From Methylophilus rhizosphaerae (GTDB lineage Bacteria; Pseudomonadota; Gammaproteobacteria; Burkholderiales; Methylophilaceae), in NCBI RefSeq assembly GCF_900100975.1, contig NZ_FNFX01000002.1, forward strand, positions 372,001-436,000: a DNA stretch of 64,000 nucleotides, read 5' to 3'. The translations under genes and the position numbers were made by a program. The notes below the pieces were generated by a model. It saw nothing but the letters and a program-made list of their open reading frames with translations, was not told the origin of the DNA and did not search any database. Of this stretch, positions 1 through 64,000 are shown piece by piece. Within the stretch, counting starts at the first letter, position 1. Each line of letters starts with the position of its first letter.

Positions 1-1
1 A

Positions 2-3000
2 GTCACCCTGGGCAACGTCACGGTCTTTGATACCCAGCACCGCCCGGCACTTGAACTGTCCAAGGTGAGGACACGCCTGTCCTGGAGCAGCGTGGCTCTG
101 CTGTCCCCTACCCTGGTCAGCCTGAATATAGGTTCGCCCAACCTGGTGATCCGCCGCACACCTAGCGGTGAAATCTTTCTGGCAGGCATTTCCATGTCCG
201 GCCAGGGCAATCCGGCCTTTGCCAACTGGTTACTGGCCCAACGCCGCATCAGCGTTTCGCACGCCACTGTCACGTGGGTGGATGAGCAACGCGCAGCACC
301 GCCCCTGCTGCTGAAAGACCTTAATATCGAAATCCATACGCCCATCTGGCAACGGCTGCTTGACCGCCACAGTATCCATATCGACAGCCTGGTCTCTGCG
401 GGCACCACACAGCGCATCACACTGGAATCCGTGGTTGTCGGTGACAATGTGGCCACCCCTGAGAAATGGCATGGTGAAGTGTCCTTGCGCCTGCCCCAAA
501 CGGACTTGTCTGCCTGGAACCCCTGGGTAGACCTGCCGGCCAGGATCCATGCCGGCCAGGGCAACCTGACAGCAACCCTCAATTTTGAAGCCATGCAAAT
601 CCAGCGACTGGCTGCGCAGATTAACCTGAAATCCGTGTCCGCCAGCCCGCTGCATGCTGCGGACACTTTCCTGGCGAACGCAGTCAGCGGCGAATTGCGC
701 TGGCAGCGTGTAGAGCAACGCTACATGATGTCCCTGAAACACTTTTCTGCCGATATCCACCCTGGCCTGACCCTTGAGGAAGCAAATGGGGAATTGCAAT
801 GGGATGCCCAAGGCCACGAAGGACTGCTGACGGCGAAGAAACTCACGCTGGAGCAAGGGGAATTATTCGCCAAATGGCTGGCTGCGGACTCACAGATTGC
901 ACAGTCACTGGAGCATATCGCGCCTGCAGGCATCGCCAGCCAGATTAAAGCGCGCTGGCTCTATCACAAGGACAAATGGCAGGACTATGCGCTGGAAACC
1001 AACCTGAATGCCATTCATACCCAAGCTTATGAGCAATTACCAGGCCTGAAAAACTGGTCAGGCCACCTTTCGGTACGGCCCAATGCCGGCAGCCTGGAAC
1101 TGGATACGCAGAATGCCAGCATAGAGTTAGCTGGTATCTTGCGTTGGCCGGTGCCGATTGATCGCCTGCAGGGCAGCATTGAGTGGGATAATAATGGTCA
1201 AAAAACCTTGATCAGCACCCGTAACCTGCAACTGTCCAATCCGCACCTGGCTGCCCGTACCAGCCTGGAATACCAGCTGGGTGCAGAAGGCGGCGATACC
1301 ATACAGCTGCAAAGCCAGATTGAGCGCGGCGATGCTAAACATGCCCCTTTTTACTACCCGATCATCCTGGGTGAATCCACGCTGCACTGGCTGGACACCT
1401 CCATCCTTTCCGGCCAGGTCAAGCACGGTGAGGTGGTCATCAAAGGGCATGTGAAAGACTTTCCATTCGTGAACGCTGCCCATCAGCCTGATGCTTCCCT
1501 CGGCATCTTCAGGGTCACGGCGCAGGCAGATAACGTCAGCCTCGAATACGGCACCGACTGGCCGGTGATTGACAATATCAGCGCCCTGCTGAAGTTTGAA
1601 GGCAAGCGCATGGATATCATGGTCAAGAACGGCAGCACTGTTGGCCAGCATGTCACACAGGCACAAGTGGACATTCCGCAACTGGATGCTGACTGGCCCA
1701 TGCTGAATGTGAAAGCCACGGCAACCGGCAGTGTTGAGCAAGGCGTGAAGTTTGTGAATACCAGCCCGGTACGCCAGGTCACCATGGGTATTACGGATTA
1801 CCTGAAGGCGAGTGGCAATGCCGAGTTGAAACTGGCGCTGCAGATTCCACTGGAAAACGTCGATGCCAGCCAGTTCCAGGGCGATTATGCGATCAAGAAC
1901 GGGCACATTAATGCCAATCCGCAGATTTCATTACCGGAAATGAACAATATCAACGGGCATTTGAAATTCACGGAAAAAGGCATCCAGGCCCAGAATGTGC
2001 AGCTGGCCCTGTTTGATAACCCGGCAGCATTAAACCTGTCTTCCAGAAGCGATAAATCCGTCGTCATCCAGGGCAGTGGCCGCATTACGGATACCGCCCT
2101 CAGGAAGCTGGATAACAACCTGCTGACAAAAGCCTTGCGCGGTACCACAGACTGGAAAAGCAATCTCCTGATTCCGCCTTCAGGCAAACTGCGGCTGGAT
2201 ATCCGCTCCCAACTGATAGGGATGGCGATTGACTTGCCTGAACCCCTGAAAAAAGCCGTGGAAACACCCGCCACCCTGAACATACACCTGCGCCAGGAAG
2301 ACGGCCAGCCTGACAAAATCGCCATTCATTATAACGATTGGCTGCATGGCAACTTTCTACGGAATGCCAGCGACACCATATCGCCCGTCAGCGCCGGTGA
2401 AATTTCCATCAACACTCCCCCCCGTGCGCCTACCGGTGACGGTATCAATTTGCGGGCAGACTTCCAGACGCTGAATGTGGATGAATGGCTGGCCTACCTC
2501 AATGCTCCTGCAGATGCTGACAGTCACGGTGCTGCTACCAGCCTGGCATTGAAGAATATCGAACTCAATGCTGGCACCTTACATATTTTTGACCGCAACC
2601 TGCACCAGATCAAACTGAATGTCATGCCTAGCCAGGAACATTTGAAACTGTCCATCCAGAGTCAGGAAATGGCCGGCGACGTGGACTGGCTGTCAGGCAA
2701 GCCCAGCAAGCTGGTTGCCAGGCTCAATTATTTGCGTATCCCCCGCAATGCAGAACCAGATAATACGCCAGCGCCATCTGGTGAAATACGCCGCCTGAGC
2801 ATGTCTTATCCTGAAGTAGAAGTGACCGCACAGGATTTCCAGTTTGGCGACAAGCAATTGGGCAGCCTGGATCTCAAGGCCTATAACAGTGGCGAGAACT
2901 GGATCATTCAGAAAATGAATATCAGCAATCCTGATAGCCAGCTATCTGCTGACGGAACCTGGCGCAACTCTGTCCGTAGCCCGCAGACCACACTCAACTT

Positions 3001-3640
3001 CAAGCTGGCTTCCAGCAACCTGGGCAAAACCCTGCAGCGCTTCCAGCCTAGTGGCGAAATGCTCAGGGGCGGTACGGGCAACCTGACAGGCCAGATTGAC
3101 TGGCCGGGCAGCCCGCACGAATTTGCAGTCGAACGGCTGGATGGCAGTTTCACTATGCAGCTGGAAAAAGGGCAGATTCTCAAAGTACAGCCAGGCGTAG
3201 GCCGCCTGTTGGGGCTGCTGAGCCTGCAAAGCCTGCCTCGCCGGCTCACCCTGGACTTCCGCGATTTGTTCAGCCAGGGATTCGCTTTCGATAAAATCAT
3301 CTCCAGCGCCAATATCCGTGATGGCATCCTGCACAGTGATGATTTCTTTATGACAGGCCCCGCTGCGGAAGCCAGCATCAAAGGAGAAACCAATTTGAAA
3401 ACCGAAACCCAGCGCCTGAAAGTCAGGGTGGTGCCCCATGTCAGTGATTCTGTTTCGCTGGCAGCCCTGGCGGCCGGACCGATTGCCGGTGTGGCGGCTT
3501 TTGTCGCCCAGAAGCTGTTGAAAGACCCCTTGAACAAGATCAGCGCCAGTGACTACCTGATTACCGGCACCTGGGACAATCCACAAGAAGCAGCACTGGA
3601 TAAAGCAGCACCGGCTGAGCCACAAAAAACCATTCATTAA
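2..3640 (+). CDS. YhdP/AsmA-like envelope protein, 5' end missing
   Basis: About 1212 residues are present. The frame is open from base 2, so the true start lies before the window and probably some 60-100 residues are missing; E. coli YhdP is about 1266 aa (known). The protein is a long beta-rich repeat protein of the DUF3971/AsmA-like C-terminal type. The last ~200 residues contain a region around LEKGQILKVQPGVGRLLGLL that is typical of the AsmA-like C-terminal domain, followed by a hydrophobic Ala/Gly-rich stretch. Family members are inner-membrane-anchored bridges thought to carry phospholipid to the outer membrane; applying this here is inference. It is followed after 35 bases by the nitrilase-family gene and then tldD, an order common in Betaproteobacteria. 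A GTG at 65 is only an internal codon, not a start. Confidence 0.85.
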   Translation, partial: VTLGNVTVFDTQHRPALELSKVRTRLSWSSVALLSPTLVSLNIGSPNLVIRRTPSGEIFLAGISMSGQGNPAFANWLLAQRRISVSHATVTWVDEQRAAPPLLLKDLNIEIHTPIWQRLLDRHSIHIDSLVSAGTTQRITLESVVVGDNVATPEKWHGEVSLRLPQTDLSAWNPWVDLPARIHAGQGNLTATLNFEAMQIQRLAAQINLKSVSASPLHAADTFLANAVSGELRWQRVEQRYMMSLKHFSADIHPGLTLEEANGELQWDAQGHEGLLTAKKLTLEQGELFAKWLAADSQIAQSLEHIAPAGIASQIKARWLYHKDKWQDYALETNLNAIHTQAYEQLPGLKNWSGHLSVRPNAGSLELDTQNASIELAGILRWPVPIDRLQGSIEWDNNGQKTLISTRNLQLSNPHLAARTSLEYQLGAEGGDTIQLQSQIERGDAKHAPFYYPIILGESTLHWLDTSILSGQVKHGEVVIKGHVKDFPFVNAAHQPDASLGIFRVTAQADNVSLEYGTDWPVIDNISALLKFEGKRMDIMVKNGSTVGQHVTQAQVDIPQLDADWPMLNVKATATGSVEQGVKFVNTSPVRQVTMGITDYLKASGNAELKLALQIPLENVDASQFQGDYAIKNGHINANPQISLPEMNNINGHLKFTEKGIQAQNVQLALFDNPAALNLSSRSDKSVVIQGSGRITDTALRKLDNNLLTKALRGTTDWKSNLLIPPSGKLRLDIRSQLIGMAIDLPEPLKKAVETPATLNIHLRQEDGQPDKIAIHYNDWLHGNFLRNASDTISPVSAGEISINTPPRAPTGDGINLRADFQTLNVDEWLAYLNAPADADSHGAATSLALKNIELNAGTLHIFDRNLHQIKLNVMPSQEHLKLSIQSQEMAGDVDWLSGKPSKLVARLNYLRIPRNAEPDNTPAPSGEIRRLSMSYPEVEVTAQDFQFGDKQLGSLDLKAYNSGENWIIQKMNISNPDSQLSADGTWRNSVRSPQTTLNFKLASSNLGKTLQRFQPSGEMLRGGTGNLTGQIDWPGSPHEFAVERLDGSFTMQLEKGQILKVQPGVGRLLGLLSLQSLPRRLTLDFRDLFSQGFAFDKIISSANIRDGILHSDDFFMTGPAAEASIKGETNLKTETQRLKVRVVPHVSDSVSLAALAAGPIAGVAAFVAQKLLKDPLNKISASDYLITGTWDNPQEAALDKAAPAEPQKTIH

Positions 3641-3675
3641 CATCAACATAACTTTTTACCAGCGGGAAACATGCC

Positions 3676-4533
3676 ATGGCAGACAGTAAAACAAAAAAAC
3701 TGAAATCAACAAGCAAAGAGGATATCGTCAAGGTAGCCGCCATCCAGATGGCGTCCAGCCCCAATGTGTCAGCCAACCTGGTGGAAGCCAATCGCCTGAT
3801 TGAAATGGCGGTACAGGCCGGGGCCAAACTGGTGGTACTCCCTGAATATTTTTGCATCATGGGACTCAAGGACAAGGATAAAGTCGCCATTCGCGAGAAA
3901 CCGAATGCCGGCCCGATTCAGCAGTTCCTGAGTAAAACAGCCAAGGCGTTCAAACTATGGATCATTGCCGGCTCTGTGCCCATGGAAAGCCCGCAGGCCG
4001 GCAAAATACATAACAGCTGCCTGGTGTACAACGATAAAGGCGAGCAAGTCGCCCGTTATGACAAAATCCACCTGTTCGGCCTGGATATGGGCACTGAACA
4101 CTACCATGAAGAAAATACCATCGCAGCGGGAGACCAGATAGTCGCGATTGATACGCCGTTTGGCCGTATCGGTTTGTCCATTTGTTACGACTTGCGCTTT
4201 CCCGAACTGTACCGCGCCCTGGGTGAGGTGGATATGATCGTTGTCCCGGCAGCCTTTACCGAAACCACCGGTAAAGCACACTGGGAAACCCTGGTGCGTG
4301 CCCGCGCGATTGAAAACCTCTGCTACGTGGTCGCCTCGGCCCAGGGCGGCTACCACCTGTCTGGCCGCGAAACCCATGGCAACAGCATGATTGTAGACCC
4401 CTGGGGCGTGGTGCTGGACCGGTTGCCACGTGGCTCGGGGATTGTAATTGCCAACATCAACCGCAACTATATCAAGAACCTGCGCCAGAGCCTGCCGGCC
4501 CTGAAGCACAAAACCATTAAGGTGATTTCATGA
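3676..4533 (+). CDS. Carbon-nitrogen hydrolase (nitrilase superfamily, Nit1/omega-amidase-like)
   Basis: 285 aa, the usual size of the family. The Glu-Lys-Cys catalytic triad is visible: E57 in VVLPEYF, K130 in RYDKIHLF and C170 in GLSICYDLRFPELYR. The nearest characterised relatives are deaminated-glutathione amidase and omega-amidase, which hydrolyse side-chain amides of oxidised or transaminated metabolites; the exact substrate cannot be read from sequence. The first ~18 residues are Lys/Ser-rich and precede the conserved start of the fold (VKVAAIQM), so translation could also begin a little later, but ATG 3676 is the only ATG close to the fold. It lies 35 bases after the YhdP-like gene and 75 bases before tldD, probably in one operon. 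Confidence 0.9.
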   Translation: MADSKTKKLKSTSKEDIVKVAAIQMASSPNVSANLVEANRLIEMAVQAGAKLVVLPEYFCIMGLKDKDKVAIREKPNAGPIQQFLSKTAKAFKLWIIAGSVPMESPQAGKIHNSCLVYNDKGEQVARYDKIHLFGLDMGTEHYHEENTIAAGDQIVAIDTPFGRIGLSICYDLRFPELYRALGEVDMIVVPAAFTETTGKAHWETLVRARAIENLCYVVASAQGGYHLSGRETHGNSMIVDPWGVVLDRLPRGSGIVIANINRNYIKNLRQSLPALKHKTIKVIS

Positions 4534-4608
4534 AAATGCGGAGGGCTGACACGGCACTCTTTGCATGAAATTGATTCCAACCATTACGTTTTAACAAATT
4601 GAGCTGCT

Positions 4609-6051
4609 ATGCAACCACTATTGACCACTGCCAATGATTTGCTCCTCCGCCCTGCCGGCCTGGACCAGGAGGCATTAAGCAAAGTCCTGTCGGGCATGAT
4701 GACCCACCACATTGACTACGCCGACTTGTATTTCCAGTACAGCCGTAGCGAATCGTGGGGGCTGGAAGAAGGCCAGGTGAAATCCGGCAGTTTTAACATC
4801 GACCAGGGCGTGGGTGTACGTGCCGTCAGTGGCGAAAAAACTGCATTTGCCTATTCGGACGATATCCACCTGGACGCATTGCAGCAAGCCTCTCTCGCTA
4901 CGCGTGCGATTGCCAGCCTGGGCCAGGAAAAAACCGGCCACAGCATACTGACACGCAGCCATACGCCGCTGTATATGCCGCATGACCCGATTGCCAGCCT
5001 GAGTGCCGATGCCAAGGTCAGGCTGCTGGAAAAACTGGAACGTTATGCCAAAGCGCAAGACCCGCGCGTCACCCAGGTGATGGCATCCATCGCGGCCGAG
5101 TATGAAGTCGTGCTGGTCGCGCGTAGTGATGGCGTGATGGCAGGTGATATCCGCCCGCTGGTACGGCTGTCGCTGCAAGTGATTGCCGAACATAATGGCC
5201 GCCGTGAACAAGGCAGCAGTGGCGGTGGTGGTCGTTTTGATTACAGCTATTTTACCGATGACATCCTGCAGGATTACGCCCAAAAAGCCGTACACCAGGC
5301 ACTGGTCAATCTTGACGCGCGCCCTGCCCCGGCTGGCAGCATGACCGTGGTCCTCGGGAATGGCTGGCCCGGCATCCTGCTGCACGAAGCCATCGGCCAC
5401 GGCCTGGAAGGTGATTTCAACCGTAAAGGCAGTTCAGCCTTCTCCAGCATGATAGGGCAGCAAGTGGCGGCCAAAGGCATCACCATTGTCGATGACGGCA
5501 CCATTGCCGACCGGCGCGGCTCCCTGACCATGGATGACGAAGGCAACGCACCCCAGAATACCGTTCTGATTGAAGACGGTATTCTGCGCGGTTATATCCA
5601 GGATACGCTGAATGCCCGTTTAATGGGCATGGGCCTGACCGGCAATGCCCGCCGCGAAAGCTACGCCCATATCCCCATGCCACGCATGACCAATACCTAT
5701 ATGCTTAACGGCGACAAAGATCCACAGGAGATTATCAAGTCGGTTAAAAAAGGCCTATATGCAGCCAATTTCGGTGGTGGCCAGGTCGATATCACCAGCG
5801 GCAAATTCGTGTTCAGTGCGGCTGAAGCCTATATGATAGAAGATGGCAAAATCACCTACCCGGTCAAAGGGGCGACATTGATTGGGAACGGTCCGGACGT
5901 GCTGACCAAAGTGAGCATGGTAGGCAATGATATGGCGCTGGACAGCGGCGTGGGGACCTGCGGTAAGGAAGGCCAGAGTGTGCCGGTCGGCGTGGGTCAA
6001 CCAACCTTGAAGATTGATGGTTTAACCGTAGGTGGGACGTCTGCCGGCTAA
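4609..6051 (+). CDS. tldD: Metalloprotease TldD
   Basis: 480 aa, matching TldD (E. coli 481 aa). The zinc motif HEAIGH is at residues 259-264 within LLHEAIGHGLEGD, and the C-terminal region (SGVGTCGKEGQSVPVGVGQP) is the conserved end of the family. TldD works with PmbA/TldE as a heterodimeric protease that trims unfolded peptides, for example during microcin B17 maturation and CcdA turnover (known). No pmbA lies in this window, so the partner must be elsewhere. The start ATG 4609 has only a weak GAG upstream. The gene converges on the MFS gene with 37 bases between their stops. Confidence 0.95.
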   Translation: MQPLLTTANDLLLRPAGLDQEALSKVLSGMMTHHIDYADLYFQYSRSESWGLEEGQVKSGSFNIDQGVGVRAVSGEKTAFAYSDDIHLDALQQASLATRAIASLGQEKTGHSILTRSHTPLYMPHDPIASLSADAKVRLLEKLERYAKAQDPRVTQVMASIAAEYEVVLVARSDGVMAGDIRPLVRLSLQVIAEHNGRREQGSSGGGGRFDYSYFTDDILQDYAQKAVHQALVNLDARPAPAGSMTVVLGNGWPGILLHEAIGHGLEGDFNRKGSSAFSSMIGQQVAAKGITIVDDGTIADRRGSLTMDDEGNAPQNTVLIEDGILRGYIQDTLNARLMGMGLTGNARRESYAHIPMPRMTNTYMLNGDKDPQEIIKSVKKGLYAANFGGGQVDITSGKFVFSAAEAYMIEDGKITYPVKGATLIGNGPDVLTKVSMVGNDMALDSGVGTCGKEGQSVPVGVGQPTLKIDGLTVGGTSAG

Positions 6052-6088
6052 GCGGTTCTACCCTGTAAGCTGAAGTGGAATCTATCGA

Positions 6089-7249
6089 CTAACGCTTGCT
6101 TCTGAATCCAAACCAAGCAATATAGCCATAGCACAGCACGGGCAGGATAAACGCGTGATGCAGGCCAACCCGGTCTGCCAGCAAGCCCGTTAACAATGGC
6201 ACGATGGCGCCGCCCAGGATAGCGGTTGCCAGCAGGCCCGAGCCTTTCTTTTCCTGCCCGGCTTTCAACCCCCTGATGCCCAGCGTGAAAATGGTCGGGA
6301 ACATAATCGAATTACAGAAACCGACCAGTACCATGCTGGCTATCGCGAGCGTACCGGTACTGCTCATGGAGACGACAATCAGCACCACCGAAAGCAATGC
6401 GTGGGTCATCAGCACCTTGGCTGGCGCAAATGCTTTCAGCGTAAAAATACCGATAAAGCGGCCCACCATGGCACCGCCCCAGTAGAAAGCCACCAGCAGC
6501 GCTGCAGCAGCTTCCGTGGCATGGCTGATGTCCATCACATAATTCACCAGGAAACTGCCTATCGCCACTTCAGCACCCACATAGGCAAAAATCCCGATCA
6601 CACCCAGCAACAGGCCTTTTTCCCTGAGCACTTCCAGCCAGCCGGTGTTATCGACCGGGCCACTCTCCATGCCATCCAGCTGAATGCGGGACAGCACCAG
6701 CGCGATCACCACCAGCACCAGCGCAATGAAAAAATAGGGATAGACCACACCTTCTGCATGCGTGGTTCTTGCCAGTGTGGAAAGGATGAAATAGGCGCCG
6801 AAAAAGGGGGCAATAAAGGTGCCCAGCGAGTTAAATGCCTGCGCCATGGTCAGGCGTGAAGAAGCGGTTTCCTTAGGGCCTATGATGGACACGCAGGGAT
6901 TGGCGGTAACTTGCAGTAACACGATACCGGAAGCCAGCACAAATAATGCACCCAGGAACAGGCCATAGGTATGCAAGGTCACAGCCGGGTAAAACAGCAG
7001 GCAACCCAGCGCCGCCAGCGCAAACCCGGTCACCATGCCTTTCTGGTAGCCGATCCGCTCGATCAGTTTGCTGAACGGAATGGATGTCAGGCCATAAGCA
7101 GCAAAAAAACAGAACTGGATCAACGCTGCCTGGCCATAACTGAGCGCAAAAATGGCTTTGAGATAAGGCACCAGGATGTCATTCAGGCAGGTGATGAACC
7201 CCATCATGAAGAACAGGACGGTCAGGGAAGTCAGTGCTTTTTTGTACAT
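6089..7249 (-). CDS. MFS sugar permease of the FucP/GluP (FHS) type
   Basis: 386 aa with about 12 hydrophobic segments. The N-terminal FFMMGFITCLNDILVPYLK and the later PTIFTLGIRGL and GSGLLATAILGGAIVPLL segments are characteristic of fucose/glucose-galactose:proton symporters. The protein should sit in the inner membrane and import a hexose or 6-deoxyhexose; the substrate cannot be fixed. No sugar catabolic gene is adjacent, so it appears to be a single-gene unit, divergent from the DUF2934 gene. If the host is a methylotroph, a sugar importer would be a notable accessory trait. Confidence 0.88.
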   Translation of the reverse strand: MYKKALTSLTVLFFMMGFITCLNDILVPYLKAIFALSYGQAALIQFCFFAAYGLTSIPFSKLIERIGYQKGMVTGFALAALGCLLFYPAVTLHTYGLFLGALFVLASGIVLLQVTANPCVSIIGPKETASSRLTMAQAFNSLGTFIAPFFGAYFILSTLARTTHAEGVVYPYFFIALVLVVIALVLSRIQLDGMESGPVDNTGWLEVLREKGLLLGVIGIFAYVGAEVAIGSFLVNYVMDISHATEAAAALLVAFYWGGAMVGRFIGIFTLKAFAPAKVLMTHALLSVVLIVVSMSSTGTLAIASMVLVGFCNSIMFPTIFTLGIRGLKAGQEKKGSGLLATAILGGAIVPLLTGLLADRVGLHHAFILPVLCYGYIAWFGFRSKR

Positions 7250-7476
7250 GGCTATTCAGGGATGGATAAGTAGCAACATCATATATGCAAACACTTGGGA
7301 AACGCCACCTGCAATTATCCTGGCAAATCTGCGAACTTGCCCGGTAAAGCATCCTCCAACACATGAAAATTCACATACATTTTAACGGCTTGACCTTGGG
7401 CACAAGACGCTCTTAATATATTGATCACGGGCCACAAGCCTGACCGCTTTATTCAACTCTAGACCAAGGAGATTGT

Positions 7477-7746
7477 ATGGCAACCACCCAAAAAACGACT
7501 GAAAACGGTCGCAAGAAACCCACTGCAAAACAGGCCGCTGCCGCGAAGGCTGCCACCGCTAAAACAGAAGGCGGCAAAACCACCTCCCGTAAAAAAACCA
7601 GCCCTGCCAGTGTACCGCCCACCTCACGCGTGCAAATGATAGAAGTGGCGGCGTACTATATTGCCGAAAAACATGGCTTTGATCACCAGCACATGGATCA
7701 CTGGCTGGCGGCCGAAAAAGAAATTGACCGCCAGTTGGATGCTTAG
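7477..7746 (+). CDS. Small DUF2934-family protein
   Basis: 89 aa. The first half is Lys/Ala/Thr-rich and probably disordered (PTAKQAAAAKAATAKTEGGK). The second half, IEVAAYYIAEKHGFDHQHMDHWLAAEKEID, matches the pattern of DUF2934 proteins, short soluble proteins of unknown function common in Proteobacteria. The start ATG 7477 has a good Shine-Dalgarno AAGGAG about 8 bases upstream (ACCAAGGAGATTGT). The basic tail followed by a short helical domain suggests nucleic-acid contact, but this is only a guess. It stands alone between divergent and convergent neighbours. Confidence 0.8.
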   Translation: MATTQKTTENGRKKPTAKQAAAAKAATAKTEGGKTTSRKKTSPASVPPTSRVQMIEVAAYYIAEKHGFDHQHMDHWLAAEKEIDRQLDA

Positions 7747-7834
7747 CGCATTTCACCAGGCGCAACGCTCAACCGGTTGCGTTTGCCAACCAGTGGCGTT
7801 TGATAGTGCAAAATTGCCGATGCACGGGTAATAA

Positions 7835-7860
7835 AAAACCCCGAACCAGTTCGGGGTTTT
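7835..7860 (-). terminator. Intrinsic terminator of efp (bidirectional)
   Basis: A perfect 11-bp stem (AAAACCCCGAA / TTCGGGGTTTT) closes a 4-base loop. On the minus strand it ends in a T-run and lies about 35 bases after the efp stop. The plus strand also ends in Ts, so it may serve the DUF2934 gene as well. Confidence 0.9.
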
Positions 7861-7895
7861 CTGCATATCCCTGGGAATAAATTTCCCTGGGCCTA

Positions 7896-8456
7896 TTACT
7901 TCATCACACGGTTACGGTATTCGCCGGTACGTGTGTCGATCTCGATTTTGTCGCCCTGGTTCACAAACAGTGGCACTGGCACTTCAAAACCGGAAGCAAT
8001 TTTCGCAGGCTTCATCACTTTACCGGAAGTGTCGCCTTTCACTGCTGGCTCGGTGTAAGTGATTTCACGCACCACAGTGGTTGGTAGCTCGATGGAAATT
8101 GCTTTGCCTTCGTAGAAGCGCACTTCACATGGCATACCGTCTTCCAGGTATGGCAGCGCATCTTCCATAAATTCGGCATCCACATCATACTGGTTATATT
8201 CTGCATCCATGAATACATAGGTAGGATCAGCAAAGTAGGAGTAAGTCACTTCTTTCTTTTCCAGCACAATCACGTCAAACTTGTCTTGTGCGTTGTAAAC
8301 GTTTTCACTTGGCGCTTCGGTCAACAAGTTTTTCATTTTCATTTTCACCACAGCCGCGTTACGGCCGGACTTGTTGTACTCGGTCTTTACGACGACCATA
8401 GGGTCGTTGCCAATCATCACTACGTTGCCAACGCGCAGTTCTTGAGCGATTTTCAT
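7896..8456 (-). CDS. efp: Translation elongation factor P, arginine-type
   Basis: 186 aa from ATG 8456. The frame extends 23 codons further upstream, but the protein family starts at [14 protein letters not shown] rescues ribosomes stalled at polyproline. The modified loop at residues 28-34 reads NKSGRNA, with Arg32 instead of the lysine used by the EpmA/EarP-independent systems. Arg32 is the residue rhamnosylated by EarP in Pseudomonas and Neisseria (known). The earP gene lies directly upstream on the same strand, 40 bases away, which supports the assignment. A strong terminator follows. Confidence 0.97.
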
Positions 8457-8496
8457 AATAAGCCTTAATTTGTATGCGGGATTTGAAAGCGCGTGA

Positions 8497-9600
8497 TTAT
8501 ACCCGATGTGGGCTACATTTCTCAATAAAAATCACCAGCTTAGTCGCCAGGTCGGCTTGCTGCGACTGGCGTAACCTGAACGCCTGCGCATATTGCACAA
8601 ACTGCGGCAACACGGCCAGCAAGGATTCCCAGTGGCTGGCCTGCCAGTCACCCTGTGCCCAGGCCAGCATGGCATGGCGTATGGAATGGCTGAACGATGT
8701 TTCCGCCTGTGCCAGGTAATGATCCATAAATGCATTAAGCTTCACCAGATGCGTATCTTCTGTTTGCTGGTAAGGCAGCCAGATCATGGGCTTGCCTGCC
8801 CACAAGGCACGGATCCAGCTATCTTCACCGCGTACAAAATTAAAGTCGCACAAGTAAAGCAGGCGGTCGTAATCAGTTTGCGATAAAAACGGTATCACCA
8901 GAAACTCGCATTGCTGGCGCTGGAAATGGTCACCAATCTGCAAGTCAGGCCTATCAAGCACCTGGGCCAGCATGGGGATGATGGTTTGCGGCACCAGCAA
9001 GCGCACAGGCTGGCTGGAAACTTGCAGGCTACCAATAAGCGCCGCCAGCGGCGCATGCGCGTAACAGAACAGGGACAGTGTGAGCTTGCCTGGTGCAGGC
9101 GCCAGCCCTAACTCCTGCCAGCGGGCTTGTGCCTGCAAGCCGGGTAAACTAGCCTCCCGTAACAAACCGCCGGTCGCTGCCGTAAAGCCGGGGTAAAAGA
9201 AATACCGTACCAGGCCATTGGCTTGCGGAGAAGCTTGTGCATGAAAACCTTCTACCCAATTTTCTGCCGACAGGTAATCCACATTGACCCAGGTTGATTG
9301 TTGCTGAATCATCTGTTGCTGGTACGCCTCGGGCAAGCCACAGCCAAAGGTTTCTATCACAACTGCGGCCGCCTGGGTAAAATCCGCGTGATCCGTCCAA
9401 TGTTGCAAGGCGACATGCGCATGCCCTGCTCCGGCAAAACGCTCAGCCAGCGCCAGGTCATCTACCCACAAACGAATATGGAGGCCATGCTCTTCTGCCA
9501 GTTGGCGAGCCAGGCGCCAGCAGACACCGATATCACCAAAGTTATCAACGACTTTGCAGAAAATATCCCAACGGGGAACGGATGAGACGATGGCCGACAT
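8497..9600 (-). CDS. earP: EF-P arginine rhamnosyltransferase EarP
   Basis: 367 aa, the normal size of EarP (formerly DUF2331). It transfers rhamnose from dTDP-beta-L-rhamnose to Arg32 of EF-P. The N-terminal D-N-F-G-D motif (D19 and D23 in [10 protein letters not shown]) corresponds to the catalytic Asp pair described in Pseudomonas putida (D13/D17). The conserved nucleotide-sugar segment [19 protein letters not shown] lies near residue 265-285 and contains the conserved Glu. The gene is immediately upstream of efp, so enzyme and substrate are co-transcribed. dTDP-rhamnose synthesis genes are not in the window. Confidence 0.95.
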
Positions 9601-9865
9601 AGTGCTGGTAAGAACAGGATCAGAAGAGATGTTGTGGCTAGTGTACCTGAACTGCGAATCCGGGCTGACAGCTAATCGCTTTAATCAGCGAATTCAGAGG
9701 TGATTTCAGCCGTTTTTACCAGGTGAGTGTATATACCTTGGCAGCTGTAGAAGCACGATGCTGCATCAGGGCGAACGCCTCACGCATAAAAATATTTGGT
9801 TTCAATGCAGCTGGCATGGCACTTTTGTACCAGCCGCTATAGAGATAGGTATTTAAGTGGCTCCC

Positions 9866-10480
9866 TTAGGCGTTAATAGCTTCGCGCCAGCGACGTTCCA
9901 CTTCTGGCCAGTTGATGACGTGATAAAACGCTGCAATGTATTCTGGACGCTTGTTCTGGTAGCGTAAGTAGTAGGCATGCTCCCATACATCCAGGCCAAG
10001 GACAGGTGTATTACCATGCATCAGTGGACTATCCTGGTTGCCACTACTTTCTACAATCAGCTTGCCTTGAGGATTCACGCTCAACCAGGCCCAGCCACTG
10101 CCAAACCGGCTGATAGCCGCTTGCGTAAATGCAGTCTTAAAGGCATCCAAACCACCCAGGTCCTTATCAATCGCACTCAACAGGTCTGCACTGGGCTGAC
10201 CATCGAACGCTGGCGTCATCACACTCCAGAACAAGGTGTGATTGGCATGGCCGCCACCCTGATTACGCACAGCAGTTTGCAGTTTCTCAGGCAAGCTATC
10301 GAATCGGCGCAACAATTGTTCAACAGGCTCTTCTTCCAGGCCAGAGCCAGTCAAGGCCGTATTCAGGTTATTGATGTAAGCCTGGTGGTGGCGCTGATGG
10401 TGGATTTCCATGGTTTGTGTATCGATATACGGCTCTAGCGCGTTTACGGCATAGGGCAAGGGGGGCAGGCTGTGAGGCAT
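9866..10480 (-). CDS. sodA: Superoxide dismutase, Mn-type of the Fe/Mn family
   Basis: 204 aa. Metal ligands are recognisable: His27 in MEIHHQRHHQAY, the His of GGGHANHTLFW, and Asp and His of DVWEHAYYL. The GGGHANH and QDSPL signatures are those of the manganese-using branch rather than FeSOD (family knowledge). It is the last gene of the ZIP - TPR-like - sodA set on the minus strand, 29 bases after its upstream neighbour. The same trio is found in the iron-starvation operon of Pseudomonas aeruginosa (fagA-fumC-orfX-sodA with an adjacent ZIP gene), where Mn-SOD replaces Fe-SOD when iron is scarce. I see no clear terminator downstream. Confidence 0.93.
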   Translation of the reverse strand: MPHSLPPLPYAVNALEPYIDTQTMEIHHQRHHQAYINNLNTALTGSGLEEEPVEQLLRRFDSLPEKLQTAVRNQGGGHANHTLFWSVMTPAFDGQPSADLLSAIDKDLGGLDAFKTAFTQAAISRFGSGWAWLSVNPQGKLIVESSGNQDSPLMHGNTPVLGLDVWEHAYYLRYQNKRPEYIAAFYHVINWPEVERRWREAINA

Positions 10481-10509
10481 GATATTTCCTTAAGGATAAA
10501 TGGATAAAA

Positions 10510-10992
10510 TTAATGCACACGAGAGGTCGGCCCGTTGATCGGGAGCGATAGTTGCATGCTGACGTTCGTTCGGGCCAGGCAGGCTTCCACCAGGGGACAC
10601 ACACGTGGATCCTGATTTTGTGCCTGCGCAAATTGTGTCAGTGCGGCAAAGGTTTCGCGTTGATGCCGGCATGCAGCTTCCCGCAGGGCAGGCTCGGTGG
10701 CAGGATGCTGAATAGACAGCACCAATCTTTCGTGCACCATGCATAGCGTATCGGCGGCTTCATGGCTGCGACCAAGGCGTTGCTGGGTATCTGCCAGATT
10801 GAGGTAGCTGACTACCAGTGCCGCGACGGCATCATCCGGTGTGCCCCACTCTTCAAAATACTGCAGCAGCATGCTGCGCGCATGCTCATAACAGGCGAGC
10901 GCCTGAATGTAGGCATTGGCATGGAAATAGGCGTTTCCCTCATGCGTCAGGGCTTTCCAGGTTTCATAAAAATCTGTTTGTTTATTTTGCAT
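10510..10992 (-). CDS. TPR-like protein of the Fur-controlled sodA operon (orfX-like)
   Basis: 160 aa, mostly alpha-helical. Residues 10-60 (GNAYFHANAYIQALACYEHARSML) resemble a tetratricopeptide repeat, followed by another helix pair (SYLNLADTQQRLGRSHEAADTL). No catalytic motif or signal peptide is visible, so it is probably a cytoplasmic protein-protein adaptor. It sits 10 bases after the ZIP gene and 29 bases before sodA. The position matches the uncharacterised orfX (PA4469) in the P. aeruginosa sodA operon; the match is recalled by context and size, not by an alignment. Function unknown. Confidence 0.75.
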   Translation of the reverse strand: MQNKQTDFYETWKALTHEGNAYFHANAYIQALACYEHARSMLLQYFEEWGTPDDAVAALVVSYLNLADTQQRLGRSHEAADTLCMVHERLVLSIQHPATEPALREAACRHQRETFAALTQFAQAQNQDPRVCPLVEACLARTNVSMQLSLPINGPTSRVH

Positions 10993-11002
10993 GTTGAATT
11001 AC

Positions 11003-11905
11003 TTACGCCAGGGCAGTATCAAGCATCATCATCAGCACAAAGCCGACCAGCAAACCAGTGGTCGCGAACTGCTCATGCCCTTGACGATGTGACTCCGGGA
11101 TGACCTCATGACTGACAACGAATAACATTGCACCCGCGGCAAAAGCGAGCCCCCAAGGCAATAACGGCTGGCTATACATCAATGCGGCAGCACCTAGTAC
11201 AGAAGCCAACGGCTCCACCAGGCCGGAAGCGGCGCCAAGGAATGCGGATTTCCATTTGCCCATCCCGACACTGCTAAGCGCAAGGGCCACAACCAGCCCC
11301 TCCGGCACATCCTGGATGGCAATGCCGGTCGCCAGGGCAGTGGCACGTGCAGCATCAGTCCCTGCTGCGGATACGCCGATTGCCAGGCCTTCAGGGATGT
11401 TATGCATCACGATCGCAAACACGAACAACCATAATCTGCGGATACGTTGTGGATTTTCAGTCCCGGCACCGCCAAAGAAATGTTCGTGTGGTAACTTACG
11501 TTCCAACAGCATCAAGCAGCCTGCGCCTAACAATATGCCGGCACCGGTGATCAGGGAGGCACCCCAAGAGCCATGCCCCTGCTCCTGGGCCGACTGTAGT
11601 GACGGAATAATCAGCGAGAAACTGGTCGCCGCCAACATCACGCCCGCGCCAAAACCAAGCAAGGTGTCATGTATGCGACGGCCTGGCGCACGTGTCACCA
11701 GCATAGGCACAACGCCCAGCGCAGTGGCCAGCGCAGCAATCGAACCGGAACCCAGGGCGATGCGCAAGGTCGGCTGGCCAGCAATCAGCTGCCAGGCTTC
11801 AGCTAAGAAAAATACAATACCAGCCGCGCCTAACCCGTAGCCGAGGGCACGCCAGCCAACACTGGCAGCTAACCTAATACTGTTTTTTCTGGTAATAGAA
11901 TTCAT
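11003..11905 (-). CDS. ZIP-family divalent metal transporter
   Basis: 300 aa with about eight membrane segments. The two ZIP signatures are present: HNIPEGLAIGVSAAG (TM4) and QDVPEGLVVALAL (TM5), which hold the metal-binding His/Asp/Glu residues. ZIP proteins import Zn, Mn or Fe into the cytoplasm. Being first in an operon with a Mn-type SOD and preceded by a Fur-box-like site suggests import of Mn or Fe under iron limitation; this is inference. The N-terminal ~25 residues are basic and precede the first membrane helix. Confidence 0.92.
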   Translation of the reverse strand: MNSITRKNSIRLAASVGWRALGYGLGAAGIVFFLAEAWQLIAGQPTLRIALGSGSIAALATALGVVPMLVTRAPGRRIHDTLLGFGAGVMLAATSFSLIIPSLQSAQEQGHGSWGASLITGAGILLGAGCLMLLERKLPHEHFFGGAGTENPQRIRRLWLFVFAIVMHNIPEGLAIGVSAAGTDAARATALATGIAIQDVPEGLVVALALSSVGMGKWKSAFLGAASGLVEPLASVLGAAALMYSQPLLPWGLAFAAGAMLFVVSHEVIPESHRQGHEQFATTGLLVGFVLMMMLDTALA

Positions 11906-11973
11906 CTCTTTTTAATCTTTCATTCGTGCGGCATACATCATCAGGAAAAATAGTGTGCCTTAATATTATAAAT

Positions 11974-11994
11974 ACGAATCATTATTATTCGCAA
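11974..11994 (-). promoter_or_regulatory. Candidate Fur box upstream of the ZIP-orfX-sodA operon
   Basis: Read on the minus strand, the site GCGAATAATAATGATTCGT agrees with the 19-bp Fur consensus at 12 of 19 positions. It contains an inverted repeat CGAAT-N7-ATTCG on the plus strand. It lies about 70 bases before the ZIP start within an AT-rich stretch that continues to about 12003. The distance and the operon content fit repression by Fe-Fur. Confidence 0.6.
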
Positions 11995-12131
11995 TAATTA
12001 TAATGCGTTTGCTTTTATGTAGAATATGACCGAGTACCTGCAAATAAATTTGATACGCATCGCTTTATGACTGAACTTAGTCTGAGTATGTAAGACCAAT
12101 CTGAGTCATCCCCACTTTCCAGGAGAATAAT

Positions 12132-12794
12132 ATGCATAAAATAATGACCACCTCTCTGTTAATCGCATCACTGGGCCTGTCCGGTTGCGCGAACATGAGC
12201 GAAACCCAGAAAGGTACAGCTAAAGGTGCTGGTATTGGTGCGGCTGCGGGTGGCGTCGTCGGCGCACTGGCTGGCGGAGGTAAAGGCGCTGCGATTGGTG
12301 CAGCCATTGGTGCTGGCGCAGGGGCCATTGCCGGTAATGTCTGGTCCAAGAAAATGGAAGCGCAGAAACAGGAAATGGAACAGGCCACTGCCGGTACAGG
12401 CGTAGCCGTCACCAAAACCGAGAACAATCAGCTCAAACTCGAGATCCCCAGCGACATTTCATTTGATAGCGGCAAAGCCAATATCAAGCCCAACTTCCGC
12501 GCCATCCTGGATAAATTCGCTACAGGTTTGCAAAGCAACCCAGCTACACGCGTCACTATCATTGGCCATACCGATAGCAGCGGTTCTGATGCCGTGAATG
12601 ACCCATTGTCAGTCAACCGTGCCGCCAGCACACGTAGTTACCTGGTAGATCGCGGCGTGGCGATCAGTCGCATCACCATTGATGGCCGCGGCTCACATGA
12701 ACCCGTGGCCGCCAACGATACGGAAGCTAACCGAGCAAAAAACCGCCGCGTAGAGATCTTTGTCGCTGAACCCGAACCTGCACCAGCGAACTAA
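12132..12794 (+). CDS. OmpA-family outer-membrane lipoprotein with glycine zipper
   Basis: 220 aa. The lipobox LSGC puts the lipidated cysteine at residue 19. Residues ~28-75 form a Gly/Ala-rich glycine-zipper segment (GAGIGAAAGGVVGALAGGGK). The C-terminal ~110 residues are an OmpA-like peptidoglycan-binding domain, with IIGHTDSSGSDAVNDPLSVN and the NRAKNRRVEIFV ending. The layout matches YiaD/Pal-like proteins that link outer membrane and cell wall. It has a good AGGAG Shine-Dalgarno and a perfect terminator hairpin, and is probably a single-gene unit divergent from the ZIP operon. Confidence 0.92.
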   Translation: MHKIMTTSLLIASLGLSGCANMSETQKGTAKGAGIGAAAGGVVGALAGGGKGAAIGAAIGAGAGAIAGNVWSKKMEAQKQEMEQATAGTGVAVTKTENNQLKLEIPSDISFDSGKANIKPNFRAILDKFATGLQSNPATRVTIIGHTDSSGSDAVNDPLSVNRAASTRSYLVDRGVAISRITIDGRGSHEPVAANDTEANRAKNRRVEIFVAEPEPAPAN

Positions 12795-12809
12795 TAGCGC
12801 TTTGCAATG

Positions 12810-12840
12810 AACAATAGCCGACTTTACGTCGGCTATTGTT
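12810..12840 (+). terminator. Terminator hairpin after the OmpA-family lipoprotein
   Basis: A perfect 13-bp stem (AACAATAGCCGAC / GTCGGCTATTGTT) closes a 5-base loop, 15 bases after the stop codon. The T-run is weak and partly inside the stem. Confidence 0.8.
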
Positions 12841-12910
12841 ATGTTGACCTGCCCATTTCAATCCCTGCTTGAAAGAGGCTGGCTTTTGCGGGCAAGCTAA
12901 TCAGCGAATA

Positions 12911-13303
12911 CTAGTCAATGAATAATGGCGCAACAAACGCAAAGAAAGCGCCTACCAGAAACAACATCACTGACAACACATAAATCCACGCGCTTTGTCT
13001 GCGTGTTTTCATACATAGTGCGGCCAGCTGGGCGTCTGCCGGGCAAGGCAATAAACGTGCACGCCATTGCAATGCCCCAGCCAGCAGCAGCATGATGGCT
13101 GCTAGGCCAAACACCAGTGGCTTATGCTCGCTGATCCAGATCAGCTGTGGAAAATGGCTAATCAGGCTGGTCAAGGTGGCGACTGAACCAATCGCCACCA
13201 GCGTTGCAGGCAAGGCGCAGCAAATCAGCGTAGAACCGCTGGTGAACAATGACAGCAGATTCACTCGTTTACTGGCTTGCAAATGGTTGATTTCTGCCGC
13301 CAT
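12911..13303 (-). CDS. MerT-like inner-membrane metal transport protein
   Basis: 130 aa from ATG 13303; a GTG at 13306 is an alternative. The layout is that of MerT: a first hydrophobic helix carrying a vicinal Cys pair (C28-C29 in STLICCALPATLVAIG), a second helix, a cytoplasmic loop with two more Cys (LLPCPADAQLAALCMK), and a third helix ending in FVAPLF. In MerT these Cys pairs pass Hg(II) inward from MerP (known). The start overlaps the stop of the MerP-like gene by one base (TGATG), so the two are translationally coupled. No merA or merR is present, so the cargo may be another soft metal. Overall identity to MerT looks low, hence the reserve. Confidence 0.65.
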   Translation of the reverse strand: MAAEINHLQASKRVNLLSLFTSGSTLICCALPATLVAIGSVATLTSLISHFPQLIWISEHKPLVFGLAAIMLLLAGALQWRARLLPCPADAQLAALCMKTRRQSAWIYVLSVMLFLVGAFFAFVAPLFID

Positions 13304-13644
13304 CACTTGCCGCCTGCTTTCCCTGCGCTGGCAATGCCTGCCTTTATTGCCTCTGCCGTCTGGTTCACACGCTCCAGCTTGCCCACTGAATAACCGGCAT
13401 CCTGAATCACCTTGCTAAATGCCTCATTTGAAACATCCTGGCCGTCTTTTAACTGGAAGGCCACTACCCGGCTTTTCAAGTCAACAAAGGCAGCCTGTTT
13501 TTGTGGCAAGGCATTGAGTTTTTTCTCTATGCCTTTGGCACAAAACGCGCATACCATGCCATTGACTTCAGCCTTGATGGTGGTGACGGCAAAAGCCGCA
13601 GGCGTGATAGCAGATAACATCAAAGTCACTAATAGTTTTTTCAT
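13303..13644 (-). CDS. Periplasmic heavy-metal-associated (MerP-like) protein
   Basis: 113 aa. A signal peptide (MKKLLVTLMLSAITPAAFA) is probably cut after Ala19. The mature protein has the HMA ferredoxin-like fold with the metal motif MVCAFC (C32 and C35) and the later QDAGYSVGKLE segment that closes the domain. The C-terminal tail is Ala/Gly/Lys-rich. Its neighbour is the MerT-like membrane protein, giving a periplasmic carrier plus importer pair as in mer operons. The usual motif is GMTCxxC; here Val replaces Thr and Ala-Phe lies between the cysteines, so metal preference cannot be assumed. Confidence 0.8.
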   Translation of the reverse strand: MKKLLVTLMLSAITPAAFAVTTIKAEVNGMVCAFCAKGIEKKLNALPQKQAAFVDLKSRVVAFQLKDGQDVSNEAFSKVIQDAGYSVGKLERVNQTAEAIKAGIASAGKAGGK

Positions 13645-13671
13645 GGCAATATCCTTTAAAAATCAAATGGG

Positions 13672-14346
13672 TTAAAACACAAACATGGCATTCAGGCGCG
13701 GCGCAAAGCCTTCGCCCTGCCAGGGGTTGGTCACACCAAATTCAAGAAAATAGTTTTTATTGATCAGGCGCAGTGCCGGCGTTAGTTGCAATCCGGGGTC
13801 ATTGTTACGCATGGTCTTGGCCTCAATCACAAACCATGGCTGCGTTTCATCAAAGCCGGTTTCATAAAACGAAAACCCGGCCTGTACTGCCGCCGTGTCA
13901 TAGTTCATGTTTGGCGCACGGATCATGCGGGCCTTGGCCAGAAAATACAGCCGCGTGGACTCCATATCAAATTGCAGGCCGGGTGTATAGGCAAAGCCGT
14001 CATACAAACCGCTGGCTTGACCGGCGCTCCCGTTAAACCAGAGATTGGCCTGGGCAGCCGGCATATTCCAGCGCTTGATCAGGCCGGTATAGTGGATGCC
14101 GGTAATGGTTGTTGCGCGCTCCCCCTTACCTGACATACGCATCTGCTCCACGCCGATGGCATGCCCCAGGGTGGGCGAATAATTCAACATCCACTCCTGG
14201 TTGTAGCGGCCGATTTCGGTCATCAGCATGGCACTGTCTTCAAACCCCATCAATGCTGCCGCGTGAACCGGCAACACCGTTTGGCTTAGAAGAAAACTGC
14301 CCAGTGCCAAGATAGTAAAAGGTGCAACGTGATGTTGCTTGAACAT
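13672..14346 (-). CDS. Exported protein, probable small outer-membrane beta-barrel
   Basis: 224 aa. A signal peptide is clear (hydrophobic run ILALGSFLLSQTVLPVHA, cut near Ala29). The rest has alternating, aromatic-rich segments without membrane helices and ends in Phe (NAMFVF), the usual C-terminal residue recognised for outer-membrane insertion. I do not recognise the family. It has a strong GGAGG Shine-Dalgarno before ATG 14346. It lies between a His/Cys-rich exported protein and the MerP-like gene (27 bases), in one run of four minus-strand genes. By context it may be a metal channel or sensor of the outer membrane; this is inference only. Confidence 0.65.
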   Translation of the reverse strand: MFKQHHVAPFTILALGSFLLSQTVLPVHAAALMGFEDSAMLMTEIGRYNQEWMLNYSPTLGHAIGVEQMRMSGKGERATTITGIHYTGLIKRWNMPAAQANLWFNGSAGQASGLYDGFAYTPGLQFDMESTRLYFLAKARMIRAPNMNYDTAAVQAGFSFYETGFDETQPWFVIEAKTMRNNDPGLQLTPALRLINKNYFLEFGVTNPWQGEGFAPRLNAMFVF

Positions 14347-14423
14347 AAAGCCTCCATATTCAGTCTGGAAAAACTATCTAACAAACTTGTTTAACAAATC
14401 CGGGGACGGAATTGTCCTGTGTG

Positions 14424-14807
14424 TTAGCTGAATATGGGCGGTTTGATGGCAGGTGGGTAAGTTTGCGAGTGCACAGGGGCGGCTTCAAACAACGGGGCCG
14501 CCGCCGTCTGTGCAATGATGGAAACGTGAGGAAAGGTGTCTAAATGGGCAACACCGGTACTGGCCATGCAAAAGCCGCATACCGTGCAATGATGGCTGGC
14601 GGGCGCATGGTGGTCAGCGGCCTGTTGCTTCTCCTGCTGATCACCTGCCATGTGATGGCAAGGCATTTCGGCCTGGTGCGGCTGGGCAACACTGCTCCAT
14701 GCCTGCTCTGCGAGCGCCATTTGCAGGGACATGACGTTGGCGGCCATGACGAAGCATGGCAACCAGCAAATCAGGAACAGGCAAAGGCGTTTTCGCATAC
14801 AGGTCAT
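14424..14807 (-). CDS. Small exported His/Cys-rich protein, DUF2946-like
   Basis: 127 aa from ATG 14807; ATG 14798 is an equal alternative and the longer frame to 14888 would run into greB. The signal peptide MRKRLCLFLICWLPCFVMA is followed by a His-rich stretch (AEMPCHHMAGDQQ), then HHAPASHHCTVCGFCMA with a CxxC-x-x-C-like cluster, and a Pro-rich end (YPPAIKPPIFS). This layout resembles DUF2946/CopL-type proteins often found beside copper genes. Likely role: binding copper or another soft metal in the periplasm. It lies 52 bases after greB and 77 bases before the beta-barrel-like gene. Confidence 0.6.
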   Translation of the reverse strand: MTCMRKRLCLFLICWLPCFVMAANVMSLQMALAEQAWSSVAQPHQAEMPCHHMAGDQQEKQQAADHHAPASHHCTVCGFCMASTGVAHLDTFPHVSIIAQTAAAPLFEAAPVHSQTYPPAIKPPIFS

Positions 14808-14859
14808 AAGATAAAGCCAAAACTGGATTAGTTCAAGCCAGCGCGCGTATTTTAAAGTT

Positions 14860-15342
14860 TTATTCGTAACGGATATCGATAATTTCATATTCGGTGTCTG
14901 CGCCTGGCGTCACCACACGGATCGTATCGCCCAGGTTCTTACCCAGCAATGCTTTTGCCATTGGCGACACCCAGGAAATATAGCCCTGCGCCGGATCCAG
15001 CTCATCCTGCCCGACAATGCGGATGATCATTTCGCCATCATCCGCCAGGTTAAACAGCGTCACCCAGGCGCCAAAATAGACTTTTTCGGTATTGGTCTGC
15101 GTGCGGCTGTACACAATCTCTGCCGCATCCATACGCTTGGTCAGGAAACGGATGCGTGAATCAATCTGCCGCAAACGTTTCTTGCCATAAATATAATCGC
15201 CATTTTCACTGCGGTCGCCATTGCCTGCGGCCCAGCTGATCACCTTGACCAGTTCGGGCCGCTCGCTTTTCACCAGCTGCTGGAATTCCTTTTCCAGCGT
15301 GGCATAGCCTTCCGGCGTAATGTAATTTTTTTGTTCAGCCAT
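14860..15342 (-). CDS. greB: Transcription elongation factor GreB
   Basis: 160 aa. The N-terminal coiled coil carries the acidic tip of Gre factors, and the GDRSENGDYIYGKKRLRQID segment is specific to GreB rather than GreA. The protein stimulates RNA cleavage by backtracked RNA polymerase. It is the first of a run of minus-strand genes that continues with the metal cluster, but the 52-base gap leaves open whether they share a transcript. Confidence 0.95.
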   Translation of the reverse strand: MAEQKNYITPEGYATLEKEFQQLVKSERPELVKVISWAAGNGDRSENGDYIYGKKRLRQIDSRIRFLTKRMDAAEIVYSRTQTNTEKVYFGAWVTLFNLADDGEMIIRIVGQDELDPAQGYISWVSPMAKALLGKNLGDTIRVVTPGADTEYEIIDIRYE

Positions 15343-15583
15343 TCAATACTCAACCTGCCCGGTTCCGTCGCTTTTCAATGTACACCCCGCATCATACAAC
15401 GCCTTGCTACCGCTGCCATCCCTGAGCAGCCCGCTGGCGCCGTATATGAACTTTTTATGAAGTTTTTTTTAAAACGCTCAAGTGCCCTTCTTTTTATACG
15501 TAATGCAACTTGTACGTTGCGTGACATGCAACATCATCACGGCGTACGGCTATTGGTTTATCACGCATTATCCAGAGGAATTC

Positions 15584-18115
15584 ATGAAAAAATCCATCGC
15601 TCACCTGAATGTCGGTACCCGCTTGTTTTTGGGATATGCCTTGCTCATTCTATTCACTGCTTTCATTTTTGCTATCGCCTGGCGTGGCTTCAACCATATT
15701 CATCACACCTGGCAGCATTTCGAGAACATCAACCTGGTCAAAAGGACACATATTGAAAACGCCAGCAAAGGGCTGGGGGATGGCGTACACCATTTCAAGA
15801 ACTATATCCTGCGCGGCGGCCGTGAAGCGACCAAGTTCCGGCAAAGCATGGATGATATTGAGCAGGCGATGGCAGCCTACCAGGCGGCAGGGGAGCTCAA
15901 CCAGCAGGAAAAGGATATTTTAGGCAATATTGCCCTCGCCGTTTCTTCCTACCGCACCGCTATTACGCGCAGCGAAGAACTGAAAAACGAAGGCATGGGT
16001 GCGACCGAGATAGACGCTTCGGTGAAAGGTGCAGACAAGCCTCTCAGCCACTCGCTGCGGCTGCTGATGGACATGAATATTGCCGGCGTCACCGATGCCT
16101 CGGGGCAATTTTCATCCACCATTGCCAGGGCTAACAAGCAGATTAAAGTAGCGCTGGCCATTGCAGTGGTCATCGCGATGCTGATTGCCTGGAAAATGAC
16201 ACGCTCGATTACCCGTCCGCTGAACCAGGCGCTGAATATGTCCCACCAGATTGCCAACGGTGAATTCCTCCCGCATGCGCCGCCTGCCCGCCATGATGAA
16301 ACCGGCCGTTTGCTGCATGAAATGCACCGCATGCAATCGACCATCCAGCGCATTGTGCAAGCCCTCAACGAGATGTCTGCCCAGCATAGTGCCGGCCTGA
16401 TTGATTACCGTATCGACAGCCAGCAGTTTAATGGCGCTTACCAGCACCTGACTGAAGGCATCAACCAGATGGTGGAAGAACATATCGTGGCGCAGGCCAA
16501 GTCCCTGCAAGTCGTGACCGCTTTTGGTCAGGGCGATTTCAACCGGCCACTGGAAGCATTCCCGGGCCAGCGCAGCTATATTAATCAAAGCATAGAGCAG
16601 GTCCGCCAGAACTTTAAACGGTTGATGGAAGACGTGAATACCCTGTCCCACGCGGCTGCACTGGGGCAACTTGCTACCCGCGCAGATATTGCCCGTCACC
16701 ACGGAGAGTTTAAGCAGATTGTGGCCGGTTTTAACCAGACCCTGGATGCGGTGGTCGAACCATTGCAAACGACGGCGCGCTACCTGGACGAAATGGCTGC
16801 CGGCCATATTCCTACCCTTATCGAAGAACATTTCGTCGGCGACTTTAATCTGATGCAAACCAGCCTGCAGCATTGTGCTGCCGCCATTCACCAGTTGATT
16901 GCCGATGTACACCATCTGGCGTCCGATGCACAACAGGGCAAACTGGATACCCGTGTCAATATAGACGCGCATGCCGGTGATTTCCGCCAGATTATCCAGG
17001 GCATCAACCAGACACTGGATGCCGTGGTTTCACCGCTGCATGTCGCTGCCGATTGCGTCAAGCGGATTGCTGCCGGTGATATTCCCAACCCTATCCAGAA
17101 TGAATACCATGGCGATTTTGAAGTATTGATCGACAATCTGAATACTTGTATTGATGCGGTCAACCGCCTGGTAGATGACACGCGCCAGATTGCTGGCGAA
17201 GCCCAGCAAGGCCAGCTTTACAGCCTGGTCGATGTCACTACCCATACAGGGGATTTCAGGGAGGTCCTGCAAGGTTCGCAGGAAATCCTGCAACGTATGA
17301 TCGCCCCTATCCAGACCGTCAAGATAGCCGCCGAAACCATTCATGTCGCCGCTGCCGAAATCGAGAAAGGCAATAATGATCTTTCCCGCCGCACCGAAAC
17401 GCAAGCCAATGCCTTGCAGGAAACATCCGCCAACCTGGAAACCCTGACCAGCCATATCCGGCAAACTGCCGAACACGCCCAGCAAGCCAACCAGCAGGCC
17501 AGCCAGGCCAACCAGATGGCACTGCAGGGTGGCAAGGCATTCAGCGCCCTGACGGCCACCATGCAGGCGATTAATGCCACCTCGGCACAAATTGAACAGA
17601 TTACCGGCGTGATTGACAGTATTGCGTTCCAGACCAATATCCTGGCCCTGAATGCCGCGGTAGAAGCCGCGCGTGCCGGTGAAGAGGGGCGCGGCTTTGC
17701 CGTGGTGGCCGGCGAAGTCCGCAACCTGGCCAAACGCTCGGCTGCCTCGGCCAAGGAAATCAAGGAACTGATTGCTGCCTCCGTCACGCAAACCAGTGCC
17801 AGTGCCAAACAGGTCTCGCTGGCCGGCCAGACCATGCAGGAAATCGTGGGGGCAGTACAACAGGTCTCGCAGAGCATTCAGGCGATTTCCGAGGCTTCCA
17901 ACCAGCAAAGCAGCGGCCTGGAACAGATTTACGAATCCATGACCTCGATAGATGAAACCACGCAGCAGAATGCGGCGCTGGTAGAAGAAGCGGCCGCCGC
18001 GGCAGAAAGCCTGCTGGAACAGGTGGACACGCTGGTCACATCGGTCAACCAGTTTAAAATCCGGGAACAGATGCAGGAACGTGGCAGACAGGAACATTTA
18101 CGCCTGATTGCCTGA
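15584..18115 (+). CDS. Methyl-accepting chemotaxis protein with tandem HAMP domains
   Basis: 843 aa from ATG 15584, chosen because AGAGGA lies about 6 bases upstream and the signal anchor begins here. TM1 is at ~14-33, a ~150-residue helical periplasmic sensor follows, and TM2 is at ~187-205. After a canonical HAMP ([13 protein letters not shown]) come several more HAMP-like units up to ~residue 570. They are visible as repeats such as [21 protein letters not shown], and AAGHIP / AAGDIP. The methyl-accepting signalling domain ends the protein, with the hairpin tip [20 protein letters not shown] near residue 682. There is no CheR-binding pentapeptide at the C-terminus. The ligand is unknown. 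Confidence 0.95.
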
Positions 18116-18132
18116 TCCACATCCCATGGTAG

Positions 18133-18168
18133 TACAAAAAAAATGCTCCCGGTCGGGAGCATTTCTCA
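18133..18168. terminator. Bidirectional terminator between the chemoreceptor and the next gene
   Basis: A 10-bp stem AAATGCTCCC / GGGAGCATTT with a 4-base loop. Upstream As on the plus strand give a strong T-run for the minus-strand gene; the plus-strand side has only a short T-run. Confidence 0.85.
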
Positions 18169-18186
18169 TTGCAGCGGCAAGCTGCT

Positions 18187-18567
18187 TTATTTCTCGTCGT
18201 CAACTTTCTGCGCATCATAGACATAATGGCTGGTCTCGCCGAAGCAACTGGAAGGCACACCCTTGTGCTCTTTGTATAACAGGCGTACACGTTCCCCCGC
18301 CAGTTGATTGACCTTCTGGATCACAGCATGATCGCGTACGGTAAAGTAAAACTTCTCGGCCTGCGTACCCGGCACCGTCACCAGCACCAGTTCCCCTTCC
18401 CAGGTTTTGCATATCCAGCCCTTATGGGCCAGCTTTTGCACGTAACCTATTCTTTCACCATCAGAATAGACCCAGTTCAGGCTGCCCCAGGTATACAATA
18501 TGAACAAGCCGGCCGGTAACACGATCAGTAACAAACATCCCTTCAAAAAGTGCTTGAACGCCGACAT
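18187..18567 (-). CDS. Membrane-anchored protein of unknown function
   Basis: 126 aa. One N-terminal membrane helix (residues ~8-27, GCLLLIVLPAGLFILYTWG) is followed by a soluble beta-rich domain containing SDGERIGYVQKLAHKGWICKTWEGE. Similar small proteins occur in many Betaproteobacteria without a known role. The soluble domain, probably periplasmic, contains two Cys (KGWICKTW and SSCFGET) that could pair. It is a single-gene unit, 18 bases from the shared terminator. Confidence 0.75.
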   Translation of the reverse strand: MSAFKHFLKGCLLLIVLPAGLFILYTWGSLNWVYSDGERIGYVQKLAHKGWICKTWEGELVLVTVPGTQAEKFYFTVRDHAVIQKVNQLAGERVRLLYKEHKGVPSSCFGETSHYVYDAQKVDDEK

Positions 18568-18654
18568 CTACCCTCTCCCAAAGTTTTAGCGATGATGGAC
18601 AGCATTATCTTATAAAATAAGCCCTCCGGTTAACTCTTATCGCAACGCAATGGC

Positions 18655-21399
18655 ATGACCAGTCACGTTCAACCTGATCCATCCACTTCATCAAAAGTGA
18701 TTTTGTGTGCCTCACCGCGCCTGGCACAAGGCATACGCCAACGCTTGCAACAAGATTACCAGCAGCAGGGATTGTCACAATGGCAGGCAACCCCGGTCTA
18801 TCCGCTACAGGACTGGCTGACCCAGCTCACCGAACACGCCATCCTGTGCGGACAGATAGACGCCACGCAAGCGCCGTTAGGGGTGCTTTCGCCCACACAG
18901 GAGGCGCTGCTCTGGGAACAGGCGATCCAGCATTGCCTCAAGCGCCACGAAGCGACCGAACTGTTTAATACCAGCGGCCTGGCCAGCGCCGCCATCGAAG
19001 CCAACCGCTACCTGATCGAATGGAATATCAGCCTGGACATGGACAACGCCAGCGAAGAAACCCGCCAGTTCATGCAATGGCGGCAGCAGTTCCAGCAGTT
19101 GTGCAGGCAAAGCGGCTACCTGGAAAGCGTACGCTACCAGGCCTGGCAACTGGCCCAATTGCAACAGCATGATTTGCTATTACCTGGCCATCTCCAGCTG
19201 GCCGGATTTGACCGTATCAACCCGCACTTGCAAGCGCTGATAGACACTCTGCAAACAAGGGATGTCAATGTAGAGATCTTTGAAAATGGCATCACTGCCA
19301 CAGACGTCAAACGCATGGCCTTTGCCGAGTCCATGGACGAATGCCGCGCTGCCGTGTACTGGGCGCAACAGCAACTCGCTGTCAATCCGGCAGCCAGGCT
19401 GGCGATTGTGGTGCCGGAACTGGACACCCTGCGAGAAACACTGGCCAACCTGCTGGATGACGTCTTTCACCCTGAAGCACTACATCCCGCACAGGCAGAC
19501 ATACCGCGCTGCTATGAGTTTTCACTGGGCCTGCCCCTGAACCGCTGGCCACTAGTCACCACTGCCCTCGGCCTGCTCAGGCTGGCTTTCCAGCAGCAGG
19601 CATTTACCCAACCTGAACTTTCAGCCCTGCTCGGCGACATCTACTGGTCACAAGCCCGTACCGAAGCCGACGCCCGCGCAGCGCTGGATGCCGAAATGCG
19701 CCAGCAACTGCCATTGCAAGTAAGAAACGCAACGTTCAGCAGATTTGTTGAGCAGAAACAGCAGGATCTCCACCCTATCCTTTGCCCGGCACTGCATGCG
19801 GATTTAAATGTCTTGCTTACCCTGGCGAAACAAACCCCACGCAAACAACTGCCTTCTGCCTGGGTGGTCAGCATTAACCAACTCCTTGAAGCCACCCACT
19901 GGCCCGGTGAACGCAGCCTGTCCAGCCATGAATATCAGTGCCAGCAATCGTTTAAACGTGTGCTTGGCCAATTGGCAGCACTGGATGCCTGGCTTGGCAA
20001 TATAGATGCGATGTCAGCGCTGCACCGCTTGTCGCAGCTATGCCAGGCACAGATTTTCCAGCCGCAGACCGTACGCATGCCGAATATCACGCTGATGGGC
20101 ATGCTGGAAGCCAGTGCGCAACCACTGGATGGCCTGTGGGTAATGGGCATGAATGACCATATCTGGCCGCCGCTCTCGCGCACCAATGCGCTGATTCCGG
20201 CCGAACTGCAACGCCAGGCCGGCACGCCCAATGCCAGCAGCGAAGTGCAGATTGCGTTTGCCAGCCAGATCCACCAGCGACTGCTGTGCTCGGCACACAC
20301 CGTCATTTTTTCCCATGCGGAGAAAGAAGGCGATCGCCTGTTGCGTCTCAGCCCGCTTATCCAGGCCATTACTGAAGCCACCGCGACACCAGGGGCAAAT
20401 ACGCTGGCCGAAACCCTGGCACGCAATAGCCAGCAGGACTGGCAATGGCTGGATGACCACCAGGCACCGCCCATACAGGAAGGCGAACATATCAGTGGTG
20501 GCACCGGCTTGCTGCGTGCGCAGGCGCTCTGCCCGGCCTGGGCGTTTTACCAGTACCGCCTCAAGACACGCAAACTGGAAACGCCACACAATGGCCTGGA
20601 TGCCATGCAACGCGGCGACCTCATACACCGCGTGCTGGCGGCGTTCTGGTCACAGCAAGCCAGGCTGGACTGGCAAACCGTCAGTACAGAAGCGCTGAAA
20701 ATCCAACTTGACCAGATTGCCGCAGATGTCATCGCTGCCTTTAATAGCGAATTTTCCCAACCGTTCTCTGCCGTGTTTTGCCAGCTGGAAGCCGAGCGCC
20801 TGAGTAAACTGGCACTGACCTGGTTATGGGAGGTCGAACGCGAACGTCCGCAAGCATTTGCCGTGACTTCGGTCGAACAAGTATTCAAACCACTGATTGA
20901 AGGCATACAGGTCAAACTGGTGATTGACCGCGTTGACACGCTGGACGATGGCCGTCTGGTGGTGATCGATTACAAAACAGGCAGCATGCCCGATTTTAAA
21001 AACTGGGCTTCGGACAAAATCAGCGAACCACAATTACCGATTTACGCGGCCTTCCTGCTACAGGATGCCGACATTGCCGCCGTCTGCTTTGGCAAGCTGC
21101 GCCTGACGGATGGCGGCTTCGCTGGCGTCGCTGCCGAGGACGATATCGTGCCCGGTATCAAAGCCTTTAACCACGAGAAAAATAAATTGTTTGACCCTGC
21201 GCAGTTCCCCGACTGGCCATCTGTCCTCGCGCACTGGCACACGCAGATCACACGCACGGCGCAAGCGCTCAAAGCCGGTGAAGCCGCTGTGGTATTTGAG
21301 TCTGAACAAGACTTGGGCTATTGCGATGTGCTGCCCTTGTTGCGCCTGCCCGAGCGACAGTTACAGTTTGAGCACCTTCAGGCAGGAGGTGCCGCATGA
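18655..21399 (+). CDS. AddB-like nuclease of an AddAB-type repair complex
   Basis: 914 aa. It matches the family of proteins called 'probable DNA repair protein' in Beta- and Gammaproteobacteria. The N-terminal part has a degenerate helicase fold without a Walker A motif (KVILCASPRLAQGIRQRL). The C-terminal PD-(D/E)XK nuclease shows LVIDRVDTLDDGRLVVIDYKTG and then PQLPIYAAFL. The cysteine before the nuclease (QALCPAWAFYQYRL) recalls the Fe-S cysteines of AddB, but a full set of four is not evident. The stop overlaps the start of the helicase gene (ATGA). Together they would process double-strand breaks for RecA. Confidence 0.9.
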   Translation: MTSHVQPDPSTSSKVILCASPRLAQGIRQRLQQDYQQQGLSQWQATPVYPLQDWLTQLTEHAILCGQIDATQAPLGVLSPTQEALLWEQAIQHCLKRHEATELFNTSGLASAAIEANRYLIEWNISLDMDNASEETRQFMQWRQQFQQLCRQSGYLESVRYQAWQLAQLQQHDLLLPGHLQLAGFDRINPHLQALIDTLQTRDVNVEIFENGITATDVKRMAFAESMDECRAAVYWAQQQLAVNPAARLAIVVPELDTLRETLANLLDDVFHPEALHPAQADIPRCYEFSLGLPLNRWPLVTTALGLLRLAFQQQAFTQPELSALLGDIYWSQARTEADARAALDAEMRQQLPLQVRNATFSRFVEQKQQDLHPILCPALHADLNVLLTLAKQTPRKQLPSAWVVSINQLLEATHWPGERSLSSHEYQCQQSFKRVLGQLAALDAWLGNIDAMSALHRLSQLCQAQIFQPQTVRMPNITLMGMLEASAQPLDGLWVMGMNDHIWPPLSRTNALIPAELQRQAGTPNASSEVQIAFASQIHQRLLCSAHTVIFSHAEKEGDRLLRLSPLIQAITEATATPGANTLAETLARNSQQDWQWLDDHQAPPIQEGEHISGGTGLLRAQALCPAWAFYQYRLKTRKLETPHNGLDAMQRGDLIHRVLAAFWSQQARLDWQTVSTEALKIQLDQIAADVIAAFNSEFSQPFSAVFCQLEAERLSKLALTWLWEVERERPQAFAVTSVEQVFKPLIEGIQVKLVIDRVDTLDDGRLVVIDYKTGSMPDFKNWASDKISEPQLPIYAAFLLQDADIAAVCFGKLRLTDGGFAGVAAEDDIVPGIKAFNHEKNKLFDPAQFPDWPSVLAHWHTQITRTAQALKAGEAAVVFESEQDLGYCDVLPLLRLPERQLQFEHLQAGGAA

Positions 21400-24300
21400 A
21401 AATGACAGAGGTTGACTTCCAGCAAGCACTGGCGCTGGATGCCGCCAACCGTGAACGTGCACTAGACGTGGCATCCTTTATTGTCGAAGCCCCGGCGGGC
21501 GCCGGTAAAACCGAGTTGCTGACGCAGCGTTTTCTCAAGCTGCTGCAAACCGTACAGGCACCCGAAGAAATTATCGCCATCACCTTTACCAATAAGGCCG
21601 CGTCGGAAATGCGGGCGCGTATCCTCGATAGCCTGCTGCTTGCAGCCACTGGTGTGCCGCCGGAAGCACCACACAAACAAATCACCTATGCGTTAGGCCA
21701 GCAAGCCTTGCGACGCTCGGCGGAGTTGCAATGGCATTTGCTGGAAAGCCCGGCACGCCTGCGTATTTACACCATCGACTCGCTGTGTGCCAACCTGGCG
21801 CGGCAAATGCCTTTATTGAGCCGTTTTGGCACACAACCGGCGGTCACTGAAGATGCCTGGGCCTATTACCGTGAAGCGGCTGGCCTGACATTGCAGACCA
21901 TGGATGACGATAGCCTGGGCGAACCGGTGTGCCGCGTGCTGCGTTATATGGATAACGACCAGACCAGGCTGGAAAGCCTGCTCATGTCCATGCTGGCCAA
22001 GCGTGAGCAATGGCTGCATTTAAGCCAGGCCAAAGAGCATGACCAGGCGAAAAATGCGCTGGTTTATCTGATAGAAACTGAATTACAGGCAGTACTGACA
22101 GCCATCCCCGCGCGCCTGCAACAAGCACTGATGCCGATTGCGCGCTATGCCGCCAGCCAGTTGCCGCCTGAGCATGCTTTATCTGCCCTGCTGGATTGGC
22201 AGACACCGTTGACAGCCAGCATCGAAGATTTGCCAGGCTGGCGTACACTGGCCGAATTGCTGCTGACCAGCAGCGGTGGTTTGCGCAAACGGCTGGATAA
22301 AAACATGGGCCTGCCTGCCACCGATGAGGCCAAGCCGTACAAAGAAGCGCTGACTGAGATGTTGGCTGGCCTCGCCCAGCACAGTGACAGCGAGCGCAAC
22401 CTGGCGCGCATCCGCCTGTTACCGGATGCCAATGGCGAAGACGACGCCATGATTCAGGCACTGAGCCAGCTACTGAATATTGCTGCCGCACAATTATGGC
22501 TGTGCTTTCAGGCGCAAAATGAAGTCGACTTTGTCGAAATCGCCCAACGCGCCTTCCAGGCACTGCAAGAAGGTGATGAAGCCACCGAACTGGCCATGCG
22601 GCTGGATTACCGTATCCAGCATTTACTGGTCGATGAGTTCCAGGATACCAGCCCGATGCAGATCGACCTGCTCAAGGCACTGACACGCGGCTGGCAGCCG
22701 GGCGATGGCCGCACGCTGTTTGCCGTCGGCGATCCCATGCAGTCGATTTACCGCTTCCGCAAGGCCAATGTCGGCCTGTTCCTCAATGCCGCGTTGCACG
22801 GCATCGCCGATATTGCGCTGACACCGCTCAAACTATGGCGCAACAACCGCTCCTGTCCGCCTGTAGTGGACTGGATCAACCAGACTTTTGCCGGCATGCT
22901 GCCTGCGCGCGATGCGCCACAGCAAGGCGCGATTGCCTACCGGCCGTTTGTCGCCACGCGGGCCGAGGCCACGGGTGCGGGCGTATTTGTGCATCCCTTG
23001 ATCACGCCAGTGAATAGCGAAGACGAAGAACCGGCCGATATCCGCCACCTGGAAGCTGAACAGATTATCCGCATCATCCAGCAAACACGTGCCGATAAAC
23101 CTGACGCCAGCATTGCCGTGCTGGTGCGTGCGCGCAAACATTTGCATGCACTGGTGACAGAAATGCGCAGAAATCACAGCGAGTTAAGTTTCCAGGCGGT
23201 GGAAATTGAAGAACTGGCTAACCGACAGATTGTGCAGGATTTACTCACGCTGACACATGCGCTGCATCAACGCGCCGATCGCGTGCACTGGCTGGCACTG
23301 CTACGTGCACCCTGGTGCGGGCTCACACTGGCTGACATGCATGCACTGATAGGCCAGGATGGCCAGCGCAGTGTGCTTAGCCTGTTGGGCGACGAAAAGA
23401 TCCTTGCCCGTTTAAGTGCAGATGGCCAGGCGCGTGCACTCCATGTGCGCGACGTCATGCAAAACGCATTACAGTGGCGAGGCCGCACCACGGTCAGCCG
23501 CTGGGTGCATAACACCTGGCTGCGACTGGGGGGTGCCGACTGTTTATGGAATGAAAGCGATGTGCAGGATGTGCAGGCCTTTTTCGCCCGTATCGCCGCG
23601 CTGGAACAACACGGCCAGTTTAACCCGCAAGCGCTGGCAGAAGATGTGCAAAAACTCTACGCCGCACCTGACGCCAAAGCAGATGCCAGTTTGCAGTTCA
23701 TGACCATCCACAAATCCAAAGGGCTGGAGTTTGACACCGTGATCCTGCCCGGCCTAGATGGCAGCAATCCGCCGGATGATGCCAAGCTGGTGATCTGGGA
23801 AGAAGTGCCGATGGAAGATGGCCACACCGAACTGGTGGCCGCGCCGTTTGTACCCACCGCACTCAAACGCCAGCAAGCAACCATCACCACCTATGATTAT
23901 TTAAACGACCTGGACAAAACACGCGCCGCTTATGAAGATGCCCGCGTGCTCTATGTCGCCGCCACGCGCGCCGAACGGCAACTGCATCTGCTGGGTGCCG
24001 CAAAAATAGATAAAGACGGTCAGCCACAGCCGCGCAAAAACACCTTTTTGCATCTGCTGTGGCCAGCGGTGAATACCCGGTTTACGCCGGAACACGACAT
24101 TGTGGCACGCGCCACAACAACACAGACTGAAGCCGACATCCGTCAGTTTGTCCCCAAGCTTATTCGCTTGCGGCAACCTGCACCGCCAGAAATTCTGCAA
24201 GCCGCTACAGGAACGACGATACTTTCCGGCTATGCACCAGACACTGCAGACACCACAATCGCAATACTGGAAGCAGACATCGGCACCCTGGCCCATCTTT

Positions 24301-24767
24301 ACCTGCAACTGGTGGTCGGACAAGGTTTAACCGCCTGGCAGGATGCTGTCAAAAACCAGTTTTCACATTATCTGGTGGCTATGCAGCGCTGGCTCAAACA
24401 GCGTGGTTACCAGGAAAGTGATGCGACAGATGGCGCAAAAAAAGTAGCACGTTTGCTGACTACCACGCTGCAATCTGCCGATGGCCAGTGGGTGTTACAA
24501 CCGCATCCGCAGGCAGCGTCAGAACTGGCCATTGAACAACTGGTGGAGGGTAAAAAAATCATAGACCGCACCTTTGTCGCAGACGGCGTGCGCTGGATCG
24601 TGGATTACAAATCCATGCCCGTCACCGAACATGACTCCTTGAGCGCATTGGCAGGCACATTTAAACCGCAACTGGCAGCGTATGCGCAGTTATTCCGGCA
24701 GGAAGGCCTGCCAGTAAACATAGCCATTCTGTTTTTGAGTATTGGTAAAATAGTCACCATTGAGTAA
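21396..24767 (+). CDS. AddA/RecB-like UvrD-family helicase-nuclease
   Basis: 1123 aa. Superfamily 1 helicase motifs in order: Walker A APAGAGKTELLTQRF (~residue 30-45), motif II LLVDEFQDTSPMQ (~410), motif III GDPMQSIYRFRKA (~445), TIHKSKGLEFD (~770) and motif VI YVAATRAERQLHL (~855). The C-terminus ends in a PD-(D/E)XK nuclease (VDYKSM). The upstream partner is the AddB-like nuclease, joined by a 4-base ATGA overlap. The pair is the likely RecBCD/AddAB substitute of this organism. No Chi-recognition element can be judged from sequence. Confidence 0.93.
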   Translation: MKMTEVDFQQALALDAANRERALDVASFIVEAPAGAGKTELLTQRFLKLLQTVQAPEEIIAITFTNKAASEMRARILDSLLLAATGVPPEAPHKQITYALGQQALRRSAELQWHLLESPARLRIYTIDSLCANLARQMPLLSRFGTQPAVTEDAWAYYREAAGLTLQTMDDDSLGEPVCRVLRYMDNDQTRLESLLMSMLAKREQWLHLSQAKEHDQAKNALVYLIETELQAVLTAIPARLQQALMPIARYAASQLPPEHALSALLDWQTPLTASIEDLPGWRTLAELLLTSSGGLRKRLDKNMGLPATDEAKPYKEALTEMLAGLAQHSDSERNLARIRLLPDANGEDDAMIQALSQLLNIAAAQLWLCFQAQNEVDFVEIAQRAFQALQEGDEATELAMRLDYRIQHLLVDEFQDTSPMQIDLLKALTRGWQPGDGRTLFAVGDPMQSIYRFRKANVGLFLNAALHGIADIALTPLKLWRNNRSCPPVVDWINQTFAGMLPARDAPQQGAIAYRPFVATRAEATGAGVFVHPLITPVNSEDEEPADIRHLEAEQIIRIIQQTRADKPDASIAVLVRARKHLHALVTEMRRNHSELSFQAVEIEELANRQIVQDLLTLTHALHQRADRVHWLALLRAPWCGLTLADMHALIGQDGQRSVLSLLGDEKILARLSADGQARALHVRDVMQNALQWRGRTTVSRWVHNTWLRLGGADCLWNESDVQDVQAFFARIAALEQHGQFNPQALAEDVQKLYAAPDAKADASLQFMTIHKSKGLEFDTVILPGLDGSNPPDDAKLVIWEEVPMEDGHTELVAAPFVPTALKRQQATITTYDYLNDLDKTRAAYEDARVLYVAATRAERQLHLLGAAKIDKDGQPQPRKNTFLHLLWPAVNTRFTPEHDIVARATTTQTEADIRQFVPKLIRLRQPAPPEILQAATGTTILSGYAPDTADTTIAILEADIGTLAHLYLQLVVGQGLTAWQDAVKNQFSHYLVAMQRWLKQRGYQESDATDGAKKVARLLTTTLQSADGQWVLQPHPQAASELAIEQLVEGKKIIDRTFVADGVRWIVDYKSMPVTEHDSLSALAGTFKPQLAAYAQLFRQEGLPVNIAILFLSIGKIVTIE

Positions 24768-24777
24768 AGGATCAAAG

Positions 24778-25437
24778 ATGATAGCAAAACAGCAAATCCT
24801 GGATGCTTTCCAGTTCCGTCATGCCTGCAAGGAATTTGACGCCAGTAAAAAAATCCCCCAGGACGAATTTGAGCTCATACTGGAAGCCGCCCGCCTGTCA
24901 CCAAGCTCATTTGGTTTCGAGCCCTGGCACTTTATTGTGGTGCAGGACAAAACGCTACGTGAAACCCTGAAACAACATGCCTGGGGCGCACCGCTTAAGC
25001 TGGATACCGCCAGCCACTTTGTACTGTGCCTGGCAATGAAATCACCATTCCTGAAACCGGATGGCCCTTACTTGCCAAAATTCATGCGTGAAGTACAGCA
25101 CCATCCACAAGAGGTAGCCGAAACACGTTTGGGCTTTTATACCCAGTTCCAGCAATCTGACTTTGACCTGACCGATGAACGCAAACTGTTCGACTGGGCG
25201 GCCAAACAGTGTTATTTGCCGCTGGCCAATATGATGACAGTAGCTGCCATGCGCGGCATAGATAGCTGCCCGATTGAAGGGTTCAAGCAGAAAGAAACCG
25301 ATGCCCTGCTGGCGGAACAGTTTGGCGTTAATCTACAGGAATATGGCCTGGCGTATATGGTCGCTTTTGGCTACCGCAAACATGCGCCACGAGAAAAAAC
25401 GCGCCGCGCGATGGATCAGGTAGTGAGTTGGAAATGA
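24778..25437 (+). CDS. Nitroreductase-family NAD(P)H-dependent flavoprotein
   Basis: 219 aa from ATG 24778; a TTG at 24760 is in frame, but AAAGGA lies at the proper distance from 24778. FMN-binding features of the NfsB-like nitroreductases are present: FRHACKEFDASKKI, LSPSSFGFEPWHFIVV, and the C-terminal YGLAYMVAFGYRKHAPREKTRR. It would reduce nitroaromatics or quinones with NAD(P)H; the natural substrate is unknown. It starts 10 bases after the helicase stop, so it may be co-transcribed with the repair genes. Confidence 0.88.
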   Translation: MIAKQQILDAFQFRHACKEFDASKKIPQDEFELILEAARLSPSSFGFEPWHFIVVQDKTLRETLKQHAWGAPLKLDTASHFVLCLAMKSPFLKPDGPYLPKFMREVQHHPQEVAETRLGFYTQFQQSDFDLTDERKLFDWAAKQCYLPLANMMTVAAMRGIDSCPIEGFKQKETDALLAEQFGVNLQEYGLAYMVAFGYRKHAPREKTRRAMDQVVSWK

Positions 25438-25450
25438 AACGATCAGTTAA

Positions 25451-25510
25451 CCGCCGGTACACACCGATAACGCCCCTGTATCATCGGCGTTCATCCGCAT
25501 TTAACGGCGG
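25451..25510. repeat. Diverged REP-like inverted repeat, copy A
   Basis: The element lies between convergent nitroreductase and dedA genes. Its right part (25483-25510) matches the right arm of the intact copy at 33277-33304 at 22 of 28 positions. Its left part keeps CCGCCG and an ACACaCCGAT segment but lacks about 10 bases of the other copy's left arm. It can still fold in part and may act as a terminator for both genes. Confidence 0.6.
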
Positions 25511-25518
25511 CAAATCGC

Positions 25519-26136
25519 TTAAGATTGCTCGTTTTTAAAGTGCCGGCGTACATACCACGCCAGGAATACCACACCTAGTGCGGCGATCACGTAATGTGAC
25601 TCATGGAAGTAAACTTTCAGGTCTTCCCAATGCTCGCCGGTTTTCATGCCGATATAACCCAGCACCCAGCACCAGATCAGTGAGCCAGCAAACGTATAAG
25701 CGATAAAGCGCGTTATATTCATGCGCGCCACTCCTGCCGGAAAGGCGATAAAGGTACGCACGGCAGGTAGCAACCGGGCGATAAAAATAATAATTTCACC
25801 GTAACTGGCAAACCAGCGGTCAGCCATATCCAGGTCTTTTTTGCTGATGAGCACATATTTGCCATATTTTTCCACCAATGGACGCCCGCCGTACATGCCG
25901 AGGTAATACGCCGGAATCGACCCGAGCACACAGCCAATCGCCCCCGCCAGGGCGATCCCCCATAACGTCAGTTCTCCCCTGGACACCAGAAAACCGGCAA
26001 ATGGCATGATGATTTCTGAAGGCAATGGAATACAGGCAGATTCAATCGCCATTAACAACACCACACCACCGTAGCCCATGGTAGAGATCACCCCGATAAT
26101 CCAGGTGACGATGGCGGCCATGATTTTTTCTAGCAT
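25519..26136 (-). CDS. DedA-family membrane protein
   Basis: 205 aa with about five hydrophobic segments and the family signature of the DedA/SNARE-associated group: ACIPLPSEIIMPFAGFLV and the later FIARLLPAVRTFIAFPAG with conserved Arg and Gly. DedA proteins are inner-membrane proteins linked to phospholipid (undecaprenyl phosphate) flipping and proton-dependent homeostasis. Its ATG overlaps the stop of mfd by one base (TAATG), so translation is coupled to mfd. Confidence 0.92.
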   Translation of the reverse strand: MLEKIMAAIVTWIIGVISTMGYGGVVLLMAIESACIPLPSEIIMPFAGFLVSRGELTLWGIALAGAIGCVLGSIPAYYLGMYGGRPLVEKYGKYVLISKKDLDMADRWFASYGEIIIFIARLLPAVRTFIAFPAGVARMNITRFIAYTFAGSLIWCWVLGYIGMKTGEHWEDLKVYFHESHYVIAALGVVFLAWYVRRHFKNEQS

Positions 26137-29100
26137 TAACTGAATTCCTTCAAAAGTGTTTTCACCAGTTCTACACGGTGATTGAGATTCCCTAACTGCA
26201 CGGTCACACGTAATTTATCCGGCCCGTTCATGCGGCAGCGCTTGTCACGCTGCAACAAGTTGATCAGTTTCATAGGATCAATATCTGCTTTCGGATTGAA
26301 TTGTAGCTGAATCGCGGCATCTGAAGCATCAATCTTGACAATGCCCAATGGTTTGGCGGCAATACGCAGGCGATGGCAGGCAATCAAGGCTTCGCCAGGC
26401 TCCGGCAGCAAGCCGAAACGATCAATCAGCTCTTCCTGCATCACATCCAGCGCTTCATCGTCTTCGCAATTGGCGAGACGTTTGTAGAGCACCAGGCGCT
26501 CATGTACATCCGGACAGTAATTGTTCGGCAGCAAGGCTGGCGTATGCAGGTTGATTTCGGTGGTGACCCCTAATGGCGCATCCAGGTCAGGTTCCTTGCC
26601 GGCCTTGAGTTGTTTGACAGCATGGTTCAGCATGTCGGAATACAGGTTAAAGCCTATCTCCTGCATCTCGCCACTCTGGCTGTCACCTAACAACTCCCCT
26701 GCGCCACGGATTTCCAGGTCATGCATGGCCAGGTGGAAACCAGCCCCCAAGTCTTCCAGCAGCTGGATGGCATCCAGCCGTTTTTGTGCTTGCGGCGTAA
26801 TCGTGCGATGCGGATCAGTCAACAGGTAGGCATAAGCCTGGTGATGGCTGCGGCCAACGCGGCCACGTAACTGGTGCAATTGCGCCAGGCCGAACATATC
26901 CGCCCGGTTGATAATCATGGTGTTGGCAGTTGGTACGTCAATGCCGGTTTCAACAATGGTGGTACACAGTAACAGGTTGGCACGCTGCTGGTAAAAGTCG
27001 CGCATCACATGTTCCAGTTCGCGTTCGCGTAACTGGCCGTGACCGATCACAATCCGCGCTTCGGGTAAAAACTTCTCCAGCTTTTCCTTCATCACATAGA
27101 TGGTATCAACCTCGTTATGCAGGAAATACACCTGTCCGCCACGCTTGAATTCACGCATCACCGCTTCGCGGATAATGCCTTCGGAATATTCGGTATGGAA
27201 AGTTTTAATCGCCAGGCGTTTTTGCGGTGGCGTGGAAATGACCGAAAATTCGCGCAAACCTTCCATCGCCATGCTCAATGTCCGTGGGATCGGCGTCGCC
27301 GTCAGTGTCAGTACATCGACTTCAGCTCGCAGCGCTTTCATCTGCTCCTTTTGGCGCACACCAAAACGGTGTTCTTCATCCAGGATCGCCAGGCCTAGGT
27401 TCTTGAACTTCACATCTTTCTGGATCAGCCTGTGCGTACCGATGATGATATCAATGCTGCCATCTGCCAATCCTTTCAGTGCCTCAGCCTGCTCTTTGGC
27501 GGTACGGAAACGGGAAATCTCGGCAATCTTGATCGGCCATTCGGCAAAACGATCCACGAAGTTCTGGTAATGCTGTTCGGCCAGCAAAGTCGTGGGCACC
27601 AGCACAGCCACCTGGCGACCACCCATCACAGCAACAAACGCGGCACGCAAGGCAACTTCGGTTTTACCGAAGCCGACATCACCACATACCAGCCTGTCCA
27701 TGGGCCTGCCAGACTGCATGTCTTTAATCACGTTTTCGATGGCTTCCAGCTGATCTGGTGTTTCCTCAAACGGGAAGCCTTCACAGAAAGCTTCATAGTC
27801 ATGCAGGCTCAGGGTAAACGCATGGCCACGGCGTGCAGCGCGTTGTGCATATAAATTAAGCAACTCAGCTGCCGTATCGCGAATCTGCTTGAGTGCTTTT
27901 TTCTTGGCTTTTTCCCACTGCCCGCTACCCAGCCGGTGCAAGGGCGCGCTTTCCGGCGGGCCACCGGAATAACGTGAAATCAGGAATAGCTGCGAGACCG
28001 GTACGTATAACTTGTCTTCACCGAAATATTCAATCAGCAACAGCTCGGTTTCACCTTCGCCGAAATCGATATTGACCAGGCCTTTGTAACGCCCTACGCC
28101 ATGCTGCTCATGCACCACCGGATCATCCAGGCGTAATTCGGACAAGTCCTTGAGCATGCCTTCGGCATTGCGCGCTTTTTCCTGGTTACGGCGACGCTGC
28201 TGGCGCACGGTGCCAGCATATAGCTCGGCCTCGGTAATGACAGCCCGCTCACCATCCACAAAGCCCTGATGTAACGGCGCCACACCCAGCATGACCGGGA
28301 ACTGGCTTTCGGCAAACCCGGCCCAGTCTTCCGCCAGGGAAAAGGTCACGCCATGCTGGCTGAATAATTGCGCGATGGTTTCGCGCCGGCCCAGGCTTTC
28401 TGCTGCGATCAGCACGCGCCCGCTGAACTGGTTTATGAACGCCTGTAATTTATGTAAAGGCTGGTCGGCACGACGGTCAACATCCACTGTTGGCATGCTC
28501 GTCGTGGTTTGCAACTGGTGATGCACCAGCGCAAAAGCATGTGTCTGCCTGAAGAATTCGTCAGTCTTCTGCAGCAGGGTTTCCGGCCGTAAAATCGGTT
28601 TTTCGGCATCATGGGCCATCAGGCGGTAACGGCTGCTGGCATCGGCCCAGAAGGTTTGTGCGGCCTTATCCAAGTCACCATGCAAGCAGAGCACGGTCTG
28701 CTGGGGAAGATAATCAAACAAAGTCGCCGTTTGCTCAAAAAACAGCGGTAAATACCACTCCACGCCGCCACTTGGCGTGCCTTTGCTCACGTCTTTGTAA
28801 ATTTTGGCACGCTGCGGATCACCTTCGAAATACTCCCGGAACTGACTGCGGAAACGCGTAATCGCCGCTTCATCCATGGGAAATTCCCGCGCCGGCAGCA
28901 TGCGGATTTCAGGTACCGGGTAAACACTGCGCTGGGTATCAATATCAAAGGTTCGTATGGTCTCGATTTCGTCATCAAACAAATCAATGCGATATGGCAA
29001 TGTGCTGCCCATGGGATATAAATCGACCAGGCCACCACGCACGCTGAACTCACCCGGGCTCATGACCTGGCTGACATGGTGGTAACCGGCCTGTGCACAT

Positions 29101-29528
29101 TGGTTGCGCAACACCTCCACGTCCAGCGTCTGGCCTTTTTTCAGCATAAACGTATGTGCAGCCAGGTAAGCGACCGGCGGCAACCGCAGCAAGGCGGTCG
29201 CAATCGGCACGATCACCACATCACTCTGGTTCTGGCTTAACTGGTACAGCGTTGCCAGCCGCTCTGAAATCAGGTCTGGATGCGGCGAGAACACATCATA
29301 CGGCAAGGTTTCCCAGTCCGGCAGCAGATGTACCTGTATGCCTTTGCCAAAATAAGGAATCTCCTCCATCAGGCGCTGCGCTTCAAACGCATTGGCGGTC
29401 AGGATCACCAGCGGATGCGGCGTGGCTTTTAACGCGATGGCCAATTCAGCCAATGCCTGGCTGTCTAACCCCTGACTATGAAAAGAGAAACGCTGTGGAT
29501 GCCCGATAACGGGAAGTGAAACTGCCAT
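26136..29528 (-). CDS. mfd: Transcription-repair coupling factor Mfd
   Basis: 1130 aa, typical length. Domains: UvrB-like N-terminal region (ANAFEAQRLMEEIP, GEFSVRGGLVDLYP), RNA-polymerase-interacting domain (VHEQHGVGRYKGLVNID), RecG-like translocase with Walker A (CGDVGFGKTEVALRAAF) and the DEEHRFG box, and the C-terminal TRCF domain. Mfd removes RNA polymerase stalled at lesions and recruits UvrA. It heads a two-gene unit with dedA. A TATAAT-like hexamer (29595-29600, minus strand) lies about 67 bases before the start. Confidence 0.97.
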   Translation of the reverse strand: MAVSLPVIGHPQRFSFHSQGLDSQALAELAIALKATPHPLVILTANAFEAQRLMEEIPYFGKGIQVHLLPDWETLPYDVFSPHPDLISERLATLYQLSQNQSDVVIVPIATALLRLPPVAYLAAHTFMLKKGQTLDVEVLRNQCAQAGYHHVSQVMSPGEFSVRGGLVDLYPMGSTLPYRIDLFDDEIETIRTFDIDTQRSVYPVPEIRMLPAREFPMDEAAITRFRSQFREYFEGDPQRAKIYKDVSKGTPSGGVEWYLPLFFEQTATLFDYLPQQTVLCLHGDLDKAAQTFWADASSRYRLMAHDAEKPILRPETLLQKTDEFFRQTHAFALVHHQLQTTTSMPTVDVDRRADQPLHKLQAFINQFSGRVLIAAESLGRRETIAQLFSQHGVTFSLAEDWAGFAESQFPVMLGVAPLHQGFVDGERAVITEAELYAGTVRQQRRRNQEKARNAEGMLKDLSELRLDDPVVHEQHGVGRYKGLVNIDFGEGETELLLIEYFGEDKLYVPVSQLFLISRYSGGPPESAPLHRLGSGQWEKAKKKALKQIRDTAAELLNLYAQRAARRGHAFTLSLHDYEAFCEGFPFEETPDQLEAIENVIKDMQSGRPMDRLVCGDVGFGKTEVALRAAFVAVMGGRQVAVLVPTTLLAEQHYQNFVDRFAEWPIKIAEISRFRTAKEQAEALKGLADGSIDIIIGTHRLIQKDVKFKNLGLAILDEEHRFGVRQKEQMKALRAEVDVLTLTATPIPRTLSMAMEGLREFSVISTPPQKRLAIKTFHTEYSEGIIREAVMREFKRGGQVYFLHNEVDTIYVMKEKLEKFLPEARIVIGHGQLRERELEHVMRDFYQQRANLLLCTTIVETGIDVPTANTMIINRADMFGLAQLHQLRGRVGRSHHQAYAYLLTDPHRTITPQAQKRLDAIQLLEDLGAGFHLAMHDLEIRGAGELLGDSQSGEMQEIGFNLYSDMLNHAVKQLKAGKEPDLDAPLGVTTEINLHTPALLPNNYCPDVHERLVLYKRLANCEDDEALDVMQEELIDRFGLLPEPGEALIACHRLRIAAKPLGIVKIDASDAAIQLQFNPKADIDPMKLINLLQRDKRCRMNGPDKLRVTVQLGNLNHRVELVKTLLKEFS

Positions 29529-29717
29529 AAAAATTTAAATCTTATTGCCCAGGTTTAACGAGTAATTCTTGGCGAATCTGCCGAGTAGTTTGTTATTATA
29601 ACTGCAAGCGCCCACTGGCTGTATTCGCTGCATGACAGGGACGCTGGAGCGATCACAGCGTCCTGCCACGCATTGACACAAATGGGGCGCCCTTTCCCGG
29701 CACGGAGAACAGACATA

Positions 29718-30392
29718 ATGAATGATAAACAAGTCGTCGCGCTAGAAGCCGCCAGCTACGTTAAAAACGATATGATTGTGGGGTTGGGCACAGGCTCTAC
29801 CGCCAATTATTTCATCGAGGCGCTGGCTGCACGCCAGCAACAGGAGAAACTGCGCGTGGCCACCGTCGCCAGCTCCAATATCAGCATGATCAAGGCGCAA
29901 TCGGTGGGGCTTACAGTGCTGAGTTTATCCCAGCTCAGCCAGATCGACCTGTATGTGGATGGCGCTGATGAAATCACCGCCGACAACACCCTGCTCAAAG
30001 GCCGCGGCTACGACCTGGTCATGGAAAAGCTACTGGCAAAGGCCGCCAGGCAGTTTATTGTGGTCGCAGATAAAAGCAAACTGGTAAGCCGTATTGGGGA
30101 AAACTATGCGATTCCGATTGAGGTCATACCATTTGCCTGGCAAGCCGCCAAACGCAGCATTGAAGCCATTGGGGGTATCGGCGATTTGCGTCCCAATGCT
30201 GCCAAGGATGGCCTGAGCATCACCAGCTATGGTAGCCTGGTGCTGGATATGCGTTTTGACGCAGGCATGGATGGACATCAATTGAATGCCCTGCTCAACA
30301 ATATTCCCGGCGTGGTTGAACATGGCATTTTCCCCCACCTGGCAAGTACCGTCCTGATTGCCGATCAAGGTAAGGTCGATATCCGCGCCTAG
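29718..30392 (+). CDS. rpiA: Ribose-5-phosphate isomerase A
   Basis: 224 aa from ATG 29718, which has GGAGA upstream; the longer in-frame TTG/GTG starts add a non-conserved tail. Active-site segments: GLGTGSTANYFIEAL (phosphate), DGADEI, KGRGYDLVMEKLLA and VADKSKLV. It interconverts ribose-5-phosphate and ribulose-5-phosphate in the pentose phosphate (and, in methylotrophs, ribulose monophosphate) pathway. It is followed 15 bases later by mltF, apparently without shared function. Confidence 0.96.
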   Translation: MNDKQVVALEAASYVKNDMIVGLGTGSTANYFIEALAARQQQEKLRVATVASSNISMIKAQSVGLTVLSLSQLSQIDLYVDGADEITADNTLLKGRGYDLVMEKLLAKAARQFIVVADKSKLVSRIGENYAIPIEVIPFAWQAAKRSIEAIGGIGDLRPNAAKDGLSITSYGSLVLDMRFDAGMDGHQLNALLNNIPGVVEHGIFPHLASTVLIADQGKVDIRA

Positions 30393-30407
30393 TCGCATCG
30401 CACCTGC

Positions 30408-34619
<4,212 letters not shown>

Positions 34620-34641
34620 AGCGGCAACAGTCGTGAGCGGC

Positions 34642-35265
34642 TTACTCACCGACGACGTCCACTCCTTGGGGAATCTTGAACAGGAACTGGGATGTCTGCA
34701 ATGACGGGTTGACTTCCACATTGGAGAACACAATGTGCGTACTCTGGCTGAACGCATCCACCAGGCGCATTTCGGCCAGCTTGCCATGATCGAAGGAAAT
34801 CACCACCACCTGGAAGCCGCTGTCTTTCTGTTTGGGCTTGGCCTGTACACGCTGCATGCCGTCAAAATCCCCCAGGCGCGACAACTGGAAGCTTTCTTCC
34901 ACATTCGAGCCGCCTGCCAGCAAAGCAGCCGGACTGGTGCCCAGCACCTTGTCAACGGCCCGCACGCTCACTTGCTGCAAATCAACATCAAACAAAAACA
35001 CCTGGCGCCCGTCACTGATAATCTGCTGCTCGTAAGGCTTGTGATAATCCCAGCGGAATTTGTTGGGCCGCTGCAACAGCATGGTGCCATCCACTTCCTG
35101 CAACTTGCTGCCTTTCTGGTCAAACACGGTCTGCTTGAAATTCGCGCGCATGGATTGCGTGCTTTGGTAAAAATGCTTCAAATCGTCCACACCATCGGCA
35201 TGAGCCAATGACACAGCCAGCAGGCTTGCATACCATAGCGCATGCATGAACCAGCGCTTACTCAT
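34642..35265 (-). CDS. lolA: Periplasmic lipoprotein carrier LolA
   Basis: 207 aa from ATG 35265. A signal peptide ([15 protein letters not shown]) is cut before DGVDDLKHF. The mature protein shows the LolA pattern: [49 protein letters not shown]. It ferries outer-membrane lipoproteins from LolCDE to LolB. The start overlaps the ftsK end by 8 bases (ATGAGTAA), indicating coupling. Confidence 0.95.
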
Positions 35266-37594
35266 GCTCACCTCCGGCCTTGACCAGCACTTCACGGTTA
35301 CCATTGCTTTGCATGGCCGAGACCAGTCCTGCACGTTCCATATCTTCTATCAATCTTGCCGCCCTGTTATAACCAATCCGTAATTGACGTTGTACCGAGG
35401 AGATGGATGCACGACGGGTTTTCAGCACAATCGCCACCGCCTCATCATACAGCGGGTCTTTTTCACCACCGCCATCCTCACCGCCTGACATGCCATCAAG
35501 GTCGCCTCCTTCGGTCTCATTGGTCAGAATGCCTTCAATATAATTCGGTTCCCCTTGCGCTTTGAGGAAGTTGACCACATTGTGCACTTCGCCATCGCTG
35601 ACGAATGCACCGTGGATACGTTGCGGATAGCCGCTACCTGGCGGCAAATACAACATATCGCCTTGGCCGAGCAGGGTTTCGGCACCCATCTGGTCCAGGA
35701 TAGTGCGGGAGTCTATCTTGCTGGAAACCTGAAATGCCACGCGTGTGGGCACGTTGGCTTTGATCAGGCCGGTAATCACATCGACAGAAGGGCGTTGTGT
35801 CGCCAGGACCAGGTGGATACCGGACGCACGCGCCTTTTGCGCCAGTCGTGCAATCAACTCTTCCACCTTCTTGCCCACCACCATCATCAGGTCGGCCAGT
35901 TCATCGATGACGACGACAATCAATGGCATTTCATCCAGTGGCTCCGGTTCATCCGGGGTCAGGCTGAATGGGTGCGGAATCGGTGTACCCTGTTTTTTCG
36001 CCTCCTGGATCTTCTGGTTGTAGCCCGCCAGGTTACGTACGCCTAAGGTGGACATCAGCTTATAACGGCGCTCCATTTCGGCCACACACCAGTTCAAGGC
36101 ATTGGCTGCCTGGCGCATATCGGTCACCACCGGCGCCAGCAAATGCGGAATGCCTTCATACACCGATAATTCCAGCATTTTCGGGTCAATCAGGATCATA
36201 CGCACCCGGCTGGCTTCAGACTTGTACAGCAGGCTCAGAATCAGCGCGTTAATCGCAACAGACTTACCGGAACCCGTAGTACCTGCCACCAGCACATGCG
36301 GCATTTTGGCCAGGTCAGCGACAATAGGCTTACCGGCAATATCTTTACCCATGGCAATCGCCAGTGGGGAATTCAGGTCGGCATACGCCTGGCTGCCCAT
36401 GATTTCGGACAAGGACACAATCTGGCGCTTGGGATTAGGAATCTCCAGACCCATATAACTTTTGCCGGGAATGGTTTCCACCACGCGCACGCTGATCACG
36501 GACAAGGCACGTGCCAAATCCTTGGCCAGGTTGGTGATCTGGCTGCCTTTGACGCCAGGCGCGGGATCCAGCTCGTAACGCGTAATCACCGGGCCAGGTT
36601 GCGCAGTCACCACTTTGACCTCAATGCCAAAGTCCATCAGCTTGCGCTCAATCAGGCGCGAAGTGAAATCCAGTGTTTCGGCTGACTGCAGCTCAACCGA
36701 CTGGTTAGGTGCGTCCAGCAAATGCAAGGGCGGCAGCCCTTCCTGCGTAATCACTTCAAACAGCACCGCCTGTTTTTCCTTGACCACGCGCTCGCTGGGC
36801 TCAATCACAATTTCAGGCACGGTAATTTCTACCGGTTTGCGGTCTTCAATGCGTTTACGCTCGGCTTCGACAAATTCTTCACGCGCCTGTAATACCTGGC
36901 GGCCGACCTGGCGGTCCTGAAAATCCTGGTATTTCAGCAAACTCCACTGGTAAAGGCGAATCACCCCTTCCCCTAATTGCTCGCTCATACTGATCAGCGA
37001 CCAGCCGGTAAACAGGCTGAACGCCGTGGCGAACAACACCAGCAACAGCATAGTGGAGCCGGCAAACCCGAACATATTGCGCAACAGGTGGTCAATACCG
37101 CTGCCAATCACGCCCCCCTGTTTTAAAGGGAAATCTGCCGGAAAATTCACCAGATGACCGGATTCCAGCGCGGCAGAGGCCAGCAATAACAATGCAAAAC
37201 CGACGCCGTTCAGCCACCAGTCCTGCTTTTCGGCAGCATCCAGATGCAGGCGCTGGTACATCAGCCAGACAAAGTAAAAGGCCAGGATGACAAACCACCA
37301 GGAAGAAAAGCCAAACAGGGAAAGCAGCACATCGGCAATCCATGCCCCCACCACACCGCCCGCATTATGTACAATACCGTTTTCACCGATGGCATGGGTC
37401 CAGCCCGGGTCCTCATGCGAGTAAGACACCAGGATAACCGCCAGAAATACACCCAGCGCGGCCAGTGCGATCCACGTGACTTCGCGTACCAGTTTGGCGT
37501 CTTTTAACTGCTTTTCGGTAGACTCTCTTTCCAAACGGGCATTGGATATACTTTTTTTATTAAAAAACAATGCGTTATCTCTTTCTTTACGCAA
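35258..37594 (-). CDS. ftsK: DNA translocase FtsK, non-ATG start
   Basis: Up to 778 aa. Four N-terminal membrane helices (~40-200) precede a linker, the RecA-like motor with Walker [17 protein letters not shown] and DELADLMM, and the C-terminal gamma winged helix ([27 protein letters not shown]). It moves dif sites together at the septum. There is no ATG before the first membrane helix. TTG 37594 is one candidate, but a TATAAT hexamer (37608-37613, minus strand) is only ~14 bases from it. TTG 37570, with AAAGAGAT upstream, is the better start and would give 770 aa. Confidence 0.93.
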
Positions 37595-37624
37595 ATGAAC
37601 TTAAATGATTATAACAAAATCAAA

Positions 37625-37653
37625 TTGCAGACAGGCATTCTAGCTTTTAAAAT
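37625..37653 (+). promoter_or_regulatory. Candidate sigma-70 promoter of dps
   Basis: TTGCAG (37625-37630), 17 bases, TAAAAT (37648-37653). A Shine-Dalgarno AAGGAG (37669-37674) and ATG 37681 follow. The divergent ftsK -10-like hexamer TATAAT lies at 37608-37613 on the other strand. Confidence 0.5.
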
Positions 37654-37680
37654 AGCTTTACCCACAATAAGGAGACCGCC

Positions 37681-38145
37681 ATGGATATTGGTATCAATAA
37701 CGAAGATCGTCATCAAATTGCAGAAGGTTTATCAAAACTGCTGGCGGATACATATACCTTGTATCTGAAAACCCACTACTTCCACTGGAATGTCACCGGT
37801 CCGATGTTCAACACCTTGCACCTGATGTTTGAAACACAATATACCGAGCTGGCACTGGCGGTAGACCTGGTTGCCGAACGTATCCGCTCGCTGGGTGTGT
37901 ATGCGCCGGGCACGTATGCCCAGTTTTCCAAACTGACCTCAATTGACGAAACCGTGGATGTGCCCAAAGCCAATGACATGATTCGCGAACTGGTGGCCGG
38001 CCATGAGGCCGTTTGCCGTACTGCGCGTAGCGTGTTCCCGGCAGCAGAAAAAGCGGACGATGAAGCGACAGCAGACTTGCTGACCCAACGCTTGCAGTTA
38101 CATGAAAAAACCGCATGGATGTTACGTAGTTTATTGGAGAAATAA
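37681..38145 (+). CDS. dps: Dps-family DNA-protecting ferritin-like protein
   Basis: 154 aa. Ferroxidase-site features of Dps are present: the H-W-N motif ([13 protein letters not shown]) and [17 protein letters not shown] with the Asp/Glu ligands. The Dps dodecamer stores iron, consumes peroxide and coats DNA in stress. The C-terminus [11 protein letters not shown] ends in the last alpha helix with no Lys-rich tail. The final codons are part of a long hairpin that runs past the stop. Two additional copies of this 3' end follow downstream. Confidence 0.95.
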
Positions 38146-38163
38146 ACTACGCATGCGGTTTTT
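38106..38163 (+). terminator. Compound terminator hairpin overlapping the dps stop codon
   Basis: Outer arms AAAAACCGCATG (38106-38117) and CATGCGGTTTTT (38152-38163) pair perfectly. Inner arms CGTAGTTTATT (38125-38135) and AATAAACTACG (38141-38151) pair perfectly around a 5-base loop. A 7-base bulge lies on the left. The stem thus covers 23 bp, includes the last 12 codons of dps, and ends in five Ts. Confidence 0.85.
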
Positions 38164-38205
38164 CGGTGCAGGCTAACATCGATACAATCAATGTTAAGCG
38201 AAGCG

Positions 38206-38342
38206 GCCGAAACCAAAAGACTGCCTGGATGCTGCGTAGCCTGCTTGAGAAGTAATTCCAGGCAGTCTTTCAGTACAGGCTAACCTTCAGGTTATGCCGA
38301 AACTAAAAACCGTATGGGTGCTGAGAAACCTGATGGAATAAT
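38206..38342 (+). repeat. Two additional dps 3'-end copies downstream of dps
   Basis: Copy 2 (38217-38255) reads [12 protein letters not shown]-stop, the same peptide as the dps end, with ten base changes that are all synonymous. Copy 3 (38306-38341) reads K-T-V-W-V-L-R-N-L-M-E-stop. Between copies lie the shared words CAGGCTAAC and CCGAAAC. Copy 2 has its own perfect 14-bp hairpin (38216-38229 with 38257-38270). No start codon or ribosome site makes these genes; they are fragments. Confidence 0.85.
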
Positions 38343-38389
38343 AAGCGTTACCAGTACCTCTCTAAACGCAGTCATTTAAAAACAAATCC

Positions 38390-38430
38390 GGGGATGACAC
38401 CTTGTAACAGGTAGGTTCATCCCCATTTTA
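38390..38430 (+). terminator. Hairpin before trxB, possible terminator
   Basis: Stem GGGGATGA (38390-38397) with TCATCCCC (38417-38424), an inner ACCT/AGGT pairing, then ATTTTATT. It lies 35 bases before trxB and may stop read-through from the dps side or act in the trxB leader. Confidence 0.55.
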
Positions 38431-38461
38431 TTGAACATCACTTATTCACCAAGAAAGATAA

Positions 38462-39415
<954 letters not shown>

Positions 39416-39428
39416 GGTTGGATTGAAG

Positions 39429-39475
39429 AAAAAGCGCGCCCGGATGAATAAAGTCGGGGTGCGCTTTTTTCTTTT
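39429..39475 (+). terminator. Terminator after trxB
   Basis: An imperfect GC-rich stem (AAAAAGCGCGCCC with GGGGTGCGCTTTTT) ends in a T-run (TTTTTTCTTTT), starting 13 bases after the trxB stop. Confidence 0.85.
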
Positions 39476-39507
39476 AGAATATAGTCTTGAGTGAATACAA
39501 TATCGCC

Positions 39508-40056
39508 ATGGCCAACGACTTGCCCAACACAGAGGATGACGACGATATTCAGCTGTTCCATGAAGCAGTCAAGGGCGCTCGTCCGGTCGAAGCCAAGCGT
39601 ATCCTGCATGCGCCGAAAAAACCCAAACCGATTCCGCGTCAGCTGATACGGGATGAGCAACAGGCACTCGTCGATTCGTTAAGCGACCACTATATTCCTG
39701 CACACGAACTGGAGAGTGGTGAAGAGCTGTTGTACCTGCGCGATGGCCAATCGCCGCTGGTACTCAGTAAATTGCGCCGCGGCCATTGGGTGGTGCAAGC
39801 CCATATAGATTTGCATGGCCTGGTCAGCGATGAAGCCCGTTTATATGTTTCCGAGTTTATTGCTGACTGCAAAAAGCGTGGCTTACGCTGCATCAGGATA
39901 GTGCACGGCAAAGGATTAGGTTCCAGAAACAAAGAACCAGTCCTCAAGCATAAGTTGCGCAACTGGCTGATGCAAAAAGATGAAGTGATTGCCTATGCCC
40001 AGGCACGAACCAATGATGGCGGCAGCGGTGCCGTGATTGTGCTGCTTAAAGCATAA
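39508..40056 (+). CDS. Smr-domain protein
   Basis: 182 aa from ATG 39508; a TTG at 39487 would add seven residues but has no ribosome site. The N-terminal half is charged and extended. The C-terminal Smr domain (~residues 98-182) has the IDLHGL motif and VHGKGLGSRNKEPVLK, the two signatures of MutS2/SmrA-type nucleases. Family members nick branched DNA or cleave mRNA at collided ribosomes; which applies here is unknown. The stop codon is inside a 13-bp terminator stem. Confidence 0.9.
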   Translation: MANDLPNTEDDDDIQLFHEAVKGARPVEAKRILHAPKKPKPIPRQLIRDEQQALVDSLSDHYIPAHELESGEELLYLRDGQSPLVLSKLRRGHWVVQAHIDLHGLVSDEARLYVSEFIADCKKRGLRCIRIVHGKGLGSRNKEPVLKHKLRNWLMQKDEVIAYAQARTNDGGSGAVIVLLKA

Positions 40057-40084
40057 ACGCGATATCTTCACAGATATCGCGTTT
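40055..40084 (+). terminator. Terminator overlapping the Smr gene stop
   Basis: Perfect 13-bp stem AAACGCGATATCT / AGATATCGCGTTT with loop TCAC, beginning inside the TAA stop codon (40054-40056). It also points at the convergent glycine-zipper gene, which ends at 40121. Confidence 0.85.
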
Positions 40085-40120
40085 TCCAGATGATTAAGAT
40101 TACAGGTAACTGCCGGTAAA

Positions 40121-40711
40121 TTACCAATAACGACGTGAATGCTGTGGCCCGCGCCCTTGCATGGCAACCGGGCGGTAAACTGCGGGCATCGGTTGCGCCA
40201 GCACGTAATGTTGCGGATTCACCTGCACGGCCACATCCATGAAGGCCCCTGGATTCCTGTCCATCACAGTGCTGTACTGACGCCCCTGGTATTCGTAGTT
40301 CACTACATAACCGGTCGTGACAGTTTGCCACTGGTCTACCGTCACGCATTGCTGAACCGGACGGTTCACAATGCGCTCGCGACCGTAAGTATTCTGATTG
40401 CCCACCCGGTCGCCAACCACAGCGCCCAGACCAGCACCAACAGCCGCAGCGACAATCCGGCCACTGCCTTTGCCTATGGTACTCCCCAGCAAACCACCCG
40501 CTACCCCACCCACAATCGCACCGGTATTGGAGTGTGCGGGTTCATAAACACTTTCACGTACATAGTCGGTCCGGCATTCCTGGCGTGGCTGATTGATACT
40601 CTGTACTTGCGGGCTCACGGACAGCACCCTGGCCCGGTCAATGATTTGATCGGCAGCCGCCATCTGGCTCGCCGTCATCAGTACAACACTCAATCCTATC
40701 AGTTTACGCAT
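40121..40711 (-). CDS. Glycine-zipper 2TM domain envelope protein
   Basis: 196 aa. A signal peptide (LIGLSVVLMTASQMAAA) is followed by a short region with paired Cys (one in PRQECRTDY, one in VQQCVTVD). A glycine zipper at ~62-105 (NTGAIVGGVAGGLLGSTIGKGSGRIV, split by motif) and a Tyr/Gln-rich tail follow. The layout is that of YcfJ/17-kDa surface antigen-like proteins. It is probably located in the outer membrane or periplasm. The exact function is unknown. A perfect 18-bp palindrome lies ~100 bases upstream. Confidence 0.8.
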   Translation of the reverse strand: MRKLIGLSVVLMTASQMAAADQIIDRARVLSVSPQVQSINQPRQECRTDYVRESVYEPAHSNTGAIVGGVAGGLLGSTIGKGSGRIVAAAVGAGLGAVVGDRVGNQNTYGRERIVNRPVQQCVTVDQWQTVTTGYVVNYEYQGRQYSTVMDRNPGAFMDVAVQVNPQHYVLAQPMPAVYRPVAMQGRGPQHSRRYW

Positions 40712-40812
40712 TTGTTTCTCCTCTCAACACATCCTGCCTGATGCAGTCATTTCCATAACGTGCATTCAATCATGTGGGAGGACTGCCAGATGTATCCGGT
40801 TGCGCATAATTT

Positions 40813-40830
40813 TGTATCTGCGCAGATACA
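40813..40830. promoter_or_regulatory. 18-bp perfect palindrome, probable operator
   Basis: TGTATCTGC followed directly by GCAGATACA, with no loop. It lies 10 bases past the Crp/Fnr stop and ~100 bases before the start of the glycine-zipper gene. The lack of loop and T-run argues against a terminator. Confidence 0.55.
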
Positions 40831-40840
40831 GGCTGCGCCG

Positions 40841-41503
40841 TTACTGGCCGCTGTTTGCCAGTTTAAGCAATTCAGCTCTCTGCTGAATTTCAATCATGCC
40901 GCGCCCCATATGCAGCCAGCCTTTCTGCTCCAGCCGTTTTAGCTGGCGACTGACCACTTCGCGGGCAGTGCCCAGTTCATCGGCGATCTGCTGATGCGTA
41001 CGTTGAATCGTGTTGCTTCCCATATCCAGCAGGCATTTTGCCAGCCGCGCATCCAGCGTCTGGAAGGCAACCTCATCCAGCAGCACAATCAGGTCGCTGA
41101 TCAGGGCACCATAGTTCTGCATCACATACTGCCTGAATACCGGCGAATCAATCATGAGCCTCTGGAAAATGGCATCGGGAATAATGACATCCTGGATTTC
41201 TTCTTCCACGATAGTAGAGGCCGGATACTGGCTATTGCCCAGCAGGCAGGTCGTGGTAATGACACAGGTTTCACCGGCGCTGACGCGATACAGCACAATT
41301 TCGCGGCCACTGGCCGACATTTTGTACACGCGTGACCGGCCTTTCAGGCGCAACACGTAACCACCACAGTGATCCCCTTCCTGGTAACCTATCGTGCCTG
41401 TCGGCGCTTCCACAATGCGCGCAAACTGCATGACTAGCTTTTTAGCGGGTTCCTCCAGCGCTTCCAGTTCAGGAAACAGGCTGATCCATGAAAGTGACTG
41501 CAT
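40841..41503 (-). CDS. Crp/Fnr-family transcription regulator
   Basis: 220 aa. The N-terminal cyclic-nucleotide-binding-like barrel (~20-130) contains YQEGDHCGGYVLRLKGRSRVYK. A dimerisation helix and a winged helix-turn-helix with THQQIADELGTAREVVSRQL (~165-185) follow. The FNR Fe-S cysteine set near the N-terminus is absent, so it is not an oxygen-sensing FNR. The recognition helix (AREVVSRQLKRLEQKG) is of the common Crp/Fnr type. It is divergent from the ArsR-DUF442-SQR genes and may govern them or itself. The effector is unknown. Confidence 0.88.
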   Translation of the reverse strand: MQSLSWISLFPELEALEEPAKKLVMQFARIVEAPTGTIGYQEGDHCGGYVLRLKGRSRVYKMSASGREIVLYRVSAGETCVITTTCLLGNSQYPASTIVEEEIQDVIIPDAIFQRLMIDSPVFRQYVMQNYGALISDLIVLLDEVAFQTLDARLAKCLLDMGSNTIQRTHQQIADELGTAREVVSRQLKRLEQKGWLHMGRGMIEIQQRAELLKLANSGQ

Positions 41504-41569
41504 CTCCGGTCCTTTTTATCATTTATCCCTGTACGCTGCCACAGAACGTACCATGACATAGTTTTATGC

Positions 41570-41582
41570 GATAAACTTTATC
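41570..41582. promoter_or_regulatory. Palindrome GATAAA-C-TTTATC between divergent regulators
   Basis: A 13-base inverted repeat GATAAACTTTATC lies 67 bases before the Crp/Fnr start and 149 bases before the ArsR start. It is a candidate operator for one of them. Confidence 0.45.
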
Positions 41583-41730
41583 ATACTTGAAGCGCAAGCC
41601 TCTATCACACAGATCATTTCAGGTTCATTCCTAATTGGGTTCCCGTGAATGTTCGTCCCGTGTTAGCTGGTTTATGATTCAAACAATGACTTCATCACAT
41701 ATAAAAACAAATGATCAATATAGGGGCAAC

Positions 41731-42078
41731 ATGCAAACACCTGATATTGCAGCGGATATTTTTGATCAACTGAGAGCGTCTGCCGATCAGGCCAGCAGCC
41801 TGATGAAGGTGATGGCTAATAGTGACCGGTTAATGCTGCTATGCCAACTCTCCCAGGGTGAGAAATCCGTCAGCGAACTGGAAAGCAGCCTGAATTTACG
41901 GCAGCCAAGCCTGTCACAGCAATTAACTGTTTTACGCGAAGCACAACTGGTCACCACCCGCCGCGAAGGCAAAAATGTGTTTTACAGCATCAGCAGTCCA
42001 GCCGCACTGGCCGTGATTCAGGTCTTACACCGGGAGTTTTGCCAAAAAGCAGTCAATGCCCATTTGAAACGTGCTTAG
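41731..42078 (+). CDS. ArsR-family dithiol regulator (BigR/SqrR-like)
   Basis: 115 aa from ATG 41731, preceded by AGGGGC. Winged-helix features: SVSELESSLNLRQPSLSQQLTVLREAQLVTTRR, read in parts as helix-turn-helix ~46-80. Two Cys, C38 (LLCQLS) and C104 (REFCQK), are 66 residues apart, the same spacing as the persulfide-sensing pair C41/C107 of SqrR. No metal-binding ELCVCDL motif is present. In SqrR/BigR a tetrasulfide bridge between these Cys releases DNA and turns on sulfide oxidation genes. Here DUF442 and SQR genes follow, 8 and ~470 bases on. Confidence 0.85.
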   Translation: MQTPDIAADIFDQLRASADQASSLMKVMANSDRLMLLCQLSQGEKSVSELESSLNLRQPSLSQQLTVLREAQLVTTRREGKNVFYSISSPAALAVIQVLHREFCQKAVNAHLKRA

Positions 42079-42086
42079 GAGCTACC

Positions 42087-42428
42087 ATGGAAATCAAACC
42101 GATAGACCAGCGTTTCAGTATCGCTGGCCAACTGAACGAAGCTGACCTGGAGGCCATTGCCAGTCAGGGATTCAGGCTGGTGATTAATTTTCGCCCGGAT
42201 GGTGAAGGTGGCGACATGCAGCCTACCAGCGCCGCACTGGCAGCCAGGGCGCAGCCGCTCGGCCTGGCCTATGCCTACATTCCGGTGGCACCTAACCAGG
42301 TTCAACCGGCACATATAGCACAGATACGCACATTGCTGGCGCAGCATCCCGGCCCGATACTCGGCTTTTGCCGTACTGGCAATCGCGCCAGTAATGTTTA
42401 CCAGCAGGCCGTCCAGTCTGACGCATGA
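42087..42428 (+). CDS. DUF442 / beta-lactamase-hydrolase-like phosphatase-fold protein
   Basis: 113 aa from ATG 42087, with AGGAGC upstream. The start KPIDQRFSIAGQLNEADL and the Cys-x5-Arg motif FCRTGNRAS (~92-100) match the DUF442 (TIGR01244) family, a dual-specificity-phosphatase fold. In Blh and related proteins of sulfide-oxidation operons this domain is proposed to act as a sulfur transferase, often fused to a persulfide dioxygenase. Here it stands alone. It is tightly linked to the ArsR gene (8 bases). Confidence 0.85.
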   Translation: MEIKPIDQRFSIAGQLNEADLEAIASQGFRLVINFRPDGEGGDMQPTSAALAARAQPLGLAYAYIPVAPNQVQPAHIAQIRTLLAQHPGPILGFCRTGNRASNVYQQAVQSDA

Positions 42429-42547
42429 ATAAACCGGACTGTTGTCCGCCAGCTGCCGCAAAGTGAGGGGAAAGAAGACCTGCGCTCACATCTGCCCCAC
42501 TGGCCAGAACGTTAATATTGATCTCACTTTTTAGGGAATCCGACATT

Positions 42548-43774
42548 ATGAGCAATTCATCTTTCGAAGTTGTCATTGTAGGTGGTGGCAGTGCCGGTTG
42601 CGCCATTGCAGCCAGCCTGAAAAAACGTGCACCCGCACTGAAAATCGCCATTATCGAGCCTTCGGACCAACATTATTACCAGCCCGCCTGGACACTGGTA
42701 GGCGCCGGGGAATTTGATGTCAACAAAACCATGCGGCCAATGGCAGACTGCATTCCCGCAGGGGTCACCTGGCTACAGGCTGGTGCCACTGAATTCCAGC
42801 CAGCCCAGAAACAAGTGCTGACCGACAAACTGGGGGCGATTCAATACCAGCAACTGGTGGTTGCTACCGGCCTGAAACTGAACTGGGCAGGCATCAAGGG
42901 CTTGACCGACACGCTGGGGAAAAACGGCGTCACCTCGAACTACAGGGTTGACCTGGCGCCATACACCTGGCAACTGGTGCAGCAACTGCAATCGGGCGAG
43001 GCGCTGTTTACCCAGCCCGGCATGCCGATCAAATGCGCCGGCGCACCGCAGAAAGCCCTGTATCTTTCCTGCGCGGAATGGATGGGCAAAGGCCGGCTGG
43101 GCAAGATCAAGGCCTCGTTTTACACGGCCACGCCCAGCCTGTTTGGCGTGAAAGAATATGTAGAACCACTGATGCAATACATGCGCCGTTACCAGGTAGA
43201 CCTCAACCTGAATAGCAATCTGGTTGAAGTGGATGGTCCCGGCAAGACCGCCTGGTTTGAAGTCAAAGACGCGGAGGGAAATACTTCCCGCATCAGCAAG
43301 CCATTTGACTTGCTGCACGTCGTACCGCCACAAACCGCACTGGAAGTGGTAAAGCAGAGCCCGCTCGCCAATGCAGGCGGCTGGGTAGAAGTCGACCAGC
43401 ATAGTTTGCAGCATGTACGCTACCCGGAAATTTTCGGCGTCGGCGATTGCACCAGTACCCCTAACGCAAAAACAGCCGCGGCTGCGCGCAAACAAGTGGT
43501 GATCGCCGCAGAGAACCTGCTGGCGCAACGTGCCGGACAGGCATTACCGTCACGCTACGATGGGTATGGTTCCTGCCCGTTAACGGTAGAGAAAGGCAAA
43601 ATCATCCTGGCAGAATTCGGCTATGGCGGCAAAATCGTGCCAACCTTCCCCTGGGATTCGACCAAACCGCGCCGTTCAGCCTGGTGGCTCAAGAAATATC
43701 TCCTGCCCTGGCTGTACTGGAACCTGATGCTGAAAGGCCGGGAGTGGCTGGCACGCTGCGGTGCCTGCGGCTAA
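42548..43774 (+). CDS. Sulfide:quinone oxidoreductase-like flavoprotein
   Basis: 408 aa from ATG 42548. FAD-binding VVIVGGGSAGCAIAASL, the active-site Cys C163 in MPIKCAGAPQKALYL and C343 in GYGSCPLTVEKGK are present. The 180-residue spacing between them is close to that of the redox pair of human SQOR (C201/C379). A second FAD segment is FGVGDCTSTPNAKTAAA. The C-terminal amphipathic region (KKYLLPWLYWNLMLKG) should bind the inner membrane. It oxidises sulfide and passes electrons to quinone. It lies 119 bases after the DUF442 gene. Confidence 0.92.
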   Translation: MSNSSFEVVIVGGGSAGCAIAASLKKRAPALKIAIIEPSDQHYYQPAWTLVGAGEFDVNKTMRPMADCIPAGVTWLQAGATEFQPAQKQVLTDKLGAIQYQQLVVATGLKLNWAGIKGLTDTLGKNGVTSNYRVDLAPYTWQLVQQLQSGEALFTQPGMPIKCAGAPQKALYLSCAEWMGKGRLGKIKASFYTATPSLFGVKEYVEPLMQYMRRYQVDLNLNSNLVEVDGPGKTAWFEVKDAEGNTSRISKPFDLLHVVPPQTALEVVKQSPLANAGGWVEVDQHSLQHVRYPEIFGVGDCTSTPNAKTAAAARKQVVIAAENLLAQRAGQALPSRYDGYGSCPLTVEKGKIILAEFGYGGKIVPTFPWDSTKPRRSAWWLKKYLLPWLYWNLMLKGREWLARCGACG

Positions 43775-43788
43775 TAGCCACTGGCAAA

Positions 43789-45246
43789 CTATTCCGCCGC
43801 CAGGAGATCCTGCAGCCAGCGCAAGGTCAATACCACACCAAAACCATTGACCTCGCTGGAGACTGCACCCAGACCATCCTTATGTGCATAAGCAGATAAA
43901 TCCACATGGCACCATGGCATGTCGCCTTCAATGAATTTGCCCAGAAAGCGTGCCGCAATGATATGGTCGGCATCACTTTCCATGGTGCATTGCTTGATAT
44001 CGGCAATGTCACTATCCAGTTCGCTGTCGTAATCTCCGGCATAAGGAAAAGCTACCACACGCTCGCCACTGGCCGTGCCAGCCGCTATCATCTGCCCGGT
44101 CAGTGCCTGCGAATTTGCCACAATGCCGCTCATGCGCGTGCCTAGTGCCGTCTGCATGCTGCCTGTAAGGGTGGCATAATCCAGTATCACATCCGGCTTT
44201 TCACGACTGGCCAGTGTCAAGGTATCTGCCAGCACCATGCGCCCTTCGGCATCGGTATGCACAATCTCAATAGTCATACCGTTCAGGGCCGTCACTACAT
44301 CATTCTGTTTGTATGCCAGCGGCCCGATATGGTTTTGCGCAATGGCCAGCCAGCAATCAACGTTCACAGGTAATTGTTGTGCCCTGACGGCTTGTAACAC
44401 ACCAACGGCAACCGCACTGCCATTCATGTCTTGATGCATGCCCTGCATATATTTGGCCGACTTCAGGTTATGGCCGCCAGTGTCAAAGCAAATGCCTTTA
44501 CCAACCAGTGCAATGGTTTTCCGTGCCTGCGGATGGCGATAAGACAGCTTCACAATGGCTGCATCCTGCGGCTCTGAGCCTTGCGCCACTGCGGCAAAAG
44601 CGCCTGCACCCATCGCCTTGAGTTGCTTGAAATCCCATTCCGTATGCTGCCAGCCCTGCTCTGTGGCCAGTGCCTGCAACCGCTGACGGTAAAGCAACGG
44701 TGTCTGCTGGTTCGGTGGCGTCAAGGTCAGCGTACGGCATAAGGTATTGCCGGCAATCGCTGCCTCCACTTCTGCCACCCATGCCAAACGGGCGACTCCG
44801 AATACACCAATCTCTGTCAGGGCAGTTTGTCTTACGTCCCGTTTAAGCGCCGGCAATGGCTGGGCATTAACCGCGGTGACATAAGCCGCCTGCCTGGCAA
44901 TCTGGTCAATCTTGCCCTGCCCGTGAACCGCAATAGCCAACCGGCTGGGTCGCTCCTCCAGCAAAGGTTTGACGGCCTGCCTGAGCAAGGCCTGCTGCTC
45001 AAATGCTGATTGTGAATTTTTAAGCTGTATGATGCTGACCAGCGCGCCTTCTACCAGTTCTAAAGTCAGCGGTTTGCCCGCAATGTCTTGCAACGTACGC
45101 TGGCTGCGCTTCAGCCTGTTTTCCAGGATGGACTGGAATGGTATGGCAGCGGGCAAGGCATCAACAAATACCAGTAATACATGCTGCGAGAAATCCAGCA
45201 TGGAGGATGTATTTAACTCGGGATAATGGGTCCAGTTGATCGGCAT
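43789..45246 (-). CDS. M17 leucyl-aminopeptidase-family peptidase
   Basis: 485 aa from ATG 45246. Metal-binding segments of the M17 family: GKGICFDTGGHNLKSAKYMQ and the DAEGRMVLAD box. The usual NTDAEGR motif reads HTDAEGR here, as in a side branch of the family. The C-terminal PWCHVDLSAYAHKDG is conserved. It removes N-terminal residues from peptides in the cytoplasm. It is convergent with the SQR gene, 14 bases apart, and divergent from aceE. Confidence 0.9.
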   Translation of the reverse strand: MPINWTHYPELNTSSMLDFSQHVLLVFVDALPAAIPFQSILENRLKRSQRTLQDIAGKPLTLELVEGALVSIIQLKNSQSAFEQQALLRQAVKPLLEERPSRLAIAVHGQGKIDQIARQAAYVTAVNAQPLPALKRDVRQTALTEIGVFGVARLAWVAEVEAAIAGNTLCRTLTLTPPNQQTPLLYRQRLQALATEQGWQHTEWDFKQLKAMGAGAFAAVAQGSEPQDAAIVKLSYRHPQARKTIALVGKGICFDTGGHNLKSAKYMQGMHQDMNGSAVAVGVLQAVRAQQLPVNVDCWLAIAQNHIGPLAYKQNDVVTALNGMTIEIVHTDAEGRMVLADTLTLASREKPDVILDYATLTGSMQTALGTRMSGIVANSQALTGQMIAAGTASGERVVAFPYAGDYDSELDSDIADIKQCTMESDADHIIAARFLGKFIEGDMPWCHVDLSAYAHKDGLGAVSSEVNGFGVVLTLRWLQDLLAAE

Positions 45247-45373
45247 ACAGTCAGAAAACACTCTTCTATAAAATATCAAATAAACGTAGCAAATACCTGT
45301 AGTTAGGCAGGGTTAATTCATGCAAAACTTGACCAGAACCAGCAAAAAAGAGACACTTACGGCTGATTGAAAG

Positions 45374-45405
45374 GTTGGCCTTCCCCACACGGGGGAATGC
45401 CCAAC
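45374..45405. other. Imperfect hairpin in the aceE upstream region
   Basis: Arms GTTGG-x-x-TTCCCC and GGGGAA-x-x-CCCAAC enclose ACAC. It lies ~150 bases before aceE and ~130 bases upstream of the aminopeptidase start. It may be a leader structure; no T-run follows. Confidence 0.35.
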
Positions 45406-45463
45406 GTGATACCATTAAAACAATAGTACACAATGTCGGAATCCCTTCTTGGTAATCTAACAT

Positions 45464-45493
45464 TTGCTCAACTCTAAGAATTGCTCAACTCTA
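45464..45493 (+). repeat. Tandem direct repeat upstream of aceE
   Basis: TTGCTCAACTCTA occurs twice (45464-45476 and 45481-45493), 17 bases apart, 61 bases before the aceE start. It may be a double regulator site or a slippage duplication. The rest of the 308-base gap (45247-45554) holds only the hairpin and a GGAG ribosome site. Confidence 0.6.
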
Positions 45494-45554
45494 GGCATCA
45501 CATTTTGCGCTAGATTATACGCATAGCGACTTAAAACTCGGAGAATCCTCACGC

Positions 45555-48224
45555 ATGGCAACGCATTCGCAAGCACACCTCAATGAAACTGATGCACAAG
45601 AAACCCAGGAGTGGTTAGAAGCGCTCAGTGCTGTCATTGAGAATGAAGGGCCAGAACGTGCCCACTTCCTGCTGGAAGCAATGATTGACCAGGCCCGCCG
45701 TTCCGGTGGCCACTTGCCTTACAAAGCAACCACTGCTTATGTGAACACCATTCCAACACACCTGCAGGCCAAACTGCCGGGCGACCCGGAGATGGAACGC
45801 CGCATCCGCGCGCTGATCCGCTGGAACTCGATCATGACGGTACTGCGTGCGAATGAAAAATCACCAGGCATTGGTGGCCATATCGCCAGCTTCCAGTCGG
45901 CAGCCACTTTGTATGACGTGGGCTTTAACCACTTTTTCCGCGCAGCCAACGAAAGCTTTGGCGGCGACTGTATCTATTTCCAGGGCCACTCCTCGCCAGG
46001 CGTGTACGCACGTGCCTTCCTGGAAGGCCGTATTTCGGAAGAACAAATGGACAACTTCCGCCAGGAAACCGGCGGCAATGGCCTCTCCAGCTACCCACAC
46101 CCCTGGTTGATGCCTGATTTCTGGCAATTCCCGACCGTATCCATGGGCCTGGGCCCCTTGGCCGGTATCTACCAGGCACGTTTCCTCAAATACCTGCACA
46201 ACCGTGGCATTGCCGATACGGCTGACCGCAAGGTATGGGTCTTCTGTGGCGATGGCGAGATGGATGAGCCGGAATCTCAAGGTGCGATTTCACTGGCCGC
46301 CCGTGAAGGTCTGGATAACCTGATTTTCGTCATCAACTGTAATCTGCAGCGCCTGGATGGCCCGGTACGTGGCAACGGCAAGATTATCCAGGAACTGGAA
46401 TCCAACTTCCGCGGTGCGGGCTGGAACGCGATCAAGGTCATCTGGGGTTCTTACTGGGATCCATTGCTGGCCATGGATAAAGACGGTTTGCTGCGTAAAC
46501 GCATGGAGGAATGCGTGGATGGCGAATACCAGAACTTCAAGCAAAAAGGTGGCGCGTACACGCGTGAAAACTTCTTCGGCAAATATCCTGAGTTGCGTGA
46601 AATGGTGGCAGCGATGTCCGATGCCGACATCTGGCGCCTGAACCGTGGCGGTCATGACCCACATAAAGTATTCTCTGCCTATCACGCTGCGGTGACCCAC
46701 AAAGGCCAGCCGACTGTGATCCTGGCCAAAACCGTCAAGGGTTACGGCATGGGTGACGCGGGTGAAGGCCAGAACACGACTCACCAGCAGAAAAGCATGG
46801 ACATGGATTCACTGAAAGCTTTCCGTGACCGCTTTGACCTGCCATTGACTGATGAACAGGTAGAAAACCTGTCTTACTACCGTCCGGCTGAAGACAGCCC
46901 GGAAATCAAGTATATGATGGAACGCCGTTCCGCTTTGGGTGGCTTTGTTCCTAGCCGCCGCCGTAAAGGTAACGAGCTGACCGTGCCTGAACTGTCTGCA
47001 TTTGAAAATATGCTGGGCGCCACCGGTGAGCGTGAAATTTCCACCACCATGGCATTTGTGCGTATTCTGTCTACCCTGGTACGTGACAAGCAAGTTGGCA
47101 AATACGTAGTGCCTATCGTGCCTGATGAAGCACGTACCTTCGGTATGGAAGGCATGTTCCGTCAATTGGGCATCTATTCATCCGTAGGCCAGCTGTACGA
47201 GCCACAAGATTCTGACCAGGTGATGTTCTACAAGGAATCCCAGAGCGGCCAGATCCTCGAAGAAGGCATTAACGAAGCCGGTTCCTTCGCCAGCTGGCTG
47301 GCGGCGGCGACGTCTTATAGCGTGACCGGCACGCAGATGATTCCGTTCTACATCTATTACTCGATGTTCGGTTTCCAGCGTATTGGTGACTTTGCCTGGG
47401 CCGCTGGCGACAGCCGTGCACGTGGTTTCCTGCTGGGTGCCACCGCTGGCCGTACCACATTGAATGGTGAAGGTTTACAGCACGAAGATGGCCATAGCCA
47501 CCTGATGTCCGCAACGATTCCGAACTGTGTATCTTATGACCCGACCTTTGCTTACGAGCTGGCCGTGATTATCCAGGAAGGCATGCGCCGCATGGTGCAG
47601 AACCAGGAAGATGTGTATTACTACATCACCCTGATGAACGAAAACTACAGCCACCCGGCCATGCCAGAAGGTAGTGCTGAAGGCATCCTCAAAGGCATGT
47701 ACAGTTTCAGCAAATCCAAAGTCAAAGGCCCTAAAGTACAACTGATGGGCTCCGGCGTGATCCTGCGCGAGGTGATTGCGGCGGCCGAGTTGCTGGAAAA
47801 AGACTGGGGCGTGTCTGCCGATGTATGGAGCGTCACCAGCTTTACCGAACTGCGTCGCGAGGGTATTGATGCCGAGCGTCACAATCTGTTGCATCCGGAA
47901 GCCAAACCGAAGCTGAGCTACGTGGAAGAGTCCCTGAAAAAGGCCGAAGGCCCGGTGATTGCATCTACAGACTATATGCGCAGCTTTGCTGACCAGATCC
48001 GTCCGTTCGTGCCTAACAAGTTTATCGCCCTGGGAACAGATGGCTATGGTCGTTCCGACTCACGCGAAGCACTGCGCAGCTTCTTTGAAGTTGACCGCTA
48101 CTACGTAGTCCTGGCGGCATTGAAAGCGCTAGCGGACGAAGGCAAATTGCCGGCAGCAAAAGCAAGCGAAGCAATCAAAAAATATAATATCGACGTTAAG
48201 CGCGCCAACCCGGCGACGATTTAA
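45555..48224 (+). CDS. aceE: Pyruvate dehydrogenase E1, homodimeric type
   Basis: 889 aa, the normal length. Thiamine-diphosphate motif GDGEMDEPESQGAISLA (~235) with the closing NCNLQRLDGPV is present, as are the HPWLMPDFWQFPTVSMG segment and the C-terminal transketolase-like domain (YGRSDSREALRSFFEVDR). It decarboxylates pyruvate and acetylates the lipoyl groups of E2. aceF follows after 26 bases. Two direct repeats lie upstream. Confidence 0.97.
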   Translation: MATHSQAHLNETDAQETQEWLEALSAVIENEGPERAHFLLEAMIDQARRSGGHLPYKATTAYVNTIPTHLQAKLPGDPEMERRIRALIRWNSIMTVLRANEKSPGIGGHIASFQSAATLYDVGFNHFFRAANESFGGDCIYFQGHSSPGVYARAFLEGRISEEQMDNFRQETGGNGLSSYPHPWLMPDFWQFPTVSMGLGPLAGIYQARFLKYLHNRGIADTADRKVWVFCGDGEMDEPESQGAISLAAREGLDNLIFVINCNLQRLDGPVRGNGKIIQELESNFRGAGWNAIKVIWGSYWDPLLAMDKDGLLRKRMEECVDGEYQNFKQKGGAYTRENFFGKYPELREMVAAMSDADIWRLNRGGHDPHKVFSAYHAAVTHKGQPTVILAKTVKGYGMGDAGEGQNTTHQQKSMDMDSLKAFRDRFDLPLTDEQVENLSYYRPAEDSPEIKYMMERRSALGGFVPSRRRKGNELTVPELSAFENMLGATGEREISTTMAFVRILSTLVRDKQVGKYVVPIVPDEARTFGMEGMFRQLGIYSSVGQLYEPQDSDQVMFYKESQSGQILEEGINEAGSFASWLAAATSYSVTGTQMIPFYIYYSMFGFQRIGDFAWAAGDSRARGFLLGATAGRTTLNGEGLQHEDGHSHLMSATIPNCVSYDPTFAYELAVIIQEGMRRMVQNQEDVYYYITLMNENYSHPAMPEGSAEGILKGMYSFSKSKVKGPKVQLMGSGVILREVIAAAELLEKDWGVSADVWSVTSFTELRREGIDAERHNLLHPEAKPKLSYVEESLKKAEGPVIASTDYMRSFADQIRPFVPNKFIALGTDGYGRSDSREALRSFFEVDRYYVVLAALKALADEGKLPAAKASEAIKKYNIDVKRANPATI

Positions 48225-48250
48225 GTCACGACATAAGGAACATACACAAT

Positions 48251-49594
48251 ATGTCTATCAAAGAAGTACTGGTGCCGGATATCGGCAACTTTGACAGCGT
48301 CGACGTCATCGAAGTCCTGGTCAGCGTGGGTGACACCGTCGCCAAAGAGGATTCACTGATTACTGTAGAGTCTGATAAGGCCTCCATGGATATTCCCTCC
48401 TCGCTGGCTGGTGTGGTCAAGGAAATCCACATTAAAGTCGGCGACAAAACCCAACAGGGTGCACTGATCCTGACCCTGGATACCGCGGCCGAAGCAGCAC
48501 CGGCTGAAAAAGTAGCCCCACAACCCACAGCGACACCGGTCGTGGCCACTGTGACTGTTGATGAAGCAAAAGTTGCCGTTCCCGAGCCAACACGCCCTGT
48601 TGCCGAAGTGCCACAAGTCATCCAGCCACAGGCCACACCTAACCCGGTCGCGGCCAGCAGCGTTGGTAGCAGCGGCAAGCTGGCGCACGCCAGCCCTTCT
48701 GTACGCAAGTTTGCGCGTGAACTGGGAGTGAACCTGTCACTGGTGAAAGCCAGCGGTCCCAAGAACCGTATCCTGCAAGCTGACGTACAAGCTTATGTCA
48801 AAGGCGAATTGTCCAAACCACGCTCTGAAAATATGGGCGTGGGTAGCGGCTTAAGCACCCTGCCGATGCCGGTGATTGATTTCAGCCAGTTTGGCGGTAT
48901 CGAAACCAAGCCGCTGTCTCGTATCAAGAAATTGTCTGGTGCCAACCTGCACCGTAACTGGGTCACGGCGCCGCATGTCACCCAGTTTGATGAAGCCGAC
49001 ATTACAGACCTGGAAGATTTCCGCAAGTCCATGCTGGCCGAGGCGGAAAAACGTGGCGTGAAGCTGACATTGCTGGCCTTCCTGATGAAAGCCGTGGTCA
49101 ACGCACTGCGCACCTACCCCAACTTCAATGCCTCACTATCCCCGGAAGGCGACAGCCTGATCCTGAAACAGTATTACCATATCGGCTTTGCCTGCGATAC
49201 GCCGGACGGCCTGGTGGTGCCTGTGGTACGTGACGTGAACCAGAAAGACGTGATGGATATCGCGCGTGACCTGGCTGACCTCTCTGCCAAGGCCCGCGAG
49301 CGCAAGTTGAAGGTCGAGGAAATGCAAGGCGGCTGCTTTACCATTTCCAGCCTGGGCGGCATCGGTGGCACCATGTTCACACCTATCATCAACTGCCCTG
49401 AAGTCGCGATTCTGGGTGTCTCACGTGCGGCGATGCAGCCAGTCTATAACAAAGAGACCAATGGCTTTGACCCACGCCTGATTATGCCGCTGTCACTCTC
49501 CTACGATCACCGCGTGATCGATGGTGCCGACGGTGCGCGATTCACCAGCCATCTGCGTGTGATGTTGAGCGATGTCAGACGCTTATTGCTGTAA
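48251..49594 (+). CDS. aceF: Pyruvate dehydrogenase E2, dihydrolipoyl acetyltransferase
   Basis: 447 aa. There is a single N-terminal lipoyl domain with the lipoylated Lys43 in VESDKASMD, where many relatives have two or three. A Pro/Ala/Thr-rich linker, a peripheral-subunit-binding domain (ASPSVRKFARELGVNLSLVK, ~155-190) and the catalytic domain with DHRVIDGADGARF (His and Asp of the acetyltransferase site) follow. It transfers acetyl to CoA and forms the complex core. A perfect terminator follows, so lpdA is not in this transcript. Confidence 0.97.
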   Translation: MSIKEVLVPDIGNFDSVDVIEVLVSVGDTVAKEDSLITVESDKASMDIPSSLAGVVKEIHIKVGDKTQQGALILTLDTAAEAAPAEKVAPQPTATPVVATVTVDEAKVAVPEPTRPVAEVPQVIQPQATPNPVAASSVGSSGKLAHASPSVRKFARELGVNLSLVKASGPKNRILQADVQAYVKGELSKPRSENMGVGSGLSTLPMPVIDFSQFGGIETKPLSRIKKLSGANLHRNWVTAPHVTQFDEADITDLEDFRKSMLAEAEKRGVKLTLLAFLMKAVVNALRTYPNFNASLSPEGDSLILKQYYHIGFACDTPDGLVVPVVRDVNQKDVMDIARDLADLSAKARERKLKVEEMQGGCFTISSLGGIGGTMFTPIINCPEVAILGVSRAAMQPVYNKETNGFDPRLIMPLSLSYDHRVIDGADGARFTSHLRVMLSDVRRLLL

Positions 49595-49617
49595 TCGTTG
49601 GGTACATTCAGGGTATA

Positions 49618-49648
49618 AACAAAAGGCGCTTAGCGCCTTTTGTTTTTT
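49618..49648 (+). terminator. Terminator after aceF
   Basis: Perfect 12-bp stem AACAAAAGGCGC / GCGCCTTTTGTT with loop TTA, then TTTT. It lies 24 bases after the stop. Confidence 0.93.
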
Positions 49649-49685
49649 AGCAGCCCTGCAGCAGAACAACAGATATGCCTGCGTT

Positions 49686-50774
49686 TTAAAACAATGTTAA
49701 CTGAGCACGCGCTGGCTTCTGCTGCCAATCTTCCGGTACTTTAAACAAATCGGTACGGAAACCCAACCGCTCTCCTGACATACCCAGTTTCTGGCAACTT
49801 CGTTTAAAGCGATTCGCCAGTAAGTCCGCAAAAATGCCTTCGCCGCGCATGCGCCTACCGAAATCACTTTGGTAAGCCTTGCCGCCACGGCTTTGTTTTA
49901 TCAGGCTCATCACATGGCTGGCTTTGAGCGGAAAGTACTGTTGTAGCCAGTCTTCAAACAGGCCGTTTAACTCATGCGGCAGGCGCAGGAAAACATAGCC
50001 TGCTTTCCTGGCGCCTGCCTGGCAGGCCTGCGCCAGGATCTGCTCCATATCACAATCGGTCAATGCCGGGATCACAGGGGCGACCATGACGCCGGTGGGA
50101 ATACCGGCTGCACTGAGCTTGCGTAGCGTTTCAAAGCGTCGTTCCGGCGCGGCAGCGCGTGGTTCCAGCCGACGTGCGATCTGCCTGTCCAGCGTGGTGA
50201 TACTGAGGTAAATACTGGCCAGGCCTTTGGCGGCCATGGGCGCAATCAGGTCAATGTCACGTTCTACCAATGAAGATTTGGTCACCAGGCTGAATGGATG
50301 ATTGGCTTCACTCAATACCTGGATAATCTGGCGCGTCAGTTGGTATTGACGTTCTATAGGCTGGTAGCCATCAGTATTCATGCCTAATGCAATGGGGGCA
50401 CATTTGTAATTGGGGTGCGCCAGTTCTTTTTTCAGCAACGCAACCGCATCGGCTTTCATCAGCAAGCGGGATTCAAAATCCAGCCCGGGCGACATACCGA
50501 GATAAGCATGCGTAGGACGCGCATAACAGTAGATACAACCATGTTCGCATCCCCGGTAAGGGTTCAGGGTGCGGTCAAACGGTAAATCAGGCGACCGGAT
50601 ATAATTGATGACAGATTTGGCCGCATCCAGCATGACTTCAGTCCGCAAAGGGGGAGCCTCATCATCCAGACTGCCCCAGCCATCATCCAGCACTTCCCGG
50701 GTATGCGGGTCAAAGCGGCTGGCCTGATTACTGCCGGCTGCGCGCCCTTTATAGACAAGAGGTTTTTCATTCAT
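49686..50774 (-). CDS. Radical SAM protein, PA0069 / SplB-like
   Basis: 362 aa from ATG 50774. The radical SAM cluster motif is GCEHGCIYCYARPTHAY (CxxxCxxC, ~residue 75-82). It is preceded by the family-specific NPYRGCEHG and followed by ALGMNTDGYQPIERQY. The family is related to spore photoproduct lyase and common in Proteobacteria; the substrate is unknown. The gene lies between aceEF and the glucan genes without an evident link to either. Confidence 0.88.
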   Translation of the reverse strand: MNEKPLVYKGRAAGSNQASRFDPHTREVLDDGWGSLDDEAPPLRTEVMLDAAKSVINYIRSPDLPFDRTLNPYRGCEHGCIYCYARPTHAYLGMSPGLDFESRLLMKADAVALLKKELAHPNYKCAPIALGMNTDGYQPIERQYQLTRQIIQVLSEANHPFSLVTKSSLVERDIDLIAPMAAKGLASIYLSITTLDRQIARRLEPRAAAPERRFETLRKLSAAGIPTGVMVAPVIPALTDCDMEQILAQACQAGARKAGYVFLRLPHELNGLFEDWLQQYFPLKASHVMSLIKQSRGGKAYQSDFGRRMRGEGIFADLLANRFKRSCQKLGMSGERLGFRTDLFKVPEDWQQKPARAQLTLF

Positions 50775-50867
50775 CACACTATTCCTGAAAAGAGGCCTCT
50801 GACAAACTGTGATTTGTTGTTGCTTTTAACCTGCCAAAACCTTTAAATAGATTGAATAATCAAAGAA

Positions 50868-53429
50868 TTAATGCTTTTCCGAAATCCACTGGCAAGCCAG
50901 TGCGCTCCAGTAAGGCAGTGATTGTAGCGCCAGCATGGAAACCCACAACTGCGCATCCAGGTTGCTGAACCCGCGCGAATACAGCATGGCAGCGCTGCAC
51001 AGCAACAGGGAAACCAGGATCAGCAACTCTTCCTTGATGGGAGCAACCAATTGCCAGTTGCTGAGTTTGGCTTTGGTCTTGTTGGTCACTACGAAGACAC
51101 CGGCCTTATGCGTCAGGCCGGAAATAATGCCTCTGGCAATGGCGTGAGAAAGGCCCAGGCTGGCCAGCGAAGCGCCAAAAATATCCATCCAGCTGCAATG
51201 CATGGTTTTACGGTAAAGCACCGGCCCCAGCACTGCTTTGATCGCCAGGAAGCATAAGATAGGCACAATCATCACCACCACCGGCAGGCTGAAATGCTTG
51301 GGGAAAGCCAGCATGGCAATGGTCCAGCAGATTGAACCTATGGTGAATATCAGTTGCAGGGCTTCACCAAACCAGCCGAACCAGCCGGTCAGGAAGTGGT
51401 AACGCTGACTGAAGTCCAGCGTCGATTTTCCCACCAGTTTAGGCATATGATGCTTGAGAATCTGCATGGCACCGAAGGCCCAGCGGTTGCGCTGTGACTT
51501 GAGCGCCTTGAAGTTGGCAGGTGTCAGGCCCCGGCCAAAGGTTTCATCAATGTAGCGCAGCTCCATATTATTTTCGAGCAGGCGCAGACCGAGCTCGGTA
51601 TCTTCACAAATACACCATTCAGACCAGCCGCCCAGTGTTTGCAGGGAGTCGCGGCGAATCAGTGTCATGGTACCGTGCTGAATCAGCGCGTTACGCTCAT
51701 GGCGGTGATGCATGCCGATGCGGAAAAAGCCTTCAAACTCCCAGTTGCACATACGTTGAAAGAAGTGGTTTTCCCACTCGCGGTGCGCCTGTGGCGCCTG
51801 TACCACGGCCACTTGCGGCTCCAGGAAATGCGGCACCAGATCGGACAGCCAGTCCGGTGTGACGACATAATCGGCATCCACCACACCAACCACTTGGGCA
51901 TCGGGATGGGTCTTGTCCAGTGCAAAATTCAGCGCACCGGCTTTAAAGCCTGGCCAGGAAGGCAAATGGTAGAAATGGAAGTGATCCGGCATGGTCGCCA
52001 TATAGGTTTCAATCGGCTTCCATTTGGCTTCATCCTTGGTGTTGTTATCCACCACAATGACTTCATAACGCGTGTAATCCAGCTTGCGCAAACTATCAAT
52101 GGTGGCAATTACCATTTCCGGCGGTTCGTTATAACAGGCCAGATGGATGGACACGAACAGCTCTTCATTGGCCGGTAAAGGTGTGGCGCGCTTGAACAGG
52201 CGGCGCCATTGCGGCTTGAACATCACTTCGCTGAACTCGGCCGCATAAATCATCAGAACCATGGACGTCAGGGCGATGCCGAGGATCAGGCCAACCAGCA
52301 CGACGAAATCGCGCAAGGTGTAGTAATAATCGCCTGGCAGGTTCCACGCAATGGTCAGTGTGGTGATACAGGCCTGGAACAGGATGGCCATGGACAGCAC
52401 ACCGCCGATACCCCAGTGCTTGAAGCGCCAGGCAATGAACATCAGTGGCACAAATGCAAGCACCGTAGACCAGCTGGCCTTGGCAATCCAGCGCGTATTG
52501 GGTGGTACCGCGCCTTGCAGGGAATATTTCTGGTGACGGTCAGCGTTATACATGCCCCAGTAAGCGCCCGCCCACCCTTCCAGCGCCACTTTCCATGGCT
52601 GGTCAAAGGCTTCCATCAGGTAAAAATCCAGGTCCTCAATGGCATTACGCGCCAGGAACTCGCGGATAAAACGTGCCTGATTCACTTCACTGGCAACCGA
52701 AGCGCCTATGGTCGGCCCGCGGCTGGGCCAGCCCACTTCGGTAATGACGATTTTCTTGCGCGGATATGCCTGCATCAACTGGTTGTAGCGGTCTATGGTA
52801 TATTGCACGGCTTTTTCCACTGGTACGCCTTCGTGGTATGGCAACAAATGTACGGCAATATAATCCACGTGCTTGACCAGTTCCGGATGTTTGAGCCAGA
52901 CGTGCCAGGGTTCAGCGGTAGACACCGGCACCCGGCTATGCTCCCTGACAAAATCAAGGTAACCGATCAGGGACTGCACAGGCAAGTCATTACGCAACAA
53001 CGATTCGTTACCCACAATCACGCGGTCGATATTGTTATAGTTCGCCAGCTTTTCCAGCAATGCCGAGATTTCGCGCGTGTTTTTCGCCACATCCGTATCA
53101 ATCCAGGCACCGGCGATGACACTCATATTGCGCCTGGCCGCCAGTGGAATCGTCTCATTCAGGTCCAGCGAGGAATACATCCGGATATGACGCGTATGCT
53201 TATGCATCAAATCCAGGTCCTCCGCCAGCTCGGCAGTACTTGGATGCTTACCTTCCAGCGGGCTCTGGTTACCACGATAGCCGGTATAGGCAAAGCCGTT
53301 CACTGTCGGCTTTACGTTGATAAGTGGCAAGGCACGGTTGGTCAGGGCCCACAAGCCGAAATGCAGGGCAGAAAACAGAATGGCAAACACCAAACCGGGA
53401 ATCAGTCTTTTAAACCAGGACAGGATCAC
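50868..53429 (-). CDS. Membrane beta-glucan synthase, GH17-GT2 fusion (NdvB-like)
   Basis: 853 aa from GTG 53429 (no ATG nearby). After an N-terminal membrane helix, residues ~40-315 form a GH17 glucosidase domain with the acid/base Glu in VGNESLLR and the nucleophile Glu in VITEVGWPSRG. Several helices then lead to a GT2 domain (~425-690) with GVVDADYVV, CEDTELGLRL and QRNRWAFG. C-terminal helices follow. The architecture is that of NdvB/BgtB proteins, which make cyclic beta-1,3/1,6-glucans linked in Pseudomonas to biofilm antibiotic tolerance. It lies 27 bases after the GH17 gene. Confidence 0.9.
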   Translation of the reverse strand: MILSWFKRLIPGLVFAILFSALHFGLWALTNRALPLINVKPTVNGFAYTGYRGNQSPLEGKHPSTAELAEDLDLMHKHTRHIRMYSSLDLNETIPLAARRNMSVIAGAWIDTDVAKNTREISALLEKLANYNNIDRVIVGNESLLRNDLPVQSLIGYLDFVREHSRVPVSTAEPWHVWLKHPELVKHVDYIAVHLLPYHEGVPVEKAVQYTIDRYNQLMQAYPRKKIVITEVGWPSRGPTIGASVASEVNQARFIREFLARNAIEDLDFYLMEAFDQPWKVALEGWAGAYWGMYNADRHQKYSLQGAVPPNTRWIAKASWSTVLAFVPLMFIAWRFKHWGIGGVLSMAILFQACITTLTIAWNLPGDYYYTLRDFVVLVGLILGIALTSMVLMIYAAEFSEVMFKPQWRRLFKRATPLPANEELFVSIHLACYNEPPEMVIATIDSLRKLDYTRYEVIVVDNNTKDEAKWKPIETYMATMPDHFHFYHLPSWPGFKAGALNFALDKTHPDAQVVGVVDADYVVTPDWLSDLVPHFLEPQVAVVQAPQAHREWENHFFQRMCNWEFEGFFRIGMHHRHERNALIQHGTMTLIRRDSLQTLGGWSEWCICEDTELGLRLLENNMELRYIDETFGRGLTPANFKALKSQRNRWAFGAMQILKHHMPKLVGKSTLDFSQRYHFLTGWFGWFGEALQLIFTIGSICWTIAMLAFPKHFSLPVVVMIVPILCFLAIKAVLGPVLYRKTMHCSWMDIFGASLASLGLSHAIARGIISGLTHKAGVFVVTNKTKAKLSNWQLVAPIKEELLILVSLLLCSAAMLYSRGFSNLDAQLWVSMLALQSLPYWSALACQWISEKH

Positions 53430-53456
53430 TTCTCACACTTTCATTGATGATGCATA

Positions 53457-55037
53457 TTATTCACAGGCTTGCTGGCGCAGCTGCATGCTTTTGGCAGGTA
53501 ATACAAATAACGCCAATCCGCATACGGCTGCCCACCACCATGCCGTCACATTACCGGTTTCCATCATGGCCACCGTCACTGCCATATTGGCTGCCATCAG
53601 CACCATGACGATCATCAGCCAGCCGGTTGTTTGCTCACTTGCAGATTGCGCTGTTTGCTGTGGTGCCCTGGTCAGCAGGGAAATCAGGATACTCAGCAAA
53701 GGCAGCCATGCCAGAATTAACGGGAAATCCAGATAACGGCCATTGACGGCCAGGCCGGCACTGGTCAACAACAAACCCAGCGCAAATAAACCCAGCATCC
53801 CTTGTTCCAGGCATGTGTTGGCAGCCAGTCCCAGCCACTGGCGGACCTGAGCGATTACCAGGCCATAGCCCAGCAACACGAATCCTGCCAATAACGCATA
53901 CTCACCGGTGTTGCGCGCAGCCAGTTGTACATAATCCGCCTGTAAATAGGCATGCAAGCCGACACAGGCCGCGATGACAGCCAACAGGCTTTTCTGGCAC
54001 AACGAAAGTTTGCGGTATTGCCCCCAGCCAGCCGCGAGGGCTGCCAGCACCAATGCAATGCCATAAGGCAACCAGCCATCCGCACGCTCGGCTACGGGGC
54101 CTTGCAAACTGAATTTCGGCTGTAAATCAGTATCGAAAACACCCCAGAAACCGCCGACCGTGCCTTCCAGCTCACGTTTCCATGGCTGATCAAACGCTTC
54201 AATAATATTGTATTGCCAGCCGGTCTGCTTGGCCGCATGCAGGAATTCGCGCATATACCTGGCCTGGTTAACCACACTTGCTGACGCATAAAAACGCTGG
54301 CGACCCTGGGAAGGCCAGCCGGTTTCACCAATCAGCAATGGTTTTTTAAACACGGTGCCCAAATGCCCCATGACAGAGGCGGTATGCATGACGGCCTGCT
54401 CCACCGCCACCGGTTTGTCTTCCCAGTAAGGCAGGATATGTACAGTGACGAAATCCACCTCCTGCTCCAATGTCGGGTGCTTCAGCCAGAACTCCCATAC
54501 ATCGGCATAGGTCACCGGCGCTTTGGTGCGCGCTTTTACCCATTGCAGGTATTCATGCATCCTGGCTTCCGGCTGCTCACCACGCAACAGTACTTCATTA
54601 CCCACCACAATGCCACGCACGGTATCCGCATACTGGTTCGCCTGCTGTACAGCCAGTTCCAGTTGCTTCATATTGTCGGCATCTACCCAGCCGATCCAGA
54701 CGCCTAGCAGCACCTTCATGCCCAGTTTGTGTGCGGCTTTTGGCACATAATCCATGCCTTGCGAGAGCGCATAGGTACGCACACAGCTGGTGACTTTTGA
54801 AAGCGCCTGCAAGTCCTGCTCGATCTGCAGCGGATCCACGAAAGTATCGCTCACCAATGGGCTCATGCCTGGTTTGTAATAAGGTGAATAGGACACGCAC
54901 TGTAACTTCGCGGCCTCGGTATCCACCTCTATCAACGGTTGCGGCTGTTGCAGCCGCCAGACATACAGGATGCTTCCGATCAGGAATAAACTTACCCAGA
55001 ATAAAGGTGGAATGCGGAAGAACAAACGCTGCAACAT
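53457..55037 (-). CDS. GH17 beta-1,3-glucanase/transglycosylase-like membrane protein
   Basis: 526 aa. An N-terminal helix (FWVSLFLIGSILYVW) precedes a GH17 domain (~45-310). The catalytic Glu pair is in VGNEVLLRGE and IGETGWPSQG. About seven membrane helices fill the C-terminal 200 residues. The glycosidase part is clearly related to the N-terminal domain of the downstream synthase (shared AFDQPWK and KFSLQG). GH17 enzymes of this type elongate, branch or release beta-1,3-glucan. It is transcribed first in a two-gene unit. Confidence 0.88.
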   Translation of the reverse strand: MLQRLFFRIPPLFWVSLFLIGSILYVWRLQQPQPLIEVDTEAAKLQCVSYSPYYKPGMSPLVSDTFVDPLQIEQDLQALSKVTSCVRTYALSQGMDYVPKAAHKLGMKVLLGVWIGWVDADNMKQLELAVQQANQYADTVRGIVVGNEVLLRGEQPEARMHEYLQWVKARTKAPVTYADVWEFWLKHPTLEQEVDFVTVHILPYWEDKPVAVEQAVMHTASVMGHLGTVFKKPLLIGETGWPSQGRQRFYASASVVNQARYMREFLHAAKQTGWQYNIIEAFDQPWKRELEGTVGGFWGVFDTDLQPKFSLQGPVAERADGWLPYGIALVLAALAAGWGQYRKLSLCQKSLLAVIAACVGLHAYLQADYVQLAARNTGEYALLAGFVLLGYGLVIAQVRQWLGLAANTCLEQGMLGLFALGLLLTSAGLAVNGRYLDFPLILAWLPLLSILISLLTRAPQQTAQSASEQTTGWLMIVMVLMAANMAVTVAMMETGNVTAWWWAAVCGLALFVLPAKSMQLRQQACE

Positions 55038-55255
55038 AATGAATTTGGGGGAGGCGTCTTTAAAAGAGTCTGTATTCTCTCATAAATAGACGCGGCATGC
55101 GCCCCGCAGTTCACTGCCCTACCGCGTAATTATTGCCAAAAGACTTGGTAATTTAAGCAATTGCAATTATGATGAAACGATATTTATTTAAAGTATCGTG
55201 CAGTTGACAGACTTTAAATACAAGCCCTCGCCAAAATCACTATTTCAAAAGCCAT

Positions 55256-55738
55256 ATGAACGTAAAATCCTGCCTGACAGCCCTTGCCTTGCTATCCTTT
55301 TTTTCAATCACTGCCTCTGCAGCCCCGGCTGCGACCAGCGCAGATTACAGCGGCGAATATCTCTGCAAGGGTAACAATATTACCGTCGGTGATTACGAAG
55401 TCACCATTTACCTGAGGAAAAACCGCCGCAACAGTACGGCACAAGTGGCCGTCTATGACTTGGTCACGCTGACAGAAAACAAGCAAAGCTATACTGGGCA
55501 GGCCATTACCCGTGGCAGGCAACTGGCCATGACCTTCAAACTGTCTGATGCCAAATATGCCGAATTTTCCACCGGTTTAGGCCAGTTCAGTAAAGTTGGC
55601 AAACTGTGGTCATTCAAAAATGACTACTATGAACCAGATGACACTGGCGGCAACTACGGTCATGAAACCTGTACCCTGAAACCGGTACAGGCAGCCGCAC
55701 CGGCAAAAAGCACAACACCAGCCACCACCAAGCATTAA
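55256..55738 (+). CDS. Secreted protein of unknown function
   Basis: 160 aa. Signal peptide LTALALLSFFSITASA is cut before APAATSADY. The mature part is beta-rich (SGEYLCKGNNITVGDYEVTI, TYDL-like strands) with two Cys (LCKG and HETCTLK) that could form a disulfide. It ends in a Pro/Ala/Thr-rich tail. I do not recognise the family. It lies between the GH17 gene (divergent) and lpdA (75 bases downstream). Confidence 0.7.
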   Translation: MNVKSCLTALALLSFFSITASAAPAATSADYSGEYLCKGNNITVGDYEVTIYLRKNRRNSTAQVAVYDLVTLTENKQSYTGQAITRGRQLAMTFKLSDAKYAEFSTGLGQFSKVGKLWSFKNDYYEPDDTGGNYGHETCTLKPVQAAAPAKSTTPATTKH

Positions 55739-55813
55739 TCTGGCAAACTCGTCAAAAGTCGTATCATTTTTTTGATGTTAAAATAGCAGAATTCTTTTGG
55801 ACATAAGGTTTTC

Positions 55814-57595
55814 ATGAGTCAAATGGTTGAAGTAATCGTGCCGGATATCGGCAATTTTGATAGCGTCGATGTGATTGAAGTATTAGTCGCGGTGGGCGAC
55901 ACTATTGCCAAGGAAGACTCACTGATTACAGTGGAGTCTGACAAAGCCTCCATGGATATTCCTTCTTCCCATGCTGGCATTGTCAAAGAGCTTAAGATCG
56001 CCGTAGGCGATAAAGTTGCCAAAGGCAGCCTGATTCTGGTACTGGAATCCGCAGCAGCGGCGACAGAAGCAAAACCTGCTGAAGCTGCACCTAAAGAAAC
56101 GCCTGCGCCACAGGCAACTCCGGCAGCCACTGAACCTAAAGCATCAGCACCTCAACCTGCGGTTGCCACCGGCAATAATGATGTCACCTGCCAGGTCATG
56201 GTACTGGGCTCCGGCCCTGGCGGTTATACCGCCGCGTTCCGTGCCGCAGATCTCGGCCTGAAAGTCGTCCTGGTTGAGCGTTACCCGACGCTGGGCGGCG
56301 TCTGCCTGAATGTGGGTTGTATTCCTTCCAAAGCGTTATTGCATACCGCTAAAGTCATTACTGAAGCAGAAGAAACCGAACACCACGGCCTGAGCTTTGG
56401 CAAACCGGATATCGACCTGGATAAACTGCGTAGCTGGAAAGCCAACGACGTGGTTGGCAAATTAACCGGTGGCCTGGCACAAATGGCCAAGGCTCGCGGT
56501 GTCACCGTCGTATCCGGCACAGGTCAATTCACCAGTCCCAATCAAATTGCCGTGACCGCGGCTGATGGCAAAATAACCCTGGTAGGTTTTGATAACGCCA
56601 TTATTGCCGCCGGTTCGCAAGCAACCAAATTCCCTGGCGCACCTGACGATGAACGTATCATGGATTCTACCGGTGCATTAGCCCTGGCGGATATCCCTGG
56701 CCGCATGCTGGTGATTGGCGGCGGCATTATCGGCCTGGAAATGGGTACTGTATATGATGCACTGGGCACCAAAGTCAGCGTGGTTGAATTTATGGATGGC
56801 CTGATTCCTGGTGCCGACCGCGACCTGATCCGCCCATTGCAAAAGCGCATGGAAAAACGCTTTGAAAGCATTATGGTCTCGACCAAGGTTTCCAGCCTGG
56901 AAGCTAAAGCCGATGGTATTTATGTCGATTTTGAAGGCGCAAACGCACCCAAGGAAACACAGAAATACGACCGTGTACTGGTTTCTATCGGCCGTCGCCC
57001 GAATGGCAAGAATATCGGTGCCGAAAATGCAGGCGTAGCCGTGGATGAACGTGGCTTTATCGCAGTCGATAAACAGATGCGTACCAATGTGCCGCATATT
57101 TTCGCCATTGGCGATATTGTAGGCCAGCCCATGCTGGCACATAAAGCCACGCACGAAGCCAAAGTCGCAGCTGAAGTCATTGCCGGCCACAAAGTTGAAT
57201 TTGTCGCCAGCGTCATCCCATCCGTGGCTTATACCGACCCTGAAATCGCCTGGGTAGGCCTGACTGAAACAGAAGCCAAAACCAAAGGCATAGACATCGA
57301 AAAAGCCAGCTTCCCGTGGGCTGCCAGTGGCCGTGCATTATCGATCGCACGTACCGAAGGGGCGACCAAACTGATTTTCGATAAAGAAACCCATCGCGTC
57401 ATTGGCGCAGGCATTGTCGGTATCAATGCTGGTGAATTGCTGGCCGAAGCAGTGCTGGCGATTGAAATGGGTGCCGATGCGCATGACCTGGGCCTGACTA
57501 TCCATGCGCACCCTACGCTGTCAGAGACTGTCTGCTTTGCTGCAGAACTCAAGGAAGGCACGATCACGGATATGCTGCCGCCTAAAAAGCGCTAG
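55814..57595 (+). CDS. lpdA: Dihydrolipoyl dehydrogenase (E3) with lipoyl domain
   Basis: 593 aa, longer than usual E3 (~475) because of an N-terminal lipoyl domain with Lys44 in VESDKASMD and an Ala/Pro linker to ~125. The catalytic part has the FAD site [20 protein letters not shown], the redox pair C164/C169 in [13 protein letters not shown], the NAD-binding [19 protein letters not shown] and the C-terminal HAHPTLSE. The lipoyl domain is nearly the same as that of aceF. It serves pyruvate dehydrogenase, although the genes are separated. Confidence 0.96.
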
Positions 57596-57619
57596 GCAGC
57601 CGGCTTGATCTTAATCTTT

Positions 57620-57651
57620 AATAAAAAGCCCGCAATCGCGGGCTTTTTATT
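57620..57651 (+). terminator. Terminator after lpdA
   Basis: Perfect 14-bp stem AATAAAAAGCCCGC / GCGGGCTTTTTATT with loop AATC, 24 bases after the stop. It is symmetrical and may also stop the convergent SPOR gene. Confidence 0.93.
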
Positions 57652-57681
57652 ACGCCAGTCGAGGCGCAATGGCGGCTATCT

Positions 57682-58464
57682 TCACTGACAAGGCGTTTCC
57701 TTAACCACCGCATCCGGGAATTGCGCGCGCGATTTCTGCAAACTGGCCAGTTGTTGTGCCGTCACATTCTGCAACTTGACCACGGCTTGCCCCTGGCTGC
57801 CCGTGCGCGCAGATTTAATCAGCAAGCGAACACCTTTGGCTTTCAGGTCTTCCATCAGTTTATCAGCCAGTTTTTCATCGCGGAACACGCCGAAGGAAAT
57901 CGCATTCCGCCATTTCGGGTCATCCTGTACGATAAAAAAGTCTTCCACCCCCAGCTTACGCAACTCCTCTGCCTTGCTTTGTGCCGCTTCCGCGGAGGCC
58001 AGCGGTGGTTTGTAAATCCAGTAGCGCACATTCTCCTGCTGCCCCACTACCACCTGGTTGACTTGGACCTTGATATTGAGCTGTTGCGCCAGGTTAACGG
58101 CTTCATTGACTCTCGCCATGGTAAAGCTGCTCCACTCATAACACGCAACCGGCTCCGCTTTATGGCTTTCTGCCGGTTTCGCAGCCTCTCTTTTTTCGAC
58201 GGCTTTATTGTCCGTTGCAGGACTTGCCAACTGATCGTTAACCGTTGCCTCGCTAGCTGGTGCAGGACTGGCTGTCAGTGAAGTCTCTTGCGTCGGCGCA
58301 CTACGTTTTGGGTAAGTTTCCAGCGTAGCAGCACTTAATAACTTGACCTGCCCGGGATGGATTTCCGGTTTCAGGCTGCTGATGGCAGGTGATAAGGCAT
58401 CACGTTCGAAATAGGCGAACACCAACACATTTAATAACAGCAATATCCAGAATAATCGTTTCAT
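57682..58464 (-). CDS. SPOR-domain membrane protein
   Basis: 260 aa. One N-terminal membrane helix (LFWILLLLNVLVFAYF) is followed by a disordered Ala/Pro/Thr linker (~30-110). A SPOR-like domain (~115-205) includes VRYWIYKPPLASAEAAQSKAEELRKLG and ISFGVFRDEKLADKLMEDL. SPOR domains bind denuded peptidoglycan at the septum. Its start overlaps the coaX stop (ATGA). Confidence 0.85.
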   Translation of the reverse strand: MKRLFWILLLLNVLVFAYFERDALSPAISSLKPEIHPGQVKLLSAATLETYPKRSAPTQETSLTASPAPASEATVNDQLASPATDNKAVEKREAAKPAESHKAEPVACYEWSSFTMARVNEAVNLAQQLNIKVQVNQVVVGQQENVRYWIYKPPLASAEAAQSKAEELRKLGVEDFFIVQDDPKWRNAISFGVFRDEKLADKLMEDLKAKGVRLLIKSARTGSQGQAVVKLQNVTAQQLASLQKSRAQFPDAVVKETPCQ

Positions 58465-59258
58465 GATGATGCGCTTTCAGCCAGGCAGGCCAACCCCTTT
58501 AAAACCAGATTATCCACAATAATGGCAGGTGCTGACAATGTGCCCGGCAAATATCGCTGTAGCAGTTCGGCATCCCCGCCGCTTAATACCAGCAACGGTG
58601 ACTGCTGGCTTCTGTTTGTCAATTGTACATATTGCGTGGCAACCGATGCGGTCATGGCCTGCACGCAACCCATCCACATGGCTTGCTGGCTGTGACGGGC
58701 AAAGCCCTCTGGTGGCCAGTCATGAGTTAAATAGGCATAATCCAGTTGTGCTGCACCTTGCTGCAAGCCCTGCCACATCAGTTGTAATCCCGGCTGGATG
58801 CTGCCACCAATAAAAGTGGCTCCCTGCTCTGTTTCAACCTGTAATGCATCTATGGTCATGGCGGTACCAGCGGTAACGATTAATGCATTCTGACGGTATA
58901 GCTGCCACACGGCCAGCAAACTGCACCAGCGGTCACTGCCTAACTGTGAAGGCTCAAGGTAGCCATTCTGCAAACCCAACGCATTGGTGCTGGCTTTGAT
59001 ATTGACGATGCTGGCAGCTGGTTGCAGTTCTTCCAGGAATTGCTGCCAGGCTAACCCCGCAACATTACTCACCCATATCTCGTTCGCTTGCAAGACAGCC
59101 GCATGCAATGCCCCCACTTCGGAAGAACGACCTTCCTGCTGCATCCATAACCTGTTTTCCAGCGTGGATACCTGCAACTGCGTAGTTGAAGTAAAGGATT
59201 GCTGCGGGCACCATGCCCATTTGGCGCGCGTATTGCCTGCATCTATCAATAGCTTCAT
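58461..59258 (-). CDS. coaX: Type III pantothenate kinase
   Basis: 265 aa. ASKHA-fold motifs: LIDAGNTRAKWAW (phosphate 1), GSDRWCSLLAVW, VTAGTAMTIDAL (phosphate 2) and FIGGSIQPGLQLM. It phosphorylates pantothenate at the start of CoA synthesis. ATGA overlaps join it to birA upstream and the SPOR gene downstream, giving a three-gene unit common in Betaproteobacteria. Confidence 0.95.
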   Translation of the reverse strand: MKLLIDAGNTRAKWAWCPQQSFTSTTQLQVSTLENRLWMQQEGRSSEVGALHAAVLQANEIWVSNVAGLAWQQFLEELQPAASIVNIKASTNALGLQNGYLEPSQLGSDRWCSLLAVWQLYRQNALIVTAGTAMTIDALQVETEQGATFIGGSIQPGLQLMWQGLQQGAAQLDYAYLTHDWPPEGFARHSQQAMWMGCVQAMTASVATQYVQLTNRSQQSPLLVLSGGDAELLQRYLPGTLSAPAIIVDNLVLKGLACLAESASS

Positions 59259-60244
59259 GCCACACTCCGCACGCTGATTTCACCAGCGTTGAATCTCTGC
59301 TGACCCTGCGCAGTTTCAACCAGTAAACTGCCCTCTTCGGCAATCCCCACCACTTGCCCCGGGATCACCTGCCCGCTTGCCAGTAATAGATTGACGGCTT
59401 GCTGGTGGAAAGCATGATGTGCTGTCCAGTCAGCCTGGAAATATGCAAAGCCATATTCGGTAAACTGGTTCAAATGCCATGCCAGTGCAGCCAGGCATTT
59501 ACCCAGTAATACGTTCGGATTCATGGCCTGGCCAAATAACTGGTTTAAACCCAGTACCGGCTGTTCAATCTGCTGGCGCATGACCTGCTCGACTTCCAGG
59601 TTCATGCCTATGCCGATCACGGCAGCACTCGGTCCTTCCATATCGCCCTGCAATTCAATCAGGATGCCACCTAACTTATGCCATTGCCCCTGATGCATGA
59701 CCAGCAGGTCATTCGGCCATTTGAGCTGCACTTCCGTCAGGCCTAGTTCATGCAATGCGCGCACCAGCGCCAAACCAACAATCAGGCTTAGACCTGACAA
59801 ACCCGCAGCACCACATTGAAAACGCCATAGTATGGAAAAGGTCAGGCTGCCACCCAATTGCGATAGCCATGTCCGCCCGCGCCTGCCACGTCCGGCGGTC
59901 TGCATTTGCGCAGCCACACAGGTGCCATGTGCCACACCACGCGCACTTTCCTGCATCAGGTAACGGTTGGTAGAGTCGACCTGCGCCAGCACTTGCACAT
60001 GAAACCAGGAAGCATACTCACCACAAGCCTGGCAAACAGCCTCTGCATTTAGCAAGGTAACCGGCCGGGGCAAACGGTAACCACGTCCGCGCACGGAAAA
60101 AACCGTAATCCCCAATGCCTCAGCCGCCTGGATGGCGTGATAAACGGTCGCGCGCGTGACGCCAAATTGCCGTGCCAGCGTTTCACCGGAGTGAAACTTG
60201 CCATCAGCCAACACCGCCAGTATCGGGAATGCCAGTTTGTTCAT
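59255..60244 (-). CDS. birA: Bifunctional biotin ligase / biotin operon repressor
   Basis: 329 aa. N-terminal winged helix (DGKFHSGETLARQFGVTRATVYHAIQAAEALG, in the first 45 residues) is followed by the ligase domain with QVDSTNRYLMQ, the biotinyl-AMP loop AGRGRRGRTWLSQLGGSL and KWPNDLLV. It attaches biotin to the carboxyl carrier protein and can repress bio genes. No bio operon is in the window. It is divergent from glnS. Confidence 0.95.
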   Translation of the reverse strand: MNKLAFPILAVLADGKFHSGETLARQFGVTRATVYHAIQAAEALGITVFSVRGRGYRLPRPVTLLNAEAVCQACGEYASWFHVQVLAQVDSTNRYLMQESARGVAHGTCVAAQMQTAGRGRRGRTWLSQLGGSLTFSILWRFQCGAAGLSGLSLIVGLALVRALHELGLTEVQLKWPNDLLVMHQGQWHKLGGILIELQGDMEGPSAAVIGIGMNLEVEQVMRQQIEQPVLGLNQLFGQAMNPNVLLGKCLAALAWHLNQFTEYGFAYFQADWTAHHAFHQQAVNLLLASGQVIPGQVVGIAEEGSLLVETAQGQQRFNAGEISVRSVA

Positions 60245-60366
60245 CGAATCAGGTCAGGGTATGCACATTCTTGGATGTACACAGAGTGTGAAAACAGCAC
60301 GCAGTTTAGCACACCAGATCTGCCTAGCCGCCTGATCAACGCCTGCAGGCTGCTGCATTAAGCGTT

Positions 60367-60394
60367 TTGGGCCACGTGATGAAGCGTGTAAAAT
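60367..60394 (+). promoter_or_regulatory. Weak candidate promoter of glnS
   Basis: TTGGGC, 16 bases, TAAAAT, about 30 bases before the glnS start. The hexamers are imperfect. Confidence 0.35.
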
Positions 60395-60424
60395 AGCCAC
60401 ACTTCAGAAACTTCAAGATTTGTC

Positions 60425-62209
60425 ATGTCTACAGAAAAAGAACCGATCCCAGCCGCCTCCAACTTTATTCGTGCCATCATCGAAAAAGACCTGGCTGACA
60501 ACAAATACGCCGGCAAACACTGGGCTGGCTCGCCCGGCGGCGCAGCACACCAGTCCACGGGACAGGTAGACTTTGCCAAAATCCGTACCCGTTTCCCACC
60601 TGAACCGAATGGTTATTTGCATATCGGCCACGCCAAATCCATTTTCCTGAACTTTGGCCTGGCACGCGATTATGATGGCGTCTGTCATTTGCGTTTTGAT
60701 GACACCAATCCGGAAAAGGAAAGCCAGGAATATGTAGACAGCATTTCCGACATGGTGCACTGGCTGGGCTTTGGCTGGGACAACACCACGCCAGACGGCA
60801 AACCGGAAAGCAACCTCTACTTTGCCTCCAACTATTTTGACTTTATGTACCTGGCCGCCGAAGCGCTGATACAGCACGGTCATGCGTATGTGGACGAGCA
60901 AAGTGCGGAGGATATGCGCATCAACCGCGGCACACTGACCGAGCCAGGTAAAGATTCTCCGTTCCGCAACCGCAGTGCGGAAGAAAACCTGCGCGTATTC
61001 CGTGAGATGCGTGACGGCAAACACGCCGATGGCAGCATGGTATTACGCGCAAAAATCGATATGGCGTCGCCCAACATCAATATGCGCGATCCGGCCATTT
61101 ACCGTATCCGCCGTGCGCATCACCATAATACCGGGGACGATTGGTGCATTTATCCGATGTACACTTTCGCCCACCCGATTGAAGATGCGCTGGAACAAAT
61201 TACCCATTCCATCTGTACCCTGGAATTCGAAGATCAACGCCCCTTCTATGATTGGTTAATGGCACGCCTGGTCGAAGCCGGTTTATTATCCAACCCTGTG
61301 CCTTACCAATATGAGTTTGCGCGACTGAACCTGACCTATGTTGTGCTTTCCAAACGCAAGCTGATTCAGCTGGTAGAAGAAAAACATGTCAGCGGCTGGG
61401 ATGACCCACGCCTGCCAACCCTGGCTGGCGCACGGCGTCGCGGCTATACGCCAGAAGGTTTTAAACTGTTTACTGACCGTATCGGCGTCTCCAAAGCCGA
61501 CTCCTGGATTGAGTACAGCATCCTTGAAGATTGCATGCGTGATGTGCTCAATGAATCCGCCCCACGTAAAATCGGTGTGCTCGACCCGATCAAACTGATG
61601 ATCGATAACTACCCCGAAGGTCAGGACGAAGATTGTTATGCACCTAACCACCCGCAAAAACCTGAATTGGGTAAACGTGTGGTTAAACTGTCCAAAGAGT
61701 TATGGATTGAGCGCGAAGACTTTATGGAAGAACCTTCCAAAGGTTATTTCCGCCTATTCCCCGGTAATATGGTGCGCCTGCGTTACGGCTATGTAGTCAA
61801 ATGCATCGGCTGTGAAAAAGACGCCGCTGGCAATGTCACTACCGTGCATTGCGAATATCTGCCAGATACCAAATCCGGCACTCCGGGCGCGGATAGCGTG
61901 AAAGTCAAAGGCAATATTCACTGGGTAAGCGCAGCGCATGCCTACACGGCTGAAATCCGGCTCTATGATCGCCTGTTCAAAGACCCGCATCCTGGTAGCG
62001 GTGACAAAGACTTTTTAGATGACATTAATCCTGGCTCCGTCAAAGTCATCACTGCGCAGCTGGAACAAAGCGCACAACAAGCCAACCCTGGCGACAGCTA
62101 CCAGTTTGAACGTCATGGCTATTTTGTTGCTGACCGTAAAGACAGTGTCTCTGGCAAACCGGTATTTAACAGGACGGTAACATTAAGGGATGCTTGGCAG
62201 AAGGCATGA
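60425..62209 (+). CDS. glnS: Glutaminyl-tRNA synthetase
   Basis: 594 aa, slightly longer than E. coli GlnS (554). Class I signatures: FPPEPNGYLHIGHAKSI (~residue 58-75) and the KMSKS-equivalent VLSKRKLIQLV (~305). The first 40 residues before the catalytic core are extended relative to E. coli. The C-terminal anticodon-binding beta barrels are complete (PVFNRTVTLRDAWQK). Confidence 0.97.
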   Translation: MSTEKEPIPAASNFIRAIIEKDLADNKYAGKHWAGSPGGAAHQSTGQVDFAKIRTRFPPEPNGYLHIGHAKSIFLNFGLARDYDGVCHLRFDDTNPEKESQEYVDSISDMVHWLGFGWDNTTPDGKPESNLYFASNYFDFMYLAAEALIQHGHAYVDEQSAEDMRINRGTLTEPGKDSPFRNRSAEENLRVFREMRDGKHADGSMVLRAKIDMASPNINMRDPAIYRIRRAHHHNTGDDWCIYPMYTFAHPIEDALEQITHSICTLEFEDQRPFYDWLMARLVEAGLLSNPVPYQYEFARLNLTYVVLSKRKLIQLVEEKHVSGWDDPRLPTLAGARRRGYTPEGFKLFTDRIGVSKADSWIEYSILEDCMRDVLNESAPRKIGVLDPIKLMIDNYPEGQDEDCYAPNHPQKPELGKRVVKLSKELWIEREDFMEEPSKGYFRLFPGNMVRLRYGYVVKCIGCEKDAAGNVTTVHCEYLPDTKSGTPGADSVKVKGNIHWVSAAHAYTAEIRLYDRLFKDPHPGSGDKDFLDDINPGSVKVITAQLEQSAQQANPGDSYQFERHGYFVADRKDSVSGKPVFNRTVTLRDAWQKA

Positions 62210-62286
62210 GAATAGCTGCCCAGCAACGTATTTGGAAACAGGTTCGATATCGATAGCCACTAAAAAATAATCAAATTGAATAAATT

Positions 62287-62313
62287 CTTATAAAGACTGG
62301 TAAACTTTATAAG
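62287..62313. promoter_or_regulatory. Inverted repeat before the TonB-dependent receptor gene
   Basis: CTTATAAAG (62287-62295) and CTTTATAAG (62305-62313) are perfect 9-base inverse complements separated by 9 bases, 32 bases before ATG 62345. It could be an operator or a short hairpin; no T-run follows. Confidence 0.5.
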
Positions 62314-62344
62314 TAGTTAGCCTGCCCTGAAAAGCAACCGGCGA

Positions 62345-64000
62345 ATGCAACAAGTATGCGAGAGGGTCATCTTGAAGCGATCGGGTATTGTAAAAACAAG
62401 ACAGCTAAAGCTCCTGTGGCTACTAAAGCTCGTGTATGCAATATCCACGATCAATACAGCCATGGCAGACGAATACTCACTCAAAGAGTTTGCCGAGATG
62501 TCACTGGAAGACTTGAGTAACATCGAGGTCACTTCCGTATCCCGGGCACCTGAACGACTTTTAGATGCTCCCGCTGCTATCACAGTCATTACCAATGAAG
62601 AAATCCGCCGATCTGGCGCAACCAGCATTCCAGAAGCGCTGAGATTAGCCGACAATTTACAAGTAGCCCAAAAAAATTCTCACGACTGGGGCATCAGTGC
62701 TCGCGGATTTAATACTGAATTGGCGAATAAGATGCTGGTCATGATTGATGGCAGAACGGTATATTCGCCGTTGTTTTCCGGTGTTTTCTGGGACAGGCAG
62801 GATTATCTATTAGAAGATATCGAGCGTATTGAAGTCGTGAGCGGCCCAGGAGGTACATTGTGGGGAGTAAACGCTGTCAACGGAGTGATCAATATCATTA
62901 CCAAGTCCAGCAAAGAGACGCAAGGGACATATATTGAAACTGGCCTGGGCAATAAACTTAAAAATTCCACCTCCATGCGTTATGGAGGCATGTTAGCACC
63001 CAACGTTAGTTACCGCATTTACGGTAAATATTTTGACCGGGCCAGCCAGGCATTATCCAATGGCAAAAATGCTTCAGACGCCTGGAATATGGGCCAGGGT
63101 GGATTTCGAATTGATGCAGACGTGTCACACAACGACAAAGTGACCCTGCAAGGTGATTTTTATAATACAAACCAGGATGATCCAATCACTACCAATCAGG
63201 GTGAAGCAGATGGAATGAATATCCTGGGACGCTGGGCCCATACCATTTCCAATACGTCTAACATGCAATTGCAGATGTATTATGACAAAACCAATTTCTC
63301 ACTGCCAAGAGCTGCCGCAGCACCGCCATTGGTGATCCCCTCAGGTTTTTTAAAAAATGCGCTGGAAACCTACGATATCGATTTCCAGCACCGTTTCTTA
63401 CTAAATGACCGCAATAAAATCGTATGGGGGCTGGGCTATCGCTATACTCACAACAAGGTAGATAGCGCCCCTACTGTGGCGCTTGACCCGGAGCACCTGG
63501 ACCAGCAGCGCTATAGCGCATTTGTTCAGGACGAAATCAAACTCCACCCTAAACTCTCCTTCACTGTTGGCACTAAAGTCGAACATACTGGCTATACAGG
63601 ATGGGAAGTTGAGCCAAGTGCCAGGATATTATGGAAAGTCGCACCAGATCATAATCTTTGGGCGGCTATTTCACGCGCAGTCAGGATACCTTCACGACTG
63701 GATCGAGATCTGGTAACCCCCACAAACCTTCCAGCCCCGTTTCCACAAAGTATTTTAAGTGGAAGTGACAATTTTAACTCAGAGAAAGTAGTCGCTTATG
63801 AACTGGGTTACCGTGCCAGACTCAATCCCAAACTGTCTACCTCCATTTCCCTTTTCTATAATGAATATACCGATATACGCAGTGTGAGTCCTAGCCCACC
63901 TGATATTTTCGGCCTTCCATTCCCATTTATGATACGCAACAATCTGGAAGGCGAAACTCATGGCATAGAAATAAGTACCAGCTATCAGGCGCTGAACTGG
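62345..64000 (+). CDS. TonB-dependent outer-membrane receptor, 3' end outside window
   Basis: 552 codons are present and the frame is open at the window edge. The start is ATG 62345 or, with a better ribosome site (GAGAGG), TTG 62372. A hydrophobic signal (LKLLWLLKLVYAISTINTAMA) precedes the mature start DEYSLKEFAEMS. The plug domain contains LLDAPAAITVITNEEIRRSG, GISARGFN, MLVMIDGRTVY and VSGPGGTLWGVNAVNGVINI; the beta barrel follows. It imports a chelate or other ligand with TonB energy; the ligand cannot be told. The gene looks more AT-rich than its neighbours. Confidence 0.92.
   Translation, partial: MQQVCERVILKRSGIVKTRQLKLLWLLKLVYAISTINTAMADEYSLKEFAEMSLEDLSNIEVTSVSRAPERLLDAPAAITVITNEEIRRSGATSIPEALRLADNLQVAQKNSHDWGISARGFNTELANKMLVMIDGRTVYSPLFSGVFWDRQDYLLEDIERIEVVSGPGGTLWGVNAVNGVINIITKSSKETQGTYIETGLGNKLKNSTSMRYGGMLAPNVSYRIYGKYFDRASQALSNGKNASDAWNMGQGGFRIDADVSHNDKVTLQGDFYNTNQDDPITTNQGEADGMNILGRWAHTISNTSNMQLQMYYDKTNFSLPRAAAAPPLVIPSGFLKNALETYDIDFQHRFLLNDRNKIVWGLGYRYTHNKVDSAPTVALDPEHLDQQRYSAFVQDEIKLHPKLSFTVGTKVEHTGYTGWEVEPSARILWKVAPDHNLWAAISRAVRIPSRLDRDLVTPTNLPAPFPQSILSGSDNFNSEKVVAYELGYRARLNPKLSTSISLFYNEYTDIRSVSPSPPDIFGLPFPFMIRNNLEGETHGIEISTSYQALNW

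Follow-up and report, generated by a model that had tools for sequence, protein, structure and literature searches.

The repeats that follow dps in the window (the whole 64,000-nucleotide stretch of the Methylophilus rhizosphaerae genome analysed here) are very probably a tandem pair of gene-less mobile units that swap gene ends, and that belong to a family spread through the order. Each unit is laid out as X, gene tail, stop, X', TTTC, hairpin core and AAAA, with X' complementary to X, and it is inserted between AAAA and X inside the coding sequence of a conserved gene. Judged by genome comparison, the gene receives from the unit a new end, often a foreign one, its former end is displaced to behind the core, and transfer of units between species has taken place. 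Conserved genes can accommodate a mobile element of about 90-145 bp without being broken, as it carries a replacement ending. Such units change C-terminal codons (the Dps of the window ends in a lysine that is absent from the displaced tail 3), shuffle gene ends among species, can lead gene trees and gene-end annotation astray, and recur across the order. In the open-licence papers searched, no description of gene-end-swapping units of this kind was found.

In the window, dps, the target gene, is an ORF of 465 bp (37681-38145, forward strand, as are all features given below), for which Dps is the top NCBIfam model at 84.8 bits, under the model cut-off of 114. Its last 13 codons are supplied by the newest unit, unit a (38107-38216, 110 bp), whose left edge lies within an A-run and is uncertain by a few bases; this is followed by the older unit b (38217-38305, 89 bp). 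The borders of both units in the window were set by analogy with folE2 and tkt. Unit a consists of tail 1, which is the current dps end by translation (38107-38145), the stop, arm X' and core a. The arms X (38106-38117) and X' (38152-38163) of its hairpin A form a 12/12 inverted repeat, an inner 11-bp hairpin predicted from the DNA fold lies across the stop codon (38125-38151), and core a, of the long form TTTC...AAAA, spans 38161-38218 (E 3.3e-15, with a model that included this core). Unit b is made up of tail 2, an earlier dps end (38217-38255), the stop, arm X' and core b; its arms X (38216-38229) and X' (38257-38270) are inverted repeats over 14/14 positions, and core b, of the short form (38268-38308), was recovered at E 2.3e-5 from outside the model. 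The decayed tail 3 (38306-38344) translates as KTVWVLRNLME followed by two stop codons.

Tails 1 and 2 encode the same peptide and differ in 11 of 39 bases, all synonymously, ten of these changes falling in the 33-base interval that runs from the T codon through the last E codon. The preliminary description of this DNA had already noted the extra copies of the dps 3' end, their spacing of 110 and 89 bases, the synonymous-only changes of copy 2, the perfect stems of copies 1 and 2 and the decay of copy 3, all of which we confirm, and the words that it found to be shared, CAGGCTAAC and CCGAAAC, turn out to be parts of two copies of one hairpin core. As single-stranded DNA, the whole units a and b fold with z values of -6.1 and -4.2, respectively, and in neither case was any of 200 shuffles as good. 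Cores a and b alone fold weakly, with a z of -1.9 each and 8 and 9 of 200 shuffles as good. Both unit tails end in LLEK and a stop, tail 3 ends in LME and a stop, and LLE with a stop is found in 11 of 20 dps loci of the genus; compared with these loci, tail 3 is most readily taken for the original dps end. The arrangement in the window is explained if tail 2 was the working dps end before unit a arrived, which bears out the earlier idea that copy 2 was once part of a working gene. A stretch of 32 bases of tail 2 also matches dps-type genes in 159 enterobacterial plasmid records (93.8%), nine of the ten matches listed lying under genes named Dps or DNA starvation protection protein, and these matches may reflect shared codon choice.

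Among 187 genomes of the family searched, 106 had a dps match. Separately, we read 106 dps loci with a recognisable tail (three from outside the family, and some being second dps copies of one genome), and found the unit anatomy of the window, with elements between dps and a displaced tail, in 18 of them, 17 by score and L068 by eye. The preliminary description had proposed looking for such elements, and would have counted repeats that are absent or random in close relatives against its reading; this did not come about, as the repeats, although absent in many relatives, are ordered where present. Possible degenerate units were seen by eye in the dps-trxB gaps of four loci (L053, L054, L055 and L058). 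Across 16 pairs of neighbouring dps tails there are 103 synonymous and 18 non-synonymous changes, with nine pairs free of non-synonymous ones, where random change would be expected to be about 20% synonymous. Collapsed tandem dps genes, another earlier suggestion, are not supported as the origin of the array, as the same units stand at unrelated genes and trxB starts 148-355 bp past the dps stop in 17 of the 18 array loci (the gap of L068 being outside this set), which is too small for a second dps of 465 bp. Neither dps tail is consistently nearer to the tail of the closest relative, and therefore dps alone is not decisive.

For folE2, 22 genomes of the genus were compared, seven with the unit and 15 without. 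G015, which has it, and G021, which does not, are each other's nearest, with differences in 11 of 244 upstream bases. In G021 the reading frame runs directly to the stop; in G015 a G021-like tail is found intact behind the core (1 of 57 bases differs), and the new tail differs from that of G021 in 16 of 57 bases and from that of G008 in 2 of 57, the switch point being at GAAAA. Three further genomes, G013, G007 and G018, have a common new tail (3-5 differences in 57 bases), yet by folE2 upstream sequence the four genomes closest to any one of the three include neither of the other two. Units at tkt were found in G000 (the genome of the window), G004, G010 and G013 among 21 genomes. G010 differs from the unit-free G007 and G002 in 4 and 6 of 242 upstream bases, and in 5 and 6 of 27 tail bases, respectively; its tail is the same as in G000, and the sequence past its core reads, by eye, as the G002 tail and flank. 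In both genes the target gene is restored and its old end displaced. With the unit-side tail foreign and the displaced tail native, the moving piece is the whole of X, tail, stop, X', TTTC, core and AAAA. The tandem units, together with the displaced tails in folE2 and tkt, bear out the proposal of repeated integration into the dps 3' end.

The main rival is homologous recombination after DNA uptake, in which donor ends that already had a core would replace recipient ends, and we consider it unlikely. The folE2 tails are homologous (41-56 of 57 bases, leaving out the decayed tail of G016) and units at one gene recur across several species, as recombination would have it, but the last 244 bases before the site in G015 are G021-like and the tail G008-like, with a similar picture in tkt. 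These sharp breakpoints argue against recombination, and were seen in two genes only. Recombination would also leave it unaccounted for how one core came to stand at about 20 genes, with an X' to match in each case.

Duplicated 3' ends were found around cores at ftsW, folE2, tkt, argF, argG, metK, dnaB, typA, an aspartate-transaminase-like gene and a UrtB/LivH-like permease, and duplicated 5' ends, on the opposite strand, at nuoD, galU, ruvC, lplT, ppx and sugar epimerases; the names come from partial proteins, several top matches being under the model cut-off, and L208 was left unnamed by the models. Outside the window, the same genome has units at tkt and at an argF-like gene. At dksA, a gene named by eye, the arm is present without a clear second tail. 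The 88 cores examined come from 80 loci; 41 have a flanking repeat scoring at least 24 (99th percentile of the control 23.6), 32 of these lying above the highest control score, 33, and for the other 47 cores no flanking repeat was found at this threshold. For 31 of these 41 the start of the repeat falls within two bases of one point in the final A-run of the core (the comparison opens four bases ahead of where the matched core ends, and the 31 fall in the first three positions). As signs of a long-cargo version, three repeats more than 150 bases away were rejected, two of them (L244 and L262) starting off the junction and the third (L264) scoring 28, inside the control range. In G056, from another family, five tandem cores stand 144-145 bp apart at the same folE2 site. 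A minimal form without gene tail, AAAACGNAG-TTTC-core, makes up 19 of the 88 cores and is likely the older form.

Flanking repeats of this kind could also be produced if an ordinary transposon or retrotransposon entered at A-runs and made a long target-site duplication; the survivors would be insertions whose duplication spans a gene end, and X' would come from snap-back copying. This explanation, quite unlikely in our view, agrees with the AAAA at both junctions, with repeats of about 25-70 bp, with the location at gene ends and with the minimal form, and it could explain the first capture of a new target. Nevertheless, identical flanking repeats were not found at the insertion in folE2 of G015, where the new and displaced tails are 16/57 apart and the displaced one is native; here target-site duplication is refuted, and it may apply to first capture. 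The synonymous-only divergence of the dps tails also speaks against it, as does, for retrotransposition, the presence of RVT_1 (PF00078) in only 9 of 37 genomes; with hits in 7 of 24 genomes with cores and 2 of 13 without, this family led nowhere as a partner enzyme.

The cores themselves show paired changes. Over 87 distinct cores, position 5 forms an A-T pair with its partner in 54 and a G-C pair in 28, with 5 mismatches (p 2e-17); for position 7 the combination is T-A in 36, C-G in 20, T-G in 9 and C-A in 5, and 17 further cores have no pair there. The p value for position 7 (2e-6) refers to the 70 of 87 cores with T or C, and the 17 left out (A-A 14, A-G 2, G-G 1) have no pairing and count against the pair; moreover, the cores are related to one another, so that all these p values overstate independence. 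The apical loops are of 75 different kinds, with a mean stem of 3.6 pairs versus 1.0 for mixed arms. This covariation of core base pairs fits RNA as well as single-stranded DNA. As for the arms, in 29 of 47 units X' has better pairing with its own tail's X than with the displaced one; the reverse holds in 3, and 15 are ties (p 2.6e-6; the folE2 locus of G018, read again as L202, is in this set twice and is a tie both times). Most of the 47 X1 strings contain AAAA, which the TTTC at the core foot faces. X' is complementary to its own X, and its pairing with the recipient X is poor in some clear transfers (G013, G007 and G015).

A covariance model of 14 cores found matches in 24 of 37 relatives, and cores occur in 17 of 41 genomes sampled evenly from the order, including the genome of the window, with up to 36 per genome. 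At least 117 stretches with the core pattern were retrieved in a scan of a species-genome collection, and the 80 matches listed all have proteobacterial names, their genera being mostly what we take to be beta-proteobacteria; the pattern was built from known cores with several positions fixed and thus finds relatives only. With stricter filters, a class-wide search gave 1 of 369 genomes, that of the window itself. The core pattern had no match in viral contigs, nor did a 220-base stretch of the G015 folE2 locus match phages.

Some cores lie in other surroundings. One core of the genome of the window (G000:C10:381136-381190, in L034 and L114) is found without gene tail inside a larger palindromic repeat, its neighbours being, presumably, dnaB-like and rpsR/rplI-like genes as judged by eye. 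Dispersed larger palindromic repeats also contain the cores of L122, L124, L126, L140, L141, L144 and others, and those of L381-L391 in G056. The identical G056 cores are located in such a dispersed repeat, which has many near-identical copies with ends like GGAAACGCTGAA...TTCAGCGTTTCC, suggesting that it spread recently. Tandem cores at intervals of about 77 bp, two in L151 (G004) and three in L167 (G005), precede a gene that is presumably purE, from the appearance of its start. Oppositely oriented cores, paired at a distance of about 96 bp and resembling paired REPs, were observed in G004, G007 and G021 (for example, L163 1926-1980 and 2022-2076). Finally, cores with the same flanks occur at two contig ends of the genome of the window (G000:C7:7-47 and G000:C8:655702-655742, L147 and L148), where the repeat may have broken the assembly.

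Among candidate enzymes, the Y1 transposase family PF01797 is found in 11 of the 24 genomes with cores and in 7 of the 13 without; it was not detected in the genome of the window or in 13 of the 24 core-bearing genomes, and eight Y1 loci had no core. Its presence fails to follow the cores and it led nowhere as the partner, although the Y1 gene may have been lost after insertion, or another enzyme may act. The integron integrase model TIGR02249 has matches over its cut-off in 25 of 37 genomes, in 21 of 24 with cores versus 4 of 13 without (p 0.0008), as would suit integron-like cassettes, with the core serving as a folded, attC-like site that this integrase mobilises; the arrays, too, seem to grow at the recipient side. 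However, related genomes are not independent and the association has a p of 0.08 outside the genus, and the genome of the window has cores and no integrase over the cut-off; TIGR02249 led nowhere as the partner enzyme. The attC-like sites near intI in three genomes are unlike the cores, 20-kb stretches of six genomes gave no convincing core (best E 0.07), and the breakpoint is between AAAA and X instead of G^TT, all of which makes the cassette explanation very improbable. A selected array of 3' RNA structures (sRNA or terminators), which the preliminary description had offered, is exceedingly improbable as the main reading, the perfect hairpins with short T-runs behind them and the core covariation, which suits RNA or single-stranded DNA, being outweighed by the identical unit type at many unrelated genes, the 88 of 106 dps loci in which no unit was recognised and the lack of any Rfam match at cut-off. 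The Rfam scan of positions 37600-38500 of the window gave three matches with E <1, all far under the cut-offs, and a terminator scan, which allows loops of 3-8 bases only and is blind to these hairpins, found nothing; it is possible that the hairpins help to end transcripts.

Returning to gene-end-swapping mobile units, those measured are 89 and 110 bp long in the window and 144-145 bp in folE2 of G056, none being long enough for an enzyme. No long-cargo or autonomous copy was found among the 88 cores, and our searches yielded neither a circle nor an enzyme for their movement. The AAAA at both junctions, the hairpin with a complementary 5' foot and the growth of arrays at the gene side, as it seems to occur, suggest a single-strand reaction of the IS200/IS605 type. 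It is thus conceivable, and we propose it tentatively from this analysis, that units move as folded single-stranded DNA. The TTTC at the core foot would pair with the AAAA before X, extended by X' with X, or alternatively with the AAAA at the right end of the unit, and a trans-acting enzyme would cut after both AAAA sites, as TnpA does for IS200/IS605. New units would enter beside the gene, so that the oldest tail ends up furthest away and decays. The left cut site of the minimal form might have moved into a gene and so captured its tail. We would then possibly be dealing with a class of gene-less elements not described before, in which a folded strand carries the spare end of one conserved gene and a guide arm to match. 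On insertion into the same gene of another species, the strand would mend that gene, with natural, gene-specific homing by extended pairing.

IS200/IS605 elements have a single-stranded circle as intermediate. The units resemble this family (IS608 and ISDra2) in having a hairpin with a short 5' guide by its foot, which could pair with the cut sites, and in entering beside a fixed short A-run. A short fixed target at the left end is matched by the right end with no target-site duplication, because AAAA is present at both junctions and the flanking tails of folE2 and tkt are not duplicates. According to two reports, the guide 5' of the IS200/IS605 hairpin interacts with the cut sites (PMC6006769) and longer pairing has been engineered in IS608, with 12/17-nt targets (PMC5934647). 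In contrast to these elements, the units have no TnpA gene, none having been found in many unit-bearing genomes, and they carry a copy of the end of the target gene.

In REP sequences, GTAG or GTGG (GT[AG]G) directly precedes the palindrome. The cores are similar to REP/RAYT (TnpAREP) systems as small, dispersed, irregular palindromes that sometimes form inverted pairs. The four bases before the palindrome in the 87 distinct cores are GAAG in 32, GCAG in 31, GGAG in 16 and GTAG in only 8, and Y1 genes fail to follow the cores, so membership was rejected. REPs are known near and within genes (PMC3733652), whereas gene tails and displacement are absent from the REP descriptions consulted.

Integrase islands also supply a new gene end and leave a displaced fragment, and islands that restore their target in this way are described at tRNA and tmRNA genes (PMC4383910). 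The units differ in their size of 89-145 bp where measured, in using many protein genes and in forming tandem arrays, and membership was rejected because units of 89, 110 and 144-145 bp contain no integrase. The attC sites of integron cassettes have RYYYAAC and GTTRRRY boxes, with the crossover at G^TT. The folded site at the unit end and the array that seems to grow at the recipient side recall such cassettes; the site sequence and cut point are different, there is no platform, and the unit copies the end of the very gene that receives it. The cores were not assigned to attC, since their consensus GGCTAAC breaks RYYYAAC at position 2 and their breakpoint lies between AAAA and X. We file the unit in none of these families: its outcome is like that of gene-restoring islands, and its chemistry is perhaps like that of IS200/IS605.
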